Source: an uncultured Thermogutta sp.
GTDB lineage: Bacteria > Planctomycetota > Planctomycetia > Pirellulales > Thermoguttaceae
Length of the DNA: 64,000 nucleotides
Direction of reading: 5' to 3'
NCBI GenBank assembly: GCA_937128505.1
Contig: CAKZMM010000084.1
Span: 124,001-188,000 of the forward strand
Of the stretch, positions 1 through 64,000 are shown one piece after another. Under the pieces are notes generated by a model. The model did no database searches. It saw only the letters and a list, made by a program, of their open reading frames with translations, and had not been told where the DNA came from. The first letter of the stretch is position 1; the number at the start of each line of letters is the position of its first letter. The position numbers and the translations under genes were made by a program.

Positions 1-521
1 GAAATAATTTGCTGCCGTGCCTAACTGATGGTGTCTGAAAGGGGCCTTGTGTGAATGATGAATCCAGAAATCTCATAGCGGCAAGGGATGCTTTGACTGC
101 AGAGACATGTGCATACGGTTAATCCCCCTTTGTGCGGGAGAATTTGAGCTGCGGCAAACGCTGGGTGGTTACGCAACATCTCCGGGATTAGCTTCGTTGG
201 GTGAATCCAGCGGTGTGGTGGGTTCGAGCCCCGACGCTAGCAGCCACTCACGTCGGAGCTTCCATACCCCGGCGAGCTTCTCTCCTCGACAAATAAACCG
301 GATCGGTGCGGCGCCAACTAGTGAGAATCTCGAAGCTCTCCTCGCAAAGCTCTCATGACGGCGTGGTCATGTCGCACATGTCCTGCGCAGGCCTCTAACG
401 GCTCCGCTGGGCCATGTTTTTAAACACCGTTTACAGATGTTTTTTCCCACTTTAAAATACTGACTTAACAAGACGCCTTTTTAGGGATTTTCGGGGAGCC
501 TAGTTCAGAGGGGATCTGCTT
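1..521. other. Non-coding stretch at the window edge
   Basis: No convincing gene is seen. A box resembling a tRNA T-loop (GGGTTCGAGCCC near 222-235) lies here, but I could not build a cloverleaf or tmRNA end around it. The last 15 bases hold the ribosome binding site of the next gene (AGAGGGG at 507-513). Confidence 0.6.
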
Positions 522-2078
522 ATGTTTCGGCGCAATTCGACGGCCGGTTGTTGCCTTTCCAAACATGATCTGATCGCGGATGAGGCCACTGCGAATTTGT
601 GTCGTCGCGATTTCCTGGTTGCAGGATCTTCTGCGGTTGCCGGCAGTGTGTTAACCCGATTTGGGAGAACGGAAACTTCCAGTGATTTTGGTCGGCATCG
701 CGCGCCGGAAATCAAGCCACTGCTCGTTCAACCGGTGTTTAACTGCGAGATTTATCCTCGAAAGGAGGCAACCAGTTGGCGGGTCACCGGTGCCATTCAG
801 GACGAAACCCAATTGCAGGCGGAGGAGGAGCACATTCGCCGGGATTTAGCGGCCATGGCCCAAGCTGCCGACTTCCCGTTGAAATTCGCCCCCCTAGTTA
901 CCGTACGCAATGTTGAGGAAGCCACCGCTGCCGCCTCGCGGCCTTGCGACGTGATGCTGATTTATGCCGCAAGACGGAACGTTCCGATCCTAGAGGCGCT
1001 AGTTCGGCCTAGGCCGTGGAATCTGATGTTCGTCCGGCATCGCTCAGGTCCCCTTTACTACATGTACATTGGTGCTCATGTGCACTTCTTGCGGAAGCGT
1101 CGGGATTTCTTCGCAGAACCCGGGATGAGCGTCGAGGATATCGTGGTGGATGATACAGCGGAGCTGCTTTGGCGCTTGCGGGCACTTCTTGCCCTGAAGA
1201 ATACCTTCGGAAAGCGAATTGTGGCCATTGGTGGTCCTGCCGGTTGGGGAGCGGATGGGGCGGAAGCGCCCAAGCGGGCTCAAGAGGTGTGGAAGTTTGA
1301 ATATCACACGGTGACCTACCCTGAGTTAGGCGAAAGGCTAAAGAGGGCCTATGCGGATGAAAAACTCGTGGCTTGGAGTCGGCAAAAAGCTGCCGATTAC
1401 CTCCAGGCACCGGGAGTTTCGCTGGAAACCCCGCGAGAGTTTGTAGATCGCGCCTTTTTATTGACCGAGGTATTTCAGCAGATCATGGATGAGGTCGAAG
1501 CGGACGCGATCACCGTCGGTCAATGCATGAGTGTGATCATGCCGATTACAGAGACGACGGCGTGTCTGCCTTTAGGTCTCCTTAACGACGCCGGTTACTT
1601 GGCTTTTTGCGAGTCGGACTTTGTGGCGATTCCCGCAGGGATTCTGCTGCACTACGTCTCGGGGAAACCAGTGTTTTTCTGCAATCCCTCTCTTCCGCAC
1701 AAAGGGATCGTGACGGTCTCCCATTGCACGGCACCTCGCCGGATGAACGGCCAAACCCTGGAGCCGGTGCGGATCCTCACCCATTATGAATCGGATTATG
1801 GTGCGGCCCCAAAGGTGGAGATGCGACGCGGCGAGCCGGTCACAGTGATTGATGCCGATTTTGCGGGCCGACGTTGGTTGGGTTTTGAGGCCACGATACT
1901 TGACGCACCGTTTTTTGAAATTTGTCGCACGCAATTGGATTTAGAAATCCGCGGAGATTGGCAAAAGCTACTCCAAGAAATACGCGGTTTCCATTGGATG
2001 CTTGCTTACGGAAATCATCTGCAATGCGTGGGATATGCTGTGCGTAAAGCCGGCTTAGAGTTCCTGCCCATCGTGTAA
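522..2078 (+). CDS. Tat-exported sugar isomerase-like protein
   Basis: A 518-residue protein that resembles the L-fucose/L-arabinose isomerase fold in its C-terminal half, notably the closing segment around 'AYGNHLQCVGYAVRKAG', which matches the end of fucose-isomerase-like proteins. The N-terminus has a twin-arginine type signal: residues 28-32 read RRDFL, followed by a small-residue hydrophobic stretch (AGSSAVAGSVL). It may therefore be exported or membrane-anchored, whereas classical sugar isomerases are cytoplasmic. The start is supported by AGAGGGG eight bases upstream. No operon partner is visible, since trpD follows after 276 bases. The exact substrate cannot be read from the sequence, and a non-enzymatic or different carbohydrate role is possible. 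Confidence 0.6.
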   Translation: MFRRNSTAGCCLSKHDLIADEATANLCRRDFLVAGSSAVAGSVLTRFGRTETSSDFGRHRAPEIKPLLVQPVFNCEIYPRKEATSWRVTGAIQDETQLQAEEEHIRRDLAAMAQAADFPLKFAPLVTVRNVEEATAAASRPCDVMLIYAARRNVPILEALVRPRPWNLMFVRHRSGPLYYMYIGAHVHFLRKRRDFFAEPGMSVEDIVVDDTAELLWRLRALLALKNTFGKRIVAIGGPAGWGADGAEAPKRAQEVWKFEYHTVTYPELGERLKRAYADEKLVAWSRQKAADYLQAPGVSLETPREFVDRAFLLTEVFQQIMDEVEADAITVGQCMSVIMPITETTACLPLGLLNDAGYLAFCESDFVAIPAGILLHYVSGKPVFFCNPSLPHKGIVTVSHCTAPRRMNGQTLEPVRILTHYESDYGAAPKVEMRRGEPVTVIDADFAGRRWLGFEATILDAPFFEICRTQLDLEIRGDWQKLLQEIRGFHWMLAYGNHLQCVGYAVRKAGLEFLPIV

Positions 2079-2354
2079 GGGCGAGGTTTTCGGTATTGGT
2101 TCGTCGCTGTCGGGGGTTACCCCGGATCCCACCAGTCCGGTTTGGCAAAGCATTGCCAGCAAAACGACGGCCCTTAAGCAAAAAGCATCATCCCAATTTC
2201 TGCTTTTTGCGTTCTTGTGATTTGAAGTTTTGGGAACAGCCGCTGGCGAAAAGGCACAACACAAAGAGGACTCAACACAAAAAGGTCACATCGCGAATAG
2301 GTCGCGCAGAGAAAGAAGGCAGAAAAAGAAAGACACATTTAGGGCCCGAACGAG

Positions 2355-3380
2355 ATGCCCGATAGCATTGCCGAAGCGGTCAGAATTGCCGAGCTCGGTG
2401 AGGACGTCCCGGAGTCCTTGATGGAGGAAGCGGTGACCTGCCTCATGCAGGGGGGGGCAGAGGAGGAGCTCATCGCCCGGTTGCTGGTAGCCCTCGCCGA
2501 GAAGGGCGAAGCGGTTTGCGAAATCGTAGGTGCGGCCAGGGCACTACGCCGGATGATGCGACCGATTCGCTCTTCTCACCAGGTTGTTTTAGATATTGTG
2601 GGGACAGGGGGCGATCGATCCGGAACCTTCAATATCAGCACGGCGGCAGCGCTAGTGGCGGCGGCAGCCGGTGTCCCAGTGGCCAAACATGGAAACCGAT
2701 CGGTCACTAGCCCGTGCGGCTCAGCCGATGTGCTGCACGAAGTGGGCATGAATATCGAGGCCCCGCCCTTTGTGGTCGAGGCTTGCTTGGAAAAATTCGG
2801 TTTTTGCTTTTGTTTTGCCCCCCTGGCTCATCCTGCGATGAAAGTCGTGGCTCCGGTGCGTAAAAAATTGGGGCGTCCCACCATATTCAACATTTTGGGC
2901 CCCCTGGCTAATCCGGCTTCCGCAACCCATCAACTGCTGGGGGTGGGACGTGCAGAGCTACGGCTGAAACTGGCGGAGGCACTCCGCTGGCTTGGTACCG
3001 AACGAGCGTGGGTTGTATTCGGGGCGGATGGATTGGACGAAATCTCGCTTTCGAGTTTCACCCATGTCACCGAGGCAACGCGTTGGGGTATCCGGCATTT
3101 CGAGCTGGAGCCGGGGGATTTTGGCTTGAGGTCTTTGCCCCGTTACGAGCTTCTCGTGGATAGTCCCGCCCAAAGCGCGAACATGCTCCGCCGAATATTG
3201 CGCGGCGACCCTGGACCAGCCCGGGATGTGGTGCTGGCAAATGCCGCGGCTGCGCTCGTCGTTGCAAGTAAAGCAAGCAACCTTACCGAAGGCGTTGAGC
3301 AGGCAGCCGAGGCAATCGACTCAGGAAGTGCTATGCGGTTGCTCGAGGAGGTGATTTGTTTCACACGCGAGTTGACTTGA
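2355..3380 (+). CDS. trpD: Anthranilate phosphoribosyltransferase
   Basis: Second step of tryptophan synthesis: transfers the phosphoribosyl group of PRPP to anthranilate, in the cytoplasm. The 341-residue length is normal for the family. The N-terminal helical domain covers about residues 1-75. The PRPP-binding glycine-rich loop GTGGDRSGTFN lies near residue 83, and the anthranilate/PRPP motif KHGNRSVTS near residue 111. The later family motif RPTIFNILGPLANP is also present. No other trp gene is in the window, so this is an orphan trpD, as is common in planctomycetes. There is no strong ribosome binding site before the ATG. A terminator-like hairpin lies about 285 bases after the stop. Confidence 0.95.
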   Translation: MPDSIAEAVRIAELGEDVPESLMEEAVTCLMQGGAEEELIARLLVALAEKGEAVCEIVGAARALRRMMRPIRSSHQVVLDIVGTGGDRSGTFNISTAAALVAAAAGVPVAKHGNRSVTSPCGSADVLHEVGMNIEAPPFVVEACLEKFGFCFCFAPLAHPAMKVVAPVRKKLGRPTIFNILGPLANPASATHQLLGVGRAELRLKLAEALRWLGTERAWVVFGADGLDEISLSSFTHVTEATRWGIRHFELEPGDFGLRSLPRYELLVDSPAQSANMLRRILRGDPGPARDVVLANAAAALVVASKASNLTEGVEQAAEAIDSGSAMRLLEEVICFTRELT

Positions 3381-3664
3381 AAAAGATACTCGCCAGTGCG
3401 ACTGCCGAATTCGTGCTCAAATTGACCGCCGATATTAACCGCCGATTCTAATGGAATAGGGCGATATTAATGGAGTAATGTTCCTTATGGGAAAGCCCCG
3501 GAACTCAGATGGCTCCGGTAGCAAGGTCCTATTCCTAAGACGGCAGTGACGCGGCCTCTACCGGGCTACACGAGATACGTAAGCACCCCCTGGCAGCCAA
3601 ATGTTACTCTTGAAACGGCGGTAACGCCTCGACTTTTCTTCGGATCATTTCTCAGAGCTCAAAG

Positions 3665-3715
3665 TGCTTCAAGATCGGTTCCCATCTAAATGGGTTCACC
3701 CTCGAAGCATTTTTT
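3665..3715 (+). terminator. Candidate intrinsic terminator after trpD
   Basis: An outer 6-bp stem (TGCTTC 3665-3670 with GAAGCA 3704-3709) encloses an inner 5-bp stem (CCCAT/ATGGG, loop CTAA). It is followed directly by six T residues at 3710-3715. It lies about 285 bases beyond the trpD stop, so the trpD mRNA may have a long 3' tail. The outer stem is short, hence moderate confidence. Confidence 0.5.
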
Positions 3716-3920
3716 GGCTCCATCTGAATGATTTCACTCATGAAGGATTCTTGGGCGTAAACGCATACCTGCTTGTAAACGCGCAGCAAGTCGAAAGATT
3801 CTGCTAGGTTGACAAACCAAGCTCATTAGAGGCGTCGGGTTAAAAGGAGGAGGGTCTTTTGGCCGGGATACCGTTGCCCACCACACATTTCGAGGTTGCC
3901 CCGGGGTACTCGCTAATCGC

Positions 3921-3960
3921 CTAGAGTCTAGAATATAATCCTAGAATCTAGAATATAGAA
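3921..3960. repeat. 20-bp imperfect tandem duplication
   Basis: Two adjacent 20-bp copies (3921-3940 and 3941-3960) share CTAGARTCTAGAATATA. Each copy carries the palindrome TCTAGA. It sits about 55 bases past the panB stop, in the convergent gap with trpD. Confidence 0.8.
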
Positions 3961-4016
3961 ATCGGCGTCCGCAACTGGGGACTTTCCTCGCCCTATTTTC
4001 CTTCCAGTGAATCATT

Positions 4017-4811
4017 TCACTGAAATGAGTGTTCTTGTCCGGGAAATTTGCCGTGTTGCACCTCTTGGAAGTAAGCCGATACGGCATCGGTGATGATCTG
4101 CTGCAAGTTCGCATAAGCTTTCGCATGTCGGGGTACCCGGCCCAAACCCAGTAAGTCGTGCAACACGAGGATTTGCCCATCGCAATGCGGCCCGGCACCG
4201 ATCCCGATAGTCGGTACCTGCACGCTGGCAGTAATCTCCCGCGCGAGCTCGGCCGGGACGTACTCCAAGAGGATGGCAAAGGCCCCGGCTTGCTCAGCCG
4301 CTTTGGCCTCTTGGATGAGTCTTCCTCGATCGCGCGCTACTCGATACCCCCCCAATTGGTGGATACTTTGTGGTCGAAGCCCGAAATGAGCCATCACGGG
4401 TATTCCGGCCCCGACTAAGGCCTGAGTGACTTCGAGCTGCTCGGGTCCCTGTTCCAACTTCACCGCTTGGCAACGTGTATGTTTCAGGATAAGGCCGGCG
4501 CTCTTGATGGCTTGTTTGGGTCCCAATTGATAGCTGAGGAACGGAAGATCGGCGACCACAAGTGCGCGTTTCACAGCCCGGGCTACCATCTCGGCATGAT
4601 AAATCATTTGCTTCATGGTAACCGGCAATGTGTTAGGATGCCCCTGAACCACCATTCCCAGACTGTCGCCCACCAAAATACCGTGCACACCGGCTGCATC
4701 CAGCAGGGCGGCCGTGGTGTAGTCATAAGCCGTGAGCATCACGATCTTTTGACCGGCCGATTTCAAGGCGACGAATTTCGGCACATTGAGCGGCTCAATT
4801 CGGTGGCTCAT
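4017..4811 (-). CDS. panB: 3-methyl-2-oxobutanoate hydroxymethyltransferase
   Basis: First committed step of pantothenate (coenzyme A) synthesis: adds a hydroxymethyl group from methylene-tetrahydrofolate to 2-oxoisovalerate to give ketopantoate. The family signatures are clear: TAYDYTTAALLDAAG near residues 27-41, the magnesium-binding aspartates in GDSLGM (D49) and VADLPF (D88), and GIGAGPHCDGQILVLHD in the C-terminal half. I chose the internal ATG at 4811 (MSHRIEPLNV, 264 residues), preceded by AAGG about nine bases upstream. An in-frame ATG at 4862 would add 17 residues that do not look like PanB. No other pan gene is nearby. The gene is convergent with trpD. Confidence 0.93.
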   Translation of the reverse strand: MSHRIEPLNVPKFVALKSAGQKIVMLTAYDYTTAALLDAAGVHGILVGDSLGMVVQGHPNTLPVTMKQMIYHAEMVARAVKRALVVADLPFLSYQLGPKQAIKSAGLILKHTRCQAVKLEQGPEQLEVTQALVGAGIPVMAHFGLRPQSIHQLGGYRVARDRGRLIQEAKAAEQAGAFAILLEYVPAELAREITASVQVPTIGIGAGPHCDGQILVLHDLLGLGRVPRHAKAYANLQQIITDAVSAYFQEVQHGKFPGQEHSFQ

Positions 4812-5720
4812 GGCGTGACAACCTTGTTCTAATATTCCCGACGCACCGAGGCGTTGGGGCATTCTAACGGCGTTTAGTCGCGTTCACCCGTACGTCCAAG
4901 TTCCGATCACGGGTCTGCCCGGGGGTATTCAACCCTTCGGCGGCCGAAAGCTGTAAAAACCTCTTCCCGCCGCACGTGCCGCCGATTCACTTAGTGGGCA
5001 AATTATTCATGGCCCCCCTTTTGCCTCTTTTTTGCTGATTTTATTGTGGCGGAAAAACCAAGAATTGGGGAGTGGGCCAGCTTGCGATGCGGAACTGCTG
5101 GGTTGGGTCATTGGGCGAGTAACGGTCACCGAGGTTCATCTGATTGAAAAAACGCACTAAACCTTTAAAAACCGCTTAACCAAGCGCAGGGCAACTTCCA
5201 GCGGCCTCTCGAGCGGATGGCATGGAAATTCCGGCGCGCCAGTACCAGGGAAGGTCTCTCTCACCAAGGAGGGACCACCAATGGCTAAATTTCTCCCCGC
5301 AAGTGCGAGGGAAGCTGAGGACCAATCGTTCTCGTCATACCGTGCCGAAGGCCTCAGAACGTAATCGGCAACGATTGGCAGATTCGTATCCCGGCGGTCA
5401 CGCAAACTGCACGGCTTGGCTGATTGACGAATTTGAGAACCACCTTTAAACTCTTGCCCATCACAAAGCCCAGTTTTTGACCCGGATGACGGTGGTTTAA
5501 GAATAAGCATGAGCTTCGGGGTTTACTCGAGTGTGGGGCAAAATCTTTTGGGGCGAATTTGTAGGTACGACGCCGTAATTTGTTCGGGTGGCGATGATTT
5601 TCGGGTGGCTTTTTGTCGGTGGGTTTTGTCGAAGACTAAACTAGTTTTGTTTAAAGTTCATCCGGCACCGATCTATATGACGGATATTTTGGAACGCGGG
5701 TAAATGGGAGCCGAAAAACT
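4812..5720. other. Long intergenic region before purH
   Basis: About 900 bases between divergent panB and purH. Short open frames exist, but none has family resemblance or a good ribosome binding site. A small palindrome TTCGGCGGCCGAA is at about 4937. I see nothing else I can name. It presumably holds the promoters of both genes. Confidence 0.5.
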
Positions 5721-7289
5721 ATGGAATCACCCCAGATTAAACGGGCGATCGTCAGTGTAAGTGACAAGTCCGGATTAGCCGAATTTGCCGCTCAGCTATC
5801 CGGTTGCAAGGTGGAAATCTATTCGACGGGTGGCACACGCAAATATTTGCAAGAACAAGGAATTGGGGTTTGCGACATTTCGGAATACACGGGATTTCCC
5901 GAGATGATGGATGGCCGTTTAAAAACCCTCCATCCGAAGGTCTTCGGCGGCATTTTGTGTCGACACGACCATCCGAGCGACATGGAGGCGCTCCAGCAGC
6001 ATGGAATCCTCAGTTTCGAGCTGGTGGTTGTAAACCTTTATCCCTTCGAGCAGACGGTTCGCCAGCCGGGGGTCAGTTGGCCGGAGGCAATTGAAAAAAT
6101 TGATATCGGCGGCCCCTCTCTTGTTCGGGCGGCAGCCAAAAACCATGCCTTTGTGACCGTAGCGACTTCGCCCCGTCAATATGCCGAAATCGTTGACCAA
6201 ATCCGCAGGGATGGCCGTACGACCTTGGAGCTGCGTCGCCGACTGGCCGCCGAAGCATTTGCTCACACGGCCTTTTACGATCAGGTGATCTCTTCGTTTT
6301 TCCGCAGCCAACTTGGGCAAAAAGATCTCCCCGAAGAGCTGACCCTGGGTTATCGCCGCAAAGAGGTGCTTCGGTACGGGGAGAATCCCCACCAACAAGC
6401 AGCTCTTTATGGGGAACCTTTGGCGCGGGGTGCAAACGCCGTTTTGGCGGAGCAACTTCACGGAAAAGAGCTTTCATATAACAATCTGCTGGATTTGGAA
6501 AGTGCGCTAGAGATTGTTCGGTACTTTACCGAGCCTGCTGTTTCCGTCATTAAGCACAACAATCCGTGCGGAGCAGCCGTGGCGGCATCGCTGGCCGATG
6601 CGCTGCGAAAGGCATTAGCGGGGGATCCGGTCAGTGCTTTTGGTTCGGTCTTGGGCATGAACCAAATCGTGGATGAACAAACCGCAGAGGTGCTTACGGA
6701 TCCAAGCCTTTTTATCGAGGCAATTATAGCGCCGGATTTCGCCCCCAAAGCTCTCGAAATCTTGACTTCTCGGCCCAAGTGGAAGGCGAATGTCCGGCTG
6801 ATGAAAACCGGGCTTTTGGAGGGCGCAAGAGCTTCTTGGGCTTACCGGTTTTTAGAGGGCGGTTTGCTGGTGCAGGAGCCGGATATTTACCCGGATCCTG
6901 AAGACGAGTGGCGTGTGGTCACGCAGGCTCAGCCCACAGAAAGCCAACTTCAGGAGCTGCGGTTTGCTTGGGCCATCGTCCGGCATGTCAAGTCGAATGC
7001 GATCGTTATCACCAAGGACGGTATGCTATTGGGTGCAGGTGCCGGTCAAATGAGCCGCGTGGATTCGGTCGAAATCGCCATCAAGAAGGCCGGCGACCGG
7101 GTGAAAGGATCGGTCTTAGCCTCCGATGCGTTCTTCCCGTTCCCAGATTCGATCGAGCATGCCGCCAAGGCTGGGGTAGTTGCCATTATTCAGCCGGGGG
7201 GTTCCGTACGGGATCAGGAGGTCATTGAGGCGTGCAATCGCTTTGGGTTGCCGATGGTCTTCACCGGTCGGCGCCATTTCAAGCACTGA
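5721..7289 (+). CDS. purH: Bifunctional AICAR formyltransferase / IMP cyclohydrolase
   Basis: Carries out the last two steps of IMP synthesis: formylation of AICAR with 10-formyl-tetrahydrofolate, then ring closure. The 522-residue length is usual. The N-terminal cyclohydrolase (MGS-like) domain spans about residues 1-150, with SVSDKSG near the start and STGGTRKYLQ. The C-terminal transformylase domain carries IKHNNPCGAA, with the catalytic Lys-His pair near residues 278-279, and ends in VFTGRRHFKH, the typical PurH terminus. Like the other biosynthetic genes here it stands alone, with 292 bases before the next gene and no purine gene nearby. Confidence 0.97.
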   Translation: MESPQIKRAIVSVSDKSGLAEFAAQLSGCKVEIYSTGGTRKYLQEQGIGVCDISEYTGFPEMMDGRLKTLHPKVFGGILCRHDHPSDMEALQQHGILSFELVVVNLYPFEQTVRQPGVSWPEAIEKIDIGGPSLVRAAAKNHAFVTVATSPRQYAEIVDQIRRDGRTTLELRRRLAAEAFAHTAFYDQVISSFFRSQLGQKDLPEELTLGYRRKEVLRYGENPHQQAALYGEPLARGANAVLAEQLHGKELSYNNLLDLESALEIVRYFTEPAVSVIKHNNPCGAAVAASLADALRKALAGDPVSAFGSVLGMNQIVDEQTAEVLTDPSLFIEAIIAPDFAPKALEILTSRPKWKANVRLMKTGLLEGARASWAYRFLEGGLLVQEPDIYPDPEDEWRVVTQAQPTESQLQELRFAWAIVRHVKSNAIVITKDGMLLGAGAGQMSRVDSVEIAIKKAGDRVKGSVLASDAFFPFPDSIEHAAKAGVVAIIQPGGSVRDQEVIEACNRFGLPMVFTGRRHFKH

Positions 7290-7533
7290 TTAAGGGCACT
7301 ATCTCAAACACCGATTAATTCGGGACATGGTGAGCCGCGGTTGAAAAGGATAATTTAAAGGGGCGGGTGTACCCGATCGGTGATAGCGTGGACCGCTCGG
7401 TTTTGATCAAAGGAGTATTGTGGTAGGTCACCCGTGCGGCATAATTCATCGAAAAAACTTTAGCTTTGCCGAAACTTTCGAACGGTATGGGCTATAGTAT
7501 TATTTGAAATGGTTCCAGGGTACGACTTTGGCC

Positions 7534-7567
7534 TGCTGCATCTGATGGTTTGCTGCATCTGATGGTT
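7534..7567 (+). repeat. Perfect 17-bp tandem duplication at the GH51 leader
   Basis: TGCTGCATCTGATGGTT occurs at 7534-7550 and again at 7551-7567 with no mismatch. One base later begins the ribosome binding site AAGGAG (7569-7574) of the gene starting at 7582. The duplication therefore lies in the 5' leader or promoter of that gene. Confidence 0.9.
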
Positions 7568-7581
7568 TAAGGAGTGAAGTA

Positions 7582-9966
7582 ATGGCTTACGCTCGTTTTG
7601 TTTGCAGAACATTGATCGGAATTGGGATCGCTTTCAGCTGCATCGTGATACTATCCGGGCTAGGTGCCGGAAATGGTTGTTTTGGCTCCGCTGATTCATT
7701 CGGGCAGGAGCTTCTCCCCAATTCGTCATTCGAAGCTGCCGCGGACGGAGCTCCCGCCGGCTGGAGGACCCGGATTTGGCGAGGTGAGGCAAAGTTCGAA
7801 TACGCCACGGTGGGTAGGACGGGTAACCGGAGTGTTGCAATCTCCTCGGAAAAGGGGGGAGATGCAAGCTGGTTTGTTGAAGTTCCGGTGGAACCTTTCG
7901 CAACCTACCGGTTGAGCGGCTGGATTAAAACCGAAGGGTTGAAACCGACTACCGGCCGCGGGGTTTTGCTGAATATTCATAACCTTCAGCCGACAGCTAC
8001 CTCGGTCGTAGTGGGCGACTCCGACTGGACTAGAGTCGAGGTAGTGTTTGAGACAAACGATCAAGATTCTCTACATATCAACTGTCTTTTCGGAGGTTGG
8101 GGCTTCGCAGTCGGCAAGGCCTGGTTTGACGATTTGCGTCTGGAACTTTTAAGCAAGAAACCGTTGGAACCTGTGATTCGAGTAGACGCCAACGACCGTG
8201 CCCAGCCAATTTCCCCGTATATCTACGGCCAATTCATCGAGCACCTAGGGCGGTGCATCTACGGGGGGATTTGGGCGGAAATGCTCGAGGATCGGAAGTT
8301 CTTCTATCCGGTGGGTGCGAAAGAGTCGCCTTGGGAGATGCTTTCTCCCGGCGGTGTCCGCATGGCTAAGGAGTCGCCTTTTGTGGGCGAGCATACCCCC
8401 CTGGTGTCCGCTGGTAGCGGATTGCGGCAGAAAGGTCTCGGGGTGCGTACCGGCGTCAAATGCGTCGGTCGAATTTGGCTTCGCTCGAAATCGGAGCCGG
8501 CTAATGTGGAGGTTTCGTTGATCTGGGGCGACGGCGAAACCGAGCGAGGGCTCGTAACCTTGGGACCGATTCCCAACAATTATCAGAAATATTCACTGGA
8601 ATTTCTCCCTGGCAAGACTACTGAAGAAGCAATTCTGGAGATCCGAGTAAATGGCGGCGATTGCTATGTCGGCACCCTTTCCCTTATGCCGGCGGACAAC
8701 ATCGAGGGTCTGCGTGCGGATACTCTGGCCCTGCTCAAAGAGCTGGATGCACCCGTTTACCGTTGGCCCGGGGGGAACTTCGTTAGTGGCTACGATTGGC
8801 GGAAAGCCATTGGCGACCCGGATCACCGCCCCCCGATGAAAAATCCTGCTTGGCAGGGACTCGAACACCACGACTTTGGCATCGATGAATTCATAAAGTT
8901 TTGTCGGATTTTGAACACCGAGCCGCTTGTCGTGGTCAACAGCGGCTTGGGGGATCTGCAAATGGCGTTAGAGGAGCTGGAGTATTGCAACGGCAGTGCA
9001 GAAACGCGTATGGGTTCATTGCGGGCCAAGAATGGTCATCCTGAGCCTTATCGCGTTAAGTACTGGGGCGTCGGCAACGAAATGTACGGTTCTTGGCAGC
9101 TAGGACACATGCCCCTAGAGCAGTACATCAAGAAGCATAATCAATTCGCGGAGGGAATGCGGGCATTGGACCCCTCGATCGAGCTGATCGCCGTGGGGGA
9201 AGTCGGCCGTTGGAGCGAGGGAATGATGCAGTATTGTGCCGATCACATGGACTATATCAGCGAGCACTTCTATGTCGGCGAGCGTCCTGGCCTTCTTAGC
9301 CACGTGATGCAAATGCCGCAGCGCGTTCGGGCCATTGCTGAGGCTCATCGTGAGTATCGCAAGAGGTTTGCCTCACTCCAGGGAAAGGATATCCGTATTG
9401 CTCTCGATGAGTGGAACTACTGGTATGGCCCGCATGTTTACGGGGAACTCGGCACCCAATACTTCCTCAAAGACGCCTTGGGGGTGGCGGCAGCCCTGAA
9501 CGAATTTGCCCGAAATACCGACATGTATTTCATGGGCTGTTATGCCCAGACCGTGAACGTCATTGGCGCGATCAAAACCAGCAAAATTGCCGCCACCATG
9601 GATACGACCGGCGTAGTCCTTACGCTTTACCGAAAGCAGTTTGGCCAGATCCCTGTGCAGACGGAAACTGGCGGACCGATTGACGCGATGGCGGCTTGGG
9701 ATGAGGGGCGAAACGCTCTGACGTTGGCCGTTGTGAATCCCACGCTTCGTCAGCTTGAAGTACCGCTTGAAATTCGCGGCATCAAACTATCGGGATCCGC
9801 CCAAGTGTTCCAAATTTCGGGGGATAACCCTCGAGCTTGCAATCGACCCGGTCAAGAGCCCGAGGTTTCCGTGGTTGAAAAAGCTTTTGACCGCGTAGGA
9901 GATCGATTGGTATTGGAGCCGTGCAGCGTCACGCTACTGGTGATGCCGACGACCCAGGGCGAATAG
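7582..9966 (+). CDS. Secreted alpha-L-arabinofuranosidase, GH51 type, with N-terminal binding domain
   Basis: Predicted to release terminal arabinofuranosyl residues from plant or other polysaccharides, outside the cytoplasm. The 794-residue protein starts with a signal peptide (hydrophobic residues about 10-30). A CBM-like jelly-roll module follows (about residues 40-190, beginning LLPNSSFEAAADGAPAGW). The GH51 catalytic region starts at YIYGQFIEHLGRCIYGG. Family motifs are YRWPGGNFVSGYDW, the acid/base glutamate E500 in GVGNEMYG, and the likely nucleophile E610 in ALDEWNYWYG. A C-terminal beta domain closes the protein. The start is supported by AAGGAG seven bases upstream. No sugar transporter or regulator adjoins it. 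The linkage specificity is inferred from the family only. Confidence 0.9.
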   Translation: MAYARFVCRTLIGIGIAFSCIVILSGLGAGNGCFGSADSFGQELLPNSSFEAAADGAPAGWRTRIWRGEAKFEYATVGRTGNRSVAISSEKGGDASWFVEVPVEPFATYRLSGWIKTEGLKPTTGRGVLLNIHNLQPTATSVVVGDSDWTRVEVVFETNDQDSLHINCLFGGWGFAVGKAWFDDLRLELLSKKPLEPVIRVDANDRAQPISPYIYGQFIEHLGRCIYGGIWAEMLEDRKFFYPVGAKESPWEMLSPGGVRMAKESPFVGEHTPLVSAGSGLRQKGLGVRTGVKCVGRIWLRSKSEPANVEVSLIWGDGETERGLVTLGPIPNNYQKYSLEFLPGKTTEEAILEIRVNGGDCYVGTLSLMPADNIEGLRADTLALLKELDAPVYRWPGGNFVSGYDWRKAIGDPDHRPPMKNPAWQGLEHHDFGIDEFIKFCRILNTEPLVVVNSGLGDLQMALEELEYCNGSAETRMGSLRAKNGHPEPYRVKYWGVGNEMYGSWQLGHMPLEQYIKKHNQFAEGMRALDPSIELIAVGEVGRWSEGMMQYCADHMDYISEHFYVGERPGLLSHVMQMPQRVRAIAEAHREYRKRFASLQGKDIRIALDEWNYWYGPHVYGELGTQYFLKDALGVAAALNEFARNTDMYFMGCYAQTVNVIGAIKTSKIAATMDTTGVVLTLYRKQFGQIPVQTETGGPIDAMAAWDEGRNALTLAVVNPTLRQLEVPLEIRGIKLSGSAQVFQISGDNPRACNRPGQEPEVSVVEKAFDRVGDRLVLEPCSVTLLVMPTTQGE

Positions 9967-10044
9967 AGCTTCCCAGAGATAAATCGGGCTGATTCCAGCC
10001 TAATAGTCGCCTCTTGGAGTTGTCCGATAGTCGCTTCTTTCAGT

Positions 10045-10149
10045 CGTCTCAGGGGCTCTCACATTGCGGCTCGCGCCGAGTCGTACAAAAGACAATAGAC
10101 AAGCAACAATTCTTACAGTTATGGCGTCTCAGGGGTTTTCACGTTGCGG
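10045..10149 (+). repeat. 25-bp direct repeat, 80 bp apart
   Basis: CGTCTCAGGGG(C/T)TCTCAC-type sequence at 10045-10069 recurs at 10125-10149 with 22 of 25 positions identical. The two copies flank the dispersed element described at 10075. Confidence 0.75.
10075..10125 (+). repeat. Dispersed intergenic element, copy 1
   Basis: CGAGTCGTAC, AAAAGACAA and CAACAATTCTTACAGTTATGG occur here in this order. The same blocks in the same order, with small insertions and substitutions, occur at about 21637-21691. Each copy lies 100-150 bases downstream of a plus-strand stop codon. Confidence 0.65.
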
Positions 10150-10562
10150 GAGCCCTAAAGTGTTGCCAAAAAATTGGGGAATTTGACAGGTTTTGCGGGA
10201 ATCCACGCCAAATCTCGATGTGTGGATTCGTATTAAGTCGTGGTGACTTCTTTCCAAAAGTTATCGGATAAACCCGCTGCTTGACCGAAAGGCAAAAAGG
10301 CTGTCCCGAGTTGCTGCCGGGTGCATCCGATCAGCAGGTCCATAATTATGGAACGACCTATACGTTTTCGATAAGCCGGGTCGCATTTGAATCATCGAAA
10401 CCGCTTACGCCAAGATTCGCGTGCGAATGGGAAGATTCGCCTGCGATCGGGCAAAGTCTTCGTTTCCCTTTGAATGAGTCGCCCGCTGCTATTCGGATTG
10501 GTTAGCCAGCGTTTCGACAAGTCCACATTGAAACCCGGTAACCGTAGTATCCGCCATAAATT

Positions 10563-11867
10563 TTGATGACTTACGCGCGAAGCCACGAACATTTCACTCG
10601 AGCAAAGCATCTAATGCCGGGCGGAGTGAATAGTCCGGCTCGGGCCTTCGGAGCTGTCGGGGGTGAACCCGTTTTTATCGATAGGGGTGAAGGACCCTTT
10701 TTATACGACGTAGATGGCAACCGATATATCGATTATGTGCTTTCCTGGGGCCCGATGATCCTCGGACATGCCCATCCGGAGGTCGTCGCCGCCATAGTGC
10801 AGGTGGTTCGCAAGGGGACAAGTTTTGGGGCTCCCACAGTCGGAGAGAACTTGCTGGCCGAAAGGATCATCTCCGCGATTCCGTCGGTCGAAAAAATTCG
10901 GCTGGTCAACTCGGGCACGGAAGCCACGATGAGCGCGATTCGACTAGCCCGGGCTTACACCGGACGGGAGCTGATCGCGAAATTCTCCGGCAATTACCAC
11001 GGCCATGTGGATAGCCTGCTTGTGGCAGCCGGTAGTTCCGCTGCCACTCACGGCGTGCCCAGCTCTCCGGGGGTGCCCTCAGGCACCGTGCAGCACACCT
11101 TAGTGCTGCGATATAACGATGTAGACGGGCTTCAAACCACTTTCGAGACTTGGGGCCGGGAAATTGCCGCGGTAATTGTCGAACCCATAGCCGGCAATAT
11201 GGGGTGCGTTTGGGGCTCGGAAGAGTTCCATACAAAGTTGCGGGAGCTCACTTCACAGTACGGAGCACTCCTCATTTACGACGAGGTGATGACCGGGTTC
11301 CGCGTAGCGTGGTCCGGGGCGCAAGAGCTGCTGGGAATCAAGCCGGATCTGACGACCTTGGGAAAGATCATTGGTGGCGGACTTCCTGTCGGAGCTTACG
11401 GCGGTCGCCAAGAGATCATGGATCATGTGCTTCCCGAAGGAAAAGTCTTCCAAGCAGGCACACTGAGCGGAAACCCTGTGGCTACGGTAGCAGGGTGGAC
11501 AACGCTTCGGCTTCTGGAAGCCTCCAAGCCGTATCCCCAGCTCAAGGAGTCCACAGAGTTTTTAGCCCAGGGATTGCAACGCGTGGCTCAGGAGGCAGGC
11601 ATTGTTTGTCAGGTCAATTGGGCCCCAGGGATGCTCACGATTTTCTTCAGCAGGGACCGTGTGAACGATTGGGACACGGCAAGCCGCTGCGATACCCGAG
11701 CTTTTGCGCGGTTCTTCTGGGGAATGCTGCGACGTGGTGTTTATTTGCCATGCAGTCAGTTCGAGGCTATGTTTCTTTCCGTACTTCACACGCGTGAGCT
11801 TCTCGAACAGACGATAGCGGCTGCAAAAGAGGTTTTCACCGAAATAGCAAAGGAAGGATTCTCGTAA
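10563..11867 (+). CDS. hemL: Glutamate-1-semialdehyde 2,1-aminomutase
   Basis: PLP-dependent enzyme that converts glutamate-1-semialdehyde to 5-aminolevulinate, the first tetrapyrrole precursor in the C5 pathway. The 434-residue length fits. Motifs are HFTRAKHLMPGGVNSPARAF at the start, NSGTEATMSAIRLAR, the PLP lysine K268 in TTLGKIIGGGLPVGAYGG, and GTLSGNPVATVAG. The first codon can be TTG at 10563 or the immediately following ATG at 10566. No strong Shine-Dalgarno sequence is present. No other heme gene is near. Confidence 0.96.
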   Translation: MMTYARSHEHFTRAKHLMPGGVNSPARAFGAVGGEPVFIDRGEGPFLYDVDGNRYIDYVLSWGPMILGHAHPEVVAAIVQVVRKGTSFGAPTVGENLLAERIISAIPSVEKIRLVNSGTEATMSAIRLARAYTGRELIAKFSGNYHGHVDSLLVAAGSSAATHGVPSSPGVPSGTVQHTLVLRYNDVDGLQTTFETWGREIAAVIVEPIAGNMGCVWGSEEFHTKLRELTSQYGALLIYDEVMTGFRVAWSGAQELLGIKPDLTTLGKIIGGGLPVGAYGGRQEIMDHVLPEGKVFQAGTLSGNPVATVAGWTTLRLLEASKPYPQLKESTEFLAQGLQRVAQEAGIVCQVNWAPGMLTIFFSRDRVNDWDTASRCDTRAFARFFWGMLRRGVYLPCSQFEAMFLSVLHTRELLEQTIAAAKEVFTEIAKEGFS

Positions 11868-12535
11868 GTTCGATCGGCTTTGATGAATCTCAGGCATCCT
11901 CGTGTTCAACCCAATTTGTGCTTCGGTGTTTCGGCTAACTCCAAAAGTTCCTTATCTTGTAAGGTGTAAATGACCGCGAGTATCTCGCCCTTTAATGTAA
12001 TCGCGACTAGATATCTCGTGCTTCCGTACGCTTTTCGCACTTCAGTACACTGTTGCCAAAAAACGATCGATCGCCGCTCCCTAAGCGAAAACTCTTTTCA
12101 GGGCTCCGCTTCTTATTGACTCATCGGAGACCGGACCCTTAATGCGACGGGCAACTTTTTCTAGTCGGAACAGTGCGCGGATGATACAACCTGCGTCTCC
12201 CCGCCACGGGAATCCTATCAGAGATTCGTGATCGTCCTACCGCTGGTCCGCAATTTTTCTAAAGATTCGCTAAAGAATTCGAAAGACTAATTGGCGGAGC
12301 TTCACTCGAGCGGGCTCCACGACTTTTCAAGGAGCAAAGCCAAATCGAGCGAACGCCCCATGGCAAAATTGATCACAGCTCTAAAATCGACGGGTATCCG
12401 CACGCGGAAGCCTGCTAAGGAAATTCGTAAATAACTCCCGCAAAAATTCCTTTGGGGGCCCCTCGTGGCAACACCTCGCCGCGAAAAACCTCACTCGCAA
12501 CGCAGATTTCCATCTTCTTTCAAATATCCCATGCC
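11868..12535. other. Intergenic region between convergent genes
   Basis: About 670 bases between convergent hemL and the polyferredoxin gene. I see no gene, strong hairpin with T-run, or repeat worth naming. Confidence 0.5.
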
Positions 12536-14014
12536 TCAAGTGCGGCTAACGGGCCGGAGCGGATGCCCGGGTGCAACCACGATAGCTTTCGGTTTAGTAG
12601 GACAGGCGACTTGACAGGCCCCGCATCCGGGGCAGCGTCGCGGGTCTATCACCGGAATAGTGGTGTAAGTTTCCTCGGAGAATTCGTACCGAATCGCACT
12701 GTAGGGGCAAGCCCGTACACACGCCCAGCATTCTGCCTCTTCGCCCAGCAAACAAACCCCCATGTCAACTTGGGGAAAACCGATGATTGCCTGGACTTTT
12801 TCCGCCGGTTTGACACGTCCAATAGCTCGGGAGGGACACACCTCGGTGCACCGAGTGCAACCCTCCCGGCAGTAGCCCTCCTCGAAGTGTACCACTGGCG
12901 TAAACCAACCTAACCAACCGGACTCCAATGGCTGCGGAAAAAGAATAGATTCCGGACAGCTTTCAACACACTGCCCACACCGGACGCACAAACCGGTAAA
13001 AACTGACTCTTCGACGGCCCCAGGGGGTCTCAACAATCGCGGCTTACTTGAGGTTGTGTGACATACCGCGAACCAACCGAGAATAGCTCCGCCTGCCGAC
13101 GCAATTGCCACGCGGCGGCTCGACCGCAAGACGCTTTCGTCCTCCGAGTCTTGCTTCGAGTCGATTCTGCGCGGAGTTTTCTCGATCTGACCGGCGACCA
13201 TCCCCGCCGATCGCGCCGCCTGCTCTTTCGCCTGCTCCCTCGTGCCGCTGCTCCGGCACTCCAGATGCCCGATGCTGTAAAGTGTTTCCTGAAATCCTCC
13301 CAACGGACAAAGTCGAGTACACCAAAGGCCGGGAAAAACGACGGTGATGAGAATAATTGAAAGCGGAAGCAGTCCGTAAACAACCGTATTGGCAGGATTC
13401 AGGCGTACGGCCTGAACGCCAGCCGCAAACAAAGCTAAGGGATCCAGCCATAACATCAACGGATAGCCCAGCAGTGCTCCTGCTAAGGTCGCAAGCGCGA
13501 TCCCCCAACCTATTTTCGGAAATGGAACCCCTTTCAGCCCAAGCCTTTTTCCGAACGAACCCGCCCAGTCGAGGCACTGTCCCGTGGGGCAGATCCACCG
13601 GCAGAAAAACCGTCGACGTAAGGTAGCAGCAAGCCCCAGGGTTAACGCCGCCCACGCACTCTCTAAGACGACACTTCCGGCTAAAAAGCTCGAGAGGCTC
13701 ACCCAGGGGCTGAGGCCGACTGCTAATCGCTTCAATTCATAGAAGGTTCCTACCCAGCCCAAAATTAATGCGAAGCCCGCCACCGAAAGAATTCGGCAAA
13801 ATCGCTGAAGGAGATTTCGCTCCCGTATCGGCTCTGATCGATTCCCGTCGCTTGCAATTTGGCTAACCGCGTTAGTCGGTAGGGTATTCGGGGAGGAGTA
13901 TCCGGCCTCCGGCTCCGGGTAACTGGAGGAGTTCAACATCTGCTGTGAAGTCATTTCAATCGAGGGAGTTCTCAACGAGATTCTTGATCCTTCATGAGAT
14001 TCTTGATCCTTCAT
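12536..14014 (-). CDS. NapH-NapG-type membrane polyferredoxin fusion
   Basis: An iron-sulfur membrane protein expected to pass electrons between the quinone pool and a partner. Residues about 70-250 form a NapH/CcoG-like membrane part with about five hydrophobic helices and two cysteine clusters (FCRWICPTGQC, C138-C147; WCTRLCPLGG, C232-C236). Around residue 300 a twin-arginine-like RRVAIASAGGAILGW follows. NapG-like sequence comes next: LLRPPGAVEE, then four ferredoxin-type clusters starting near C343, C382, C421 and C461. In most bacteria NapH and NapG are separate proteins, so this reads as a fusion. No nitrate reductase gene is in the window, so the partner is unknown. The first 20 codons are built from a 19-bp duplication, and ATG codons at residues 21 and 26 are alternative starts. 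Confidence 0.8.
   Translation of the reverse strand: MKDQESHEGSRISLRTPSIEMTSQQMLNSSSYPEPEAGYSSPNTLPTNAVSQIASDGNRSEPIRERNLLQRFCRILSVAGFALILGWVGTFYELKRLAVGLSPWVSLSSFLAGSVVLESAWAALTLGLAATLRRRFFCRWICPTGQCLDWAGSFGKRLGLKGVPFPKIGWGIALATLAGALLGYPLMLWLDPLALFAAGVQAVRLNPANTVVYGLLPLSIILITVVFPGLWCTRLCPLGGFQETLYSIGHLECRSSGTREQAKEQAARSAGMVAGQIEKTPRRIDSKQDSEDESVLRSSRRVAIASAGGAILGWFAVCHTTSSKPRLLRPPGAVEESVFTGLCVRCGQCVESCPESILFPQPLESGWLGWFTPVVHFEEGYCREGCTRCTEVCPSRAIGRVKPAEKVQAIIGFPQVDMGVCLLGEEAECWACVRACPYSAIRYEFSEETYTTIPVIDPRRCPGCGACQVACPTKPKAIVVAPGHPLRPVSRT
13977..14014 (-). repeat. Perfect 19-bp tandem duplication covering a start codon
   Basis: GAGATTCTTGATCCTTCAT occurs at 13977-13995 and 13996-14014 without mismatch. 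Read on the minus strand, each copy begins with ATGAAGGATC. Since 19 is not a multiple of three, the second ATG (13995) is out of frame with the first and meets a stop after seven codons. Confidence 0.9.
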
Positions 14015-14186
14015 GGGTAAATAAACTGCGAAACCTTACTACCAAACGACACAATCATCCCCCTCAAGCCGATAAGATCCTCGCTTGGAGGGAACAAAAT
14101 ATCGGGCCATGAAACCACAAAAGCTCAAGCCCGCGAAAAACGAGGCTTCTTCCTGATCGATTCTCCGAGATGGCTTTCCTATTCGA

Positions 14187-15584
14187 TCAACCCAAATAGG
14201 CCCCTTGCTCACGAAGAATTCTCTGAACTTTTTTCACGTCAACATCGCGCGGTCGACAACCATCCTGAACCGCGACGGCCGCAGCCACGCCGGCGGCATG
14301 TCCCGTGACAAAACAATTGGGAATGAGCCGCACAAGGTCAGCCATTCGCATCTCTGCAGCGATACAACGGCCAGCCGCCAGGAGATTGTCGAGCTTTTCC
14401 GGGACAAGGGAACCGTACGGAATCGGCCATTCGCGAGCGGTGCCGCCCCCGTATCCGACCACATCCGGAAGTTGGACTCCGGCCTCCATGTCCGACCAAC
14501 GCACCATGCTCACACCGAGCAAAACCCGCGTGATTCTGACTCCCAGTTGTGGTGCGGTTTCCACCAGGTACAACCTCTCGAATCCCGGCTGAGACCGCAC
14601 CTGCTGCAAATGACGCCAAATAAACTTCCGATGATTCAATTCCATCCGCGTCAAAGTTTCGAGATCCAGGCCATCGGCCTCAGGACCTCGCATATTGACC
14701 CAGTGTACCCCGGTAACCGGAGTCGGTCGTCCCAATCGGCGCATGATCTCCTTGACCTTTGCGGCAGCCTCCGGCGGAGGCTCAATTCGATCCAGATTCC
14801 CTACCCGCGAGACCAAGCCGATGTTATGGCTCCGATGCTCGAACTCCGCGCCGGCCGTGGCGAAAATGTCGCCGTCGCCCGTGGCGTCAACGACCACCTT
14901 GGCGAGCACCGCGTGCCGACCGGCCTTGCTTTCAAAGACGACCCCCAAAACCTCGTTATCCCGCACGATAGCGTCCACACCCCAACAATGGAGGAAGACC
15001 TTGAGTTCGGCCTCCTCGACCATTTCGACCATCAGATACTTGGCGGCTTCTGCATCGACAGTGGGGTCCACTCCGGGCCGGCGATCGATGATCCCTCCGT
15101 CGAGCTTTTCCAATCGCTGCATGATCTCTTCGCCGATCCCTTGGCACACTTGCTTTCCGCCTTTGACGATATGCCCCGTAATCAGCACGACTAATCCGCC
15201 CGTCCACAGCCCGCCGAAATGCCCATAACGCTCCACCAACGTGACTTCCGCGCCGGTGCGTCGAGCAGCAATCGCGGCAACCACACCGGCCGATCCGCCC
15301 CCGACTACAAGCACATCCGTTTGATGCAAAATAGGAATCTCACGTTGGGGCTGGATAACCTTACCCCGAACCAACGTGGGATTGGCCCGATGCGGCATAC
15401 TCGTGCGGGGAGAAATCGTGTGACTTTGAAATCCGCTACCTTCCGCCGACCCAGACCCCGCAGGCTGGTTAACCGCCGTCTGTGCCCCCATGCCGCCAGT
15501 GACGCCCGCACCCCACCCGACGGCTGCCACCGAGGAAATGCCTAGTCTCCGGAGCAAATCACGACGGTTCATCGAATCGCTCAT
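14187..15584 (-). CDS. FAD-dependent oxidoreductase with Tat-like signal
   Basis: A 465-residue flavoprotein of the FAD-dependent oxidoreductase family common in planctomycetes. The N-terminus MNRRDLLRRLGISSVAAVGWG is a twin-arginine type signal. The FAD-binding dinucleotide fold begins at VLVVGGGSAGVVAAIAA (glycines near residues 95-100), continues with ERYGHFGGLWTGGLV, and a later VVDATGDGD completes the family pattern. The C-terminal segment LAAGRCIAAEMRMADL fits the same fold. I chose the ATG at 15584, preceded by AAAGGTG eight bases upstream, rather than an upstream in-frame ATG at 15656 that would add 24 unrelated residues. The substrate is unknown. It lies 172 bases upstream of the polyferredoxin gene on the same strand, so an electron-transfer link is possible but unproven. 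Confidence 0.85.
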   Translation of the reverse strand: MSDSMNRRDLLRRLGISSVAAVGWGAGVTGGMGAQTAVNQPAGSGSAEGSGFQSHTISPRTSMPHRANPTLVRGKVIQPQREIPILHQTDVLVVGGGSAGVVAAIAARRTGAEVTLVERYGHFGGLWTGGLVVLITGHIVKGGKQVCQGIGEEIMQRLEKLDGGIIDRRPGVDPTVDAEAAKYLMVEMVEEAELKVFLHCWGVDAIVRDNEVLGVVFESKAGRHAVLAKVVVDATGDGDIFATAGAEFEHRSHNIGLVSRVGNLDRIEPPPEAAAKVKEIMRRLGRPTPVTGVHWVNMRGPEADGLDLETLTRMELNHRKFIWRHLQQVRSQPGFERLYLVETAPQLGVRITRVLLGVSMVRWSDMEAGVQLPDVVGYGGGTAREWPIPYGSLVPEKLDNLLAAGRCIAAEMRMADLVRLIPNCFVTGHAAGVAAAVAVQDGCRPRDVDVKKVQRILREQGAYLG

Positions 15585-15792
15585 GCTGCACACCTTTCTG
15601 AGCTTCGGACGGTACCTCGGAACGGAAAATTGGTATGCGAAGAACCAAGAGACCACCGAAGAAAATCGAAAGTTATTTCAGTTTTTGTGTCGCTGCATGC
15701 TTCCCGAAACCAATTGTCGTTCCGGAAAAGCTGGTTGAATCAATCACGGACAATCCAAGCGGAAACGAATAAGCGGCCCGGCAAGCCCTTCG

Positions 15793-16767
15793 TTAATAGT
15801 TCGGGGTGGGAGGTCGGTATTGGCTTAAGTCGATAGATCGGAACCACTCGATGGTCTTTTGAAGCCCCTCTCGCAGGGATGTGGTGGGCGACCAGCGAAG
15901 CTTTTCCCGGGCTAAGGTGATATCCGGGCATCGCTGCGTAGGATCATCGGCGGGAAGCGGTTTGAAGGCGATTGGGGAGCTAGTACCGGTAAGATTGATC
16001 ACCAAATCGGCAAGCTCCCGGATCGTAAACTCTTCTGGATTCCCCAGGTTGACCGGCCCAATGACGCCAGATTCATTCTCCATTAAACGAATCAATCCCT
16101 CGACCAAATCATCCCGGTAACAGAACGACCGCGTTTGACAGCCGTCGCCGAAGATGGTCAACGGCTCGCCCACAAGCGCTTGGCGAATAAAATTGGAGAT
16201 GACTCGGCCATCGAACGGATGCATGCGTGGTCCGTAGGTATTGAAGATTCTCGCAATCCGAATATCCACGCCGTTCATTCGGTGGTAATCCATGAAGAGG
16301 GTCTCTGCGGCCCGTTTCCCCTCGTCATAGCAGGCCCTCGGCCCTATGGCGTTGACCGCGCCCCGATACCATTCCGGCTGGGGATGAACCTCCGGGTCTC
16401 CGTACACCTCGCTCGTCGAAGCTTGGAGGACCCTAGCACGACACCGCTTGGCCATCCCCAAAACGTGAATGGCTCCTAGGACCGAAGTCTTCATCGTCTT
16501 AATTGGGTTGTACTGATAGTGCCCGGGTGCGGCGGGGCAAGCTAAGTTGTAGATTTCGTCCACCTCGAGGTAAATCGGCAAGGTTATGTCGTGCCGAATG
16601 AGCTCAAAATTCGGACGATCAAGCAGATGCTCCACGTTGGATTTCTGACTCGTGAAAAAGTTGTCTAGGCAGATGACATCGTGCCCAAGATCAACCAGTC
16701 GTTCACACAAATGGGAGCCGAGAAATCCCGCCCCTCCCGTTACCAGAATTCGCTTGATCCTAGCCAT
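15793..16767 (-). CDS. UDP-glucuronate decarboxylase (UDP-xylose synthase) family
   Basis: An extended short-chain dehydrogenase that most likely converts UDP-glucuronate to UDP-xylose using bound NAD+, supplying nucleotide sugars for envelope polysaccharides. The 324-residue protein has the NAD motif GGAGFLGSH (residues 11-19). The catalytic region STSEVYGDP has the extra Glu (E120) typical of decarboxylases rather than epimerases, and the Tyr/Lys pair is Y147/K151 in [18 protein letters not shown] and the dimer motif [11 protein letters not shown] also match UXS enzymes. No glycosyltransferase adjoins it. A different nucleotide-sugar dehydratase is less likely. Confidence 0.9.
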
Positions 16768-17434
16768 GAGTATTTGCGCGAGACCAAAGCAGGTAGATTT
16801 CCGAATGTTTCACGAGCTTTTCCATCGCACCGACTGCTAAACAGCTTCGAGGACTCAGAAGCCGCTTAGTGAGCAAGAACTTGTGCGGAGTCGCTGAACA
16901 TGATGCATCGTCATTCAAGACCATGCATCGCGAAAATTAAAAGAGGTTAACAACCGATTGTCCACCGGAACCACTTCTTAAACCAAGGTTCTATCAAACT
17001 CGACGCCTTTGCGTAAAGCTCTTGATCATTTCGTCCTCCCGGGGCGAATCGTCCGCCGCCCACCTACCTTGTTATGCCTCCTTTTTCGCGGATCACTAAA
17101 AGCTTTTGGGATTGCCCAACTGTAGCGTACCTTCTAACGCACTGTAATGCTGCCTCCTCATACGCTCAAATAGCCTGCGACTTATGACTGCTCGCATTTT
17201 CTGCCCTAGCCATGCTCTACATTCTTTGCCGGACGGATGCTTACCGATCCGCGAACCTCAAGCGAAAACCAAGATGACCCCCTAGCCTCACCCCCCTGCA
17301 AAGCCCTCGATAAAAAACAGAAAATGCTCTAACCGGAAAACTGAGAAAATTATGTTGGAGATGACTTCCTCGCGTGGCCTTTGGCGCCACACTTTGCTCC
17401 GCACCCTGCGAGAGGTGAACCGCACCCGGACGTG
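16768..17434. other. Intergenic region
   Basis: About 670 bases upstream of the UDP-sugar gene and downstream of the NRDE gene. I see no gene, repeat or clear terminator. Confidence 0.5.
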
Positions 17435-18229
17435 CTAGCGCTCGGCGAGCTTCTCGCCGGATCTTTCCACCGCTTTTTCAGAAGATTTGTCGGCTGATAG
17501 GACTTGGCGCAAAAGTGCGGAGTAATCCTCGTACGGAACGTCGCTGGGGGGACCAGGGGCATACTGATAAACGGCATTCTGCGTCCTGTCCGGGATGGCC
17601 ATTAGAGTGGAAGAGACCGTTCCGTAATCTTTTCCCACAATCACCAATCCTCGACGCCCTTCAGAGTTTGCCTTTCTGGAAAAAGTTCGGCTGGCGACAG
17701 CAAGAAAAGCCACGGCCGAATCGAGCCGCTGAAGAGTCAACATCCGGCGAGCAAATTCTTGCCGAGGATCGCTCCAATCGTCCACGTTGGAACTTGTCAA
17801 AAGGTGTAACCCCGGGGAAATCGGAACAACCTCTAGCTGCTCACCAGCATGGATTACCGCCGCGTAATTTTTGTCAGCACACAATAAATTGACGCCAGCA
17901 TAATTACCGGTTTTCAGCTCCCGCAACGCTGATTCGACAGCTTCCTGAGCGCAGTAGTAGCCCAGTAAATCGCGGCACAAGAGTCCCCGCGAACGCGGCT
18001 GCGGAGGCACATGAAGCTTGGGCCGGTTGACCACCGCCACCACCAACCCATACTGATTGACGCCAAGCCAGGTTCCACCGGCCTTGCGATCCACCCCGCA
18101 AAGGATCTTTGGTCTGCCCGGCTGAATGCGTGGCGGATGTGCGGCCCGATTGTAAAACTCGTCTCGGTTATGAACGAGCAAGATCGGCGCGTCGTTCGCC
18201 GCCTGATATTGTAGCGCTAAAATGCACAT
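17435..18229 (-). CDS. NRDE family protein (TANGO2-like)
   Basis: A 264-residue protein of the NRDE family, named for the conserved Asn-Arg-Asp-Glu seen here at residues 21-24 (HNRDEFYNR). The N-terminal MCILALQYQ with Cys2, and GGTWLGVNQYGLVVAVVNR, are further hallmarks. The family spans bacteria to human TANGO2. The biochemical role is not firmly established, and the exposed N-terminal Cys suggests an Ntn-hydrolase-like fold. The start is fixed by the family N-terminus. It stands alone, with a very long non-coding region upstream. Confidence 0.88.
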   Translation of the reverse strand: MCILALQYQAANDAPILLVHNRDEFYNRAAHPPRIQPGRPKILCGVDRKAGGTWLGVNQYGLVVAVVNRPKLHVPPQPRSRGLLCRDLLGYYCAQEAVESALRELKTGNYAGVNLLCADKNYAAVIHAGEQLEVVPISPGLHLLTSSNVDDWSDPRQEFARRMLTLQRLDSAVAFLAVASRTFSRKANSEGRRGLVIVGKDYGTVSSTLMAIPDRTQNAVYQYAPGPPSDVPYEDYSALLRQVLSADKSSEKAVERSGEKLAER

Positions 18230-19747
18230 TTACTTGAGCGAAGCTATCGTGACGAAGCCAAAAACCGATCTCTTACCTGCCGAGCCGCGGAAGAAACCGT
18301 CTTCCGGAAACTGAGAACCCCAAAACCGCATTTCGGCCCGCGATAACCTCCGCTCCTCCCCCAACTTCGCCGAGATTAATCCCCGAAATAGTGCGCAAAA
18401 ACATGCTTTAGTCGGTTAAACGCATCTCAAATCGGTCGACTGGACCGCCACGACTTTGAGCACCAATCTTGAATCCTGATAATACACTAAAGCGATAAAC
18501 ACACTGACCAAATATGGCGATTGGTATAAAATTCTTTACTAAAGGCTACTTACGCGATCGAAATCCTTTAGAACCTCCTTCTAACTTCTTAAACTCGGAA
18601 TTTTTTGAACAAGGCCAATTTGTTAGCATTTTAATCAAGCAACTGTATGAAAATTTGCCTGGCTAAACTAATTTGGGACCTTCCCACTGCTCGCAAGACA
18701 CTCGGAGGTTCACGTGCGACATATCACTTCGGAGAAAGATTTCGACAACAGAGCTACTCTACACCACTTTTTCCCCTCATACAACCCCCCTAAAGGGTTA
18801 TATCCTCGACTGAAATCACAACAACTTTACGAACTTGCGCGAGACTCGCGCGGCGGTGCTTGACTCCGAGGTTTGAGTCTCACGCGGCCACACCCTACTC
18901 CGGTTGTTAAACAATACAGGTAAATAGCTCGACAATTCCCTGCCGATTGACCAACGAAACCCTCTAAAAGCAAAGGGGAGTTCTTTCCTCAACCTACTCG
19001 AGTTGCAGCAAAGATGACCGGAGGATAGCGGACGTTTCGCCCCCAGGATATCATCAATCAAAGATACCCGAGTGCTCGGCGCCGGCTGCTTACAACCCTC
19101 GAATCTTCGGACGACCGCGGGAAAGGGAATCGGAATTTACCCTTCCCCCTTGCCCCCGAGGAACCGACTGCATTTGTAAGCCTGTGGCGGATTGCGTCGA
19201 GTAGTTAACGCTCGTTAAACTATCAAACACATCAAACTTCCGGGCGACTACCGCAAAAGCTTGGCATTGCCTGGTGTGGTGAGAATGTGGTCCTTTTTTG
19301 GGCCGCATCGGACTGAAAGTACTTCGGGAAGCTTGGGCATTAAAAAAAGTTGGAACTGCCGTAATCTTCGGGATAAGGCCCGGAAGCGGGCCGGCGATTA
19401 CACTCTAAAACCCTGAGTTCATTACAAGACCACCCGCCTCAAGCATCGCACAGCATCGTACCCAAGGGAGCGATACTGAGCACCGACGGAAAAAAGCCGG
19501 CATGTAGAAAGATCAGATCACTCGACTTCGCTAATATCAAACTTTAAACTCGTAACATCAAACTTAGGACGAGCTCCGAACTTGGGGAGCACGATTTGCA
19601 AAAGACATCTTCGAGCTTGGCAGGAACTGACTGCATAACGGGAAACCGCCTTCGAATTACGAATTGTCCTACTTATCGTGGGCAACTCACGTTTCTTTAT
19701 CTGTCAAACTACCCTCAATTTAGGTTCAATCAATCTAGGGTAACGGT
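18230..19747. other. 1.5-kb gene-free stretch
   Basis: The longest gap in the window, visibly more AT-rich than the coding parts. Open frames here are short and lack ribosome binding sites or recognisable sequence. One 21-bp imperfect tandem duplication is present (19532-19573). It lies between divergent genes, so it must contain their promoters, but this does not account for its length. Confidence 0.55.
19532..19573. repeat. 21-bp imperfect tandem duplication
   Basis: TAATATCAAACTT... at 19532-19552 is followed by TAACATCAAACTT... at 19553-19573, about 15 of 21 positions identical. Confidence 0.55.
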
Positions 19748-20074
19748 ATGAGCGAATCTTCATCGCCAAGTAATAGCCAATCTAACCGCCTTACCCGATC
19801 GGCCGAATCAAAAACCGCGCGATCGACGACGGTCACCGCAGCAAGAAGGTCGCAAGCGAAATCCGTATCACGCACCAAGCCCTTGGACAGGAAAAAACAG
19901 AAGCCTCAGATGCGTTTGAAGGTGTTTTGGGTGATCTTTACCGATACTTTCACGCCGGCTGCCGTCTTTGCTTATAAAGATCGCTTGAAGGCAGAGCAAA
20001 AAGCAACAGAGCTAACCGCTGCAACCGGCACAACCCATTTCGTACAAATTGTGAAGCGTGTGGTGCCGGAGTGA
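19748..20074 (+). CDS. Small basic conserved-looking protein of unknown function
   Basis: A 108-residue protein with two parts. Residues 1-55 are a serine/threonine/lysine/arginine-rich, probably disordered tail. Residues 56-108 look like a compact alpha/beta domain (LKVFWVIFTDTFTPAAVFAY followed by a helix and a closing strand HFVQIVKRVV). An AGGG about eight bases before the ATG and a protein-like C-terminal half support a real gene. I do not recognise the family. The basic tail could bind nucleic acid, but that is a guess. Confidence 0.65.
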   Translation: MSESSSPSNSQSNRLTRSAESKTARSTTVTAARRSQAKSVSRTKPLDRKKQKPQMRLKVFWVIFTDTFTPAAVFAYKDRLKAEQKATELTAATGTTHFVQIVKRVVPE

Positions 20075-20204
20075 GCCGTAGGATCTTGCTGCGTTTTTTC
20101 CACCCGAGTTTCTTCTTCTCTAGCCCCGTTTGGTTACACGGGAAAATCAGTCGGCTGGAGGGAAAATCGGGGGCAGATAGCCTTGTATCTTGGGACGACT
20201 GACA

Positions 20205-20230
20205 AAAAAGGCCTTAAGACGCTTTAAGGC
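20205..20230 (-). terminator. Candidate intrinsic terminator on the minus strand
   Basis: A perfect 7-bp stem (GCCTTAA 20211-20217, TTAAGGC 20224-20230, 6-base loop). Read on the minus strand it is followed by C and then six T residues. No minus-strand gene lies just upstream of it. It would terminate transcription entering from the leader of the plus-strand lipoprotein gene, or an unannotated small RNA. Confidence 0.45.
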
Positions 20231-20368
20231 ATTCCTAGATTTGTGAGAACTGCATGCTCTAAATCGATCGAGTCGTCAAGCACAAGTTTGTCTTTCACAA
20301 CTTTGACGAGATAGATCCCGAGTGTTGGGTCTCCTAGTCCAAAGCTCTATCGCCCTGTCCTCAAAAGT

Positions 20369-20408
20369 ACGAAGAACCTACTAAAACCACGAAGAACCCA
20401 CTCGTCAA
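20369..20408 (+). repeat. 20-bp imperfect tandem duplication before the lipoprotein gene
   Basis: ACGAAGAACCTACT... at 20369-20388 is followed by ACGAAGAACCCACT... at 20389-20408. The 5' halves match nearly perfectly and the 3' parts have diverged. It lies 22 bases before the next start codon. Confidence 0.6.
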
Positions 20409-20429
20409 AAAGCTGATAAAAATCTAATT

Positions 20430-21488
20430 ATGCTGAGCCATTGGTTGAAGCCGTTTGAAATGATTTCTCCGTGGGGCCTATCTTTGAGCAAACCGCGTAA
20501 AAAACTCCTCGTTAACCACGTTTGGAAACTCACGTTTTTTAACACGGTCGTGCTACTGAGTATTGTTGTGCTCGCGTTCGTGAGCGGGTGTAACGGGGGA
20601 CGGCAAGGCCCGCAGGGTACTCAAGGTTCGGGGGGCGTTTCGCGGCCCGCCTTAGGAGCCTATTTACCCCCTCTAGATGGTGGCCGGGTCGAAATAGCGG
20701 GGCCCAAGGATTGGGAGCTCATGCCTCGATCCGGTAAATATCTTTTTCGCATAAAAAAGGCCGCAGACCAAGCAACCCCGTTAATCGCTCTGACAGCAGA
20801 AGACTTCAAGGCTGGGGACCTCGTTAATCTGGATGGCAATAGCGTCCAGCAATTCGTGGAGTTGATGGCCGAGAAAACCGGGAAATCTGCCAAATCTATG
20901 CGGCCCATTAAAGTGGGGGATCGTTATTGGGTAGCTTACCGCCGCAGAGCTCAGGCTTCTGGAAGGGTAAGTCGTTCTATGGAAGTGCTGCGGATGGATA
21001 CATTAGCCGGAGGCCGCTTGTACTCGTTGCAGTTGGTCTGTGAGTTGGGGGAATTAGAACAGTTTCAGGATTACCTTTTGGCAGTGGCTCGCGGTGTTCG
21101 TTTTATCGGAGCGTCTCAACCAGGTAGCCATTCGACCGCGCTGGCTACCACTAAAGCGGGGGTGAAAAGCGCCTCCGGGGAGGACTCTCTCGCGAGCGAA
21201 GCTAGTCCAGAAGATGCGGACGCCACCGCACTCGCTGGTAGCGGTGGGGGTATGGGGACAGGAAAGCCGGGAGCTGCTCCCGCCTCTTCGGCAGCAGGTG
21301 GCCCATTGGAAGCAACTACTACAGCAAGTGGTCGCGAAGCCGAGGGGGGCGCACCCTCTGCGGGTGGCAAGCCGAAGCCGCCTACGATTCGGGAACAGAA
21401 AACACCCAAACCCTCAGAGCCCACGGAGAAACCGAAAGCGGATGGAATTGACCTGGATCTCGACGCCCTAGACGAGCTTTTGCGGTAA
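20430..21488 (+). CDS. Predicted lipoprotein, unknown function
   Basis: A 352-residue protein with an N-terminal hydrophobic segment ending in the lipobox FVSGC (Cys54), so probably a lipid-anchored envelope protein. After a short collagen-like glycine/glutamine stretch (GPQGTQGSGG), residues about 70-230 form a single globular domain (DWELMPRSGKYLFRIKKA onward). Residues 235-335 are a low-complexity Ala/Gly/Pro/Ser linker, and an acidic tail (DLDLDALDELL) ends the protein. The signal would be unusually long from the first ATG, and the Met at residue 11 is a plausible alternative start. Neither has a good ribosome binding site. I do not recognise the globular domain. Confidence 0.7.
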   Translation: MLSHWLKPFEMISPWGLSLSKPRKKLLVNHVWKLTFFNTVVLLSIVVLAFVSGCNGGRQGPQGTQGSGGVSRPALGAYLPPLDGGRVEIAGPKDWELMPRSGKYLFRIKKAADQATPLIALTAEDFKAGDLVNLDGNSVQQFVELMAEKTGKSAKSMRPIKVGDRYWVAYRRRAQASGRVSRSMEVLRMDTLAGGRLYSLQLVCELGELEQFQDYLLAVARGVRFIGASQPGSHSTALATTKAGVKSASGEDSLASEASPEDADATALAGSGGGMGTGKPGAAPASSAAGGPLEATTTASGREAEGGAPSAGGKPKPPTIREQKTPKPSEPTEKPKADGIDLDLDALDELLR

Positions 21489-21960
21489 TCATTCCTTTCG
21501 GTGTCCCTGGACAAAAGCACGGGCTTCAAGCGGGGGGTGAATAGCGGGGCTTTCCAGCGAAACCACCGAGATGGACCGGGGGAGATAGTTCTTCTGCAAG
21601 TGGAGCACTGCCGCCCCCGGTTGGATAATAATCGCCGCGAGTCGTACACGTAGGGTTAAAAGACAAACTCAACAATTCTTAGAGTTATGGTGCTCCTACT
21701 TGTCGATTGGGGCTAATGTCGGCGCAACCTGATATCGATTATGAGAAGCTACGCGGTATCGGGTATGTCGGGAGCCGGGTCGATTTGCAGGGGTTTACAC
21801 AAAAAATGCGGACGGTATGGGGAAACGGTCGTTCATAGGGTAGTTCCTTTGAATGCCGATCCTTAAATTCCGGATCTCAAACACCGGTTACCGGTTCCGA
21901 AAACCGGAGACTTAATGGCCCCGGAAATCTGGTTGATCAGCGGAACAAGGTTGGGCAGTC
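21489..21960. other. Intergenic region with dispersed element
   Basis: Holds the second copy of the dispersed element (21637-21691) and a small hairpin (CCGGTT/AACCGG, about 21890-21906) shortly before the next gene. No coding capacity is supported. Confidence 0.55.
21637..21691 (+). repeat. Dispersed intergenic element, copy 2
   Basis: CGAGTCGTACA, AAAAGACAA and CAACAATTCTTAGAGTTATGG in the same order as at 10075-10125, with a short insertion after the first block. It begins about 150 bases after the lipoprotein stop. Confidence 0.65.
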
Positions 21961-23010
21961 ATGAGCGAACAGAAAAACGCACAAAACCTCGATGTTTACC
22001 GAGACTGGCTCAAGATTCCCGACACGAATCGGCCGCTTAACTATTATCAATTATTACGATTGGGACCTTTCGAAGACGATGTCGCTAAGATTCGTGATCA
22101 CTATAGCAAGCTTGTCGCTCAGGTCAGAAAGTTCCTAGATGGCCCGCATTCGCAGGCAGCTCGGCAGCTCCTGGAGGAGCTTGCCCGCGCTATGTTCTGT
22201 TTGACGGACCGGGCCCGGAAACAGCTCTATGACGCGTCATTGGGCCGCGGCGATGTTTTGGAGAGAAGACGCCGGTCATTCGAGCAGATCCTGGTCGCCG
22301 ATCAGATTCTGACGGTGGAGCAATTGGAAAAGGCTCGGCGCTTTGCCGATGCAGTGGGTTTGGACTTACGCGATGCAATTCTTCAGCAAAAGCTCGCGCC
22401 GGTTGACCGGGTCATGCTGGCCTACGCGGAGTCGGAGGGTCTACCTTATATCGAGCTTGAGGAGGTCGAGATCGACGAACACTTGGTGCGGTTGGTCCCT
22501 CCCAAACTCGCTCGTCAACATTCCTTTGTCCCCCTGATGGAGGACGGAGAGCAGATCTTAATTGCGGCGGCTAAACCCTTAATCCCCGACGTAGAAGAAG
22601 AATTGCGCCTGCGTTTGGGCAAGCCGGTGCGGGTCGTGATTTCACGTGCTGCGGTGCTCAACACCTTCGTGACAAAGTACTATCCTAAGGACGCACCCTA
22701 TCAACCGGTTGCTACGGGCAGGCCGGCCCCAAAAGCGCCAGTGGCCAAGCCGGTGGAGAAATCAACGGAAGAAGCCCCTCAGGAAATGGCTTTTCCGGTC
22801 GCGGGCAAATCCGCCGAGCAGCAATTTCGCAGTAGTTTGATGTACGGCATCATCGGGTTCAACTGCGCCGTGATCGTAGCCATGCTGGGACAGATGATCC
22901 TTCTCCCGCCCAACAGCTTCAGCTTTGTCTGGGCAACCGGCATTGCACTGAGTTTGGGCCTCATTGTCGGTGCGGTGGTCTTCGGGTTGGCGCGGAAGTA
23001 CCAGTGGTAG
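21961..23010 (+). CDS. J-like / MshEN domain membrane protein
   Basis: A 349-residue protein with three parts. Residues about 25-95 (LNYYQLLRLGPFEDD ... RKQLYDASLGR) resemble the J-domain-like module found in planctomycete proteins, but without the HPD tripeptide that stimulates DnaK. Residues about 100-240 match the MshEN (GspE N-terminal) domain, which in some secretion and pilus ATPases binds cyclic di-GMP. After a proline/alanine linker there are two C-terminal transmembrane helices (about residues 292-312 and 322-345). There is no ATPase domain. The pseudopilin gene about 1.5 kb away may be a related component. The function is unknown, and a role in signalling to a secretion or pilus system is an inference. 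Confidence 0.75.
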   Translation: MSEQKNAQNLDVYRDWLKIPDTNRPLNYYQLLRLGPFEDDVAKIRDHYSKLVAQVRKFLDGPHSQAARQLLEELARAMFCLTDRARKQLYDASLGRGDVLERRRRSFEQILVADQILTVEQLEKARRFADAVGLDLRDAILQQKLAPVDRVMLAYAESEGLPYIELEEVEIDEHLVRLVPPKLARQHSFVPLMEDGEQILIAAAKPLIPDVEEELRLRLGKPVRVVISRAAVLNTFVTKYYPKDAPYQPVATGRPAPKAPVAKPVEKSTEEAPQEMAFPVAGKSAEQQFRSSLMYGIIGFNCAVIVAMLGQMILLPPNSFSFVWATGIALSLGLIVGAVVFGLARKYQW

Positions 23011-23155
23011 AGGCCCGACAACCGAAAGATCTCACTAGCATACCGCACTTGATTGCAGCATTTGTGGCGTGCAAAGAGGAGGGCCTTTAATCGTCGTGGA
23101 GAAGATACTCCTTCATTTGCCGCGCTTTGTCAGGAAACCTCCTATTCTGGCAACT

Positions 23156-23632
23156 TTAAATGGCTTCGGGCCTTGGCTCGGCTGTCCCCTCCGACAAGAC
23201 CGAAGAACGGGCATTTTGGTCAAGATGCTGCGAAATCCAGCGCTCCAATTCTTCCCAATCCACAGGGGGTAATTCTGATAAATCCGGGCGAAGATTCGAA
23301 GCCCCTTTGATGTACACGTGCTGTATTTCGTCGGCTGACTTATCTGTATTCCAGTGGATAAGCACCCGAATGCACCGCCGAAGTGATCCCGGCACATCCA
23401 GTTCGTGAAAGCACATCAGGGCAACATTTGTCCATCCGAGTTGACGCGCCGCCAAAGCCGGGAATTCGGCATTCAAATCGACCGTTGTGGTGAAGATGGC
23501 ACTGGCGACGTCCTCGACCTTGATCCCATTACGGCGGACCATCAGGGCCAAAAGCTGACGCGTTGCCTCGAGGATGGCTTCCCGCGTGTTGGCATCAGCA
23601 GTGGTTGCCCCGCGAACCCCACGACAAGGCAT
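23156..23632 (-). CDS. aroH: Monofunctional chorismate mutase, AroH class
   Basis: Converts chorismate to prephenate for phenylalanine and tyrosine synthesis. The 158-residue protein matches the trimeric AroH class throughout: [18 protein letters not shown] at the start with the substrate-binding arginine, then [31 protein letters not shown] with the conserved arginines, and [17 protein letters not shown]-terminal extension of about 30 residues goes beyond the usual 127. I chose the ATG at 23632, which has GGGGGA about seven bases upstream. A longer in-frame start at 23674 would run into the 24-bp repeat array and adds no family sequence. No other aromatic pathway gene adjoins it. Confidence 0.92.
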
Positions 23633-24481
23633 CGTTGTCCCCCTTGTCCGCTCAGACGTTATTTCCCTCATCAAAGTATTTAAGAGCCGAATCCATAAGG
23701 TATTTAAGTGCGGAATCCATACGGTATCTAAGAGCCGAATCCATATGGTATGTGAAAGCTGAATCCATGAACCGGTTTTATTAATGATTCTGGTTAGAAT
23801 GGCACTAGGAGAGAAGGCATACTGCTATGAAAGACCTAACAAGTTTAATGTGCCAAAGAGTCGGCCCATAATCAAGGCATGAGTTTTTTGGCTTCGGATT
23901 GAAAACTCTACAGCCTGTAGCACCCGGCTTCGCAGAGGATTGGCGGGAAGGGATTTCAGCGGACCTGAAAAGAAGACCTAGGTGTTAGAGGAGTGGGCCG
24001 TCGCCGGAAAGCCGCCGGGATGGAACCCGAGATTGTACGTAGTCGCGAGGAGTGAACTAAAGATTAGAGTGAAATCTACGGATTTCGCCGAAATACGCTT
24101 CCTCCTTGGGTCCCGAATGGTATCAGGCTCCGTTTTCCACAGCGGTTACCCGGCCACAGCCCAGAAGTGCGGCGGATTCTTCTCAGCACCGGTTGCTCCC
24201 GAGGGCTTGAGCCAGACCTTTATCTGTGGAATGGAAAAACCAAAAACCGTGTGCAAAAAGGCACGCTGCCACCGCTGAAATCGCAAATTTTGGCTTTCGC
24301 AAACCCGCAGGCTGCTCTGTCGAAAGATCGGGTCTGTCAAAAGATCGGGCTTGATGGGCAACCTGTCGGCATAGGCTACCTATCAAGCCCCATCCTAGAG
24401 TCCAGGATCTTTGGAGGTTTGCTTTAGGTTGGCCAAAGCATGCCAACTAAAACATGGGATTTAGCCCACCTAAGCCGATTA
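23633..24481. other. Intergenic region with repeat array
   Basis: Contains the 24-bp x4 array (23674-23769). Further on there is a 16-bp near-duplicate (CTGTC(G/A)AAAGATCGGG, about 24317-24348) and a 9-bp inverted repeat (GGGCTTGAT/ATCAAGCCC, about 24347-24390). The latter lies about 95 bases past the pseudopilin stop and could act as a weak terminator for it. No gene is supported. Confidence 0.55.
23674..23769. repeat. 24-bp tandem repeat, four copies
   Basis: Four adjacent 24-bp units at 23674, 23698, 23722 and 23746, with consensus GGTATTTAAGAGCCGAATCC plus ATAY. The first three are close to each other and the fourth is more diverged. The array sits 41 bases upstream of the aroH start codon, in its leader or promoter. 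Confidence 0.9.
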
Positions 24482-24958
24482 CTACCGCTGAAAGAACTCC
24501 GGGTTGTTCGGCCAGATCATTCCCGTGGTTGCGTCATATTGCCACCCACCTTGATTATCTGCCGGCGCCGTGGGGACCTGCCCGGGTGTGGGTACCGCAA
24601 CCACCCGGTTTCGCCCGTCATAGGGGTTAGCCGGTAGAGCCTGTTGAATATAGGGGCCGTAGGGGTAATTTGGACCCGGTGTGCCAATTTCGCCCTGGGC
24701 ATTCGTTGCGTTTGTCAACTGAGGAAGGTCGTTGTTTTGTATTACGGGATACTGACCGAGGTGGTGGATTCGGTACAGTTCAATTTGCGACCTCAGGGTT
24801 TGAAGATTGAACCTCAAGGTACTCGCTTTTGCATCCTCGGTGGATGACGCAAATTGAGGGATCACCACCGCGGCAAGAATTGCCATGATTACCACGACAA
24901 TCAGAACTTCGATTAACGTTAACCCCTTTCGCCGTAAAGCATTGTGCCCGGGTGACAT
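24482..24958 (-). CDS. Type II secretion / type IV pilus pseudopilin
   Basis: A 158-residue prepilin-like protein. The short basic leader MSPGHNALRRKG ends at the prepilin peptidase site, and the mature protein begins LTLIEVLIVVVIMAILAAV with the required Glu at position +5 and one long hydrophobic helix. The rest (STLRFNLQTLRSQIELYRIHH) is the usual amphipathic helix and a GspG-like globular domain. I chose the ATG at 24958, which has GAGGGA six bases upstream. Two in-frame ATGs lie further out (24964, 24988). No secretion ATPase, inner-membrane protein or peptidase gene adjoins it. It may serve a machine encoded elsewhere. Confidence 0.85.
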   Translation of the reverse strand: MSPGHNALRRKGLTLIEVLIVVVIMAILAAVVIPQFASSTEDAKASTLRFNLQTLRSQIELYRIHHLGQYPVIQNNDLPQLTNATNAQGEIGTPGPNYPYGPYIQQALPANPYDGRNRVVAVPTPGQVPTAPADNQGGWQYDATTGMIWPNNPEFFQR

Positions 24959-26030
24959 AGGCATTCCCTCACATTTCGGTTCAGTCATGTTTTTTCGTTA
25001 ATTGTACCTCGTCCTAGTTCCGCGGAAAAACTTCTCCGACTTTTTGTAGGCTAATTAGTTGGACCGAGGATGGTTCACATCGCGGTGATGAAGCCTGCAC
25101 TCTACTTTCACGATAAGCCTGCACCTTCCCTTCAGGGAACAACCAAACCGTCGAATCTCAAGCGGTCGAATCCGTGGGCCCTTTGAAAAGTAAGCCTTTT
25201 GAGGCTTCATTTCCTACTCGAGGCAAACCCTGCGCGAACTATTTCCGCTCCTTCGCAACTATTCTCTCTCCTTTGGTGAAGCACACCCTTCAAGTTCTCA
25301 TTACGTCACGGCAAAGCCGTTGTCAAACCGCGAAAGGCGGAAAAGCTCTGCGGGTGAGAGAAACCTCAAAAATTTCGAAGAAACACTCTTCTTCGCCTAT
25401 CTCGCAAGTGAATACCTCACCAAAACCAGCAAGAAATTAAAAGGTGCTCGATTCAACATTCTAAGAAAAGTGGGGAGTTTGGTTCGGCCCGCGGAGCTTC
25501 AGTGGTAATCAGCTCAATTTCCCGCCGATATCACCTATTAGCAGGTTAACAAAGGCAGCTGATCTCTTGAACAGAACTATGGCATGGTGTGGCAGCGTCG
25601 GGCGTCCAGAGATCTCAAATCGAGTATCACCGCCAAAGTGCGACCCAGTTTGATCCTAACCAGTTGATCCTACCAAGAGCATGTTTTCGATATTTGGAGA
25701 GTTTTCGTTGTGAATCGCTTTTTTGGTTGGGGCCGTGCAGTCGCTTCATCCGAAACGATCGGTAGCATTTCTTATTTTTCCTAAATTTCCCCGAGAGTGC
25801 CTAGCTAACCTGCGTCAAGCAATCATTCCAAATTGTCGATCACTCCATTTAGTGAGAGTGTCCGCATCCAGCTTCTGACCACAGGGGCTAAAAAATTTCT
25901 AAAGCCCTGGCTGGTCTGGAAGAATAGTTAAAGTGAGTGATTTGGGAGGGCCGAAGCAAATTTGGGCGGACTTCGAATCGGCGCGACCAGGCTATTTGCA
26001 CACGGGAACACCTTTGGAAGGAGAGATGTT
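24959..26030. other. Long intergenic region between divergent pseudopilin and YTV genes
   Basis: About 1.07 kb without a supported gene. Short open frames lack ribosome binding sites. AAGGAGAG at 26018-26025 serves the next gene. No repeat or hairpin stands out. Confidence 0.5.
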
Positions 26031-27977
26031 ATGAGAGGCGTCTGGAAGGTGCCGCTGCTGGCCCTAGTGTTGGTAACCGCGGCGGCTGCCCAGGCTAATG
26101 GTAGTTATTGTGGAGCGGCCCGCTACCACTGGCTGGCCGGGCGATTCTTTGGTGCCGCATGTTGCGAGCAGCAATGCTTCACCGTAATGAAGACTTGCCG
26201 GCAGGTCGTCTTCGAGCAACAGCAAATCACCTGCTACAGGACGTGTTACGAGCGGGTTTGCGAGCCCCGTACCGTTACCGTTACGAAATACGTCCCAGAG
26301 ATCTCCTACCGCGAAGTCACCTGCACCGTGATGAAACCGGTGTGGGAAACTTGCGTAAAAGAGATCCCCTATACCGTTTTGAAACCGGTTTGGGAAACTT
26401 GCACTCGAGAGATTCCCTATACCGTGGTCAAACCGGTTTGGGAGACCCGGGAAAAGCAGATTTGCTACACGGTCATGAAGCCGGTCTACGAGACGCGGAC
26501 CTGCACCTACACGGTGATGAAGCCGGTGTGGGAAACCTGCGTCAAAGAGATCCCCTACACCGTGATGAAGCCCGTGTATGAAACCCGCGAACGGCAGATC
26601 TGCTACACGGTCATGAAGCCGGTCTACGAGACGCGGACCTGCACCTATACGGTGATGAAGCCGGTGTGGGAAACCTGTGTCAAGGAAATTCCTTACACGG
26701 TCATGAAACCGGTGTATGAGACACGGGAAAAAGTCTGCCGGTACACGGTGATGAAGCCTGTGTGGGAAACCGTGACTCGCGATATCTGCTACACCGTGTG
26801 CAAACCGGTCTATGAGACTCGGGAACGGGAGATTTGCTACACGGTGTGCAAACCCGTCAAATACACCAAGAAGGTCAAAGTATGCAGCGGGCGGTGGGAA
26901 ACCCAAGTAATTGAAAAACCGGGTCCGGTGATCACCAAATGTGTTCAAGAACCGGGTCAGTGGGTTTGGGACCCCTGCACTTGCCGCTGCGTCTATTGCC
27001 CTGGCGAGACCAAGATGGTTCAAGTGCAGTGCCCGCCCATCAAGTGCGTCAAGAGGGTCTGGGTACCGGAGGTCATCGAAAAGGAAGTCGAGTGCGTCAA
27101 ATACGTCACGGAAACCTGCGTCAAGAAGGTGCCCTATACTGTCTGCAAGATGGTGCCCGAACAACGGGTCAAGACCTGCACCTATCAGGTCTGCAAATTG
27201 GTGCCCGAAGTTCGGGAAAAGCGCGTCACCTATACCGTGTGCAAGATGGTTCCGGAGCAACGAGTCAAGACCTGCACCTACAAAGTCTGCAAGCTGGTGC
27301 CCGAAAAGCGCGAGTGCACCTATCAGGTCTGCAAGCTCGTGCCGGAGCAGCGGGTGAAAACCTGCACCTATCAGGTCTGCAAGCTCGTGCCGGAACAACG
27401 GGTCAAGACCTGCACCTATAAAGTCTGCAGGCTGGTGCCCGAAAAGCGCGAGTGCACCTATCAGGTCTGCAAGCTCGTGCCGGAACAACGGATCAAGACC
27501 TGCACCTACAAAGTCTGCAAGCTGGTGCCGGAAAAGCGCGAGTACACCTATCAGGTCTGCAAGCTTGTACCGGAACAACGGGTCAAAACCTGCACCTATA
27601 AGGTCTGCAAATTGGTCTGCGAACAGCGGGTGAAAACTTGCACCTATCAAGTGTGCAAGCTGGTGCCCGAACAACGGGTCAAGACTTGCACCTACAAGGT
27701 GTGCAAGCTGGTTCCGACCACTTGCGTAAAGCGGATCCCGTACCGCGTGTGGAAACCGGTTCAGTGCGAGCAAACCATCCATTGTGTGCGGTACGTCGCC
27801 AAGCAGGTTCCCTACACGGTCACCCGCTGTGTGCCGAAGGTTGTTTGCACCCAAGTTCCTGTGACGGTTTGCTGCCCCGTGCTCCGGTGCTGCATGCCGG
27901 CATGCTGCGACCCATGCGGTGAGGAGCGAAAAGCGGATCATCCCGCCAGCGATCCAAACCCCGCGTCGCACACCTAA
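26031..27977 (+). CDS. Cysteine-rich YTV-repeat cell-envelope protein
   Basis: A 648-residue secreted protein of the planctomycete YTV family, members of which have been found in planctomycete cell-wall fractions. The ATG at 26031 is set by AAGGAGAG five bases upstream and by a clean signal peptide (MRGVWKVPLLALVLVTAAAAQA). An upstream in-frame ATG at 25962 would spoil the signal. Two repeat blocks follow. The first has about 12 units of 15-16 residues of the type YTVMKPVWETCVKEIP. A cysteine-rich spacer follows (GRWETQVIEKPGPV ... CRCVYCPGE). The second block has about 14 units of the type CTYQVCKLVPEQRVKT. Regularly spaced cysteines suggest disulfide cross-linking into a stable sheet. The C-terminus is CCPVLRCCMPACCDPCG. 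A strong terminator follows. Confidence 0.9.
   Translation: MRGVWKVPLLALVLVTAAAAQANGSYCGAARYHWLAGRFFGAACCEQQCFTVMKTCRQVVFEQQQITCYRTCYERVCEPRTVTVTKYVPEISYREVTCTVMKPVWETCVKEIPYTVLKPVWETCTREIPYTVVKPVWETREKQICYTVMKPVYETRTCTYTVMKPVWETCVKEIPYTVMKPVYETRERQICYTVMKPVYETRTCTYTVMKPVWETCVKEIPYTVMKPVYETREKVCRYTVMKPVWETVTRDICYTVCKPVYETREREICYTVCKPVKYTKKVKVCSGRWETQVIEKPGPVITKCVQEPGQWVWDPCTCRCVYCPGETKMVQVQCPPIKCVKRVWVPEVIEKEVECVKYVTETCVKKVPYTVCKMVPEQRVKTCTYQVCKLVPEVREKRVTYTVCKMVPEQRVKTCTYKVCKLVPEKRECTYQVCKLVPEQRVKTCTYQVCKLVPEQRVKTCTYKVCRLVPEKRECTYQVCKLVPEQRIKTCTYKVCKLVPEKREYTYQVCKLVPEQRVKTCTYKVCKLVCEQRVKTCTYQVCKLVPEQRVKTCTYKVCKLVPTTCVKRIPYRVWKPVQCEQTIHCVRYVAKQVPYTVTRCVPKVVCTQVPVTVCCPVLRCCMPACCDPCGEERKADHPASDPNPASHT
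26320..27720 (+). repeat. In-gene 42-48 bp repeat units of the YTV protein
   Basis: The two protein repeat blocks are also DNA repeats with a period of mostly 48 bp (some units 42-45 bp). Neighbouring units in the second block (about 27140-27720) are nearly identical, for example repeated TGCACCTATCAGGTCTGCAA. Such identity favours expansion and contraction by recombination or slippage. Confidence 0.85.
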
Positions 27978-28066
27978 AATTAGCCAACACTGTCAGCGCG
28001 ATCCGTGAGTGCCCCAATGCCTCTTGGCCAATAGCGAGGCGGTGGGCCTGGTCGCGAACGACCCGA

Positions 28067-28105
28067 GCGGTCTGGTCCTTCCCTTGGATCAGGCCGCTTT
28101 TTTTT
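28067..28105 (+). terminator. Strong intrinsic terminator after the YTV gene
   Basis: A 12-bp stem (GCGGTCTGGTCC 28067-28078 with GGATCAGGCCGC 28086-28097, two G-T pairs), a 7-base loop and eight T residues (28098-28105). It lies 90 bases after the YTV stop and is the clearest terminator in the window. Confidence 0.92.
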
Positions 28106-28263
28106 GCGCGCATCAGGTGATCCCAGTGTCCCCCAAGGGTGTCAGAACGGGTAGCATTCGCAGCTGGATCCCGCCGAGGTCTTTTCCACAGAAGCGGAAA
28201 AAGCTGGAAATTGACGAGCTTCCCCGAGTTAACTACCCTCCGCGGCATTGGTCGGAGAGGATC

Positions 28264-28500
28264 TGTGACATTCAATTTCTGATATTCAATTCCTGAAATC
28301 CACGTCCTTGGATCGAACTCGTGGAATCCTAGTCCTTAAATCGGACCTTTGGACTCAAATCTCTGGGCCCCAATCCCTGATATCCAATCCCTGGCATTGA
28401 ATCTCTGAGATCTCACTTCTTGGATTCGATTTCTGGGATTCCATTTCTAGGATTTTATTCCTAGGATTCAATTCCTGAGATTCAATTCTTGGATTCGAAG
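28264..28500. repeat. Degenerate 14-bp tandem repeat field, about 17 units
   Basis: Read continuously, the sequence breaks into units of 13-15 bp with consensus GGATTCAATTCCTG. Examples are GATATTCAATTCCT, GGATTCGATTTCTG, GGATTTTATTCCTA and GGATTCAATTCCTG. Adjacent units form near-palindromes (ATTCCTAGGATT), so the array can pair with itself. No coding frame explains it. Confidence 0.8.
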
Positions 28501-29166
28501 TTCCCGCCTGCAGGCACGGGAAAGCATCGCCGGGATCAACCGCAGATTCTGCCGGAACTGCTGACGAAAGTCCTAACTCGCTCAACCAGCCCTTCAAAGA
28601 ATGGTTGGCGTGGAGGTTTAACAAGCGGCTCTCACCGCTTACGAGGGCCGTCGGAGCACACACGCTGTTAGTGATCCGCCCTGAATTCAGAGCCGGTCTG
28701 AATACGGAGCCGTTGTCCTCTGCGGTTTGCCGAGGCTTGCAAAATCTGCCAACTCATCCTTACAATCACTCCCCGAACAAGGCAGGGGACAAAACGGCTA
28801 GTCGGTGTACTGGGTATTCATCGGTCTGCCGAGTGTTCGCGGTAAGTGAGCCTGAGGGTATGGCCCTGGTTTTGGGGTGATGCTGAACCGGAGCGGTTTA
28901 AAAAGTGGGCCTTTGGCTTCCTGCGGCGTTGAGTCTTCCATGAAAGCAGCTTTGGCTAATTGCTGCTGGAGATCGGTACGTTACCGCTACGGAAGAGACT
29001 TGATTTCCCAACCCGATGATGGTGGTCCCGCACGGCATCAATCGCAGCAAAAAAACGTTAATACCCCATTTTTTGTGAAAGCCCGATAACAGATTTCCCA
29101 TACCGAGGGAATTTGCCGCCGTTCGAACGACCCATGCTAACACTCGTATTCAGAGGAGGTTCCTCA

Positions 29167-30333
29167 ATGCCCATTCGGAATTGGACCTTGTGCGACGTGG
29201 AAAGGGACGAGTACATCGAATCCTTGGCAATCGCACCAGCCCAAGTGGGGGGAGCGGCCAAAGGTTACTCGGTTACCAAACGCCGCCTGCATGGCGGGCT
29301 GAGAGATGGGGTAGATGTGGTTGAGATTGACAATGGGCGATTCCGATTCGTCGTCGTTCCCACTCGGGGAATGGGGGTTTGGCATGCACGAGTTGGGGAT
29401 TTGGTCCTGGGATGGAGGGCTCCCATCCAAGGCCCGGTGAACCCGGCCTTTGTGCCCCTCATGGAGCCCAGTGGGCTGGGCTGGCTGGATGGCTTCGACG
29501 AACTTTTGGTGCGGTGTGGTTTGGAAAGTAACGGTGCTCCGGAATTCAACGACAACGGCACTTTGCGCTACCCACTGCACGGTAAGATCGGGAATATTCC
29601 GGCTCATCATGTCGATTTGAGCATCGATGGGGACTTGGGCCGAATCAGTCTCACCGGCGTGGTGGAGGAGGCACGTCTTTTCTTTGGTAAGCTCCGTTTG
29701 ACCACTACCTACATAAGCGAAATAGGACAGAGGGGATTTACCCTGACCGACACGGTCATCAATCTTTCGGCGGAGCCCGGGGAATTCGAGCTACTGTATC
29801 ACATTAATTTCGGACGTCCGCTGCTTGAGCCCGGCAGCCGGGTCGTTTTGCCCGTCGCCAAATTGTGCCCGCGGGACGCGGTAGCAAGCGAACATTTGCC
29901 ATCTTGGGATCGGTATCCCCCTGAAACACCCGGCATCAAAGAAGCTTGTTATTTTATGCAATTGGCCAGCGATGATCAGGGCAACACCGTGGCCGTGCTT
30001 CACAATGCCAACGCCAGTCGGGGCGTGAGCCTGAAATTCAACACAATCCAACTCCCCTATTTCACGCTTTGGAAAAATCCACAGGCAGCGCGCGACGGTT
30101 ACGTGACCGGATTAGAGCCCGGAGTCAACTTCCCGAATCGTCGTTCGTTTGAAAAGCAACAGGGGCGAGTGGTCAGTCTCGCCCCCGGGGAGTCTCGAAC
30201 CTTTCAGATCACCATCGAAGCTTTGGTGGAGCCTGGCCAGGTGGCTGAGGCCGTTGATCGGGTGTCGCAACTATTAAAAGGGCGGCAACCAGAAGTTCTG
30301 TCCGCCCCCGATCCGAATTGGTGTATGACTTAA
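29167..30333 (+). CDS. DUF4432 aldose-1-epimerase-like protein
   Basis: A 388-residue protein of the DUF4432 family, which has the galactose-mutarotase-like beta-sandwich fold. The N-terminus MPIRNWTLCDVERDEYIE, the segment GVDVVEIDNGRFRFVVVPTRGMGVW, and the middle stretch PLHGKIGNIPAHHVDL with conserved histidines are typical. I chose the ATG at 29167, preceded by AGAGGAGG seven bases upstream. A TTG-initiated extension from 29113 would include that ribosome binding site inside the coding region, which argues against it. The substrate is presumably a sugar or sugar acid, but the family has no firm assignment. No sugar operon adjoins it. Confidence 0.85.
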   Translation: MPIRNWTLCDVERDEYIESLAIAPAQVGGAAKGYSVTKRRLHGGLRDGVDVVEIDNGRFRFVVVPTRGMGVWHARVGDLVLGWRAPIQGPVNPAFVPLMEPSGLGWLDGFDELLVRCGLESNGAPEFNDNGTLRYPLHGKIGNIPAHHVDLSIDGDLGRISLTGVVEEARLFFGKLRLTTTYISEIGQRGFTLTDTVINLSAEPGEFELLYHINFGRPLLEPGSRVVLPVAKLCPRDAVASEHLPSWDRYPPETPGIKEACYFMQLASDDQGNTVAVLHNANASRGVSLKFNTIQLPYFTLWKNPQAARDGYVTGLEPGVNFPNRRSFEKQQGRVVSLAPGESRTFQITIEALVEPGQVAEAVDRVSQLLKGRQPEVLSAPDPNWCMT

Positions 30334-30812
30334 AGCAACCGCAGATGATTCTAAAGTCCAAGTTGCCTACACCCTGCTGGATAGGCTTTGCATGTACGAC
30401 GGAAAACTAAGTGGCAAGCGGTTCGGGAGGGAACGAACGGTAACTCCCGAAACGCCTTACTTGCTGCGATGTGAAGTTCTCATGATATCGCGCTGTCGCC
30501 CGGTAGTTCCGCAACCACCATTAAAATGCGGGGATCGGCATCCCCTCACCCCCACCCTAAAATGGGGCAAGTTGAAGCCTTTGGCTTGCAATGGGTGCTG
30601 TAGCGCAAGGCGATGCACAAAGTAGTCGACCCGAATCATGCCGGTCTTACCGCAGAGTCAAGTCTCGCGGAAACCAACACGAATTCGGTTCGACACCAGC
30701 CCGCCGACTCGCGGGGATTACGGGCTACCGCGTGCCCTGGCTGAGCTATAGGCCGACCAGCCTTCCCCGCGAGTTCGCTCGGGATCGCTAATCCGTCCTT
30801 AGCGGACTACCC
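30334..30812. other. Intergenic region with structured inverted repeat
   Basis: Between convergent genes. It holds a 6-bp hairpin (GGGGAT/ATCCCC, 30530-30545) and an 11-bp inverted repeat with internal hairpins (30707-30774), listed separately. A CGCTAA/TTAGCG hairpin near 30786-30805 lies just past the hsp20 stop but lacks a T-run. Confidence 0.55.
30707..30774. repeat. Three-way-junction-like palindromic element
   Basis: ACTCGCGGGGA (30707-30717) pairs perfectly with TCCCCGCGAGT (30764-30774). Between them are two smaller stems, GGGC/GCCC (about 30722-30736) and GGCTG/CAGCC (about 30739-30762). Together they could fold into a three-way junction in DNA or RNA. It resembles a REP-like element or a structured RNA. 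I do not recognise the family. Confidence 0.65.
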
Positions 30813-31301
30813 TTATTGACCCGCCTTGATCGGAATCCGCCGGGATTGAGCTTCAGCGGTTTTCTTCAACCGGATGGTCAGGACGCCCTCGGCAAGCGTA
30901 GCTTCGATCTGCTCAGGATCGACCGTCTGCGGCAGATCGAGCACTCGGCGGAACTTGCCGTAACGGCATTCCGATCGGTAGTACCCACCTTCCTTCCGTT
31001 CGGCAGTTTCCTTCTTTTCGCCGGAAAGCGTCAGTTGCCGGCCGGTTACCGAAACCTCAATCTCCTCCGGTTTTAGACCCGGCACTTCGGCACGAAGCAC
31101 CACATGTTGCTCATCTTCGTGCACATCCACCGCAGGCCACCATGCCTGACCGGTGAACCACGCCGGCCAATCGAGGGCACCGAACGGTTCTGCGAAGAAT
31201 CTGTCAAAGAACCGGTCAAACTCCTCCCGCAAAAGCGCTAGAGGGGATTCCGCCGAACTTTGAACCTCCGAAACTTTCCGCCGCCAAGGAATCAATGCCA
31301 T
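30813..31301 (-). CDS. Small heat-shock protein, Hsp20 family (1)
   Basis: An ATP-independent holdase that binds unfolding proteins in the cytoplasm. The 162-residue protein has an N-terminal arm (MALIPWRRKVSEVQ ... DRFFDRFF) and an alpha-crystallin domain from about residue 55 (WWPAVDVHEDEQHVVLRAEV). The domain includes the hallmark PGLKPEEIEVSV and the late A-x-x-x-G-V-L-T motif LAEGVLTIRLKK. The C-terminal tail carries an I-x-I-like RRIPIK that docks neighbouring subunits. Ribosome binding site AAAGGAGG lies just upstream. It is the last of three hsp20 genes in tandem. Confidence 0.95.
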   Translation of the reverse strand: MALIPWRRKVSEVQSSAESPLALLREEFDRFFDRFFAEPFGALDWPAWFTGQAWWPAVDVHEDEQHVVLRAEVPGLKPEEIEVSVTGRQLTLSGEKKETAERKEGGYYRSECRYGKFRRVLDLPQTVDPEQIEATLAEGVLTIRLKKTAEAQSRRIPIKAGQ

Positions 31302-31458
31302 ATGCCACCTCCTTTCCCAACCTCCCGAATGTGAACTTTTGCGTTTCTAACGAGCCCTTTCCTTCCCCAAAAGCCGCAGACTAGAGACCTCGAATCGATC
31401 GCGCCGATTCGTGGCGAGCGGGACACATCGTGGATTCCATCTTTCACCTAAGCATGCG

Positions 31459-31857
31459 TCATTCTCCCGTTTTGACCGGGATTTTTCGCGGCTTTGCCGC
31501 TTCCGCCTTCGGCAGGTGCAAGGTGAGGACACCGTCGGTATAATCGGCGGCAATCTTGCTGGAATCGATGGTCTCGCTCACGCGGAAGGTGCGATGGTAA
31601 TCCCCGACTCTATACTCGCGAAGCAGAAACTCCGTATCCGGAGCTTGTCGCGGTTCAACCTTCGCATAGATCGTAAGCAACCCATCCTCGAAGTTCACAT
31701 CGATGTCTTCGGGCTTCGCTCCTGGTACCTCAGCCTGAACGACGATTTCTTCCGGAAGCTCTAGAATGTCGACTACTGGCTGGTAACAGGTACCGGAGCG
31801 GAGATGCTCCACTTTACCTTCCTCAGTGCGTCGTTTGACCCGAGTTTCGTTCGCCAT
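31459..31857 (-). CDS. Small heat-shock protein, Hsp20 family (2)
   Basis: A 132-residue Hsp20 with a short N-terminal arm (MANETRVKRRTEEGKVEH) and an alpha-crystallin domain beginning YQPVVDILELPEEIVVQAEV. It has PGAKPEDIDVNFEDGLLTIY, the late motif YTDGVLTLHLPKAEA, and the C-terminal KPRKIPVKTG. The start at 31857 is preceded by AAAGGAGG, and an ATG two codons earlier (31863) is also possible. A longer open frame upstream lacks family sequence. It is the shortest of the three, and the arm sequence differs clearly from its neighbours, so the trio is not a recent triplication. Confidence 0.94.
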   Translation of the reverse strand: MANETRVKRRTEEGKVEHLRSGTCYQPVVDILELPEEIVVQAEVPGAKPEDIDVNFEDGLLTIYAKVEPRQAPDTEFLLREYRVGDYHRTFRVSETIDSSKIAADYTDGVLTLHLPKAEAAKPRKIPVKTGE

Positions 31858-32019
31858 TGTCATCCCTCCTTTCCCTGGTTGTTCCCCGCCTCCGACCCCA
31901 ATGGGAAACAAGCACATTGAGAAATCAGAGGAATCGCTACGAAAGCTTGCCTTATCCGAATGCATTACCCACGTAAGAGACAGCCCACCATGACGGCAGA
32001 GCGCCCCCTTTTTCCCAAC

Positions 32020-32463
32020 TCATTTTGCAGCCACCACAATCTTCCGCGGCTTGGCGGCCGCAGCCTTGGGTACCCGGATCTTCAGGACTCCATACTGGAG
32101 CTCAGCTTGGACGGCGTCGGCCTGAACTTCGCCTGGCAATTGAACCACCCGGCTAAAGTCGCCGGCCCGCCGTTCTCGCCGATGATAGGTCACTCCCTCT
32201 TCCTTGGGCTCCGGCCAGTGAAGCTTGATGGAAAGCTCATTGCCGGCGACCGAAAGCTCCACCTGATCTGCCTTCAGACCCGGCACCTCTAACTCTACGA
32301 AGTACGCTTCAGAATCCTCCCAAATGTTTACCGGTGGACGCCCGCGCTCTACCCAAGCTGGACCGGGCCAGTCGGTCATATCCCTCAAGGTAGAGAGCAT
32401 GCGGTCCATCTCACGAAACAGGTGTGAAAACGGATCCCTTGCACCAAAGAAGCCTCGGCTCAT
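32020..32463 (-). CDS. Small heat-shock protein, Hsp20 family (3)
   Basis: A 147-residue Hsp20 with the N-terminal arm MSRGFFGARDPFSHLFREMD and an alpha-crystallin domain starting near residue 45 (PPVNIWEDSEAYFVELEV). It has PGLKADQVELSV, VTYHRRERRAGDFSR, the late motif LQYGVLKIRVPKAAA and the tail KPRKIVV. The ATG at 32463 has AGGAGGAGGG immediately upstream. A further upstream ATG at 32550 would bury that site in coding sequence. It is the first gene of the tandem trio, and its leader can fold over the ribosome binding site (listed separately). Confidence 0.94.
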   Translation of the reverse strand: MSRGFFGARDPFSHLFREMDRMLSTLRDMTDWPGPAWVERGRPPVNIWEDSEAYFVELEVPGLKADQVELSVAGNELSIKLHWPEPKEEGVTYHRRERRAGDFSRVVQLPGEVQADAVQAELQYGVLKIRVPKAAAAKPRKIVVAAK

Positions 32464-32490
32464 AACCCTCCTCCTTCGCGAAAAGATTAT
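32461..32490 (-). promoter_or_regulatory. Candidate RNA thermometer at the first hsp20 start
   Basis: On the minus strand ATAATC (32490-32485) can pair with GGTTAT (32467-32462), which includes the first two bases of the start codon. Inside, UUUU (32484-32481) can pair with AAGG of the Shine-Dalgarno run across a CGCG loop. This is the shape of a fourU-type heat-sensing hairpin. The inner stem is weak, so this is a suggestion only. Confidence 0.35.
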
Positions 32491-33060
32491 CCCGTCATTG
32501 TTCGCCCACTGACCCCTGATATTCGCCCCAGCCGGTTTGGCGTGAGTCACTTTGAGTTGTCCGAGTGAGGCAACCTGAAGATTTGGTTTCGCATTTGAAT
32601 TCCTTGCAAATCGAATGCCGATTATCGAAGAAAGAGCGCAAGTTCAATTGAAATAAAGACTTTCGATCAACAAAAATTTCGCCCATCCGGCCCTAAAACC
32701 ACTGCCAGATTGGCAGAGTTGGCTCTAAAATCAAAACACACCCATGACTACGATCAGAACTCCGAAAAGCCGAAAGGCCTCTAGCCCGAGGATGTACAAA
32801 ACATGGAGGGCACGTCAACTTTGCCCCGCCAACAAACCCAGCAGGTCCTATGCGCGATGTAGCATTGCGTATTCAATTGGCAAAAACGCAACCGAATAGA
32901 AATGGCACTAGACACTTTTCAAAAGATTAAGGGCTTCCTCTCGGAGGTAGTGGCAAAGACTGAACCACCTAGAAACGCCACTTGAAACCGCACTCCACTC
33001 GTCGGGCAACCAATAGGTTAGCCCGTCGACCCCGGGCCGGAAGCTAATCACACACGCGAT
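32464..33060. other. Intergenic region between ispH and the hsp20 cluster
   Basis: About 600 bases. Just past the ispH stop is a GC-rich hairpin (TTAGC/GCTAA outer with CCCG/CGGG inner, about 33018-33047) without a T-run. The hsp20 leader is at the other end. No CIRCE-like inverted repeat is seen. Confidence 0.5.
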
Positions 33061-34005
33061 TTAGCGGACTTCCAACGGAAGCGAGAAGTGGACGTTTTCC
33101 TTCTTAAAAGCATGCAGCTCCACTTCGGCTCCGAAATTCACGCGGAGATATTCGATACACTCTTCGACAAGCGTTTCTGGAGCACTAGCGCCTGCGGTAA
33201 CCAAGACCGTTTCCGTGCCTGCCAACCACTCCGGACGAATGGCCTCCGGACCATCGATCAAGTACGCTCGGCTTCCGGCCGCGGCAGCAATCTCGGCCAG
33301 TCGGCGACTATTCGAGCTATTTTGACTCCCCAAGACCAAGGTCACTTGGGCCAGAGGAGCAATGGCCCACACAGCCTCCTGTCGATTCTGTGTGGCATAG
33401 CAAACGTCGCCTTTTGGCGGACCCACTATTTTCGGAAAACGCTGACGCAATCGCTCGATAATCGCTTGAACATCTGTTACCGATAGGGTGGTTTGCGTGA
33501 GGTAGGCTACCTTTTCCGGGTCAGGCACCTCAAGGCGATCCACTTCTTCGATCGAACTGACGAGCCGGATTGATTGGGGAGCGTGCCCCATAGTTCCCAC
33601 GACTTCATCATGATCGGCATGACCGATTAAGATGATGGTAAAACCTCGCTCCGCCAGGCGTACGGCTTCCCGATGGACCTTAGTGACTAGGGGGCAAGTT
33701 GCATCGATGGTCCGCAACGATCGCGCTAAAGCATGCTGACGAACCGCCGGGGCAACGCCATGTGCGGAATACAGAAGTGTCGAGCCGGGGGGAACTTGCT
33801 CCAGATCGTCGACGAAAATCACCCCCCGGGATTTGAAGTGCGACACAACCCATTGATTATGGACAATCTCGTGATAGACATAGAGAGGACTTCCAAATAG
33901 GGTTAAAGCCCTCTCCAAAGTTTCAATAGCCATCCGAACGCCGGCACAAAAGCCGCGTGGTTCGACCAAAAAAACTCGCACCTTTCCACCACTATTTGCG
34001 ATCAT
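33061..34005 (-). CDS. ispH: 4-hydroxy-3-methylbut-2-enyl diphosphate reductase
   Basis: Last enzyme of the MEP pathway: reduces HMBPP to isopentenyl and dimethylallyl diphosphate using an iron-sulfur cluster. The 314-residue protein has all three cluster cysteines: C20 in VEPRGFCAGV, one in TIDATCPLVTKVHREA, and one in GDVCYATQNRQ. The substrate-binding serine/asparagine motif reads SQNSSNS, where many homologues have SKNSSNS. The gene diverges from the HpnC-like synthase, with 246 bases between them. A 22-bp duplication lies just before the start codon. Confidence 0.95.
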   Translation of the reverse strand: MIANSGGKVRVFLVEPRGFCAGVRMAIETLERALTLFGSPLYVYHEIVHNQWVVSHFKSRGVIFVDDLEQVPPGSTLLYSAHGVAPAVRQHALARSLRTIDATCPLVTKVHREAVRLAERGFTIILIGHADHDEVVGTMGHAPQSIRLVSSIEEVDRLEVPDPEKVAYLTQTTLSVTDVQAIIERLRQRFPKIVGPPKGDVCYATQNRQEAVWAIAPLAQVTLVLGSQNSSNSRRLAEIAAAAGSRAYLIDGPEAIRPEWLAGTETVLVTAGASAPETLVEECIEYLRVNFGAEVELHAFKKENVHFSLPLEVR

Positions 34006-34014
34006 AAGCCGTGT

Positions 34015-34058
34015 CGGTAACTGTAAGCTAGAAAATCGGTCACTGTAAGCTATAAAAA
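34015..34058. repeat. 22-bp tandem duplication in the ispH leader
   Basis: CGGTAACTGTAAGCTAGAAAAT... at 34015-34036 is followed by a copy at 34037-34058 with about 19 of 22 positions identical. It begins ten bases upstream of the ispH start codon, within the divergent promoter region. Confidence 0.75.
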
Positions 34059-34251
34059 TTTAATGCGGTAAGTAATTGATCATTGTCGCGGGTGATTAAA
34101 GGGAACTGCTTTGAGACTCGTATTTCGAAATTCTCCCAATTCCGAATCTCGATCGCCAGAACCTTCAGTCCTTTCGGCCGCAACGCGGTGCGAAGCTATC
34201 CGCGGTAAAGCTTCTCCTAATTGAGCTTTTTAAGGGAAATGATACCGTAAG

Positions 34252-35193
34252 ATGACTGCTTCGTTTCTTGCAACCGATTTGCAAAGCTACGGCCCGTTGA
34301 GCACCATCCGGGAATCTGTCCCCCTACGCCAGGCGCGGAAATACTGTCGGCAGCTTACCCGGCAGCATTTCGAGAATTTTACGTTTTTGCTACTATCTTT
34401 TCCGCGGTTTTTACGCCAGCACTTTTGTAATCTTTTCGCTTACTACCGGTGGGGAAAGGAGCTCGCCGATCAAGTGCGCGATTCAAAAACCAGCTTAGCA
34501 CTCTTGGACTGGTGGCACCACCTTCTAACTGAATGCTATGCCGGCCGTTCCAGCCACCCCGTTTTCGTGGCCTTGCAGGAAACCATTCGTCGCTTCGAAA
34601 TCCCGCGCGACCCTCTGGCCGAGCTCCTGGTGGCATTTCGCCAGGATCAACAACTTGCGCGCTACGAGTCGCCCGATCAACTATTGATCTACTGCCGATA
34701 TGCGGCGAATCCATGGGGCCGGCTCATCCTTTATCTCGGAGGTTGTCACGATCAGTTTCGCGGCTCTCTCGCTGATGCTATTTGCACGGGCCGTTGCTGG
34801 CTGCACATCTGCCAAAATGTTGCCGCGGCTTGGGCCCGGGGCCGAGTCTATCTACCGCAAACCCATTTGCGGCGTTTCGGTTGCTCCGAGGCTACCCTCA
34901 GTGAGCAGGCAATGACCGATGGGTTCAAACGATTAATCGAGGCCGAATTGGCCGAAGCCGAAGGGTGGCTTCGACGCGGCTTAGCCCTCGTAAACTATGT
35001 TCCACGTTGGCTTCAGTTCGTGGCAGCCCTAATGGTGCACGAAGGATTGACGCAAATCGAGATCTTGCGGCAATCTGGCTTCAACGTATGGTCACGCTCG
35101 TGCCGCCTAACGAGCCTTCAGAAATGGCAAGTGATGGTGAAAGTTTGGTGGCAATGGCGCCGAGGACTTCTCATGAAGGCTGCCGCCAGTTGA
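34252..35193 (+). CDS. Squalene/phytoene synthase family protein, HpnC-like
   Basis: A 313-residue member of the trans-isoprenyl synthase family. HpnC and relatives act on presqualene diphosphate on the route from farnesyl diphosphate to squalene and hopanoids. The fold-defining segments are present: HFENFTFLLLSFPRFLRQHFCNLFAYYRW, LLIYCRYAANPWGRLIL and ARGRVYLPQ. However, both aspartate-rich motifs that hold magnesium-diphosphate are changed. Where relatives have a DDxAD-type motif this protein has GKELADQ, and where they have QDVxRD it has QNVAAAW. It may be catalytically inactive, a partner subunit, or an enzyme with altered chemistry. It diverges from ispH, which makes precursors for the same pathway. 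No hpnD or hpnE gene is in the window. Confidence 0.75.
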   Translation: MTASFLATDLQSYGPLSTIRESVPLRQARKYCRQLTRQHFENFTFLLLSFPRFLRQHFCNLFAYYRWGKELADQVRDSKTSLALLDWWHHLLTECYAGRSSHPVFVALQETIRRFEIPRDPLAELLVAFRQDQQLARYESPDQLLIYCRYAANPWGRLILYLGGCHDQFRGSLADAICTGRCWLHICQNVAAAWARGRVYLPQTHLRRFGCSEATLSEQAMTDGFKRLIEAELAEAEGWLRRGLALVNYVPRWLQFVAALMVHEGLTQIEILRQSGFNVWSRSCRLTSLQKWQVMVKVWWQWRRGLLMKAAAS

Positions 35194-35573
35194 GGAGGCC
35201 GTTAGCTATCTCGTCGAAATCTCAATCTATCTCGTCGAAATCTGACTAACCACGCCACGAGAAAGCGACACAAGCCGGTTCGAATGGCTCTGTCATAAAA
35301 AAGTACGAATGCTTCTGGCATAGAAGAAAAGAGCTAGCACGCACAGTTCTTTCCGCGTGATATCCCGGAAGCGACTCCTGCACCCCTCGCGACGGCGTCA
35401 CCCCACCCAGCCACGCGCGCCGCCAAGCCCCCCCTCATACAGCGGGCGGTGCTCATTCAGCCTACAACCCGGTCCCCCACGCGCTAAGCTTCCCCAGCCG
35501 CATACCCCAACATAGCTTTCGCCAGCCGGAGCGTTGTCAGAAACACGCTCAATCAGAGCGTTCTCGCCAAGGC
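35194..35573. other. Intergenic region between convergent genes
   Basis: Contains a 17-bp near-tandem duplication (35206-35243) right after the synthase stop. Otherwise I see no gene or clear terminator. Confidence 0.5.
35206..35243 (+). repeat. 17-bp near-tandem duplication
   Basis: CTATCTCGTCGAAATCT occurs at 35206-35222 and, after four bases, at 35227-35243, with no mismatch. It starts 13 bases after the stop codon of the HpnC-like gene. Confidence 0.85.
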
Positions 35574-38462
35574 TTATTCTTCCCCGGTGCCTTGCGGCTG
35601 GCTTTCCGCCTGATTTGACGCGGCTTTGAGCGGCTTGCGAATCCATTCGGCAAGTAGTTCCAACTCTTCCTGCGACATAAGATTCTTATGATCTTCCTCC
35701 GCAGGAAAAGCACGATAAGAAGGCATTCCGTCGTTCTTTTGACCGTAGAACCGTCTATGGGCCGGATCCGCAATGATGTCAGCCGTCCATTTTTTCGAAC
35801 CGTACGCGGTCAGATCGGGCCCCGATCCTCCGCCAATGTCGTAAAATTTGTGACAGTCGGCGCAAGTGAAATCCTCAAACAGTAACTTTAAATCCTCATC
35901 AACCTCATCCGGGGCCGCCGGCTGATCGCGCTCCGCTTCCTTCGCCAAACCATCGATTAAACGATCCAGCTCGTCCCTGCCGATTTCCTCAACCAATTCG
36001 CGGAGATTGCCGCGAACAAATTTCACCATATCTCCATTGGCAAAGGCAGAATTACCGAAATACTTTGGGCCCGCGACTTGCTTCGGGTCGAGCATTCCAG
36101 CAATCCATTCGCGACTCCCGAATCCGCCAAGATCCGGAGCGCTAGGCTTTTCCGCCACGATGTCGAGCTTTACATCCGCGTGCCCGGTATAGTTATGACA
36201 GAGGCTGCACAGTTCCTTCTGATAGAGCCAGCGGCCGAGCGCATCGTTGTCCCCAGGGGCCGGAGTGGATACGGCTACCTGCCGGGCCTCCCAACGACCC
36301 GCCACCAAAAGCGGTGGTTCGGGAGGCTCTAGCCCCCCCTGAACCATCCCACCCTGTTGAGGACCACCTGCATCCGCCCCTTTGGCCGCCGGTGAGGGCG
36401 GCTCATACCACTTGCCGCGGACAAACTGTGCCAGGACTGCCACCTCCTCAGAGCGGAGCCGGTTAGCCGCCGGGTCGCCGGGCTTCGCAAGATACGAGGG
36501 CATTCGGTCATTACGTGCCCCGTAGAAATAGCCGTGGCCCGGATCCATCAGGATTCCCACCACCCATTCGTACGAGCCATATCCGTCTAGCACGGGGACA
36601 AATCCCACGGGGCCACGGCCCTCATAACGATGACATTGCGTACAGTGCTCCACAATAAGTTGCCTACCGCGCTGCAAGCGCTCGTCGCCTTGCCACGATG
36701 CCGCTCCCGAGACATCCTCCTGAGCCTCGGCCGCTAAAGCCGTTATGATGGCCTGCTGATCCTCCTCGGAAAGTTGAACAAAACGCGTTTGGACATAGCG
36801 CACCATCGCACTGGCAGCAAACCGCGTATTGCCGAAATATTCGGCCGTCCCGACGCGCTTCGGATCCAAAAGTCCGGCAATCCACTCCCGGGTAGCAAAT
36901 CCAAAAAGTTCTGGAGCCGAAGGCTTCTCGCTCACAGCGTTTAGCCCGCTCGGGCCACTGTAGTTGTGGCAGATTACGCAATGTTTCTTGAAAAGCTCCA
37001 ACCCGCGCACCTTCGGATCACCGGCTATCAATGCCAACCCGCCACCGGGGGGAAAGCCGCCGTACGCCTCCGCCAGTTGCCTGACCCGCGTTGCAAGCTG
37101 CTTGCCTTCGGCAACCGTCAACAGGTACTCCGAACTGTGAGCATCGTGGCGGAAGGATGTCCAGGAAAGGACCACCAGAGCCAGCACGATCACACTTGTC
37201 ACCACAATATTGATCAAGTGTCCATAGCTCCACCGCGCAATAAACGGCATCAGGATAAAGAAAAGCGCCGTCAGACCCGGGAGGACAAAAACAGGCACAA
37301 TCTGCCACGAAAGGCCCAAGCCGGGGATGGCCTCCCCAGGAAAAAGCTTCGTGAGTTGATATAGCCCCCGGAAGCTCCATTCCGGCCTTGCGGCAGCATA
37401 CGCGCGTGCCGGATCTTGATCCGCCGGTGCTAAGAGCCCCACCCCCCATGTGTGCGTCGCGGCGTCCGTGCCGACGTATTCCCACGGATGAAAGACAAGC
37501 AAAAAAATAACCCCCAAAACTGCCAACCAAACCACGGCATTTCGCCAGAACTGATTCGGCCAGTAAGGCTCCCCGTAGCTTTTCTCACAAAGCAGCTTCT
37601 CCTTTCCGGCTTGTCGAAACCAAAACCGGCGAAGCCCCGAGCAAATCGCACATTGAGGGGTCGCGTGGGCAGGGTCCAGGGCTTCCGCCCTTCGTAAAAA
37701 CCAGTGATGCACCGCAAAAATTAGCCCAAATCCCGTCGCTATCACCCCGACATGCAGGGAGAAAAACCGGCTCAAAGTGTGATGTCCGAAGCTCGGTCCG
37801 CCCGCAGCTAGGGCAAACAAGTCGTCGCCAATCCACGGAATCAAGAGGAGGAACCGCACTCGAACCAATGTCGCGGAATAAGCATTCTGATCCCAACACA
37901 ACAAATCGCCCGTTAGGCAGCCCCCCAAGCTCAAAACCAGCATGATGAGGGCTGTCCAGAAGACTAACTCCCGCGGCGCCCGATACCCCCCGGAAAAAAT
38001 TAAGTGTAGAACGTAGATACCGACTAAAGCCACCAGGACCTGCGCCGAATAATGATGGATTCCCCGCACCAACCAACCGCCTGGCAAAATGTATTGAATG
38101 TAGTACACACTTTCCCAAGCGGTCTGAGCGCTCGGGCTATAGTAACCCCAAAGGATGAAACCCGTGATTGCCTGAACGACTAAAGTGAACAAAATTGCAC
38201 TGGGCCACACGCGGCACCAGCTTGCTCCTCCGGGGATTATTCGGCCGTAAGTCGCTTTCCACAATTTGGACCATCCGGTGCGGTCTTCCCACCAGCTCAT
38301 CACCGGACACTTAGAAGCACCGGTTTCCCCGACGCCCGACTCAGTCTGCATTCCAACCGGGCCCGATTCTTGGGATGGCCGATTCTTCGCAGCCTCACCC
38401 TCAGTTGCACCTTCAGCGCTTTTGTGATCTAGGAAAGACGAACCTGGCGGCTCCACGGTCAT
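35574..38462 (-). CDS. Cytochrome b fused to a tail with four c-type heme motifs
   Basis: A 962-residue membrane protein, the quinol-oxidising core of a bc-type complex, encoded just after the Rieske gene. Residues about 70-460 are cytochrome b: a b6-like N-terminal part with GGWLVRGIHHYSAQ, TGDLLCWDQNAYSA and RFFSLHVGVIATG ... AVHHWF, then a subunit-IV-like part. The remaining half is exported and carries four CXXCH heme sites: CVICH (about residue 492), CTQCH (606), CSLCH (750) and CADCH (865). They fall into repeated blocks such as SAPELFGFATREWIAGLLDPKRV and GGFGSREWIAGMLDPKQV, so the tail arose by internal duplication. The second histidine of the first heme-binding helix is displaced (see findings). 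The partner oxidase is not in the window. Confidence 0.9.
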   Translation of the reverse strand: MTVEPPGSSFLDHKSAEGATEGEAAKNRPSQESGPVGMQTESGVGETGASKCPVMSWWEDRTGWSKLWKATYGRIIPGGASWCRVWPSAILFTLVVQAITGFILWGYYSPSAQTAWESVYYIQYILPGGWLVRGIHHYSAQVLVALVGIYVLHLIFSGGYRAPRELVFWTALIMLVLSLGGCLTGDLLCWDQNAYSATLVRVRFLLLIPWIGDDLFALAAGGPSFGHHTLSRFFSLHVGVIATGFGLIFAVHHWFLRRAEALDPAHATPQCAICSGLRRFWFRQAGKEKLLCEKSYGEPYWPNQFWRNAVVWLAVLGVIFLLVFHPWEYVGTDAATHTWGVGLLAPADQDPARAYAAARPEWSFRGLYQLTKLFPGEAIPGLGLSWQIVPVFVLPGLTALFFILMPFIARWSYGHLINIVVTSVIVLALVVLSWTSFRHDAHSSEYLLTVAEGKQLATRVRQLAEAYGGFPPGGGLALIAGDPKVRGLELFKKHCVICHNYSGPSGLNAVSEKPSAPELFGFATREWIAGLLDPKRVGTAEYFGNTRFAASAMVRYVQTRFVQLSEEDQQAIITALAAEAQEDVSGAASWQGDERLQRGRQLIVEHCTQCHRYEGRGPVGFVPVLDGYGSYEWVVGILMDPGHGYFYGARNDRMPSYLAKPGDPAANRLRSEEVAVLAQFVRGKWYEPPSPAAKGADAGGPQQGGMVQGGLEPPEPPLLVAGRWEARQVAVSTPAPGDNDALGRWLYQKELCSLCHNYTGHADVKLDIVAEKPSAPDLGGFGSREWIAGMLDPKQVAGPKYFGNSAFANGDMVKFVRGNLRELVEEIGRDELDRLIDGLAKEAERDQPAAPDEVDEDLKLLFEDFTCADCHKFYDIGGGSGPDLTAYGSKKWTADIIADPAHRRFYGQKNDGMPSYRAFPAEEDHKNLMSQEELELLAEWIRKPLKAASNQAESQPQGTGEE

Positions 38463-38763
38463 TTTCTCCCGTTCGTTCGATCTTTGGTTCTTCCCTTTGA
38501 ACCGTTAAGTTACTCGTCTCTTAAAAAGCCACGCCCCCTGTGCTTTTAATCCCTGCTTCCTTATTGCCTCCGAAATGCCACTGGTAACCCGCGTCATTTG
38601 CCGAGCCCCACCCCGGTCGCTTCTACTTCCCTCCGCCTGCCGGTAATCGGTGCGGGGATGGCCGATTTCGCGGGGAATCCCGTTGTGATCAGCCGCAACA
38701 CAGCGCGGCGAATTCGGCTTCGAATATTAACCTCGTAACTCCCAGGGTTATGCCTTATTCGCG
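38463..38763. other. Gap between Rieske and cytochrome b genes
   Basis: About 300 bases between two genes that should be co-regulated on the same strand. No gene, clear hairpin with T-run or repeat is visible. Confidence 0.45.
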
Positions 38764-39390
38764 TTATTCGGGAATTTTCTCCGGGGTACCAGTGCGAAAA
38801 TTCATGAACTGGACCCATACCTCGTTCCCGTTGCGCACCTCGGCTTCCAAAATGTCTAAGTCACGCGGACTCATCGAGTTCGGCTCCAAGCGTTTTCCTT
38901 CTAGGTCAAAACTCGCCGAGTGGCACGGGCAAAACAACCTTTTGGACTCCGCCTGATATTCGACGGCACAACCTTGATGAGGGCAAAAGACATTGATCGC
39001 GAGAACTTTGTCAGGGCCCAACCGCCGCAAAAGCACTCCGCCTATCGGCTGATTGGGGACCCGATTCCACGCGTCCACACGGTCGGCCAACACTGGCACA
39101 CTAAGCGGTGAACCATCTTCGGGAATGGCATCCAGAAATGCCACCCGGCGGAAATCCCCGGCTTGTGCCTTTTGACCAAGCGGGCCTAAAAATGCCCGCA
39201 ATCCGGCAACGATCGGAGCCCCATACGCAACCACGGCTGCTCCCCAGCCAACGAGCCACATCAGCCAACCCCGCCGGGGTGTCGAGCTTGCCACTTCCGT
39301 TAAAGAACCGCTCCCCGCGGAGCCTGAAGCCCCCAATGGAGTTCTTTCCGGGGACAATTCTCCGCCTGCCGTAAAGCCCTCGTTACTCAT
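38764..39390 (-). CDS. Rieske [2Fe-2S] protein of the bc complex
   Basis: A 208-residue membrane-anchored iron-sulfur protein that takes electrons from quinol and hands them to c-type heme. After a polar N-terminal tail (about 35 residues) there is one hydrophobic helix (RRGWLMWLVGWGAAVVAYGA). The cluster ligands are CPHQGCAVEY and CPCHSASFD, a standard C-x-H ... C-x-x-H arrangement with the disulfide cysteines. It lies upstream of the cytochrome b-c fusion on the same strand with a 301-base gap, so the two very likely form one complex. The first ATG is used, and no closer alternative is better. Confidence 0.93.
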   Translation of the reverse strand: MSNEGFTAGGELSPERTPLGASGSAGSGSLTEVASSTPRRGWLMWLVGWGAAVVAYGAPIVAGLRAFLGPLGQKAQAGDFRRVAFLDAIPEDGSPLSVPVLADRVDAWNRVPNQPIGGVLLRRLGPDKVLAINVFCPHQGCAVEYQAESKRLFCPCHSASFDLEGKRLEPNSMSPRDLDILEAEVRNGNEVWVQFMNFRTGTPEKIPE

Positions 39391-39574
39391 CGATCGCTCG
39401 CCCTTCTTCTATTAATGTGAAAACATTGACTTGCCCATCAAGATTCGCGCTATTGCCGTAAGTTGATCTCCAAAATGAAAGATCCTCAAGGGGCTTCTCT
39501 GGGTACCGATTCGGCAGATCGCCGCAGCCCGTTAACCCGTGGGCTGTGACCCACTTCGGCTTCATGCTGCACGA

Positions 39575-40672
39575 TTATTCCATTGCCCGACGTACGGCGT
39601 CAAGAACCAACTGGGCTAACGTTTCCCGGCACTGTTCGGGGGATGCTGTCTTCGAAACTCCCACGAAGGGAGGATTAAAAAGAATTCCGGAGGCATTGCG
39701 GTGGCCCCCGCCGCCGAACTGAGCTGCCACCTGCGCGCAGTCCATCTTCGAGCGGCTCCGCAAACTCACTTTCAGGGCCCCTGAAGGTTGCTCGATGAAC
39801 ATCACCGCCACCTCGGCCCCATCGATGGTCAGCATCGTATTGATGATATCTTCGCTGTCGCTGGCTAAAGCCCCGGTGGCGTCGAAATCGCGCCGCTCTA
39901 ACGACGTATACACCAAGCGGCCCTCTTGCTCCACTTCCAACTTTTGCAAGGCGCGCCCTACCAAGCGAAGTCGTGCGGGGGATTCCGTCTCATATAACTG
40001 ACGGTAGATTTGATCCGGCCTTACTCCCAAAGCCACCAAGTCGGCTGCCAGCCGATAGGTGGCCGCGCTCGTCGACGAGAAACGGAACCAGCCTGTATCC
40101 GTCGCCACTGCCAAAAAGATAAGTTGAGCGAAATCGGCACTCTGCGGCACTCCTAATCGCTGAGCGAGCTCCCAAATCAATCTTCCCGTAGCCTCGACAT
40201 GTGGATCCCGAAAAACCTCAGCCCCCAGATCATCCCCCGTAACATGATGATCGATGATGATCTTTCGAGCGTCGCTACTGCGGATTATGTCGGCCATTCG
40301 CCCGAGTTGCGCCCAGGCCGAGGTATCCACGACGATCAGAACGTCGATTTGCCCGAGCCACTCCTGCGATTCGGGCTCATCCAGCGTATGCAATTTGCCA
40401 TGCGAATCTACAAACTTCAGGTTCGGAGGCACTTCGAAGGCATTGACAATCCGCACCCGCTTGCCCAAGTGCTCCAAGATATGCGATAAAGCCAGCACGC
40501 TGCCCAGCGCGTCGCAGTCCGGCCGGATGTGAGTCGTCAAAGCGAACCGTTGGTACGAATGCAGGAGACCGATTAACCGCTCCCACTCGATCGGCTCGGT
40601 TGCTGGGCCAAAATCCCGGTGCGATGGGTCCGGCGCGGTACCTTCGCCGGATATCCCCTTGACTCTTCCCAC
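39575..40672 (-). CDS. DHH-family phosphoesterase, NrnA-like
   Basis: A 365-residue DHH/DHHA1 protein, likely degrading short oligoribonucleotides and/or 3'-phosphoadenosine phosphate in the cytoplasm. Metal-binding motifs are THIRPDCDALGS (D52, D54), VVDTSAW (D116) and the family DHH at 141-143 (IIDHHVTG). The C-terminal DHHA1 domain has QFGGGGHRNASG. The N-terminal 25 residues before the domain are extra. It follows ribF by 75 bases on the same strand and probably shares its transcript. The choice between nanoRNase, pAp phosphatase and cyclic dinucleotide phosphodiesterase cannot be made from sequence alone. Confidence 0.88.
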   Translation of the reverse strand: MGRVKGISGEGTAPDPSHRDFGPATEPIEWERLIGLLHSYQRFALTTHIRPDCDALGSVLALSHILEHLGKRVRIVNAFEVPPNLKFVDSHGKLHTLDEPESQEWLGQIDVLIVVDTSAWAQLGRMADIIRSSDARKIIIDHHVTGDDLGAEVFRDPHVEATGRLIWELAQRLGVPQSADFAQLIFLAVATDTGWFRFSSTSAATYRLAADLVALGVRPDQIYRQLYETESPARLRLVGRALQKLEVEQEGRLVYTSLERRDFDATGALASDSEDIINTMLTIDGAEVAVMFIEQPSGALKVSLRSRSKMDCAQVAAQFGGGGHRNASGILFNPPFVGVSKTASPEQCRETLAQLVLDAVRRAME

Positions 40673-40747
40673 GGGCCTTACCTCAACCTGAGTAGAATGA
40701 CCTAACGTTGAAATCCCGTATTCCCGCTCGGGAGATCCGACGGATTT

Positions 40748-41716
40748 TCACCGACAACTCCGGTACAAATCGTTTCGGGCTCCGTCGTGAACGAATTCCT
40801 CCACGATTCGCCGCGTCGCCGCCACATCTTGTTCCATTTGCTGGAGCAATTCAGCAACACTTGCGAATCTCACTACGCCACGCAGCCGATCGAGAAATTC
40901 TACCTCAATCCGCCGTCCGTAAAGATCCCCCTCAAACCCGATGAGATAAACCTCGATTTTAATTTGGTCTTCCCCGAAGGTCGGATTTGGGCCAATGCTC
41001 ACGGCAGCAGGAAACACTTGCTCGCCCACCCAAGCGCGCCCGGCATAGATCCCTTGACCGGGAATCAACGTGGACACCTGGCCCAGGTTAGCCGTCGGGT
41101 AGCCCAGGTCAGCTCCGCGACCGGCACCTCGAATTACCGTACCACAAATCCTGTACGGCTCCCACAACATCTGGTTAGCGCGGCGCACGTCTCCTTCGGC
41201 GATCAATCGGCGAATACGCGAACTGGAAACTAACTGGCCACCCACCGAAACTGCCTCAATCGTTTCGACGATCATCGAGCGTTCCGCGCCCCACTTCATC
41301 AGCAAGCGCATGTCGCCACTGCGACCGTGGCCGAACCGGAAGTCTCCCCCCTCCACGATCCCCCGGGCATTGAGCCGGCGGCATAGAATCTCGTCGAAAA
41401 ATTCCCGCGCCGACATTTTCAGAAGTTCCCAGTCCGTCGGATAAACGATGAGCGCATCCACGCCAAAAAGGTCGAAAACTCGCGCTTTCCGCTCCGGATC
41501 CGTGAGCGGGGTTGGAGCCTGCTCAGGATTGAGCAAATAAGCCGGATGCGGGTCGAAACTGAAAACGGTAGCCCAGACCCCCAACCGCTGGGCCAGCCGG
41601 CAAAGGGTCTGAATCAGACGGACATGGCCCAAGTGGACGCCGTCAAAATTGCCGATACTTACTACCGCACCCCGCGACTCCCCGGGGATTTCATCGAGTG
41701 AGCGGAGGATAATCAC
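40748..41716 (-). CDS. ribF: Bifunctional riboflavin kinase / FAD synthetase
   Basis: Makes FMN from riboflavin and then FAD from FMN in the cytoplasm. The 322-residue length is normal. The N-terminal nucleotidyltransferase domain carries SIGNFDGVHLGHVRLI near residues 20-35 and FSFDPHPAYLL. SSSRIRRLIAEGDVRRANQML follows, and the C-terminal kinase domain has GRGADLGYPTANLG with the conserved PTAN. It lies 15 bases after the UVR-motif gene and 75 bases before the nrnA-like gene, all on the minus strand, suggesting a three-gene operon. No FMN riboswitch is possible in the 15-base gap. Confidence 0.95.
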   Translation of the reverse strand: MIILRSLDEIPGESRGAVVSIGNFDGVHLGHVRLIQTLCRLAQRLGVWATVFSFDPHPAYLLNPEQAPTPLTDPERKARVFDLFGVDALIVYPTDWELLKMSAREFFDEILCRRLNARGIVEGGDFRFGHGRSGDMRLLMKWGAERSMIVETIEAVSVGGQLVSSSRIRRLIAEGDVRRANQMLWEPYRICGTVIRGAGRGADLGYPTANLGQVSTLIPGQGIYAGRAWVGEQVFPAAVSIGPNPTFGEDQIKIEVYLIGFEGDLYGRRIEVEFLDRLRGVVRFASVAELLQQMEQDVAATRRIVEEFVHDGARNDLYRSCR

Positions 41717-41731
41717 AGGCGATACGCTTAT

Positions 41732-42523
41732 CTAGCCGGTCAATCCCGTGTTGATGTCCTGATTGGTAAGACGCCGGATTTCGTCCCGAAGCAAAGCGGC
41801 CTCTTCGAAAGCCTCAGCGGCTACCGCCTCCTGAAGTTTTCGGTGCAAAACCTCGAGCACATCGCCGGGCCGAGCACTCGCTGCCGCACGATTCTGCGTG
41901 AGAATTTCTTCCCGCCACTGCCGAAGGGTGTTCAGTTCGACGCATTGCTCGACCTGCTCTTGCAGATCATATTCCTCAAGAAATTTTTCGATGGCAGCAA
42001 TCGCCGACTCGATCACCTGCAAACCCTGCTCGATTTGTCCCGACTCGATCAACGGGGTCGCTACGGCCCGGGCGTTCATCATTAGAACATAGGGCCGAAA
42101 TTGATCAAACTGCCAAACGAGCCGCTCGTCCCGCGCATGGCGTCGAACAAAGGCAAACAGCCGCAAATTTCGCGCCGTATCCCGGGCACAAGCTTCATAG
42201 CGTTTCAGAAACCAAAAACTGAGGTAACGATGGTAATATTGGATCCCCTCCTGCCAAAGCTGCCCACACGCCTCCGGGTCCAGCTCGAAATTCTCGCCCT
42301 TTGCCCGCGCAGCCTGCTCCTGCGCTTCGTAATACTCAAGCAACGAGGTGTACCCATGAGGGCGCTGCCCATCGGGTCTTCCCTCCACCTCCATCTGGAG
42401 CAATCCGAGGTCCAGCCGAAGTTGGACCTTTTCCCGACCGTCGTCGCCCTCAACCACGCGGACAACGACCTCGTCCGGATTATAGTCCCAACCCTCAAGG
42501 ATTCGGGAGATGTCTTTGGACAT
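41732..42523 (-). CDS. UVR-motif protein of unknown function
   Basis: A 263-residue protein whose C-terminus (LHRKLQEAVAAEAFEEAALLRDEIRRL) is a UVR motif, the UvrB/UvrC helical-hairpin interaction module. The rest is mostly helical: EEGDDGREKVQLRLDLGLLQ-like N-terminal strands, then a region rich in Arg/Trp/Tyr (QLWQEGIQYYHRYLSFWFLKRYEACARDTARN). There is no nuclease or helicase domain. I chose the ATG at 42523 (MSKDISRILEGWDYNPDE). An upstream ATG at 42652 adds 43 residues of low quality. Position 15 bases before ribF suggests co-expression, but a functional tie to flavin synthesis is not evident. Confidence 0.75.
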   Translation of the reverse strand: MSKDISRILEGWDYNPDEVVVRVVEGDDGREKVQLRLDLGLLQMEVEGRPDGQRPHGYTSLLEYYEAQEQAARAKGENFELDPEACGQLWQEGIQYYHRYLSFWFLKRYEACARDTARNLRLFAFVRRHARDERLVWQFDQFRPYVLMMNARAVATPLIESGQIEQGLQVIESAIAAIEKFLEEYDLQEQVEQCVELNTLRQWREEILTQNRAAASARPGDVLEVLHRKLQEAVAAEAFEEAALLRDEIRRLTNQDINTGLTG

Positions 42524-43881
42524 GATGCCAAACTGCCTTCTTTTAGTTTTTGTTCTTAAGACACAGATGTTTTTTGTTCTTGGGACGCGAAAAACTTCTT
42601 TTTCTTCAACGTACCCGGCGAGCCGGCCTGATGACCTTCGCCAAACGCACAAGCCTCACGATGCGGTTTCGCTACCAATTTTCCCCTTTTCGAATAGCCT
42701 TTAATCCGCCCTTATCCATTCTACGACCAACCCGTGTGCCAAATCACGTTGATGGTGTGTTCCCGCAGAAGTCTTTTGGTCTATTTCCGCACGAGTCCCG
42801 CTATGCAAACCTCCCGGCTGCTGGAGATTGCGCGCTCGAGGACGCACCACATGACAAAAACGCATCACTTGATGCTAAAATCTTAATCCGGCACAGATTC
42901 CATACGAACTCTTACCGACATTCCCCTCGCTTTTTTCTGGCTAGGTCTTTAACAACTTTTAGGCGTTGTCCAAGGACTACTTACCAATACCGAGATAAAA
43001 ACGCACCGGCCTATTCCGAAAATTCTTTGTTTCTTTTGTGCCAAAAATTCGGATCCGATTGTGTCAACTAGTTGCAGTCAGAAAGGAGAAAGCATTATTA
43101 AGTCTCTAGCTAAATAATTAAAGCTTACCCCCGAAAACACGCAAAAGTTTACGCACGATCTCAGGAATCCCCTTGCCTTGAACGAACCGTACATGGTCAT
43201 GGTAAATAACGGCAAACTCAATACCATCCCCATTCCCGCGGTTTCTGCTGACATGCTTACTCTGCTTTTATTAAAAGGCACAAACTGAAGTTGCCCGCAT
43301 TAAAAGAGCCCTCTACGGATCTGCTCCCCTTGCCGTAACCCGCGGCAAATCCCCTTTTTGAGTGCGACATTTCCCCAGCCTCAAGGCTCCTTTTTGCTTT
43401 GCGATTCTCTCGTTGCGGCCTCTCACAAGCTCACACTTGTCAAGCGTTTTCCGAAATACCGACCCGCCTTTCAATTTTTTCCGTAAATCTGATTTTCCTC
43501 AAATCTGGGAGTGCCTTCCGCCCGTTCCCATCAAGCACTTTTCCCATCGGGCATCCAAGCATCCCCGCCAAACGTCTAGGGCGCTATCTGATGCTCGTGG
43601 TTTTTGACAGCTACAAAATCGTGACCTAACTTTTCCCAGGGTTCAATGGGTCTCCAACCAACCCGTCTGAGGCGCGCGTACTTAGCCCACGGAGCGTCCG
43701 GGGTAGATATAAGCAACCAAAACCAACATTCCAATTAGCCGGCCCAAGATTCTGCCCTCGCCGTTCCACCGACCATGAGCCGGCCCAAGTGAGGGTTGTC
43801 AGGTTCCGGACGACCTAACGCACAGGTGGTAGTTTCAGCTCAAGGTTACTGAAAGTCGCTTTCAGCAAAGGGAGATCCTCC
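42524..43881. other. 1.36-kb gene-free stretch before the chemoreceptor
   Basis: Between divergent genes. Open frames are short and without good starts. A 6-bp hairpin (TTGCCG/CGGCAA) followed a few bases later by TTTTT occurs near 43331-43358, but no plus-strand gene precedes it. No repeat was found. Confidence 0.5.
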
Positions 43882-45912
43882 ATGAAGCTTGGTTTTCTTT
43901 CACGGTTCTCCTTTAAGAGTAAGTTAATCGGCGGTAGCCTCGTGGTGGCTATCATCGCGGGAATTGTCGGCGGTGTTGGCTATTACAGCCTCCTTTCAGT
44001 GGAAGATGACCTCTTGCAAATCTCCGAGCGAGGGCTCCCAAGCGTGAGAACCGCTCTTAAAATGCTCGAATCGTTCCAGCGGATCAAAGCCGCCCAGCGG
44101 ACGCTCATGCAGCTAGACTTGGACCTGGAATCCCGTCAGCGTCAGTATGAAAACGCACAAAAGGCTCAGGACGCTTTTCAGGCCGCAAGGAAGGAGTACG
44201 AGCCCATCAAGCAAACCGAAGAGGAAGCTAAGATCTGGAAGGAATTCGTCGCGGAAAATGATACTGTCGTTAAAGAGAACGAGAAGTTCTTTGAACTTGC
44301 CCGACAGTTCGATCAGTTCCTGGCCCAGGCGGCTCCGGACGAATCAGGCAAACGGCGGGATCTTGTCGAGCAGCTTGCGCTATGTTGCCATTATAACGGA
44401 CGTGCGGGGAATCTCATTGGGCAAATCGCAATCGATCTGAAGAATGCTTTGTTGAGGGCAGGGGACCCGGAAGCTCAAGCCCAAGCCCTCAAGAGTTATC
44501 GGGAAAAGCGTGACGAGCTTTTCCGAGCCATGGAAAGTCTTAAGAAGTGCCTTTCGCGAGCCGGGCTTACCGACCAACATCTGACCAACTTGGACGCCGC
44601 ATGTAAGACGATGTTCGAGGAGTATGAGCGGGCTATCTCGCAGTACAATGTTGCGGATTCAGATTCTTTGCGAAAGATTGATGAGCATGTCAAAGGCACT
44701 TACGCGGCGGTACGCGCAGCCAGCGAGAAACTGGTAGAAGTGATTCATGCGCGTATTGACCAAGTCGATGCACTGGGTAATGAAATCATGCGCCAGGCGG
44801 TGGATGTCTGCCGCGTGCTCTTGGATCGGCAGGTTGAACGGCTCGAACAGATTGTAAAAATTAATGACGACCTAAGTCGGCAATGGTCAGAAGAAGCCAG
44901 GTCGATTGCTCAATCAAGCAGGACGCTGATGGCCGGCGCCTCCGTGGCCGGTTTCATCGTGGCGCTTGGAATCGGCTTGGTCCTTGCGCAAATTGCGCAA
45001 AGCATCATCCGGTCCTTGCAACGCATTGTAGATCACCTAAAGCACCTTGCCGATGGAGACTTCACCCGGCGTCTGCAAGTGGATTCGCAGGACGAAATCG
45101 GTCATCTGGCCAATAGCTTCAATACCTCCTGCCAGACGCTGGAAGAAATTATCCGCGAAGTTGCCGCCAGTTGCGAGCAATTTAACGAAGGGGCTCGAGT
45201 GGTGGCCGAGGCTTCGCAATCGCTGGCCTCCGGTGCCCAAGAGCAAAGCGCCAGTGTCGAACAAGTCAATGCGTCGTTGCAACAATTGACGCGGATGGTC
45301 AAGGAAGTCAGCCAGGCCGCCGAAGAAGTTAACCGCTTTGCGCAAGATACGATCGGTATAGCAGAACAAGGACGTCAGGCCGTTCAAAAATCCAGCGACG
45401 CGATGGCCCTCATTCGTGCCAGCTCACAGCAGATCGCGGAGATTATTCGCGTCATCTCCGAAATCGCCAGCCAGACGAACCTACTGGCCCTCAATGCGGC
45501 GATTGAAGCGGCCCGGGCCGGCGAACACGGCATGGGCTTCGCCGTGGTGGCCGATGAGGTGCGCAAATTGGCCGAGCGGGCCAACCAGGCGGCCGGAGAA
45601 ATCACGAAACTCATCAAAGAGTCCACCGCCCGCGTGGAGGACGGGGTAAACCTCAGCCACCAAACCGCTGAAGCCTTGCAAAGAATCATCCAGGCCGTGG
45701 AGTCGGTGGGTGCGAAGATCTCGGGGATCGCTTCGACAACCGTCCAACAAGCAGCCAGTGCCGAAGAGGTGGGTCGGGCCATGCAGAATGTCTCGCAAGT
45801 GGTCGAGCAAGCGGCTGCCGGCAGCGAGGAGCTAGCCTCCAGCAGCGAGCAGCTCGGAGCCCAGGCCAGCACCCTGCGGCAGTTGGTCGGCCGGTTCAAA
45901 GTCCGGCAATAA
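43882..45912 (+). CDS. Methyl-accepting chemotaxis protein
   Basis: A 676-residue transmembrane chemoreceptor that would control a CheA kinase. TM1 is about residues 17-39. A long periplasmic four-helix-bundle sensor region (about 40-348) contains a 4HB-like start ([24 protein letters not shown]). TM2 is about 349-372 and HAMP about 375-427 ([19 protein letters not shown]). The cytoplasmic signalling hairpin has the conserved tip [19 protein letters not shown] near residues 530-550. There is no CheR/CheB-binding pentapeptide at the C-terminus. Ribosome binding site GGGAGA lies before the ATG. No che genes or flagellar genes are in the window, so the ligand and output are unknown. Confidence 0.94.
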
Positions 45913-46376
45913 CCCGCAAGCTTTCGCGAAACGATGGCATGATTTTTCGCGGAAAGACCCCGGCAAAGTTGCAGATTTGGTGGGCTGGAGTCGCGATTTC
46001 AAGTGATGGAAGTTGTGATCTTGAGCACTCCCAGCCTCCACTCCCCATGACTCCGGTGATACCTCCGACGAGAACGTTCGCTTGGAAGTGATGGAAATCA
46101 CCCCTTGGAATAACGGAGGCTGCAATCGCTAGCGCGTGAAGCTGTTTTCGCAACCAATTTGAAGCCGCGAGAAGCGGACGACCGCAACGTCCGCTTTTTG
46201 GCCGGCTTTCGTCAGAACACAGGCGGCAATCCGAGGCAAATCGAGTCCGGTTGCCGCCGCGCCTATTTTGGGCTCCAGCCCATTTTCGGCTCCACCGCAG
46301 CTTTCCGCCGTGCCAAAGGACAGCTCTAACCCGGGTCTTGGGCGTATTGAGCAACTTAATCCCCCAAGTAGACACG
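45913..46376. other. Intergenic region between convergent genes
   Basis: About 460 bases. A possible hairpin (GCGAAA/TTTCGC within 45919-45956) follows the chemoreceptor stop, without a T-run after it. CTTGGG/CCCAAG lie either side of the macroglobulin end (about 46336-46367). No gene is supported. Confidence 0.5.
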
Positions 46377-49300
46377 TCAATCCACTATATTGAGCTTGAT
46401 TTCTGAGGAGTTGGCCCGGAGTTCCGGGGCGTACATTGCCGCGGCCCGCGTGGGAAGGGCACTGAATCGGCCCGGGATTTCTGCCCGCAACCGATAGGCG
46501 ACGCTGTGTCGGCCTTGAGCCAGCCACCGGGTGAAGAAGACCACTCGGTTGTCCCGGAATTCGACGTATGCCCCCAGCGGGTTGCCGGTATATCCGCTGC
46601 GGAGATCGACGGGTTCAAAGCCGGCCGGCTTCATATCCTCGAACACCAAATACTCATAATCGTTTTTGCTTTCGATTTCCAACTCCACTTCAACCAAATC
46701 GCCACTTTTGAGAATGGCTAAATCGCTCAAAGGTTCCCGCTCATATTTCTCGACACGCTGCTGGACCAATTGTCCTCGAGAACCGGCCGCCTGGACGGTC
46801 GCCTCCACCGGCTTCAGCCGGTAATAGCGGCGATCGACTTTAATTTCCAGACCCGCCTTGGGGATATAATCCTCCAAGCTAAAGGTCGTCAAATACGCAT
46901 TGAAATACAGGGGACCGCGGCCCCGTCTGCGAAGCTCGATCTTATGCTCGCCGGAGCCGAGGCCTTCGCCTTCGATCACCAGTGCGCCGTCAAATGCAAA
47001 GAGGTTTTGCGGCGTAATTTCGACGGCTTTTTGAAGCTGGCCATCGACGAGGATTTCCACGGTCATCTCCGGCTTGGCTTCGCCACTAGCGCGAAGGAAT
47101 TCGGCCATAGCCTCGATGCAAAGCGCGGTATCGCGTGTGCTGTTCCAGTAGGTGGCGTGCTTGCGATTATTGAGCAAATACTTGACCAAGCGGCGGGCCA
47201 ATTCGCCGCGCGGATCCGTTCGCGCCAAAAGCTTCAGGTAGTATGCTTGGGCTTCAAATTGACTCCCATACCAATACCACCAACTCCCCTCAGGAAGGCG
47301 CAGCCAAGCGGTTTGATTCTCGTCGTCTTGCTGAACGTATTGCCGCAGGTTCTGAAGGATCATTTCAAGCTTCGGCTTGTCGCCCAGTTTTTCGACGGCC
47401 AGCCCAAGCATCGCTAGGCAGTAAGCGGACAGTTTCAGACGGTCCCGGTACAGATATTCACGCATTCGCGGTTCATCGATCCCGCTATCAACCAGCACCA
47501 TGTACACGAATGCGTCGAGGTTATCGGCATGGCTTTTCCATGGTTTCACCGGAGGTTTTTTCTCGCCGTTTTCCAACCGCCGCAATTGCTCCTCCTGATA
47601 AGTTTTCAGCCAGGCCACGCCACGTTCGAGCACCTCCGGAACGATGGCGACGTCGTTCTGGTGAGCCACTTGCAGACCGTGCACCACATAAGCCGTCATA
47701 TGAGGGCTGGAATGCTCCCCATAACCGGAGAACCACCCCCAACCTCCGTCGGAGAGCTGCATTTCGGTCAGGGCTTGAACGCCGGCCCTAACCATGCGAT
47801 CTACCTCGGCCCGATCGAAAACCGGGTTCCGCTGATAGCGCTGCCACTGGCGGGCGCGCTCGGTTGCCGGGCCCAGTTCCTGCGGATTGAGATTGACCTG
47901 CTTACGTCGAACTTCTTCAAGGTCGATGCCCATGTCGATCAAAACCCGCTGCACAATCACTGTGGGGAGAAAGCGGTTCAACGTCTGCTCGGTGCAGCCG
48001 TAGGGGTAATCGACCAGATAAGGAAGGGCGTCGACTAGCGCTCCGGCCAGCGTGGGTGACCAGCGGACTTCAAGCCGTGTTTGCTCCGGACGACGCTCCT
48101 CCGGCACTCGCACCGTAATCTGCGCTTGCTCCTCCTCCGGCCGGAGGACGCCACAGTAGCTATCCATCTTCAGCATTCCATGGACATAGCACGGCAACTG
48201 TAGCTGCATGGCATCGGACTCTTCGTCCGTCAACGCTTTCATGCGAACGGTGGCGGTACCCTCGGCCGTGACAGCGACCCGCCAATCCACGCGGACTTCG
48301 CCGCCAGAGCCCACTTCCACCGTCCGCGTCAGATACGATTCGGTCGCCAGCTCCGGAGGCACAAGCGGGCGAAGGGCGTCGCCTTCAAGCTCAAGGCTCA
48401 CTTGCACCTGTTTGCTTCGCGTTAAATAGTTATGAACATTCGCGGAAAGGACCACCTCATCCCGCTCGATGAAAAAGCGCGGAGCCTGCAACCGAATGAT
48501 CAGATCTTTCCGGGTAATCACTTCCGTTTGCGCTTCGCCGACCTTGGTGCCATGCCCCATGGCCCAGGCACATACCCGCCAGGTGGTCAAGTTTTCCGGC
48601 ATTTGGAGGGAGACTTCGGCAGTACCATCCGACTGAGTTTCCAGGTTCCCCACCCAAAGGGCCGTATCGGCGAAAGCAGTGCGGATCATGGGCTGCACAA
48701 GAGAACCAGGGCCACCATCGGGGGCTGGGGCGCCGGGCAGAGCGGCTTGCTTTTCCTCGACCGTGCTCGCGTCAGCGGCCGCTTCCATGGCCGGAGCTGC
48801 GGCCATGGGCCGAGCCGGAGCCCCATTCAAACCTGCGGCCACACCTCCACCGAGACCCCCCGGGGCTTGATTTCGTCCGAAAAATAGGCGATCTGTGGCA
48901 CCGGCTCGCGCTCTCGAAGCCCGCAGGCGTTCCGGGCCCAATTCGCCACCGAAAAGCCCCAAATCCGCCATCCCCATCGTCTTCGGTGGCACCCAGTTTG
49001 GCTCGACACGGTCCAAATTCGTCGTGCTGTGCGGCCGATGATGACGCTGCCAACGCCAGAAAAACTCCCGGATCTCCGGTACATTCGAACCCCCGGAGAT
49101 GTACTCCAAAGCCTTGTCGTAAATCGCCACGACCATCGACCCGACAAACGGCCGACCATGGAAATCGGTAAGCCGCATTTGAACCTTCGCTGCCTCCCCC
49201 GGACGATAAGCGGTTTTCGACGGCAAAAGTTCAACGTTGAGGACTCGCTTTTCGGGCGGGACGGCAATCTGTCTGACCTCCACGTGGACGCGCGCTCCGC

Positions 49301-52300
49301 CTATCGTCATCGCCTCGACGAAAAAGTTCGGCATGTCCCGGGTGGTAACAGGAATGGGAACGATTGCGGTCTTCCCCCGAAGTCGGATGACTTGCGGCGG
49401 TAAATAAACGCCGTTGGTTGGCCGTAAGAACAAAAGCACCGTACTGTCGGCTTGCCGCGTGTTGACCTGAAGCTGCACCGTTTGACCCGGCTGATACTCC
49501 CGCCTATCCGGGACGAGCTCCAATTCGTTGAATTCGAACTCGGCACGCTCGAGTTCGGGACCGACAACCGAAAACACGTATCCCCCCTCGATGGTATGCC
49601 CTTGCCGGTCAGACAAACTGACGGAAACCCGAAATTGTCCCGGTTCCCCGGCACGTAGCTGACACGAAGCCCTACCCGTGGCGTCGGTGTTTAGCGGCTG
49701 TTCATGAACTAATTGTTCGACAGGTTTACCCTCGGGGTACCGAATTCGCATGAGCCGGAGCGTACCTTCACCTTCCACGGGCTGGCCATCTAGCCGCCGG
49801 GCTTGGGTCGACACGCTGAAGGTCTCGCCTGCCCGTAGATAGCCCCGATCGACCCAAACATAAACCTGAAACGGTTTCCGCGCGACAAGGACCTGCCCTG
49901 TGCCGACGATGGTCCGCCGGGATTGGTCGGTCACTTCAGCTGTAATCTCGTATCGGTGATCCTGATCGGGGTGAAGGGCCAAAGCCGAAGCGGTATCGAG
50001 CGTAATCGAAACGGTCCCGTCTTCACCAATCGGCACTTCTTGCTCGGCCACCAATTCGGGCGGTGTTACCCCGATGTGCCACCAAACGGGTGAAGGTCGC
50101 GGGCAACCCCACAATCGCCACCCCGGATACCACGCATAATCGTAGGCAAACCACCAGTACCCCGGACCGTAAAGCCAATCCCAAGGCGCAGGGGGGTACC
50201 ATCGCCCCGTGAAACTATGACGAAGGACTTTGTACTTGACCTTCGCCTGGGTCACCGGTGCCCCGAAATAATAATTCGCCTTGACTTTCGCCGTTACTTT
50301 CTCGCCGAGGCGGACCGGCTCGGGAGGGGCTTCGACCAGGACTTCGAACTCCGGTTTCTTGTACTCTTCAACCCGGAAAGAGCCCCCGCCCAAATCCTTC
50401 ACTTGAACACTGTAGACACCCAAAGTGGCGTCGGCTGGCAACTCGTATTGTCCCAACAGACCGCCGAAGGCGTCGGCAGTTTTCGATTCGGAAACAATGC
50501 GTTCGCCCCGCGGATCGTAAACCTCAACGACGAACGATCGCCCCGCAAACTCGGAAGTATCCTGGAGATCATACTTCGCATGTCGGACCCAAAGCTTGTA
50601 ATGAACGGTTTGTCCGGGGCGATAAACCGGCCGATCGGTGATGGCGAAGACCTTTGTCGCTTCATACTGCGGATCGTATCGCTCGGTGAACCAAACTCCG
50701 CGGAAGCCTAAATAAGCGAATCGTTCCCTAGGTCCGCGGGCAATCACCAGCCATTGATACTCCTCGCTCATTTCCGATCGTGTAAGCGCGACCTGCCCAT
50801 TCTCGTCGGTCCAATGCGCGAATTGTCGTACTTCCACATCAAAGCGATTGCCGCCCAAGTGCTTCTGGCGGAAGCCGAAAAATTCCACATTGGCCCGAGC
50901 AACCGGCGCTCCGGTAATGGCGTCACCTACGTAGTACCACGTTCGGCGATCCAGCGGCTTTTGGACGATGGCCGTGTCCGCGATCCAAACAACCACATGG
51001 CTTGTGTTGCCACCGGTCATTTTCGCCGTAAGAAAGTAAGCCCCGGGCTTTTGAAGCGGTGTACTTACCGTGATCCGGCGATCAAAATGCTGCGGCCGCG
51101 GCTCAAGCCCGAGCCTCCAGCGTGCGACCTCCGGCCCAAGGTACCGCCTTTGGTTCTGCTGCACCAAGAGATACCCAAGGTTTTCCACCATGAAGCGATC
51201 ATGCGACAATCGCTGAGGATTGCTCTTCAAATAAGCTTTAACGTCGCTAAGGAGCTCGGCAACTCGGATCTCGTGGGCCGTGAACTCCACTTCGCGGCCG
51301 TTGCGAAAGCGGAAATCGATGGTAGCCCCTCTTCCTGCCGGTTGCGTCAGCACCGGCTCAAACCTTCCCCAATTGCCCTCGATTTGTTGTAAACGGTGTT
51401 TAGCCTCCTGAGTTTGTGCAGGGCTGAAACCCGTCGACAATTTCCGCCAATATTCGGCCGCACGCGGGAACTGACGCCGGTTCTCAAAAATTTCTGCCAG
51501 GCTCCTCCAAGCGCGGGCTTTGAGATCTCCCTGGGCCTCCTGAGCTACTTGTTGATAAATTCGAACGGGGTTGAATTCCTCAGGCAACGAGAACCGCCGC
51601 ACACCCGTAGCAAGCCGTGCTATCGTCTCGTCATCACTCAACGTATGAAGCGCGAAAATTGCTGCCGATCGATCCAACGCGGATTCATCTTCATCGAGCC
51701 GGAACCAACCGAGCTCCGCCAAGGTTTCCACCCCGAACTGGCTTCGCAGAAAATCAGCCCATTCAAGCCGCGTTTCGTGAAGTAAAGACGCATTCCATTC
51801 CGCAGCCTGAATCAGGCACCACCGCCAGCGTTCACCATCGTTTTGCGCAGCTTCCCAATTTGCAGGGACGTTGTAGAAAATCGGATTCCCCTCTGAATCC
51901 ACCGGTGCCCCCCGGGGCGAGTCGATCGCTTGCCAACCGGGCTCATAATCCGGCAATGTGCTCAGATCCGTGAGGGCTTGGAGCCGCCAAGCCCCGCGCT
52001 CAAGACGATTGCCCAGAAGGTACGTAGCAAACCGAAGGAAAAACTGGCCCACATCAGCTCGAGAAGTCTGCTCGGCGGTGGCCAAAGGCATCGCTTGGTG
52101 CATGAGCTGAAGAGCCCGAACACGATCGCGCTCGAAACTATTGACAAACTCACCGCCCCCACGATGGTGTCCGCGCTGAAATTGCCCCGCGATCATGAAT
52201 CCGAAGTGTGGAATTCGGAAATAATCTTCGGCCACGGCCTCTAAAGCACGCCAATTATGCTTTTGGGAGGCTGCAACCGATTCCAGCAAGCCATCAACTT

Positions 52301-52607
52301 CCTCGGTGCGGGCCAATCGTTGGAGGCAATCGACTGCCTCATGGATGGCAGAGCCAATCAACCGTGGGTCCGCCTGCGGGTCAACCACCAGCGGCTGAAG
52401 GATCCTGTAGGCATCTGCAAAATTGCCGTCTTCAATGAGCTGCTTTGCTTTCGCGAAAGACTCTGCCCAGGTAGGAGCAGCAGCCGGGGCATTCCCCCAA
52501 ATTTGTGGGCCAATCACAACCCCCACAACCAAACCAACCGCTGTTACCAAAAGCCATCCCGAAGCGATACCCCTCTTCCCAAGTAAGCCACCCATTCTTT
52601 CCACCAT
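46377..52607 (-). CDS. Large bacterial alpha-2-macroglobulin family protein with CTEQ thioester
   Basis: A 2076-residue exported or envelope-anchored protein. Family members trap proteases or other attackers by covalent thioester chemistry. The N-terminal hydrophobic segment (about residues 13-35, WLLVTAVGLVVGVVIG) is a signal or anchor. A helical region (about 40-400) follows, then macroglobulin domains including FAITDRPVYRPGQTVHYKLW. A Pro/Ala/Gly linker lies at about 1250-1310, the A2M domain (TALWVGNLETQSDGTAEVSL) near 1320, the thioester domain with PYGCTEQTLNRF near residue 1536, and a C-terminal receptor-like domain ending AMYAPELRANSSEIKL. The CTEQ keeps the CxEQ pattern, so a thioester is likely. 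An unusual aromatic insert lies at about 799-842. No penicillin-binding protein 1C gene, the common partner, is adjacent. AAGGAAAG precedes the first ATG. Confidence 0.92.
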   Translation of the reverse strand: MVERMGGLLGKRGIASGWLLVTAVGLVVGVVIGPQIWGNAPAAAPTWAESFAKAKQLIEDGNFADAYRILQPLVVDPQADPRLIGSAIHEAVDCLQRLARTEEVDGLLESVAASQKHNWRALEAVAEDYFRIPHFGFMIAGQFQRGHHRGGGEFVNSFERDRVRALQLMHQAMPLATAEQTSRADVGQFFLRFATYLLGNRLERGAWRLQALTDLSTLPDYEPGWQAIDSPRGAPVDSEGNPIFYNVPANWEAAQNDGERWRWCLIQAAEWNASLLHETRLEWADFLRSQFGVETLAELGWFRLDEDESALDRSAAIFALHTLSDDETIARLATGVRRFSLPEEFNPVRIYQQVAQEAQGDLKARAWRSLAEIFENRRQFPRAAEYWRKLSTGFSPAQTQEAKHRLQQIEGNWGRFEPVLTQPAGRGATIDFRFRNGREVEFTAHEIRVAELLSDVKAYLKSNPQRLSHDRFMVENLGYLLVQQNQRRYLGPEVARWRLGLEPRPQHFDRRITVSTPLQKPGAYFLTAKMTGGNTSHVVVWIADTAIVQKPLDRRTWYYVGDAITGAPVARANVEFFGFRQKHLGGNRFDVEVRQFAHWTDENGQVALTRSEMSEEYQWLVIARGPRERFAYLGFRGVWFTERYDPQYEATKVFAITDRPVYRPGQTVHYKLWVRHAKYDLQDTSEFAGRSFVVEVYDPRGERIVSESKTADAFGGLLGQYELPADATLGVYSVQVKDLGGGSFRVEEYKKPEFEVLVEAPPEPVRLGEKVTAKVKANYYFGAPVTQAKVKYKVLRHSFTGRWYPPAPWDWLYGPGYWWFAYDYAWYPGWRLWGCPRPSPVWWHIGVTPPELVAEQEVPIGEDGTVSITLDTASALALHPDQDHRYEITAEVTDQSRRTIVGTGQVLVARKPFQVYVWVDRGYLRAGETFSVSTQARRLDGQPVEGEGTLRLMRIRYPEGKPVEQLVHEQPLNTDATGRASCQLRAGEPGQFRVSVSLSDRQGHTIEGGYVFSVVGPELERAEFEFNELELVPDRREYQPGQTVQLQVNTRQADSTVLLFLRPTNGVYLPPQVIRLRGKTAIVPIPVTTRDMPNFFVEAMTIGGARVHVEVRQIAVPPEKRVLNVELLPSKTAYRPGEAAKVQMRLTDFHGRPFVGSMVVAIYDKALEYISGGSNVPEIREFFWRWQRHHRPHSTTNLDRVEPNWVPPKTMGMADLGLFGGELGPERLRASRARAGATDRLFFGRNQAPGGLGGGVAAGLNGAPARPMAAAPAMEAAADASTVEEKQAALPGAPAPDGGPGSLVQPMIRTAFADTALWVGNLETQSDGTAEVSLQMPENLTTWRVCAWAMGHGTKVGEAQTEVITRKDLIIRLQAPRFFIERDEVVLSANVHNYLTRSKQVQVSLELEGDALRPLVPPELATESYLTRTVEVGSGGEVRVDWRVAVTAEGTATVRMKALTDEESDAMQLQLPCYVHGMLKMDSYCGVLRPEEEQAQITVRVPEERRPEQTRLEVRWSPTLAGALVDALPYLVDYPYGCTEQTLNRFLPTVIVQRVLIDMGIDLEEVRRKQVNLNPQELGPATERARQWQRYQRNPVFDRAEVDRMVRAGVQALTEMQLSDGGWGWFSGYGEHSSPHMTAYVVHGLQVAHQNDVAIVPEVLERGVAWLKTYQEEQLRRLENGEKKPPVKPWKSHADNLDAFVYMVLVDSGIDEPRMREYLYRDRLKLSAYCLAMLGLAVEKLGDKPKLEMILQNLRQYVQQDDENQTAWLRLPEGSWWYWYGSQFEAQAYYLKLLARTDPRGELARRLVKYLLNNRKHATYWNSTRDTALCIEAMAEFLRASGEAKPEMTVEILVDGQLQKAVEITPQNLFAFDGALVIEGEGLGSGEHKIELRRRGRGPLYFNAYLTTFSLEDYIPKAGLEIKVDRRYYRLKPVEATVQAAGSRGQLVQQRVEKYEREPLSDLAILKSGDLVEVELEIESKNDYEYLVFEDMKPAGFEPVDLRSGYTGNPLGAYVEFRDNRVVFFTRWLAQGRHSVAYRLRAEIPGRFSALPTRAAAMYAPELRANSSEIKLNIVD

Positions 52608-53174
52608 ATCAATCTTTCCTTTTTAGCAGGGGACTACCCTTCGCGGTGCCAACGTCGTTTGCCGAAGAATGATTCGTCAAAGGGGCGACGCGATTAACTT
52701 TCTCACGGTTTATACAGCCGTTCTTTTATTCTCATGCGGCCTGGTCAATGGCTCACCGGCACTCTGGCAACAAATTCAGATTCAAAGTTGAAATCTGCGT
52801 CAATCCGTCGAGAAGCTCGCAAAAGCCGAGCGGATCTCCAACCGAGCCAATGGCAGAACCTCAGTATTTTTGACGCTTTAAGGAAAGAAAAGTTCCTGAA
52901 TTTTTCGCGGAGTTTGCCGTTGCGTCCTTTTTGATTGCAAGGCAGGCTATCCTCGCCTGCTGGAAGAATCCTACCAGCGGCCAACTCTTCTTCCGAATAA
53001 TCCCACTCTGAGCTGCACTTTAAGGGCAGCGCAGCATGCTCCGACAACGCCGCACGAATAGCACGAATACACCGTTAGCGTAAACAAGGGGAGCTATTTG
53101 GAAAAGATGAGATTATATCAGCACGGCGGAATTTCCGGCTGAGAATTGCGCCGTCTGCTACGGCTTTAGCGATA
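52608..53174. other. Intergenic region with hairpins and a 9-bp doublet
   Basis: No gene is supported. Holds overlapping hairpins GCAGGC/GCCTGC (52942-52960) and GCTGG/CCAGC (about 52959-52978), and a perfect 9-bp doublet GCACGAATA (53052-53069) that recurs in inverse orientation near 59513. Confidence 0.55.
53052..53069 (+). repeat. 9-bp doublet GCACGAATA x2
   Basis: Two perfect adjacent copies. CGAATAGCACGAATA is shared with the reverse complement of 59513-59530, just upstream of groEL1. Confidence 0.7.
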
Positions 53175-56100
53175 CTATTCCAATCTCAACGTAATCAATT
53201 CCAGCGGCGAAATGACCGCGATGCCATCGATCGGCTCAAGCTTTTCTTCCAAGAGATTGCTTCGGTACACCTTCGACCATGAGGCCGCAGGTCCGGGCAA
53301 AATACGCAATTCTGTAGGTTGTAAAACGGTGCCGAAAAGCCGAAGAATGAATCCTTTACCGTCGCGAGACACTTTGAAAGTTTCCGGCAGGATTTCGTCT
53401 GGTTGCAAAATCACAGGAGCACCGAGCTGTGGCGGCACTTTTCCACCGGCAGGAATGACCACTAGCGGCCGATTACGCCCCACCGCATATCGAGCAACGG
53501 AAGCAGGATTGAATCCGCCCTCATTCGGCCGCAAATAATACTCAAACGTCGTCGGCCCCTCTTGATCGGCCTTATAGTTCGTCTCCCAATAATTGTTCAT
53601 CACATACGAGTAAATCGTCTGCGAAGGAGGGATTTCCGTCAGCCAACCTTCGGGCTGAAAAGGTTTGGGAACATCGACCCGGATCGCGCCCAATTCCACC
53701 ATCGGTGCATGCAAATTAACCCAGGTAATACCCATTCGGTCGCTCGAGACATCGATCCAACGCTGGACCGTAAAATAGTTGCGGCAAGCCCCCGGCAACT
53801 GATCCACCTCCGGTCTAACGATTCCCCATGGAATCTCCATTCGAACCGTGCCGCCACTTACGGCGAAGGGGAAGGCTAGGTGGACTCCCTCCGGCGTACG
53901 GACTTTCTGCTTATCGATGGTCACCGTAATCTGCAGATCGTCCTGCCCTTCAACCAATTGGTACGTACGGATGAGTCGATGCGCTCCTGGGGCCGGTGAC
54001 TGGACCCGAATTGCGGCCACCAAAGGTCCACCTTCGAGCACTTCGATAGTGACCGGACCCTCCGCGCGTTGGGCGGCCGAAGGATCCCGGCCTGCCACAT
54101 AGAAATAATCCGCCAACCCTAAACCTCCCGACCGATCGACGAAATCCACAGCGGTAATCTTATCGAGCATCTTTGCCACCGCTCCGGTTTCCGGATCGAT
54201 CTCCACCAAAAGCCGCGAGTTTTCCAATCGATTTCCCACCGCGCGGGCCGCGGGGGCTGCCGGGGCTGTCGGGACCGCCGACGGCGGGCTGAAAGCCGCA
54301 CTATTATTTTGAAGCTTGGACGTCACAGCCCCATAGCCGGGAATCGGACCGCTCAAAAAAGCAAGCCGACCATCTCGGAGTCTCTGGGTCGGCAATCGCC
54401 TTCCGACCCCATCGACCACGCAATCACTCTCAGCCGCCCACTGTTGCGGAATTACGACGAGGCCGCTGCGCGTCCACCCACAAGGATTGAGGACCAACAG
54501 ATGCCCAGAGTTCTCCTGGGCATCGATCATCAGGGGTGCAACAGCCTGAAGAAACAGCTCCCGCGATTGCCGATCGGCGTCAACAGCGAATTGCCGCTTG
54601 ATGGCCCATTGCGCTTGGGCAAAAGGACTATCGGGCTCCGTCACACTGTTGTAAGCCCCCCAAGTATGTTCATCGTAAAGCAACACATTACGCCATGCTT
54701 GGTAAAATGCTTCATCAGGATATTCGCGGGCTCGCCACCGCGCCCAGAGCGCCTCAGCCATGACCAAACGCTCGGCCGCATCTCGGTTCAACGCCGTTTC
54801 CAGTGCGGAAGAGGCTGCCCCGTCTTCCCAATATGGGGTAAAATCACCGCCTACCTCAGGCAGCGCATCTCCGTGACGTCTTTCGAGTTCCTGCATCATC
54901 TCCGAGCTCGTAGCAATTACCAACTTAGGAAAGGTGAAACGGCTATTCCACTCGCGGACAAAAGAGCTGATCGATACATCCGGCCCAGCGTTGTCGCCCG
55001 CACAGTGCCTCAATTGAACAATTTCAAGCGGGTAACCTGATTTTTCTAACTCAGTAAGATGCTCCCACAGGGCCTCCTCGCCCAAGAAGCCCCTGTAATA
55101 ACCGCGGCGAGGAACCCAACATAGAACACGATGCTGCCCATCGGGCGATCGCCACCAAAACGCTTGATCCCCCCAAACCCGAAGCGTGTGCCCAACCCGG
55201 TGTCCCAGATTCGGCCCGATCGAAAAATACTTCACGCCCGCGTCGGCGAGAACAGATACGAGCCCCCAGGTATAGCCCGGTACATCGCTGATCATTGCCG
55301 AGTCGATGGTCAGACCGTACTCCTGCGAAAGCCTCGCCGCGCAATCGATCAGACGCACCAGTTCCTCGGGGCGACAGAGAGCGGTCAACTGATTTCCATA
55401 CAAAGCCTGAAGCCCAAGGTGCCCCTCGCGGACAGCAGCCAGAAAAGCCTCTTTTTTCTCAGGAGAAGCCTGCCTCAAATAGCTGTCTACAGCCCAAAGG
55501 ACCTCTACATTCCATCGGAAAACGGCCTCAGCGGGGCCATCGCTCGTCTTCCAAGCAGCCTCGATCGCTTCCTCGAAAAACCGCCAATGATCCTGCTCGA
55601 TTTTGGTTTGCAATTCGGTGTATCCAATGTCCACGTGGGAGTGTGGCAGGATATAAACCGTCCATGCCCGTACCGGCCTTATACTGATTTTGCGCTCTAC
55701 CACAGTCTTGTCCCCAACCCGTAGCACGAGGACGCTATCGGTGGGCTCTTGAACCCGACTTACCGGGACATAAACCACGTGATCACCGCGCGGAAGTTCG
55801 CACGACCAACCAGGACTTAAGCCCCATTTTGCCTCCAGCCGAATCGTTTCTTCCAGGCTGCTGGTGATTTGACATTCGATCACCTGGCGTAGCTCCCCCT
55901 GATACTCGATTAAGGCTGGCAAAGGCCGAATTTTCCGGACCAACAGTTGGTCGTTTACTGCGACCAATTGCACGTTAGAAGGCGCGAAAAGGGCGACCTG
56001 ATCATAAATGAGCCAACTCCCCTCCACAGTAATCAGTTCCAGGGTATTGGTTCCTCGAGCGAAAAACTCCGCGGGGATATTCACTTCGAGCCGCCGCTCC

Positions 56101-56720
56101 TTCGCCTCCGACAGATTGCCATGAACCGAACCTTCGGAACCTGCCGGTAGTCTGCTATCCGCCACCACACGCCCATTTAAGACAATCTGCAACCGCGGAA
56201 AGACCGTAGGATGGCTATCTACCAAATCAACAATAAGCCGACACGCACTGGTTGGCCGATCCGCAAGACCGAAAAACACCGCAAAGGTATGCGCGCGGCT
56301 TCCCGCCCACTGATCCGTAGGGCCAGGATGAACATAGTTCCAGTCCTTTTCAGGTCGGGAAAGCCCCACGATGAAAACGGGATCTTCGCGAAATTCGGCG
56401 AAGCGATCGGGAGCGAGGGCAAATTCTTGGGGTCGGTCATCCGCCGTGCCAATCTCCCAAAGTAGTTTAAGCTCGGAGTCTACTTGGTCATGTCTTGCGG
56501 ATGATGCTCCAAATACCTTGGAGCCACCTAATACCAAGCTGAAGCACGCCAAAAACGGGGCTACCAAGAAGCTCCCGAACGTGGCTACCAAGACGATCTT
56601 TGGAAGCGATCGTGCCCCGGGACGCCCGCAACCACGAAGGAAAATGCGCGGCAACGAGAGCTGCGTACCGATGTCTTCCTCGGCGAAAAGCTTAATAAAC
56701 CGCCTGGTGCCATTTGGCAT
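53175..56720 (-). CDS. Exported GH38-type glycoside hydrolase (alpha-mannosidase-like)
   Basis: A 1181-residue protein. The N-terminal 75 residues include a hydrophobic segment (IVLVATFGSFLVAPFLACFSLVLG) that could be a signal or anchor. Residues about 90-270 resemble the polysaccharide lyase family 4 C-terminal (rhamnogalacturonan lyase-type) beta domain. The GH38 catalytic part starts at YILPHSHVDIGYTELQTKI, whose His and Asp are the family zinc ligands. A later SDVPGYTWG region likely holds the nucleophile aspartate. A C-terminal beta-sandwich (about 820-1181) completes the architecture. GGAGGGTCG lies just before the ATG. Substrate specificity is unknown, and alpha-mannosidase is the family guess. 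It is the last of three co-oriented genes spanning 46.4-58.3 kb only in the loose sense, since gaps are 200-570 bases. Confidence 0.85.
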   Translation of the reverse strand: MPNGTRRFIKLFAEEDIGTQLSLPRIFLRGCGRPGARSLPKIVLVATFGSFLVAPFLACFSLVLGGSKVFGASSARHDQVDSELKLLWEIGTADDRPQEFALAPDRFAEFREDPVFIVGLSRPEKDWNYVHPGPTDQWAGSRAHTFAVFFGLADRPTSACRLIVDLVDSHPTVFPRLQIVLNGRVVADSRLPAGSEGSVHGNLSEAKERRLEVNIPAEFFARGTNTLELITVEGSWLIYDQVALFAPSNVQLVAVNDQLLVRKIRPLPALIEYQGELRQVIECQITSSLEETIRLEAKWGLSPGWSCELPRGDHVVYVPVSRVQEPTDSVLVLRVGDKTVVERKISIRPVRAWTVYILPHSHVDIGYTELQTKIEQDHWRFFEEAIEAAWKTSDGPAEAVFRWNVEVLWAVDSYLRQASPEKKEAFLAAVREGHLGLQALYGNQLTALCRPEELVRLIDCAARLSQEYGLTIDSAMISDVPGYTWGLVSVLADAGVKYFSIGPNLGHRVGHTLRVWGDQAFWWRSPDGQHRVLCWVPRRGYYRGFLGEEALWEHLTELEKSGYPLEIVQLRHCAGDNAGPDVSISSFVREWNSRFTFPKLVIATSSEMMQELERRHGDALPEVGGDFTPYWEDGAASSALETALNRDAAERLVMAEALWARWRAREYPDEAFYQAWRNVLLYDEHTWGAYNSVTEPDSPFAQAQWAIKRQFAVDADRQSRELFLQAVAPLMIDAQENSGHLLVLNPCGWTRSGLVVIPQQWAAESDCVVDGVGRRLPTQRLRDGRLAFLSGPIPGYGAVTSKLQNNSAAFSPPSAVPTAPAAPAARAVGNRLENSRLLVEIDPETGAVAKMLDKITAVDFVDRSGGLGLADYFYVAGRDPSAAQRAEGPVTIEVLEGGPLVAAIRVQSPAPGAHRLIRTYQLVEGQDDLQITVTIDKQKVRTPEGVHLAFPFAVSGGTVRMEIPWGIVRPEVDQLPGACRNYFTVQRWIDVSSDRMGITWVNLHAPMVELGAIRVDVPKPFQPEGWLTEIPPSQTIYSYVMNNYWETNYKADQEGPTTFEYYLRPNEGGFNPASVARYAVGRNRPLVVIPAGGKVPPQLGAPVILQPDEILPETFKVSRDGKGFILRLFGTVLQPTELRILPGPAASWSKVYRSNLLEEKLEPIDGIAVISPLELITLRLE

Positions 56721-56921
56721 CTTCGACCCTCCGTTTTCCAGACAAAAAATTCCCCAAAGCGCACGAAGGAAAGCTCAAGGAACATCAACCGCCCCTCAAA
56801 CGTGCCTCATGAAAGACGCCTTCAATTTTGAAGGCGGTCCTTGAGATTTTTGGGCCCTCGCAAGGTAGTTACTGCGCCTTCGTGATAACTCGTGATAAGC
56901 TTATTTACTTAAATTCCAAAT

Positions 56922-58307
56922 TTACAAGGTGTATGGAAATCGCTGAGGTCGAGAAGCCAAACGCTGGGCCTGTTCATCTCCCACGATTTCCCATTTGGAC
57001 TCGTCCCAATGTAATCTCCGGCCCAAAATGTACGATAGATTGCCGAGGATACAAAGGTTGGCAACCCCCGCCCCGTACTCGATGTCCATAATGCACTTCT
57101 TGCCCGTGCGAATTCCCAGGAACCAATCTTCCATGTGACCGGGACTTTTGTACACGTCCTTAGCTCCCGGGGGCGGTTGCCACTGGCGAACTTTGCGTTC
57201 GGCCCAAGTACCCCCGTCGCCTCCCCAATGCATGCAAGTGCCATGCTCGCCATGATACACGGCGCCGTACCCGGGACGAATTATCTTGGTGATTCCCGGT
57301 TGAGCCAGCTCTTCCGCAGTACGCTCTTCCGCCGGATAGCGCCGAGTGACTTCTTCCATGGGCATCTGGGTCCAAGTCATGATCCAATCCGGATTTTCAA
57401 ATTTGTATGTCACATTCATCAGCACAGCGCTATCCCAGAGGCCTTCGCTGGGTGGCGTGCCCGTGGCTTCCACCCAAACCGGACCTTGATGATCGGCGTC
57501 CAACCAGTACTTCGCGCAGCTCATAACATGAGCCCCCCGGTCGCGGATCTGTCCGCCCCCTGACTCCAGCAGCCAACGGAATACCCCGTGCAAATATCGC
57601 GCGTTATAGGGCCGCCACGGGAGCGGGCCAAGCCACAAATCCCAATCTAATTCCGGGGGTGGGTCACTATCCGGGGTACGAGAGTGATCCTCGGGGCTGG
57701 GATAGTGAAAACACTCTACGCGGTGCACCTTCCCAATCACTCCGTTAGCCAGATAGCGGTGCATTAGATAGGCTTCCGGCTGAGACCGCCCCTGCGAGCC
57801 GATTTGGCTGGCGATCTTCGCCTTTTTTGCGGCCGCTACCATCGCTTTACTTTCTTCGATGGTGCAACATGCCGGCTTCTCGCAGTAGATGTGCTTGCTG
57901 CATTCGGCAGCATGCACAAATTGCACAGCGTGCCAGTGATCCGGCGTGCCGATCACTACGGCGTCGATGTCTTTCCGAAGCAACACATAGCGATAATCAC
58001 GGTAAACGGCGACTTTCGGCCCGAGTCGTTTGGCGGCCCGCTCCAAACGTTTTTCGTCGACGTCGCAGACAGCCACACTTTCGCACTCACCGGCCTGCCG
58101 CAAAGCCCCCAACTCGTCGTAAAGCGACAGGCCCCGCCCACCGACACCAATGTGCCCAATGTAAATTCGTTCATTAGCGCCTTTACGCCCGGAAGACGCG
58201 AGCACCGTTGCCGGAACAAACTGTGGAGCAACCCCGACGAGTCCCGCTGTCTGGATGCTGCGATTCAAGAATTGGCGGCGGGAAACCGCACCTGTTGAGG
58301 TCCTCAT
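56922..58307 (-). CDS. Gfo/Idh/MocA oxidoreductase with Tat signal
   Basis: A 461-residue NAD(P)-dependent oxidoreductase of the family that acts on sugars and inositols and is hugely expanded in planctomycetes. The N-terminal signal reads SRRQFLNRSIQTAGLVGVAPQ. The Rossmann fold follows with IGHIGVGGRG and VAVCDVD. The catalytic-region motif is YCEKPACCTIEE, with the family's EKP lysine, and DRGAHVMSCAKYWLDAD lies in the second domain. AAGGG eight bases before the ATG supports the start. It lies 201 bases upstream of the GH38-type gene on the same strand, so the pair may act on the same carbohydrate. The substrate is unknown. Confidence 0.9.
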   Translation of the reverse strand: MRTSTGAVSRRQFLNRSIQTAGLVGVAPQFVPATVLASSGRKGANERIYIGHIGVGGRGLSLYDELGALRQAGECESVAVCDVDEKRLERAAKRLGPKVAVYRDYRYVLLRKDIDAVVIGTPDHWHAVQFVHAAECSKHIYCEKPACCTIEESKAMVAAAKKAKIASQIGSQGRSQPEAYLMHRYLANGVIGKVHRVECFHYPSPEDHSRTPDSDPPPELDWDLWLGPLPWRPYNARYLHGVFRWLLESGGGQIRDRGAHVMSCAKYWLDADHQGPVWVEATGTPPSEGLWDSAVLMNVTYKFENPDWIMTWTQMPMEEVTRRYPAEERTAEELAQPGITKIIRPGYGAVYHGEHGTCMHWGGDGGTWAERKVRQWQPPPGAKDVYKSPGHMEDWFLGIRTGKKCIMDIEYGAGVANLCILGNLSYILGRRLHWDESKWEIVGDEQAQRLASRPQRFPYTL

Positions 58308-58640
58308 GCGTTAGCCCTTCGTACGTCAGATGGAACGTTAATTCATACCTCTGCCGAATGTCTATGCCGAACCGATTAAATGTGATCTCCAATTTCTGCT
58401 CTTTGTGCCCCACGCCGAGCCCTCGGCACCTCGTGAGTTACTTCTGCGACAAAACGAGAGTCACCAAACTGCCTCATGACCTCAATGTTTTTTCGCCTAA
58501 TGGAATCCCGACTTCCATTGGTCTAAAGCGGCAGTTTTTTTCGGAAAAGTTGTTTACGCCAGCCCATGCTATCTGCCTCAGTTTAACCTCCAGATTACTA
58601 CCGCTGCTAATCGCCAACTCCCATCTCCGCCGCAACGGCG

Positions 58641-58722
58641 ATCTCCGCGCGCGAGGTAACCCATCAATGGGTTGTTGGTGATATCTGGCCAAAAAGCTGC
58701 AATCTCCGCGCGAGATAACCCA
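58641..58722 (+). repeat. 21-23 bp direct repeat, 61 bp apart
   Basis: ATCTCCGCGCGCGAGGTAAC plus CCA at 58641-58663 recurs as ATCTCCGCGCGAGATAACCC plus A at 58702-58722, differing by a 2-base deletion and one substitution. The perfect palindrome AACCCATCAATGGGTT overlaps the end of the first copy. Confidence 0.75.
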
Positions 58723-59512
58723 AACGCTGGAACATTGCTGGGCAAAACGTTGATCCAATCCTACGATCCCCTCTGAAACCTTCCCTAGAACCCAGCGATA
58801 GCGTATCCCCGAATTCGGGCACACTCAAGCATGTTAGCGAAAACAAGTTCAGATAAACGACCATTACCTAATAAACTTTATGGCCATTCACCCGCTGATT
58901 TGTGACAGCTTTTACATTAGTGACCGCATAAGGTTTACGGGTGCCAAAAATCGTGTTCCCTGACCTGTCCGCCGGAAAACTGATAAAAAACGAGGGGTTG
59001 ACACGACCAAGCCGGGAAAATACTCCGGGCGGTTCTGCCCCTAAAATCCTCCCTGCCATTATGGCAACCTTCCAAATTTTGAATCCGATCGGTTTGTCGT
59101 GTATCGGCGGAAGTCTTATGTAGGTAGGATGTTACGGCTGAACCGTGAAGTTGGCACACTGATTGCTGCCGTTTTCAGGCAAGTAAAGCTTCACTGCCAT
59201 TTAGTCGCTGCGTTTCTCTGAAAGCCGCTGGCGGCCTGCCATCGCCATTTTTGGAGGTCATTGTTCTCTCCGTGGTTTAAGACCGGAAAACCCCTGCGAG
59301 AAATTGGAAAGGCAGTCAATAGCCTTAGGAAACTTGAAAGGACTTACGAAAAGCGAAATGGGTTTTTGCCCCGATTATTGGCGAGTATTGGAAGCCTACA
59401 AGTTTTGAGTGGGCGAAAAACTTCGCGGACCCGATCTCCGGAGCGATTCAAGCGCAACTTCTGCAAAAACATTGGAAAAAATTCGTAAGAAGTCTCTGGT
59501 GAAAATGCCATT

Positions 59513-59530
59513 TGCTATTCGTGCTATTCG
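59513..59530 (-). repeat. 9-bp doublet near groEL1 start
   Basis: TGCTATTCGTGCTATTCG. On the minus strand this contains CGAATAGCACGAATA, also found at 53055-53069. It ends 17 bases before the groEL1 Shine-Dalgarno sequence. Confidence 0.65.
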
Positions 59531-59560
59531 CGGGAAACGAACGCATAGGAGGAGTCAACG

Positions 59561-61198
59561 GTGGCAAAGCAAATGCAATTCGAAGACGCTGCCCGATTGT
59601 CCCTCGCCTCGGGGGTGACGAAGCTAACTCGGGCCGTGCGTTCTACCTTGGGGCCTCGCGGCCGGAATGCCGTACTCGATAAGGGTTGGGGATCACCGAA
59701 AATCACCAAGGATGGCGTCACGGTCGCGGAGGACATCAGTCTGGAGAATCCGTTTGAAAACCTCGCTGCGCAATTAGTTAAAGAGGCTGCATCAAAGACT
59801 AACGATGTGGCCGGTGACGGCACCACAACGGCCACCGTTCTCGCAGAGGCCATGTATCGGGAAGGGCTCCGCATGATTGCCGCGGGGGCCGACCCTATGT
59901 CCTTGGCGCGCGGGATGCACGCGGCCACCGAAGCGGTGGTTGAAGAGATCAAACGGTTGGCCCGAAAGATCGACGACAAAAACAAAAAGGAAATCATGCA
60001 GGTAGCCACCATTGCCGGCAACAACGATCCGTCGATCGGCGCGGTGCTGGCGGATGCCTTCATGAAAGTGGGCAAAGACGGCGTAATCACCGTCGAGGAG
60101 GGGCGGCAGTCCGAAACCACGGTCGAGCTGGTTGAAGGAATGCAGTTTGACCGGGGTTATCTCTCTCCCCACTTTATCACTAATCAAGACGAGCAAACCT
60201 GTGAACTGGAGAATTGCTACATCCTGGTTCACGAAGAAAAGCTCTCAACTGCCAAACCGCTCATTCCCTTGCTGGAGGCCGTGAGCCGTTCCGGGCGGCC
60301 GTTGCTGGTCATCGCGGAAGAGGTTGAAGGCGAAGCTCTCGCTACGCTTGTGGTCAACAAAATGCGGGGTATCCTCAGCGCGTGTGCCGTGAAAGCCCCC
60401 GGATATGGCGAACGCCGGAAGGCAATGCTGGGTGACATCGCTATCCTCACCGGTGGGCAGCCGATCTTTAAGGATTTGGGGATCAGCTTGGAGTCGCTGA
60501 AGCTCTCCGATTTAGGGACAGCGAAAAAGGTGATCGTCACTGCCGATTATACCACGATCGTTGGCGGCGGTGGCAAAAAGGAAGCTATTGAGGGCCGCGC
60601 CGAACAAATCCGCAAAGAAATCGAGACAACAACGAGCGATTACGATCGTGAAAAACTTCAGGAGCGCCTCGCTAAGTTGGCCGGCGGTGTGGCTCAAATC
60701 CACGTGGGAGCTGCCACCGAAACCGAGATGAAAGAACGGAAAACCTTGATGGAAGATGCCCGTGCGGCCACGCAGGCGGCCTTGGAAGAGGGCATCGTTC
60801 CCGGTGGTGGGGTTGCCTTGATTCGTGCGAGCAAGGCAATCGATAAGCTGGAACTCGATGGTGACGAGAAGCTGGGGGCCAAGGTTGTGCAAAAGGCCCT
60901 AGAGATGCCGCTCTACTATATCGCAGAAAACGCCGGTTACGACGGCGCCGTTGCCGTGAATAAAGTCAAGCAAGCAAAGAACAAGAACGAGGGTTTCGAC
61001 GCGGAAAAGGGCGTCTATTGCGATATGGTTGAAGCGGGCATCATCGACCCAGCTAAAGTGGTTCGGGTCGCTTTGCAGAACGGGACCAGTGTGGCTTCTT
61101 TACTGCTGACTACTTCGTGCCTCGTGACGGATATTCCGAAGAAAAAACCTGAGAAGCGACCGCGAGGCCACGAGGACATGGAGGACTTCGAAGAGTGA
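59561..61198 (+). CDS. groEL: GroEL chaperonin 1, divergent type without GGM tail
   Basis: A 545-residue 60-kDa chaperonin subunit. It starts with GTG, set by AGGAGGAG six bases upstream. ATPase residues are kept: [18 protein letters not shown] and the D398-equivalent in [12 protein letters not shown]. The apical domain ([14 protein letters not shown]) is canonical. Several normally invariant spots differ from its neighbour groEL2: [12 protein letters not shown] versus [12 protein letters not shown], and EDARAATQ versus EDALHATR. The C-terminus is charged ([19 protein letters not shown]) and lacks the Gly-Gly-Met repeats that line the usual cavity. It precedes groES by 148 bases. It may have a specialised client set. 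Confidence 0.96.
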
Positions 61199-61233
61199 GT
61201 CTAAAACCGTGGTTCGATTCACCAGAGTGGCAA

Positions 61234-61269
61234 AATCGGCGACTGTTACGCAATCGGCGAGTGTTTCTT
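61234..61269 (+). repeat. 18-bp imperfect tandem duplication between groEL1 and groES
   Basis: AATCGGCGACTGTTACGC (61234-61251) is followed by AATCGGCGAGTGTTTCTT (61252-61269), about 13 of 18 identical with the first nine bases perfect. It lies 78 bases before groES. Confidence 0.65.
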
Positions 61270-61346
61270 GGAAGCTAAGCTTATTGATCAGGTAAGGGTT
61301 GATAGGTGAAACAAAAAATCTGACATACTAGATGGGGAACTAAGCT

Positions 61347-61652
61347 ATGGCAAAGGAAATTAACCTTAAACCGTTGGATGATCGTGTGGTGGTTGAGCCG
61401 GTAGAAGCCGAGGAAAAGACCGCTGGTGGAATCGTGTTGCCGGATACGGCTAAGGAAAAGCCGCAGCGGGGAACGGTGCTGGCGGTTGGACCGGGCAAAC
61501 TCCTGGACAACGGTCAAAGAAGCCCGATGTCGGTCGCCGTTGGGGACGAGGTTATCTACGGGAAGTATTCCGGCACCGATATCGAGATCGACGGCCGGGA
61601 AATTAAGATTCTCCGCGAAAGCGATATCCTAGCCAAGGTAGTCAAGGGTTAG
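61347..61652 (+). CDS. groES: GroES co-chaperonin
   Basis: A 101-residue 10-kDa lid subunit that caps GroEL and closes the folding chamber. The N-terminal [12 protein letters not shown], the mobile loop [12 protein letters not shown] (residues about 22-33), [12 protein letters not shown] and [17 protein letters not shown] are standard. It lies between the two groEL genes rather than ahead of a groEL, so one co-chaperonin may serve both. GGGGA about nine bases before the ATG is a modest ribosome binding site. Confidence 0.97.
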
Positions 61653-62166
61653 AACAAGGCGTTGGAGACGCTTGGCGAGCCCGGTTACCCGCGGGTGGAG
61701 ATTACTCTGGATCACTGAATCGTGGAGGTTACTCCCGAAAACGTGAAGACCGCAAGAGAACCTTCACCCGTGGCAGTGATCGGTCCAGGCGGCAATTGTG
61801 GGGTGCCGCAAGGCGAAAGGGGTTGACGAGCAAGAGCTTATTTGGTCCCCCGGCGACATGCGGGATACAGGGCACGTCTCAGAAGCGGAAAAAAACCGGC
61901 TTACACGCCCTAAGAAAACAAACCGGGCAACTATCCAGCGTCCAAATAGCCAATACAGCCCGATCAAGTTCCGGCCATACGCCGCAATGAGTAACGCAAA
62001 CTTCGGTCAGACTTTCACCTGCTGACTGAGTGGCTCAATCAGGAAATACTAACGATTGTACCAGGCATCGATCATGTAAACCGGTCGGGAAGCCGACCGC
62101 TCAACCTAAAGCTTCACGAGAATATTCTGCGGAAGGTTAACCCATTTTAAGTGAGGGTGGATAACC
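61653..62166. other. Gap between groES and groEL2
   Basis: About 510 bases, long for a groESL operon, so groEL2 may have its own promoter. A 13-bp near-duplicate (GTGGAGATTACTC at 61695, GTGGAGGTTACTC at 61722) lies just after groES. No CIRCE-like inverted repeat and no convincing terminator are seen. Confidence 0.5.
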
Positions 62167-63783
62167 GTGGCCAAACAACTAATGTTCGAAGATCAGGCTC
62201 GTAAGAAGCTTTTCGACGGCGTGGATAAGCTGGCCAAAGCCGTCGCAGTAACTTTGGGGCCTACCGGCCGAAATGTCATTCTGGACAAGACGTACGGTGG
62301 TCCAACCGTTACCAAGGACGGGGTGACGGTCGCCAAGGAGATTGAGCTAGAGGACCGCTTCGAAAACATGGGGGCGAAATTGGTGAACGAGGTAGCCTCC
62401 AAGACATCAGACATCGCCGGTGACGGCACCACCACGGCGACGATCCTTGCGCGCGCCATCTACCGTGAGGGCCTTCGGCATTTGACGGCCGGGGCCAACC
62501 CGACGGCTTTACGGCGCGGAATCGAACGCGGGGTTCGTGCCGCGGTCGATCATCTTTACACAATTGCCAAAAAAATCACAAGCAAAGAAGAAATCGCCAG
62601 CGTCGGTGCTATTAGCGCCAATAACGATCGGAAAATTGGCGAATTGTTGGCTGAGGCCATGGAAAAGGTCGGCAGCGACGGGGTGATCACTGTCGAAGAG
62701 GGGAAATCTTCAGAAACCACCTATGAGATTGTTGAAGGGATGCAGTTCGACAAGGGGTACCTCTCCCCATACTTCATTAACCGTCTAGAGCACATGGATT
62801 GTGTGTTCGAGGATGCCTATCTGCTCATTCATGAGAAGAAAATCAGTAACCTCCGCGACTTGATCCCCGTACTTGAACGGGTTGCCCAGACCGGTAAGCC
62901 GCTCCTGATTATCGCCGAGGATGTCGAGGGGGAAGCCCTGACAATGCTGGTGGTCAACAAGCTCCGGGGCGTGCTCAACGTTTGCGCGGTAAAAGCGCCG
63001 GGCTTCGGCGACCGTCGCAAGGCGATGCTCACCGACATCGCGATCCTTACCGGTGGTACCATGATCAGCGAAGATCTGGGATTGAAGCTGGAGAATGTCA
63101 CGCTGGCACATCTCGGCAGAGCCAAGAAGATTACGGTCGATAAAGATTCGACCACAATCGTGGGAGGGGAAGGTAAACAAGAGGACATCAAGAACCGGAT
63201 CGCGCAGTTACGGCGGCAAATCGAGGAAACCGACAGCGACTACGACCGCGAAAAATTCCAGGAGCGCTTGGCGAAGCTTGCCGGCGGTGTCGCGGTGATT
63301 TCTGTCGGGGGTGCGACAGAAGCGGAAATGAAACAGACGAAGGGTCGGGTCGAAGATGCTCTGCATGCAACCCGGGCGGCCGCCGAGGAGGGAATTGTCC
63401 CCGGGGGTGGCGTTGCCTTGCTTCGGTGCCGTGAGGCTGTGGAGAAGGCTCGGCAAAATGCCCGGGGCGATGAAAAGCTCGGCGTAGATATTGTGTGTCA
63501 AGTCCTGTCCTATCCGCTGGAGCAAATTGCCGAAAACAGCGGATACGACGGCGCGGTCATTGTCGAAGAAGTTTTGCAGAAGCCAACCAACTTCGGCTTC
63601 GATGCTAATACCGGCAAGATCGTGGATATGTTTAAAGCCGGGATCATCGATCCGCTTAAAGTAGTGCGGATTGCACTGGAGAACGCGGCAAGTATCGCCG
63701 GCCTCATGCTCACCACAGAGGCCCTCGTAACGGACCTGAAAGACGAGGATAAAAAGAAGGCCGTCGAGGGAGCAGTGCGGTAA
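62167..63783 (+). CDS. groEL: GroEL chaperonin 2
   Basis: A 538-residue chaperonin subunit starting at GTG, with a GAGGGTGG run before it. It is closer to the standard GroEL sequence than groEL1: [66 protein letters not shown] and [11 protein letters not shown]. The C-terminus [14 protein letters not shown] has no Gly-Gly-Met tail. It lies 514 bases after groES. It is likely the housekeeping paralogue of the two, on the grounds of conservation only. Confidence 0.96.
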
Positions 63784-64000
63784 TTTGCCGGGCGGCCACG
63801 GGGTGCCGCGGTAAAGCTTAGCAATATCGCAGGACACTTGCTTTGGCAGATGCCTCAGTACAGCTTTCTTAATAATAGATCGGATGTTTAGGCGGTTCAT
63901 TCGCCCTGCCAAACGCGGTGAGCGGAAAATTAAAATCGTTGCTATTTTCCGTCAAACGGCTGGCGGACGATAACGCGAAAATCGCAGGAAATGGCGGCAC

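Follow-up and report, generated by a model that had tools for sequence, protein, structure and literature searches.

An HpnC-derived protein with a dismantled active site, probably re-used as a pseudoenzyme, in Thermoguttaceae lacking the hopanoid pathway

Described proteins with the squalene/phytoene synthase fold

NDUFAF6 and Candida NDU1 belong to the squalene/phytoene synthase (SQS/PSY) family, have neither DxxxD motif and are required to assemble mitochondrial complex I (PMC8007014). YisP of Bacillus, of the same fold, has been described as an FPP phosphatase (PMC10148934). The carbazole prenyltransferases CqsB4 and LvqB4 (7VWT and 7VWS) are active enzymes in which the SQS/PSY fold has been put to new use. 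Within the literature available to us, a search on HpnC pseudoenzymes and on hopanoids in Thermoguttaceae retrieved no relevant report.

Here we analysed a gene lying in a stretch of 64,000 nucleotides (the window) from an uncultured Thermogutta sp. of the Thermoguttaceae (Planctomycetota). It maps to positions 34252..35193 of the plus strand and encodes, from an ATG start, a 313-aa protein that resembles the hydroxysqualene synthase HpnC (TIGR03464; crystal structure 4HD1) over its whole length, in its fold, in its framework residues and in its location beside ispH. However, it scores under the HpnC family cut-off and is devoid of the aspartate motifs, of Tyr62, Gln182 and Asn185, and of the HpnD and HpnE companions. 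With NDUFAF6 and NDU1 it has in common an SQS/PSY fold without both DxxxD motifs and, as proposed here, retention for a role other than squalene synthesis, but it belongs to another lineage and nests within planctomycete HpnC. Loss of the first aspartate motif on the same fold is shared with YisP (3WE9), whereas the second motif, kept in YisP, is broken in two of the three copies of this genus, and identity in structural alignment is 16-18%. Identity to the two carbazole prenyltransferases, which differ in being active enzymes, is 16-19%.

An altered active site at the ancestral hpnC locus

The protein carries a single squalene/phytoene synthase domain (residues 37-290), and its match to PF00494 (162 bits against a cut-off of 26; E 2.3e-47 in Pfam) places it in the superfamily. 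Its top NCBIfam match was HpnC (TIGR03464) at 214.2 bits, under the equivalog cut-off of 250.45. The open reading frame, the family and the alteration of both aspartate motifs, all proposed by an earlier sequence-only reading of this DNA, were confirmed. An AlphaFold2 model built on 25 aligned sequences (mean pLDDT 94.3, pTM 0.91) found its top structural match in crystal HpnC 4HD1 (Z 33.4, rmsd 1.8 over 257 residues). CrtM-like enzymes matched equally well or less well, and YisP and squalene synthases less well, so that the HpnC fold is predicted to be intact.

Alignment with the HpnC of relatives, gap-free across both motifs, located the changes. The former first aspartate motif, now GKELADQ (34453..34473, plus strand), belongs to a segment reading W67-G68-K69-E70-L-A-D73-Q in place of W-(A/S)-D-D-L-A-D-E; Lys69 and Glu70 replace the first and second Asp, and D73 is kept. 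Instead of the DDxxD of HpnC there is KELAD here, and KDLSL and KDLSI in the two congeners described below. The former second motif, now QNVAAAW (34813..34833, plus strand), reads Q188-N189-V-A-A-A193-W for Q-D-V-x-x-D-W, with Asp189 changed to Asn and Asp193 to Ala, leaving NVAAA where HpnC has DxxxD. Just ahead of it, the helix segment GRCWLHIC (34789..34812, plus strand) stands for GLQLANFW, that is, CTGRCWLHIC versus CTGLQLANFW, with loss of Gln182, Leu183 and Asn185; Trp183 occurs in all three genus members. Beyond both Asp motifs, therefore, the active-site residues Tyr62, Gln182 and Asn185 have also gone. Since D69, D73, D189 and D193 each occur in 64/64 of the other HpnC sequences compared, as do Y62, L183, Q182 and N185, the motif changes are not family variation; this comparison set comprises planctomycetes, acidobacteria and others. 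In an HMMER alignment with S. aureus CrtM, positions 69, 73, 182, 185, 189 and 193 are the counterparts of CrtM D48, D52, Q165, N168, D172 and D176. As for whether neighbouring positions supply the missing acidic residues, the answer differs between the motifs: the first retains one Asp (D73) together with a conservative Glu at position 70, and the second gains none. A sequencing or assembly error was discarded as the cause of these changes, the same condition being present in two independently assembled congeners. Elsewhere in the family, the HpnC of L024, L113 and L115 (genus g31) reads ADNLAD, with the second Asp of motif 1 changed to Asn, and in these genomes HpnD lies on a contig other than that of hpnC.

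The gene diverges from ispH (33061..34005, minus strand), as the sequence-only reading had noted. In relatives with intact enzymes, ispH likewise lies divergent beside hpnC, which is followed by hpnD and, where placed on the same contig (e.g., G005:C256 and G012:C120), next by hpnE. The divergent arrangement of ispH and the altered gene is kept in all three genus members. In the interval where relatives carry hpnD and hpnE (35194..35573), and in the following genes, a tblastn search with four HpnD proteins revealed no hpnD remnant, nothing scoring better than E 0.2. In the tree, the three altered proteins group together with full support and, set apart by a long stem (0.75), nest within Thermoguttaceae HpnC; identity between the window protein and the HpnC of planctomycete relatives is about 41-52%. 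Conservation of the locus beside ispH and this nesting indicate common descent and identify the gene as the original hpnC, neither imported nor a second paralog; profile scores and tree ruled out both a horizontal origin and membership of another subfamily (HpnD, CrtB). The same tree, built without NDUFAF6, puts the window protein inside planctomycete HpnC, which argues against NDUFAF6 orthology. No conserved neighbour except ispH was found across the three genus members that could represent an operon partner. The isoprenoid context previously read from ispH is consequently an inherited one and no evidence of a present role, as divergent ispH is ancestral beside intact hpnC. The surroundings also contain a row of three small heat-shock (Hsp20-like) genes (30813-32550, minus strand) and a cytochrome b (35574-38462, minus strand) that continues into a long fused C-terminal part, where four CxxCH haem sites occur in a twice-repeated arrangement; a Rieske protein (38764-39390) adjoins it.

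Pathway loss and distribution in the genus

The window protein is the sole PF00494 protein in a 5.6-Mb draft genome that is 98.3% complete, and exactly one such protein was also found in each congener (G001 and G002; the two are 92 and 95% complete). Most of the family carries two, HpnC and HpnD, usually adjacent. With one protein per genome, the PF00494 search yielded no HpnD in the window genome or either congener, and no second, intact HpnC elsewhere in the window genome, for which the earlier reading had advised a search. Neither HpnE above cut-off, nor a true squalene-hopene cyclase, nor HpnH was found in the three genus genomes; among family members searched alongside, HpnE exceeded its cut-off in 5/7, squalene-hopene cyclase matched strongly in 6/7 and HpnH was detected in 3/3. 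The accompaniment by HpnD and HpnE that is expected of HpnC is accordingly missing from the window genome, and the absence of HpnD, HpnE, squalene-hopene cyclase and HpnH from the genus contradicts the hopanoid-like route suggested earlier. The window genome does encode two polyprenyl synthases; prenyl diphosphates are therefore made, although the route onward to squalene and hopanoids is missing.

Two further observations concern cyclases in the family. In several Thermoguttaceae, a weak squalene-hopene-cyclase-like protein (a frame of about 660-790 aa) adjoins a divergent polyprenyl synthase (G001:C5, ~171.7-175.5 kb; G002:C66, ~75-79 kb; G024:C40; G026:C1, ~2.39 Mb). This pair possibly represents an unrelated terpene pathway, and it was not found in the window genome. 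The family member G009 (87% complete) has a strong squalene-hopene cyclase match but lacks both an SQS/PSY protein and an HpnE that reaches the cut-off; either its cyclase is an orphan or contigs are missing from the assembly.

In both congeners, too, the single gene next to ispH has its motifs dismantled, to WGKDLSLH/FNLARN in G001 and WGKDLSIH/RDLAMD in G002. Lys occupies position 69 in all three genus members. Besides this K69, the residues F62, G68, H89, W183, E264 and W292 are new and common to the three copies, these seven being absent from the 64 intact HpnC; T18 is likewise common to the three only, but lies in the N-terminus, where the alignment is poor. Motif 2 retains its two Asp in G002 and is broken in the window copy and G001, so that the YisP-type combination of a lost first and a kept second motif occurs in G002 and in neither of the other two. 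Given this Asp pair and D73 of the window copy, single species may still bind some metal. When patterns derived from the altered proteins were run against 84,980 species genomes, altered motifs turned up only in the two congeners, the remaining matches being intact. In a profile search covering 119 genomes of the family, the three altered proteins scored 593-623 bits and any other at most 394. These amount to one pattern scan and one profile search, and more carriers could exist beyond the three found. All three genus genomes are draft assemblies, two of them known metagenome bins.

Selection on the altered gene and its possible functions

The three genus proteins are 47-63% identical, and the alignment of their genes spans 312 codons, uninterrupted by internal gaps. 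Third positions differ in 64-67% of codons and second positions in 22-36%. A codon model yielded an omega of 0.044 for the three altered genes, as compared with 0.050 for ispH of the same genomes and 0.011 for a trio of intact HpnC, values to be read as rough estimates because dS is saturated and the exact figure is unreliable. Fixing omega at 1 lowered the log-likelihood from -3174.7 to -3325.3, a cost of ~151 units (2dlnL about 301), and neutrality of the altered hpnC genes is firmly rejected. Within the genus, the evolutionary rate of the HpnC-like protein is 1.4-1.65 times that of IspH; for intact pairs the median ratio is 1.10. Of the 53 alignment columns whose conservation in HpnC reaches at least 95%, 14 are changed in the window protein, 22 and 19 in the congeners and 0-5 in intact canonical proteins. 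All three species kept 23/31 of these columns outside the motif helices and 5/22 inside (Fisher p 0.0003, a descriptive value, as the helix boundaries were set after the column list had been seen). Descent from hpnC, loss of the pathway, loss of active-site residues and retention of the protein by selection are what the data show for this genus.

We consider it probable that the protein is a bacterial pseudoenzyme derived from HpnC, which survived the loss of its pathway and took on a non-catalytic role. A lineage of Thermoguttaceae has lost hpnD, hpnE, the squalene-hopene cyclase gene and hpnH, while hpnC remained beside ispH and shed the residues that bind Mg-diphosphate and ionise the substrate, its fold and framework staying under purifying selection. 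The protein would then have no (hydroxy)squalene synthase activity left and would act by binding, because Mg-dependent ionisation of diphosphate as in HpnC should not proceed without the Asp clusters. Its target may be a partner protein or a membrane component, as for NDUFAF6 and NDU1 in the assembly of respiratory complex I, or else a prenyl diphosphate gripped without metal by Lys69, Arg66 and Arg198 and sensed instead of converted. On the pattern of residue conservation, a scaffold or assembly role appears somewhat more likely than metal-free sensing, because the residues expected to hold the diphosphate vary among the three species, unlike the outer framework: one genus member has Lys for Arg66, and the congeners have Phe or Arg for Gln188. 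We rather doubt, without dismissing it, a more specific version in which the protein is a metal-free receptor for a prenyl diphosphate or lipid and, in a bacterium without hopanoids, signals the state of isoprenoid supply or acts as chaperone to a membrane complex; the replacement of the first catalytic Asp by Lys69, together with the shared W183 and E264, might reshape the pocket to allow binding without ionisation.

The strongest rival to the pseudoenzyme reading, although itself unlikely, is that the protein has remained catalytic but with altered chemistry, for example as a YisP-like prenyl-diphosphate phosphatase or in a different condensation, acting on prenyl diphosphates from the polyprenyl synthases of the genome. 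The substrate would be at hand from the two polyprenyl synthases, the fold and pocket helices are predicted to be intact, CqsB4 and LvqB4 show that the SQS/PSY fold can switch chemistry, and YisP itself does without the first Asp motif (aligned as FCHTAASADE). However, the motif that YisP keeps (SDLGTD) is broken in the window copy (N189/A193) and in G001 (N/N), and the catalytic positions differ across the three species, which is unexpected for a common new chemistry, with the shared K69, W183 and E264 as the exception. The sequence-only reading had left the choice between a non-catalytic protein and changed chemistry, and that alternative holds up, as three species have lost the residues that bind metal and substrate in a protein conserved elsewhere. 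Continued synthesis of hydroxysqualene with acidic residues supplied from elsewhere is hardly credible, despite the predicted tertiary fold and the persistence of D73 and E70 in the window copy: all three species have Lys for the first Asp and have lost Tyr62, Gln182 and Asn185, and there is neither HpnD to provide presqualene diphosphate nor HpnE or squalene-hopene cyclase to take the product.

Slow decay of a functionless relic since the loss of the hopanoid pathway would accommodate the missing pathway, an active site that degenerates differently in each species and an evolution faster than that of intact HpnC. Yet the selection test largely refutes it and we regard it as very unlikely: neutrality fails by about 150 log-likelihood units, the three orthologs keep a full-length, ungapped frame at their level of divergence, and losses cluster in the motif helices with most of the outside columns kept. 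More improbable still is the partner subunit envisaged by the sequence-only reading, a non-catalytic subunit of a catalytic HpnC or HpnD, comparable to the small subunits that certain heteromeric prenyltransferases possess. Non-catalytic small subunits without DDxxD are indeed known among trans-prenyltransferases (PMC7839719), but neither the window genome nor the two congeners encode another SQS/PSY-family protein with which it could pair, and partnership with a PF00348 prenyl synthase, though conceivable, finds no support.

If re-use as a pseudoenzyme is correct, the loss of both motifs parallels that in NDUFAF6 and NDU1 and is apparently independent of it, because the window protein is nested inside planctomycete HpnC; the analogy carries no claim of action on complex I. 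In this bacterial case, close relatives reveal the enzyme of origin, the pathway that disappeared, the locus and active sites at different stages of loss. Were the protein a metal-free receptor, a terpene-condensing enzyme would have outlasted its own pathway through a new role. For biomarker work, it matters that an hpnC annotation is no proof of hopanoid or squalene production: homology alone could label this genus a squalene maker, although the entire route is missing.
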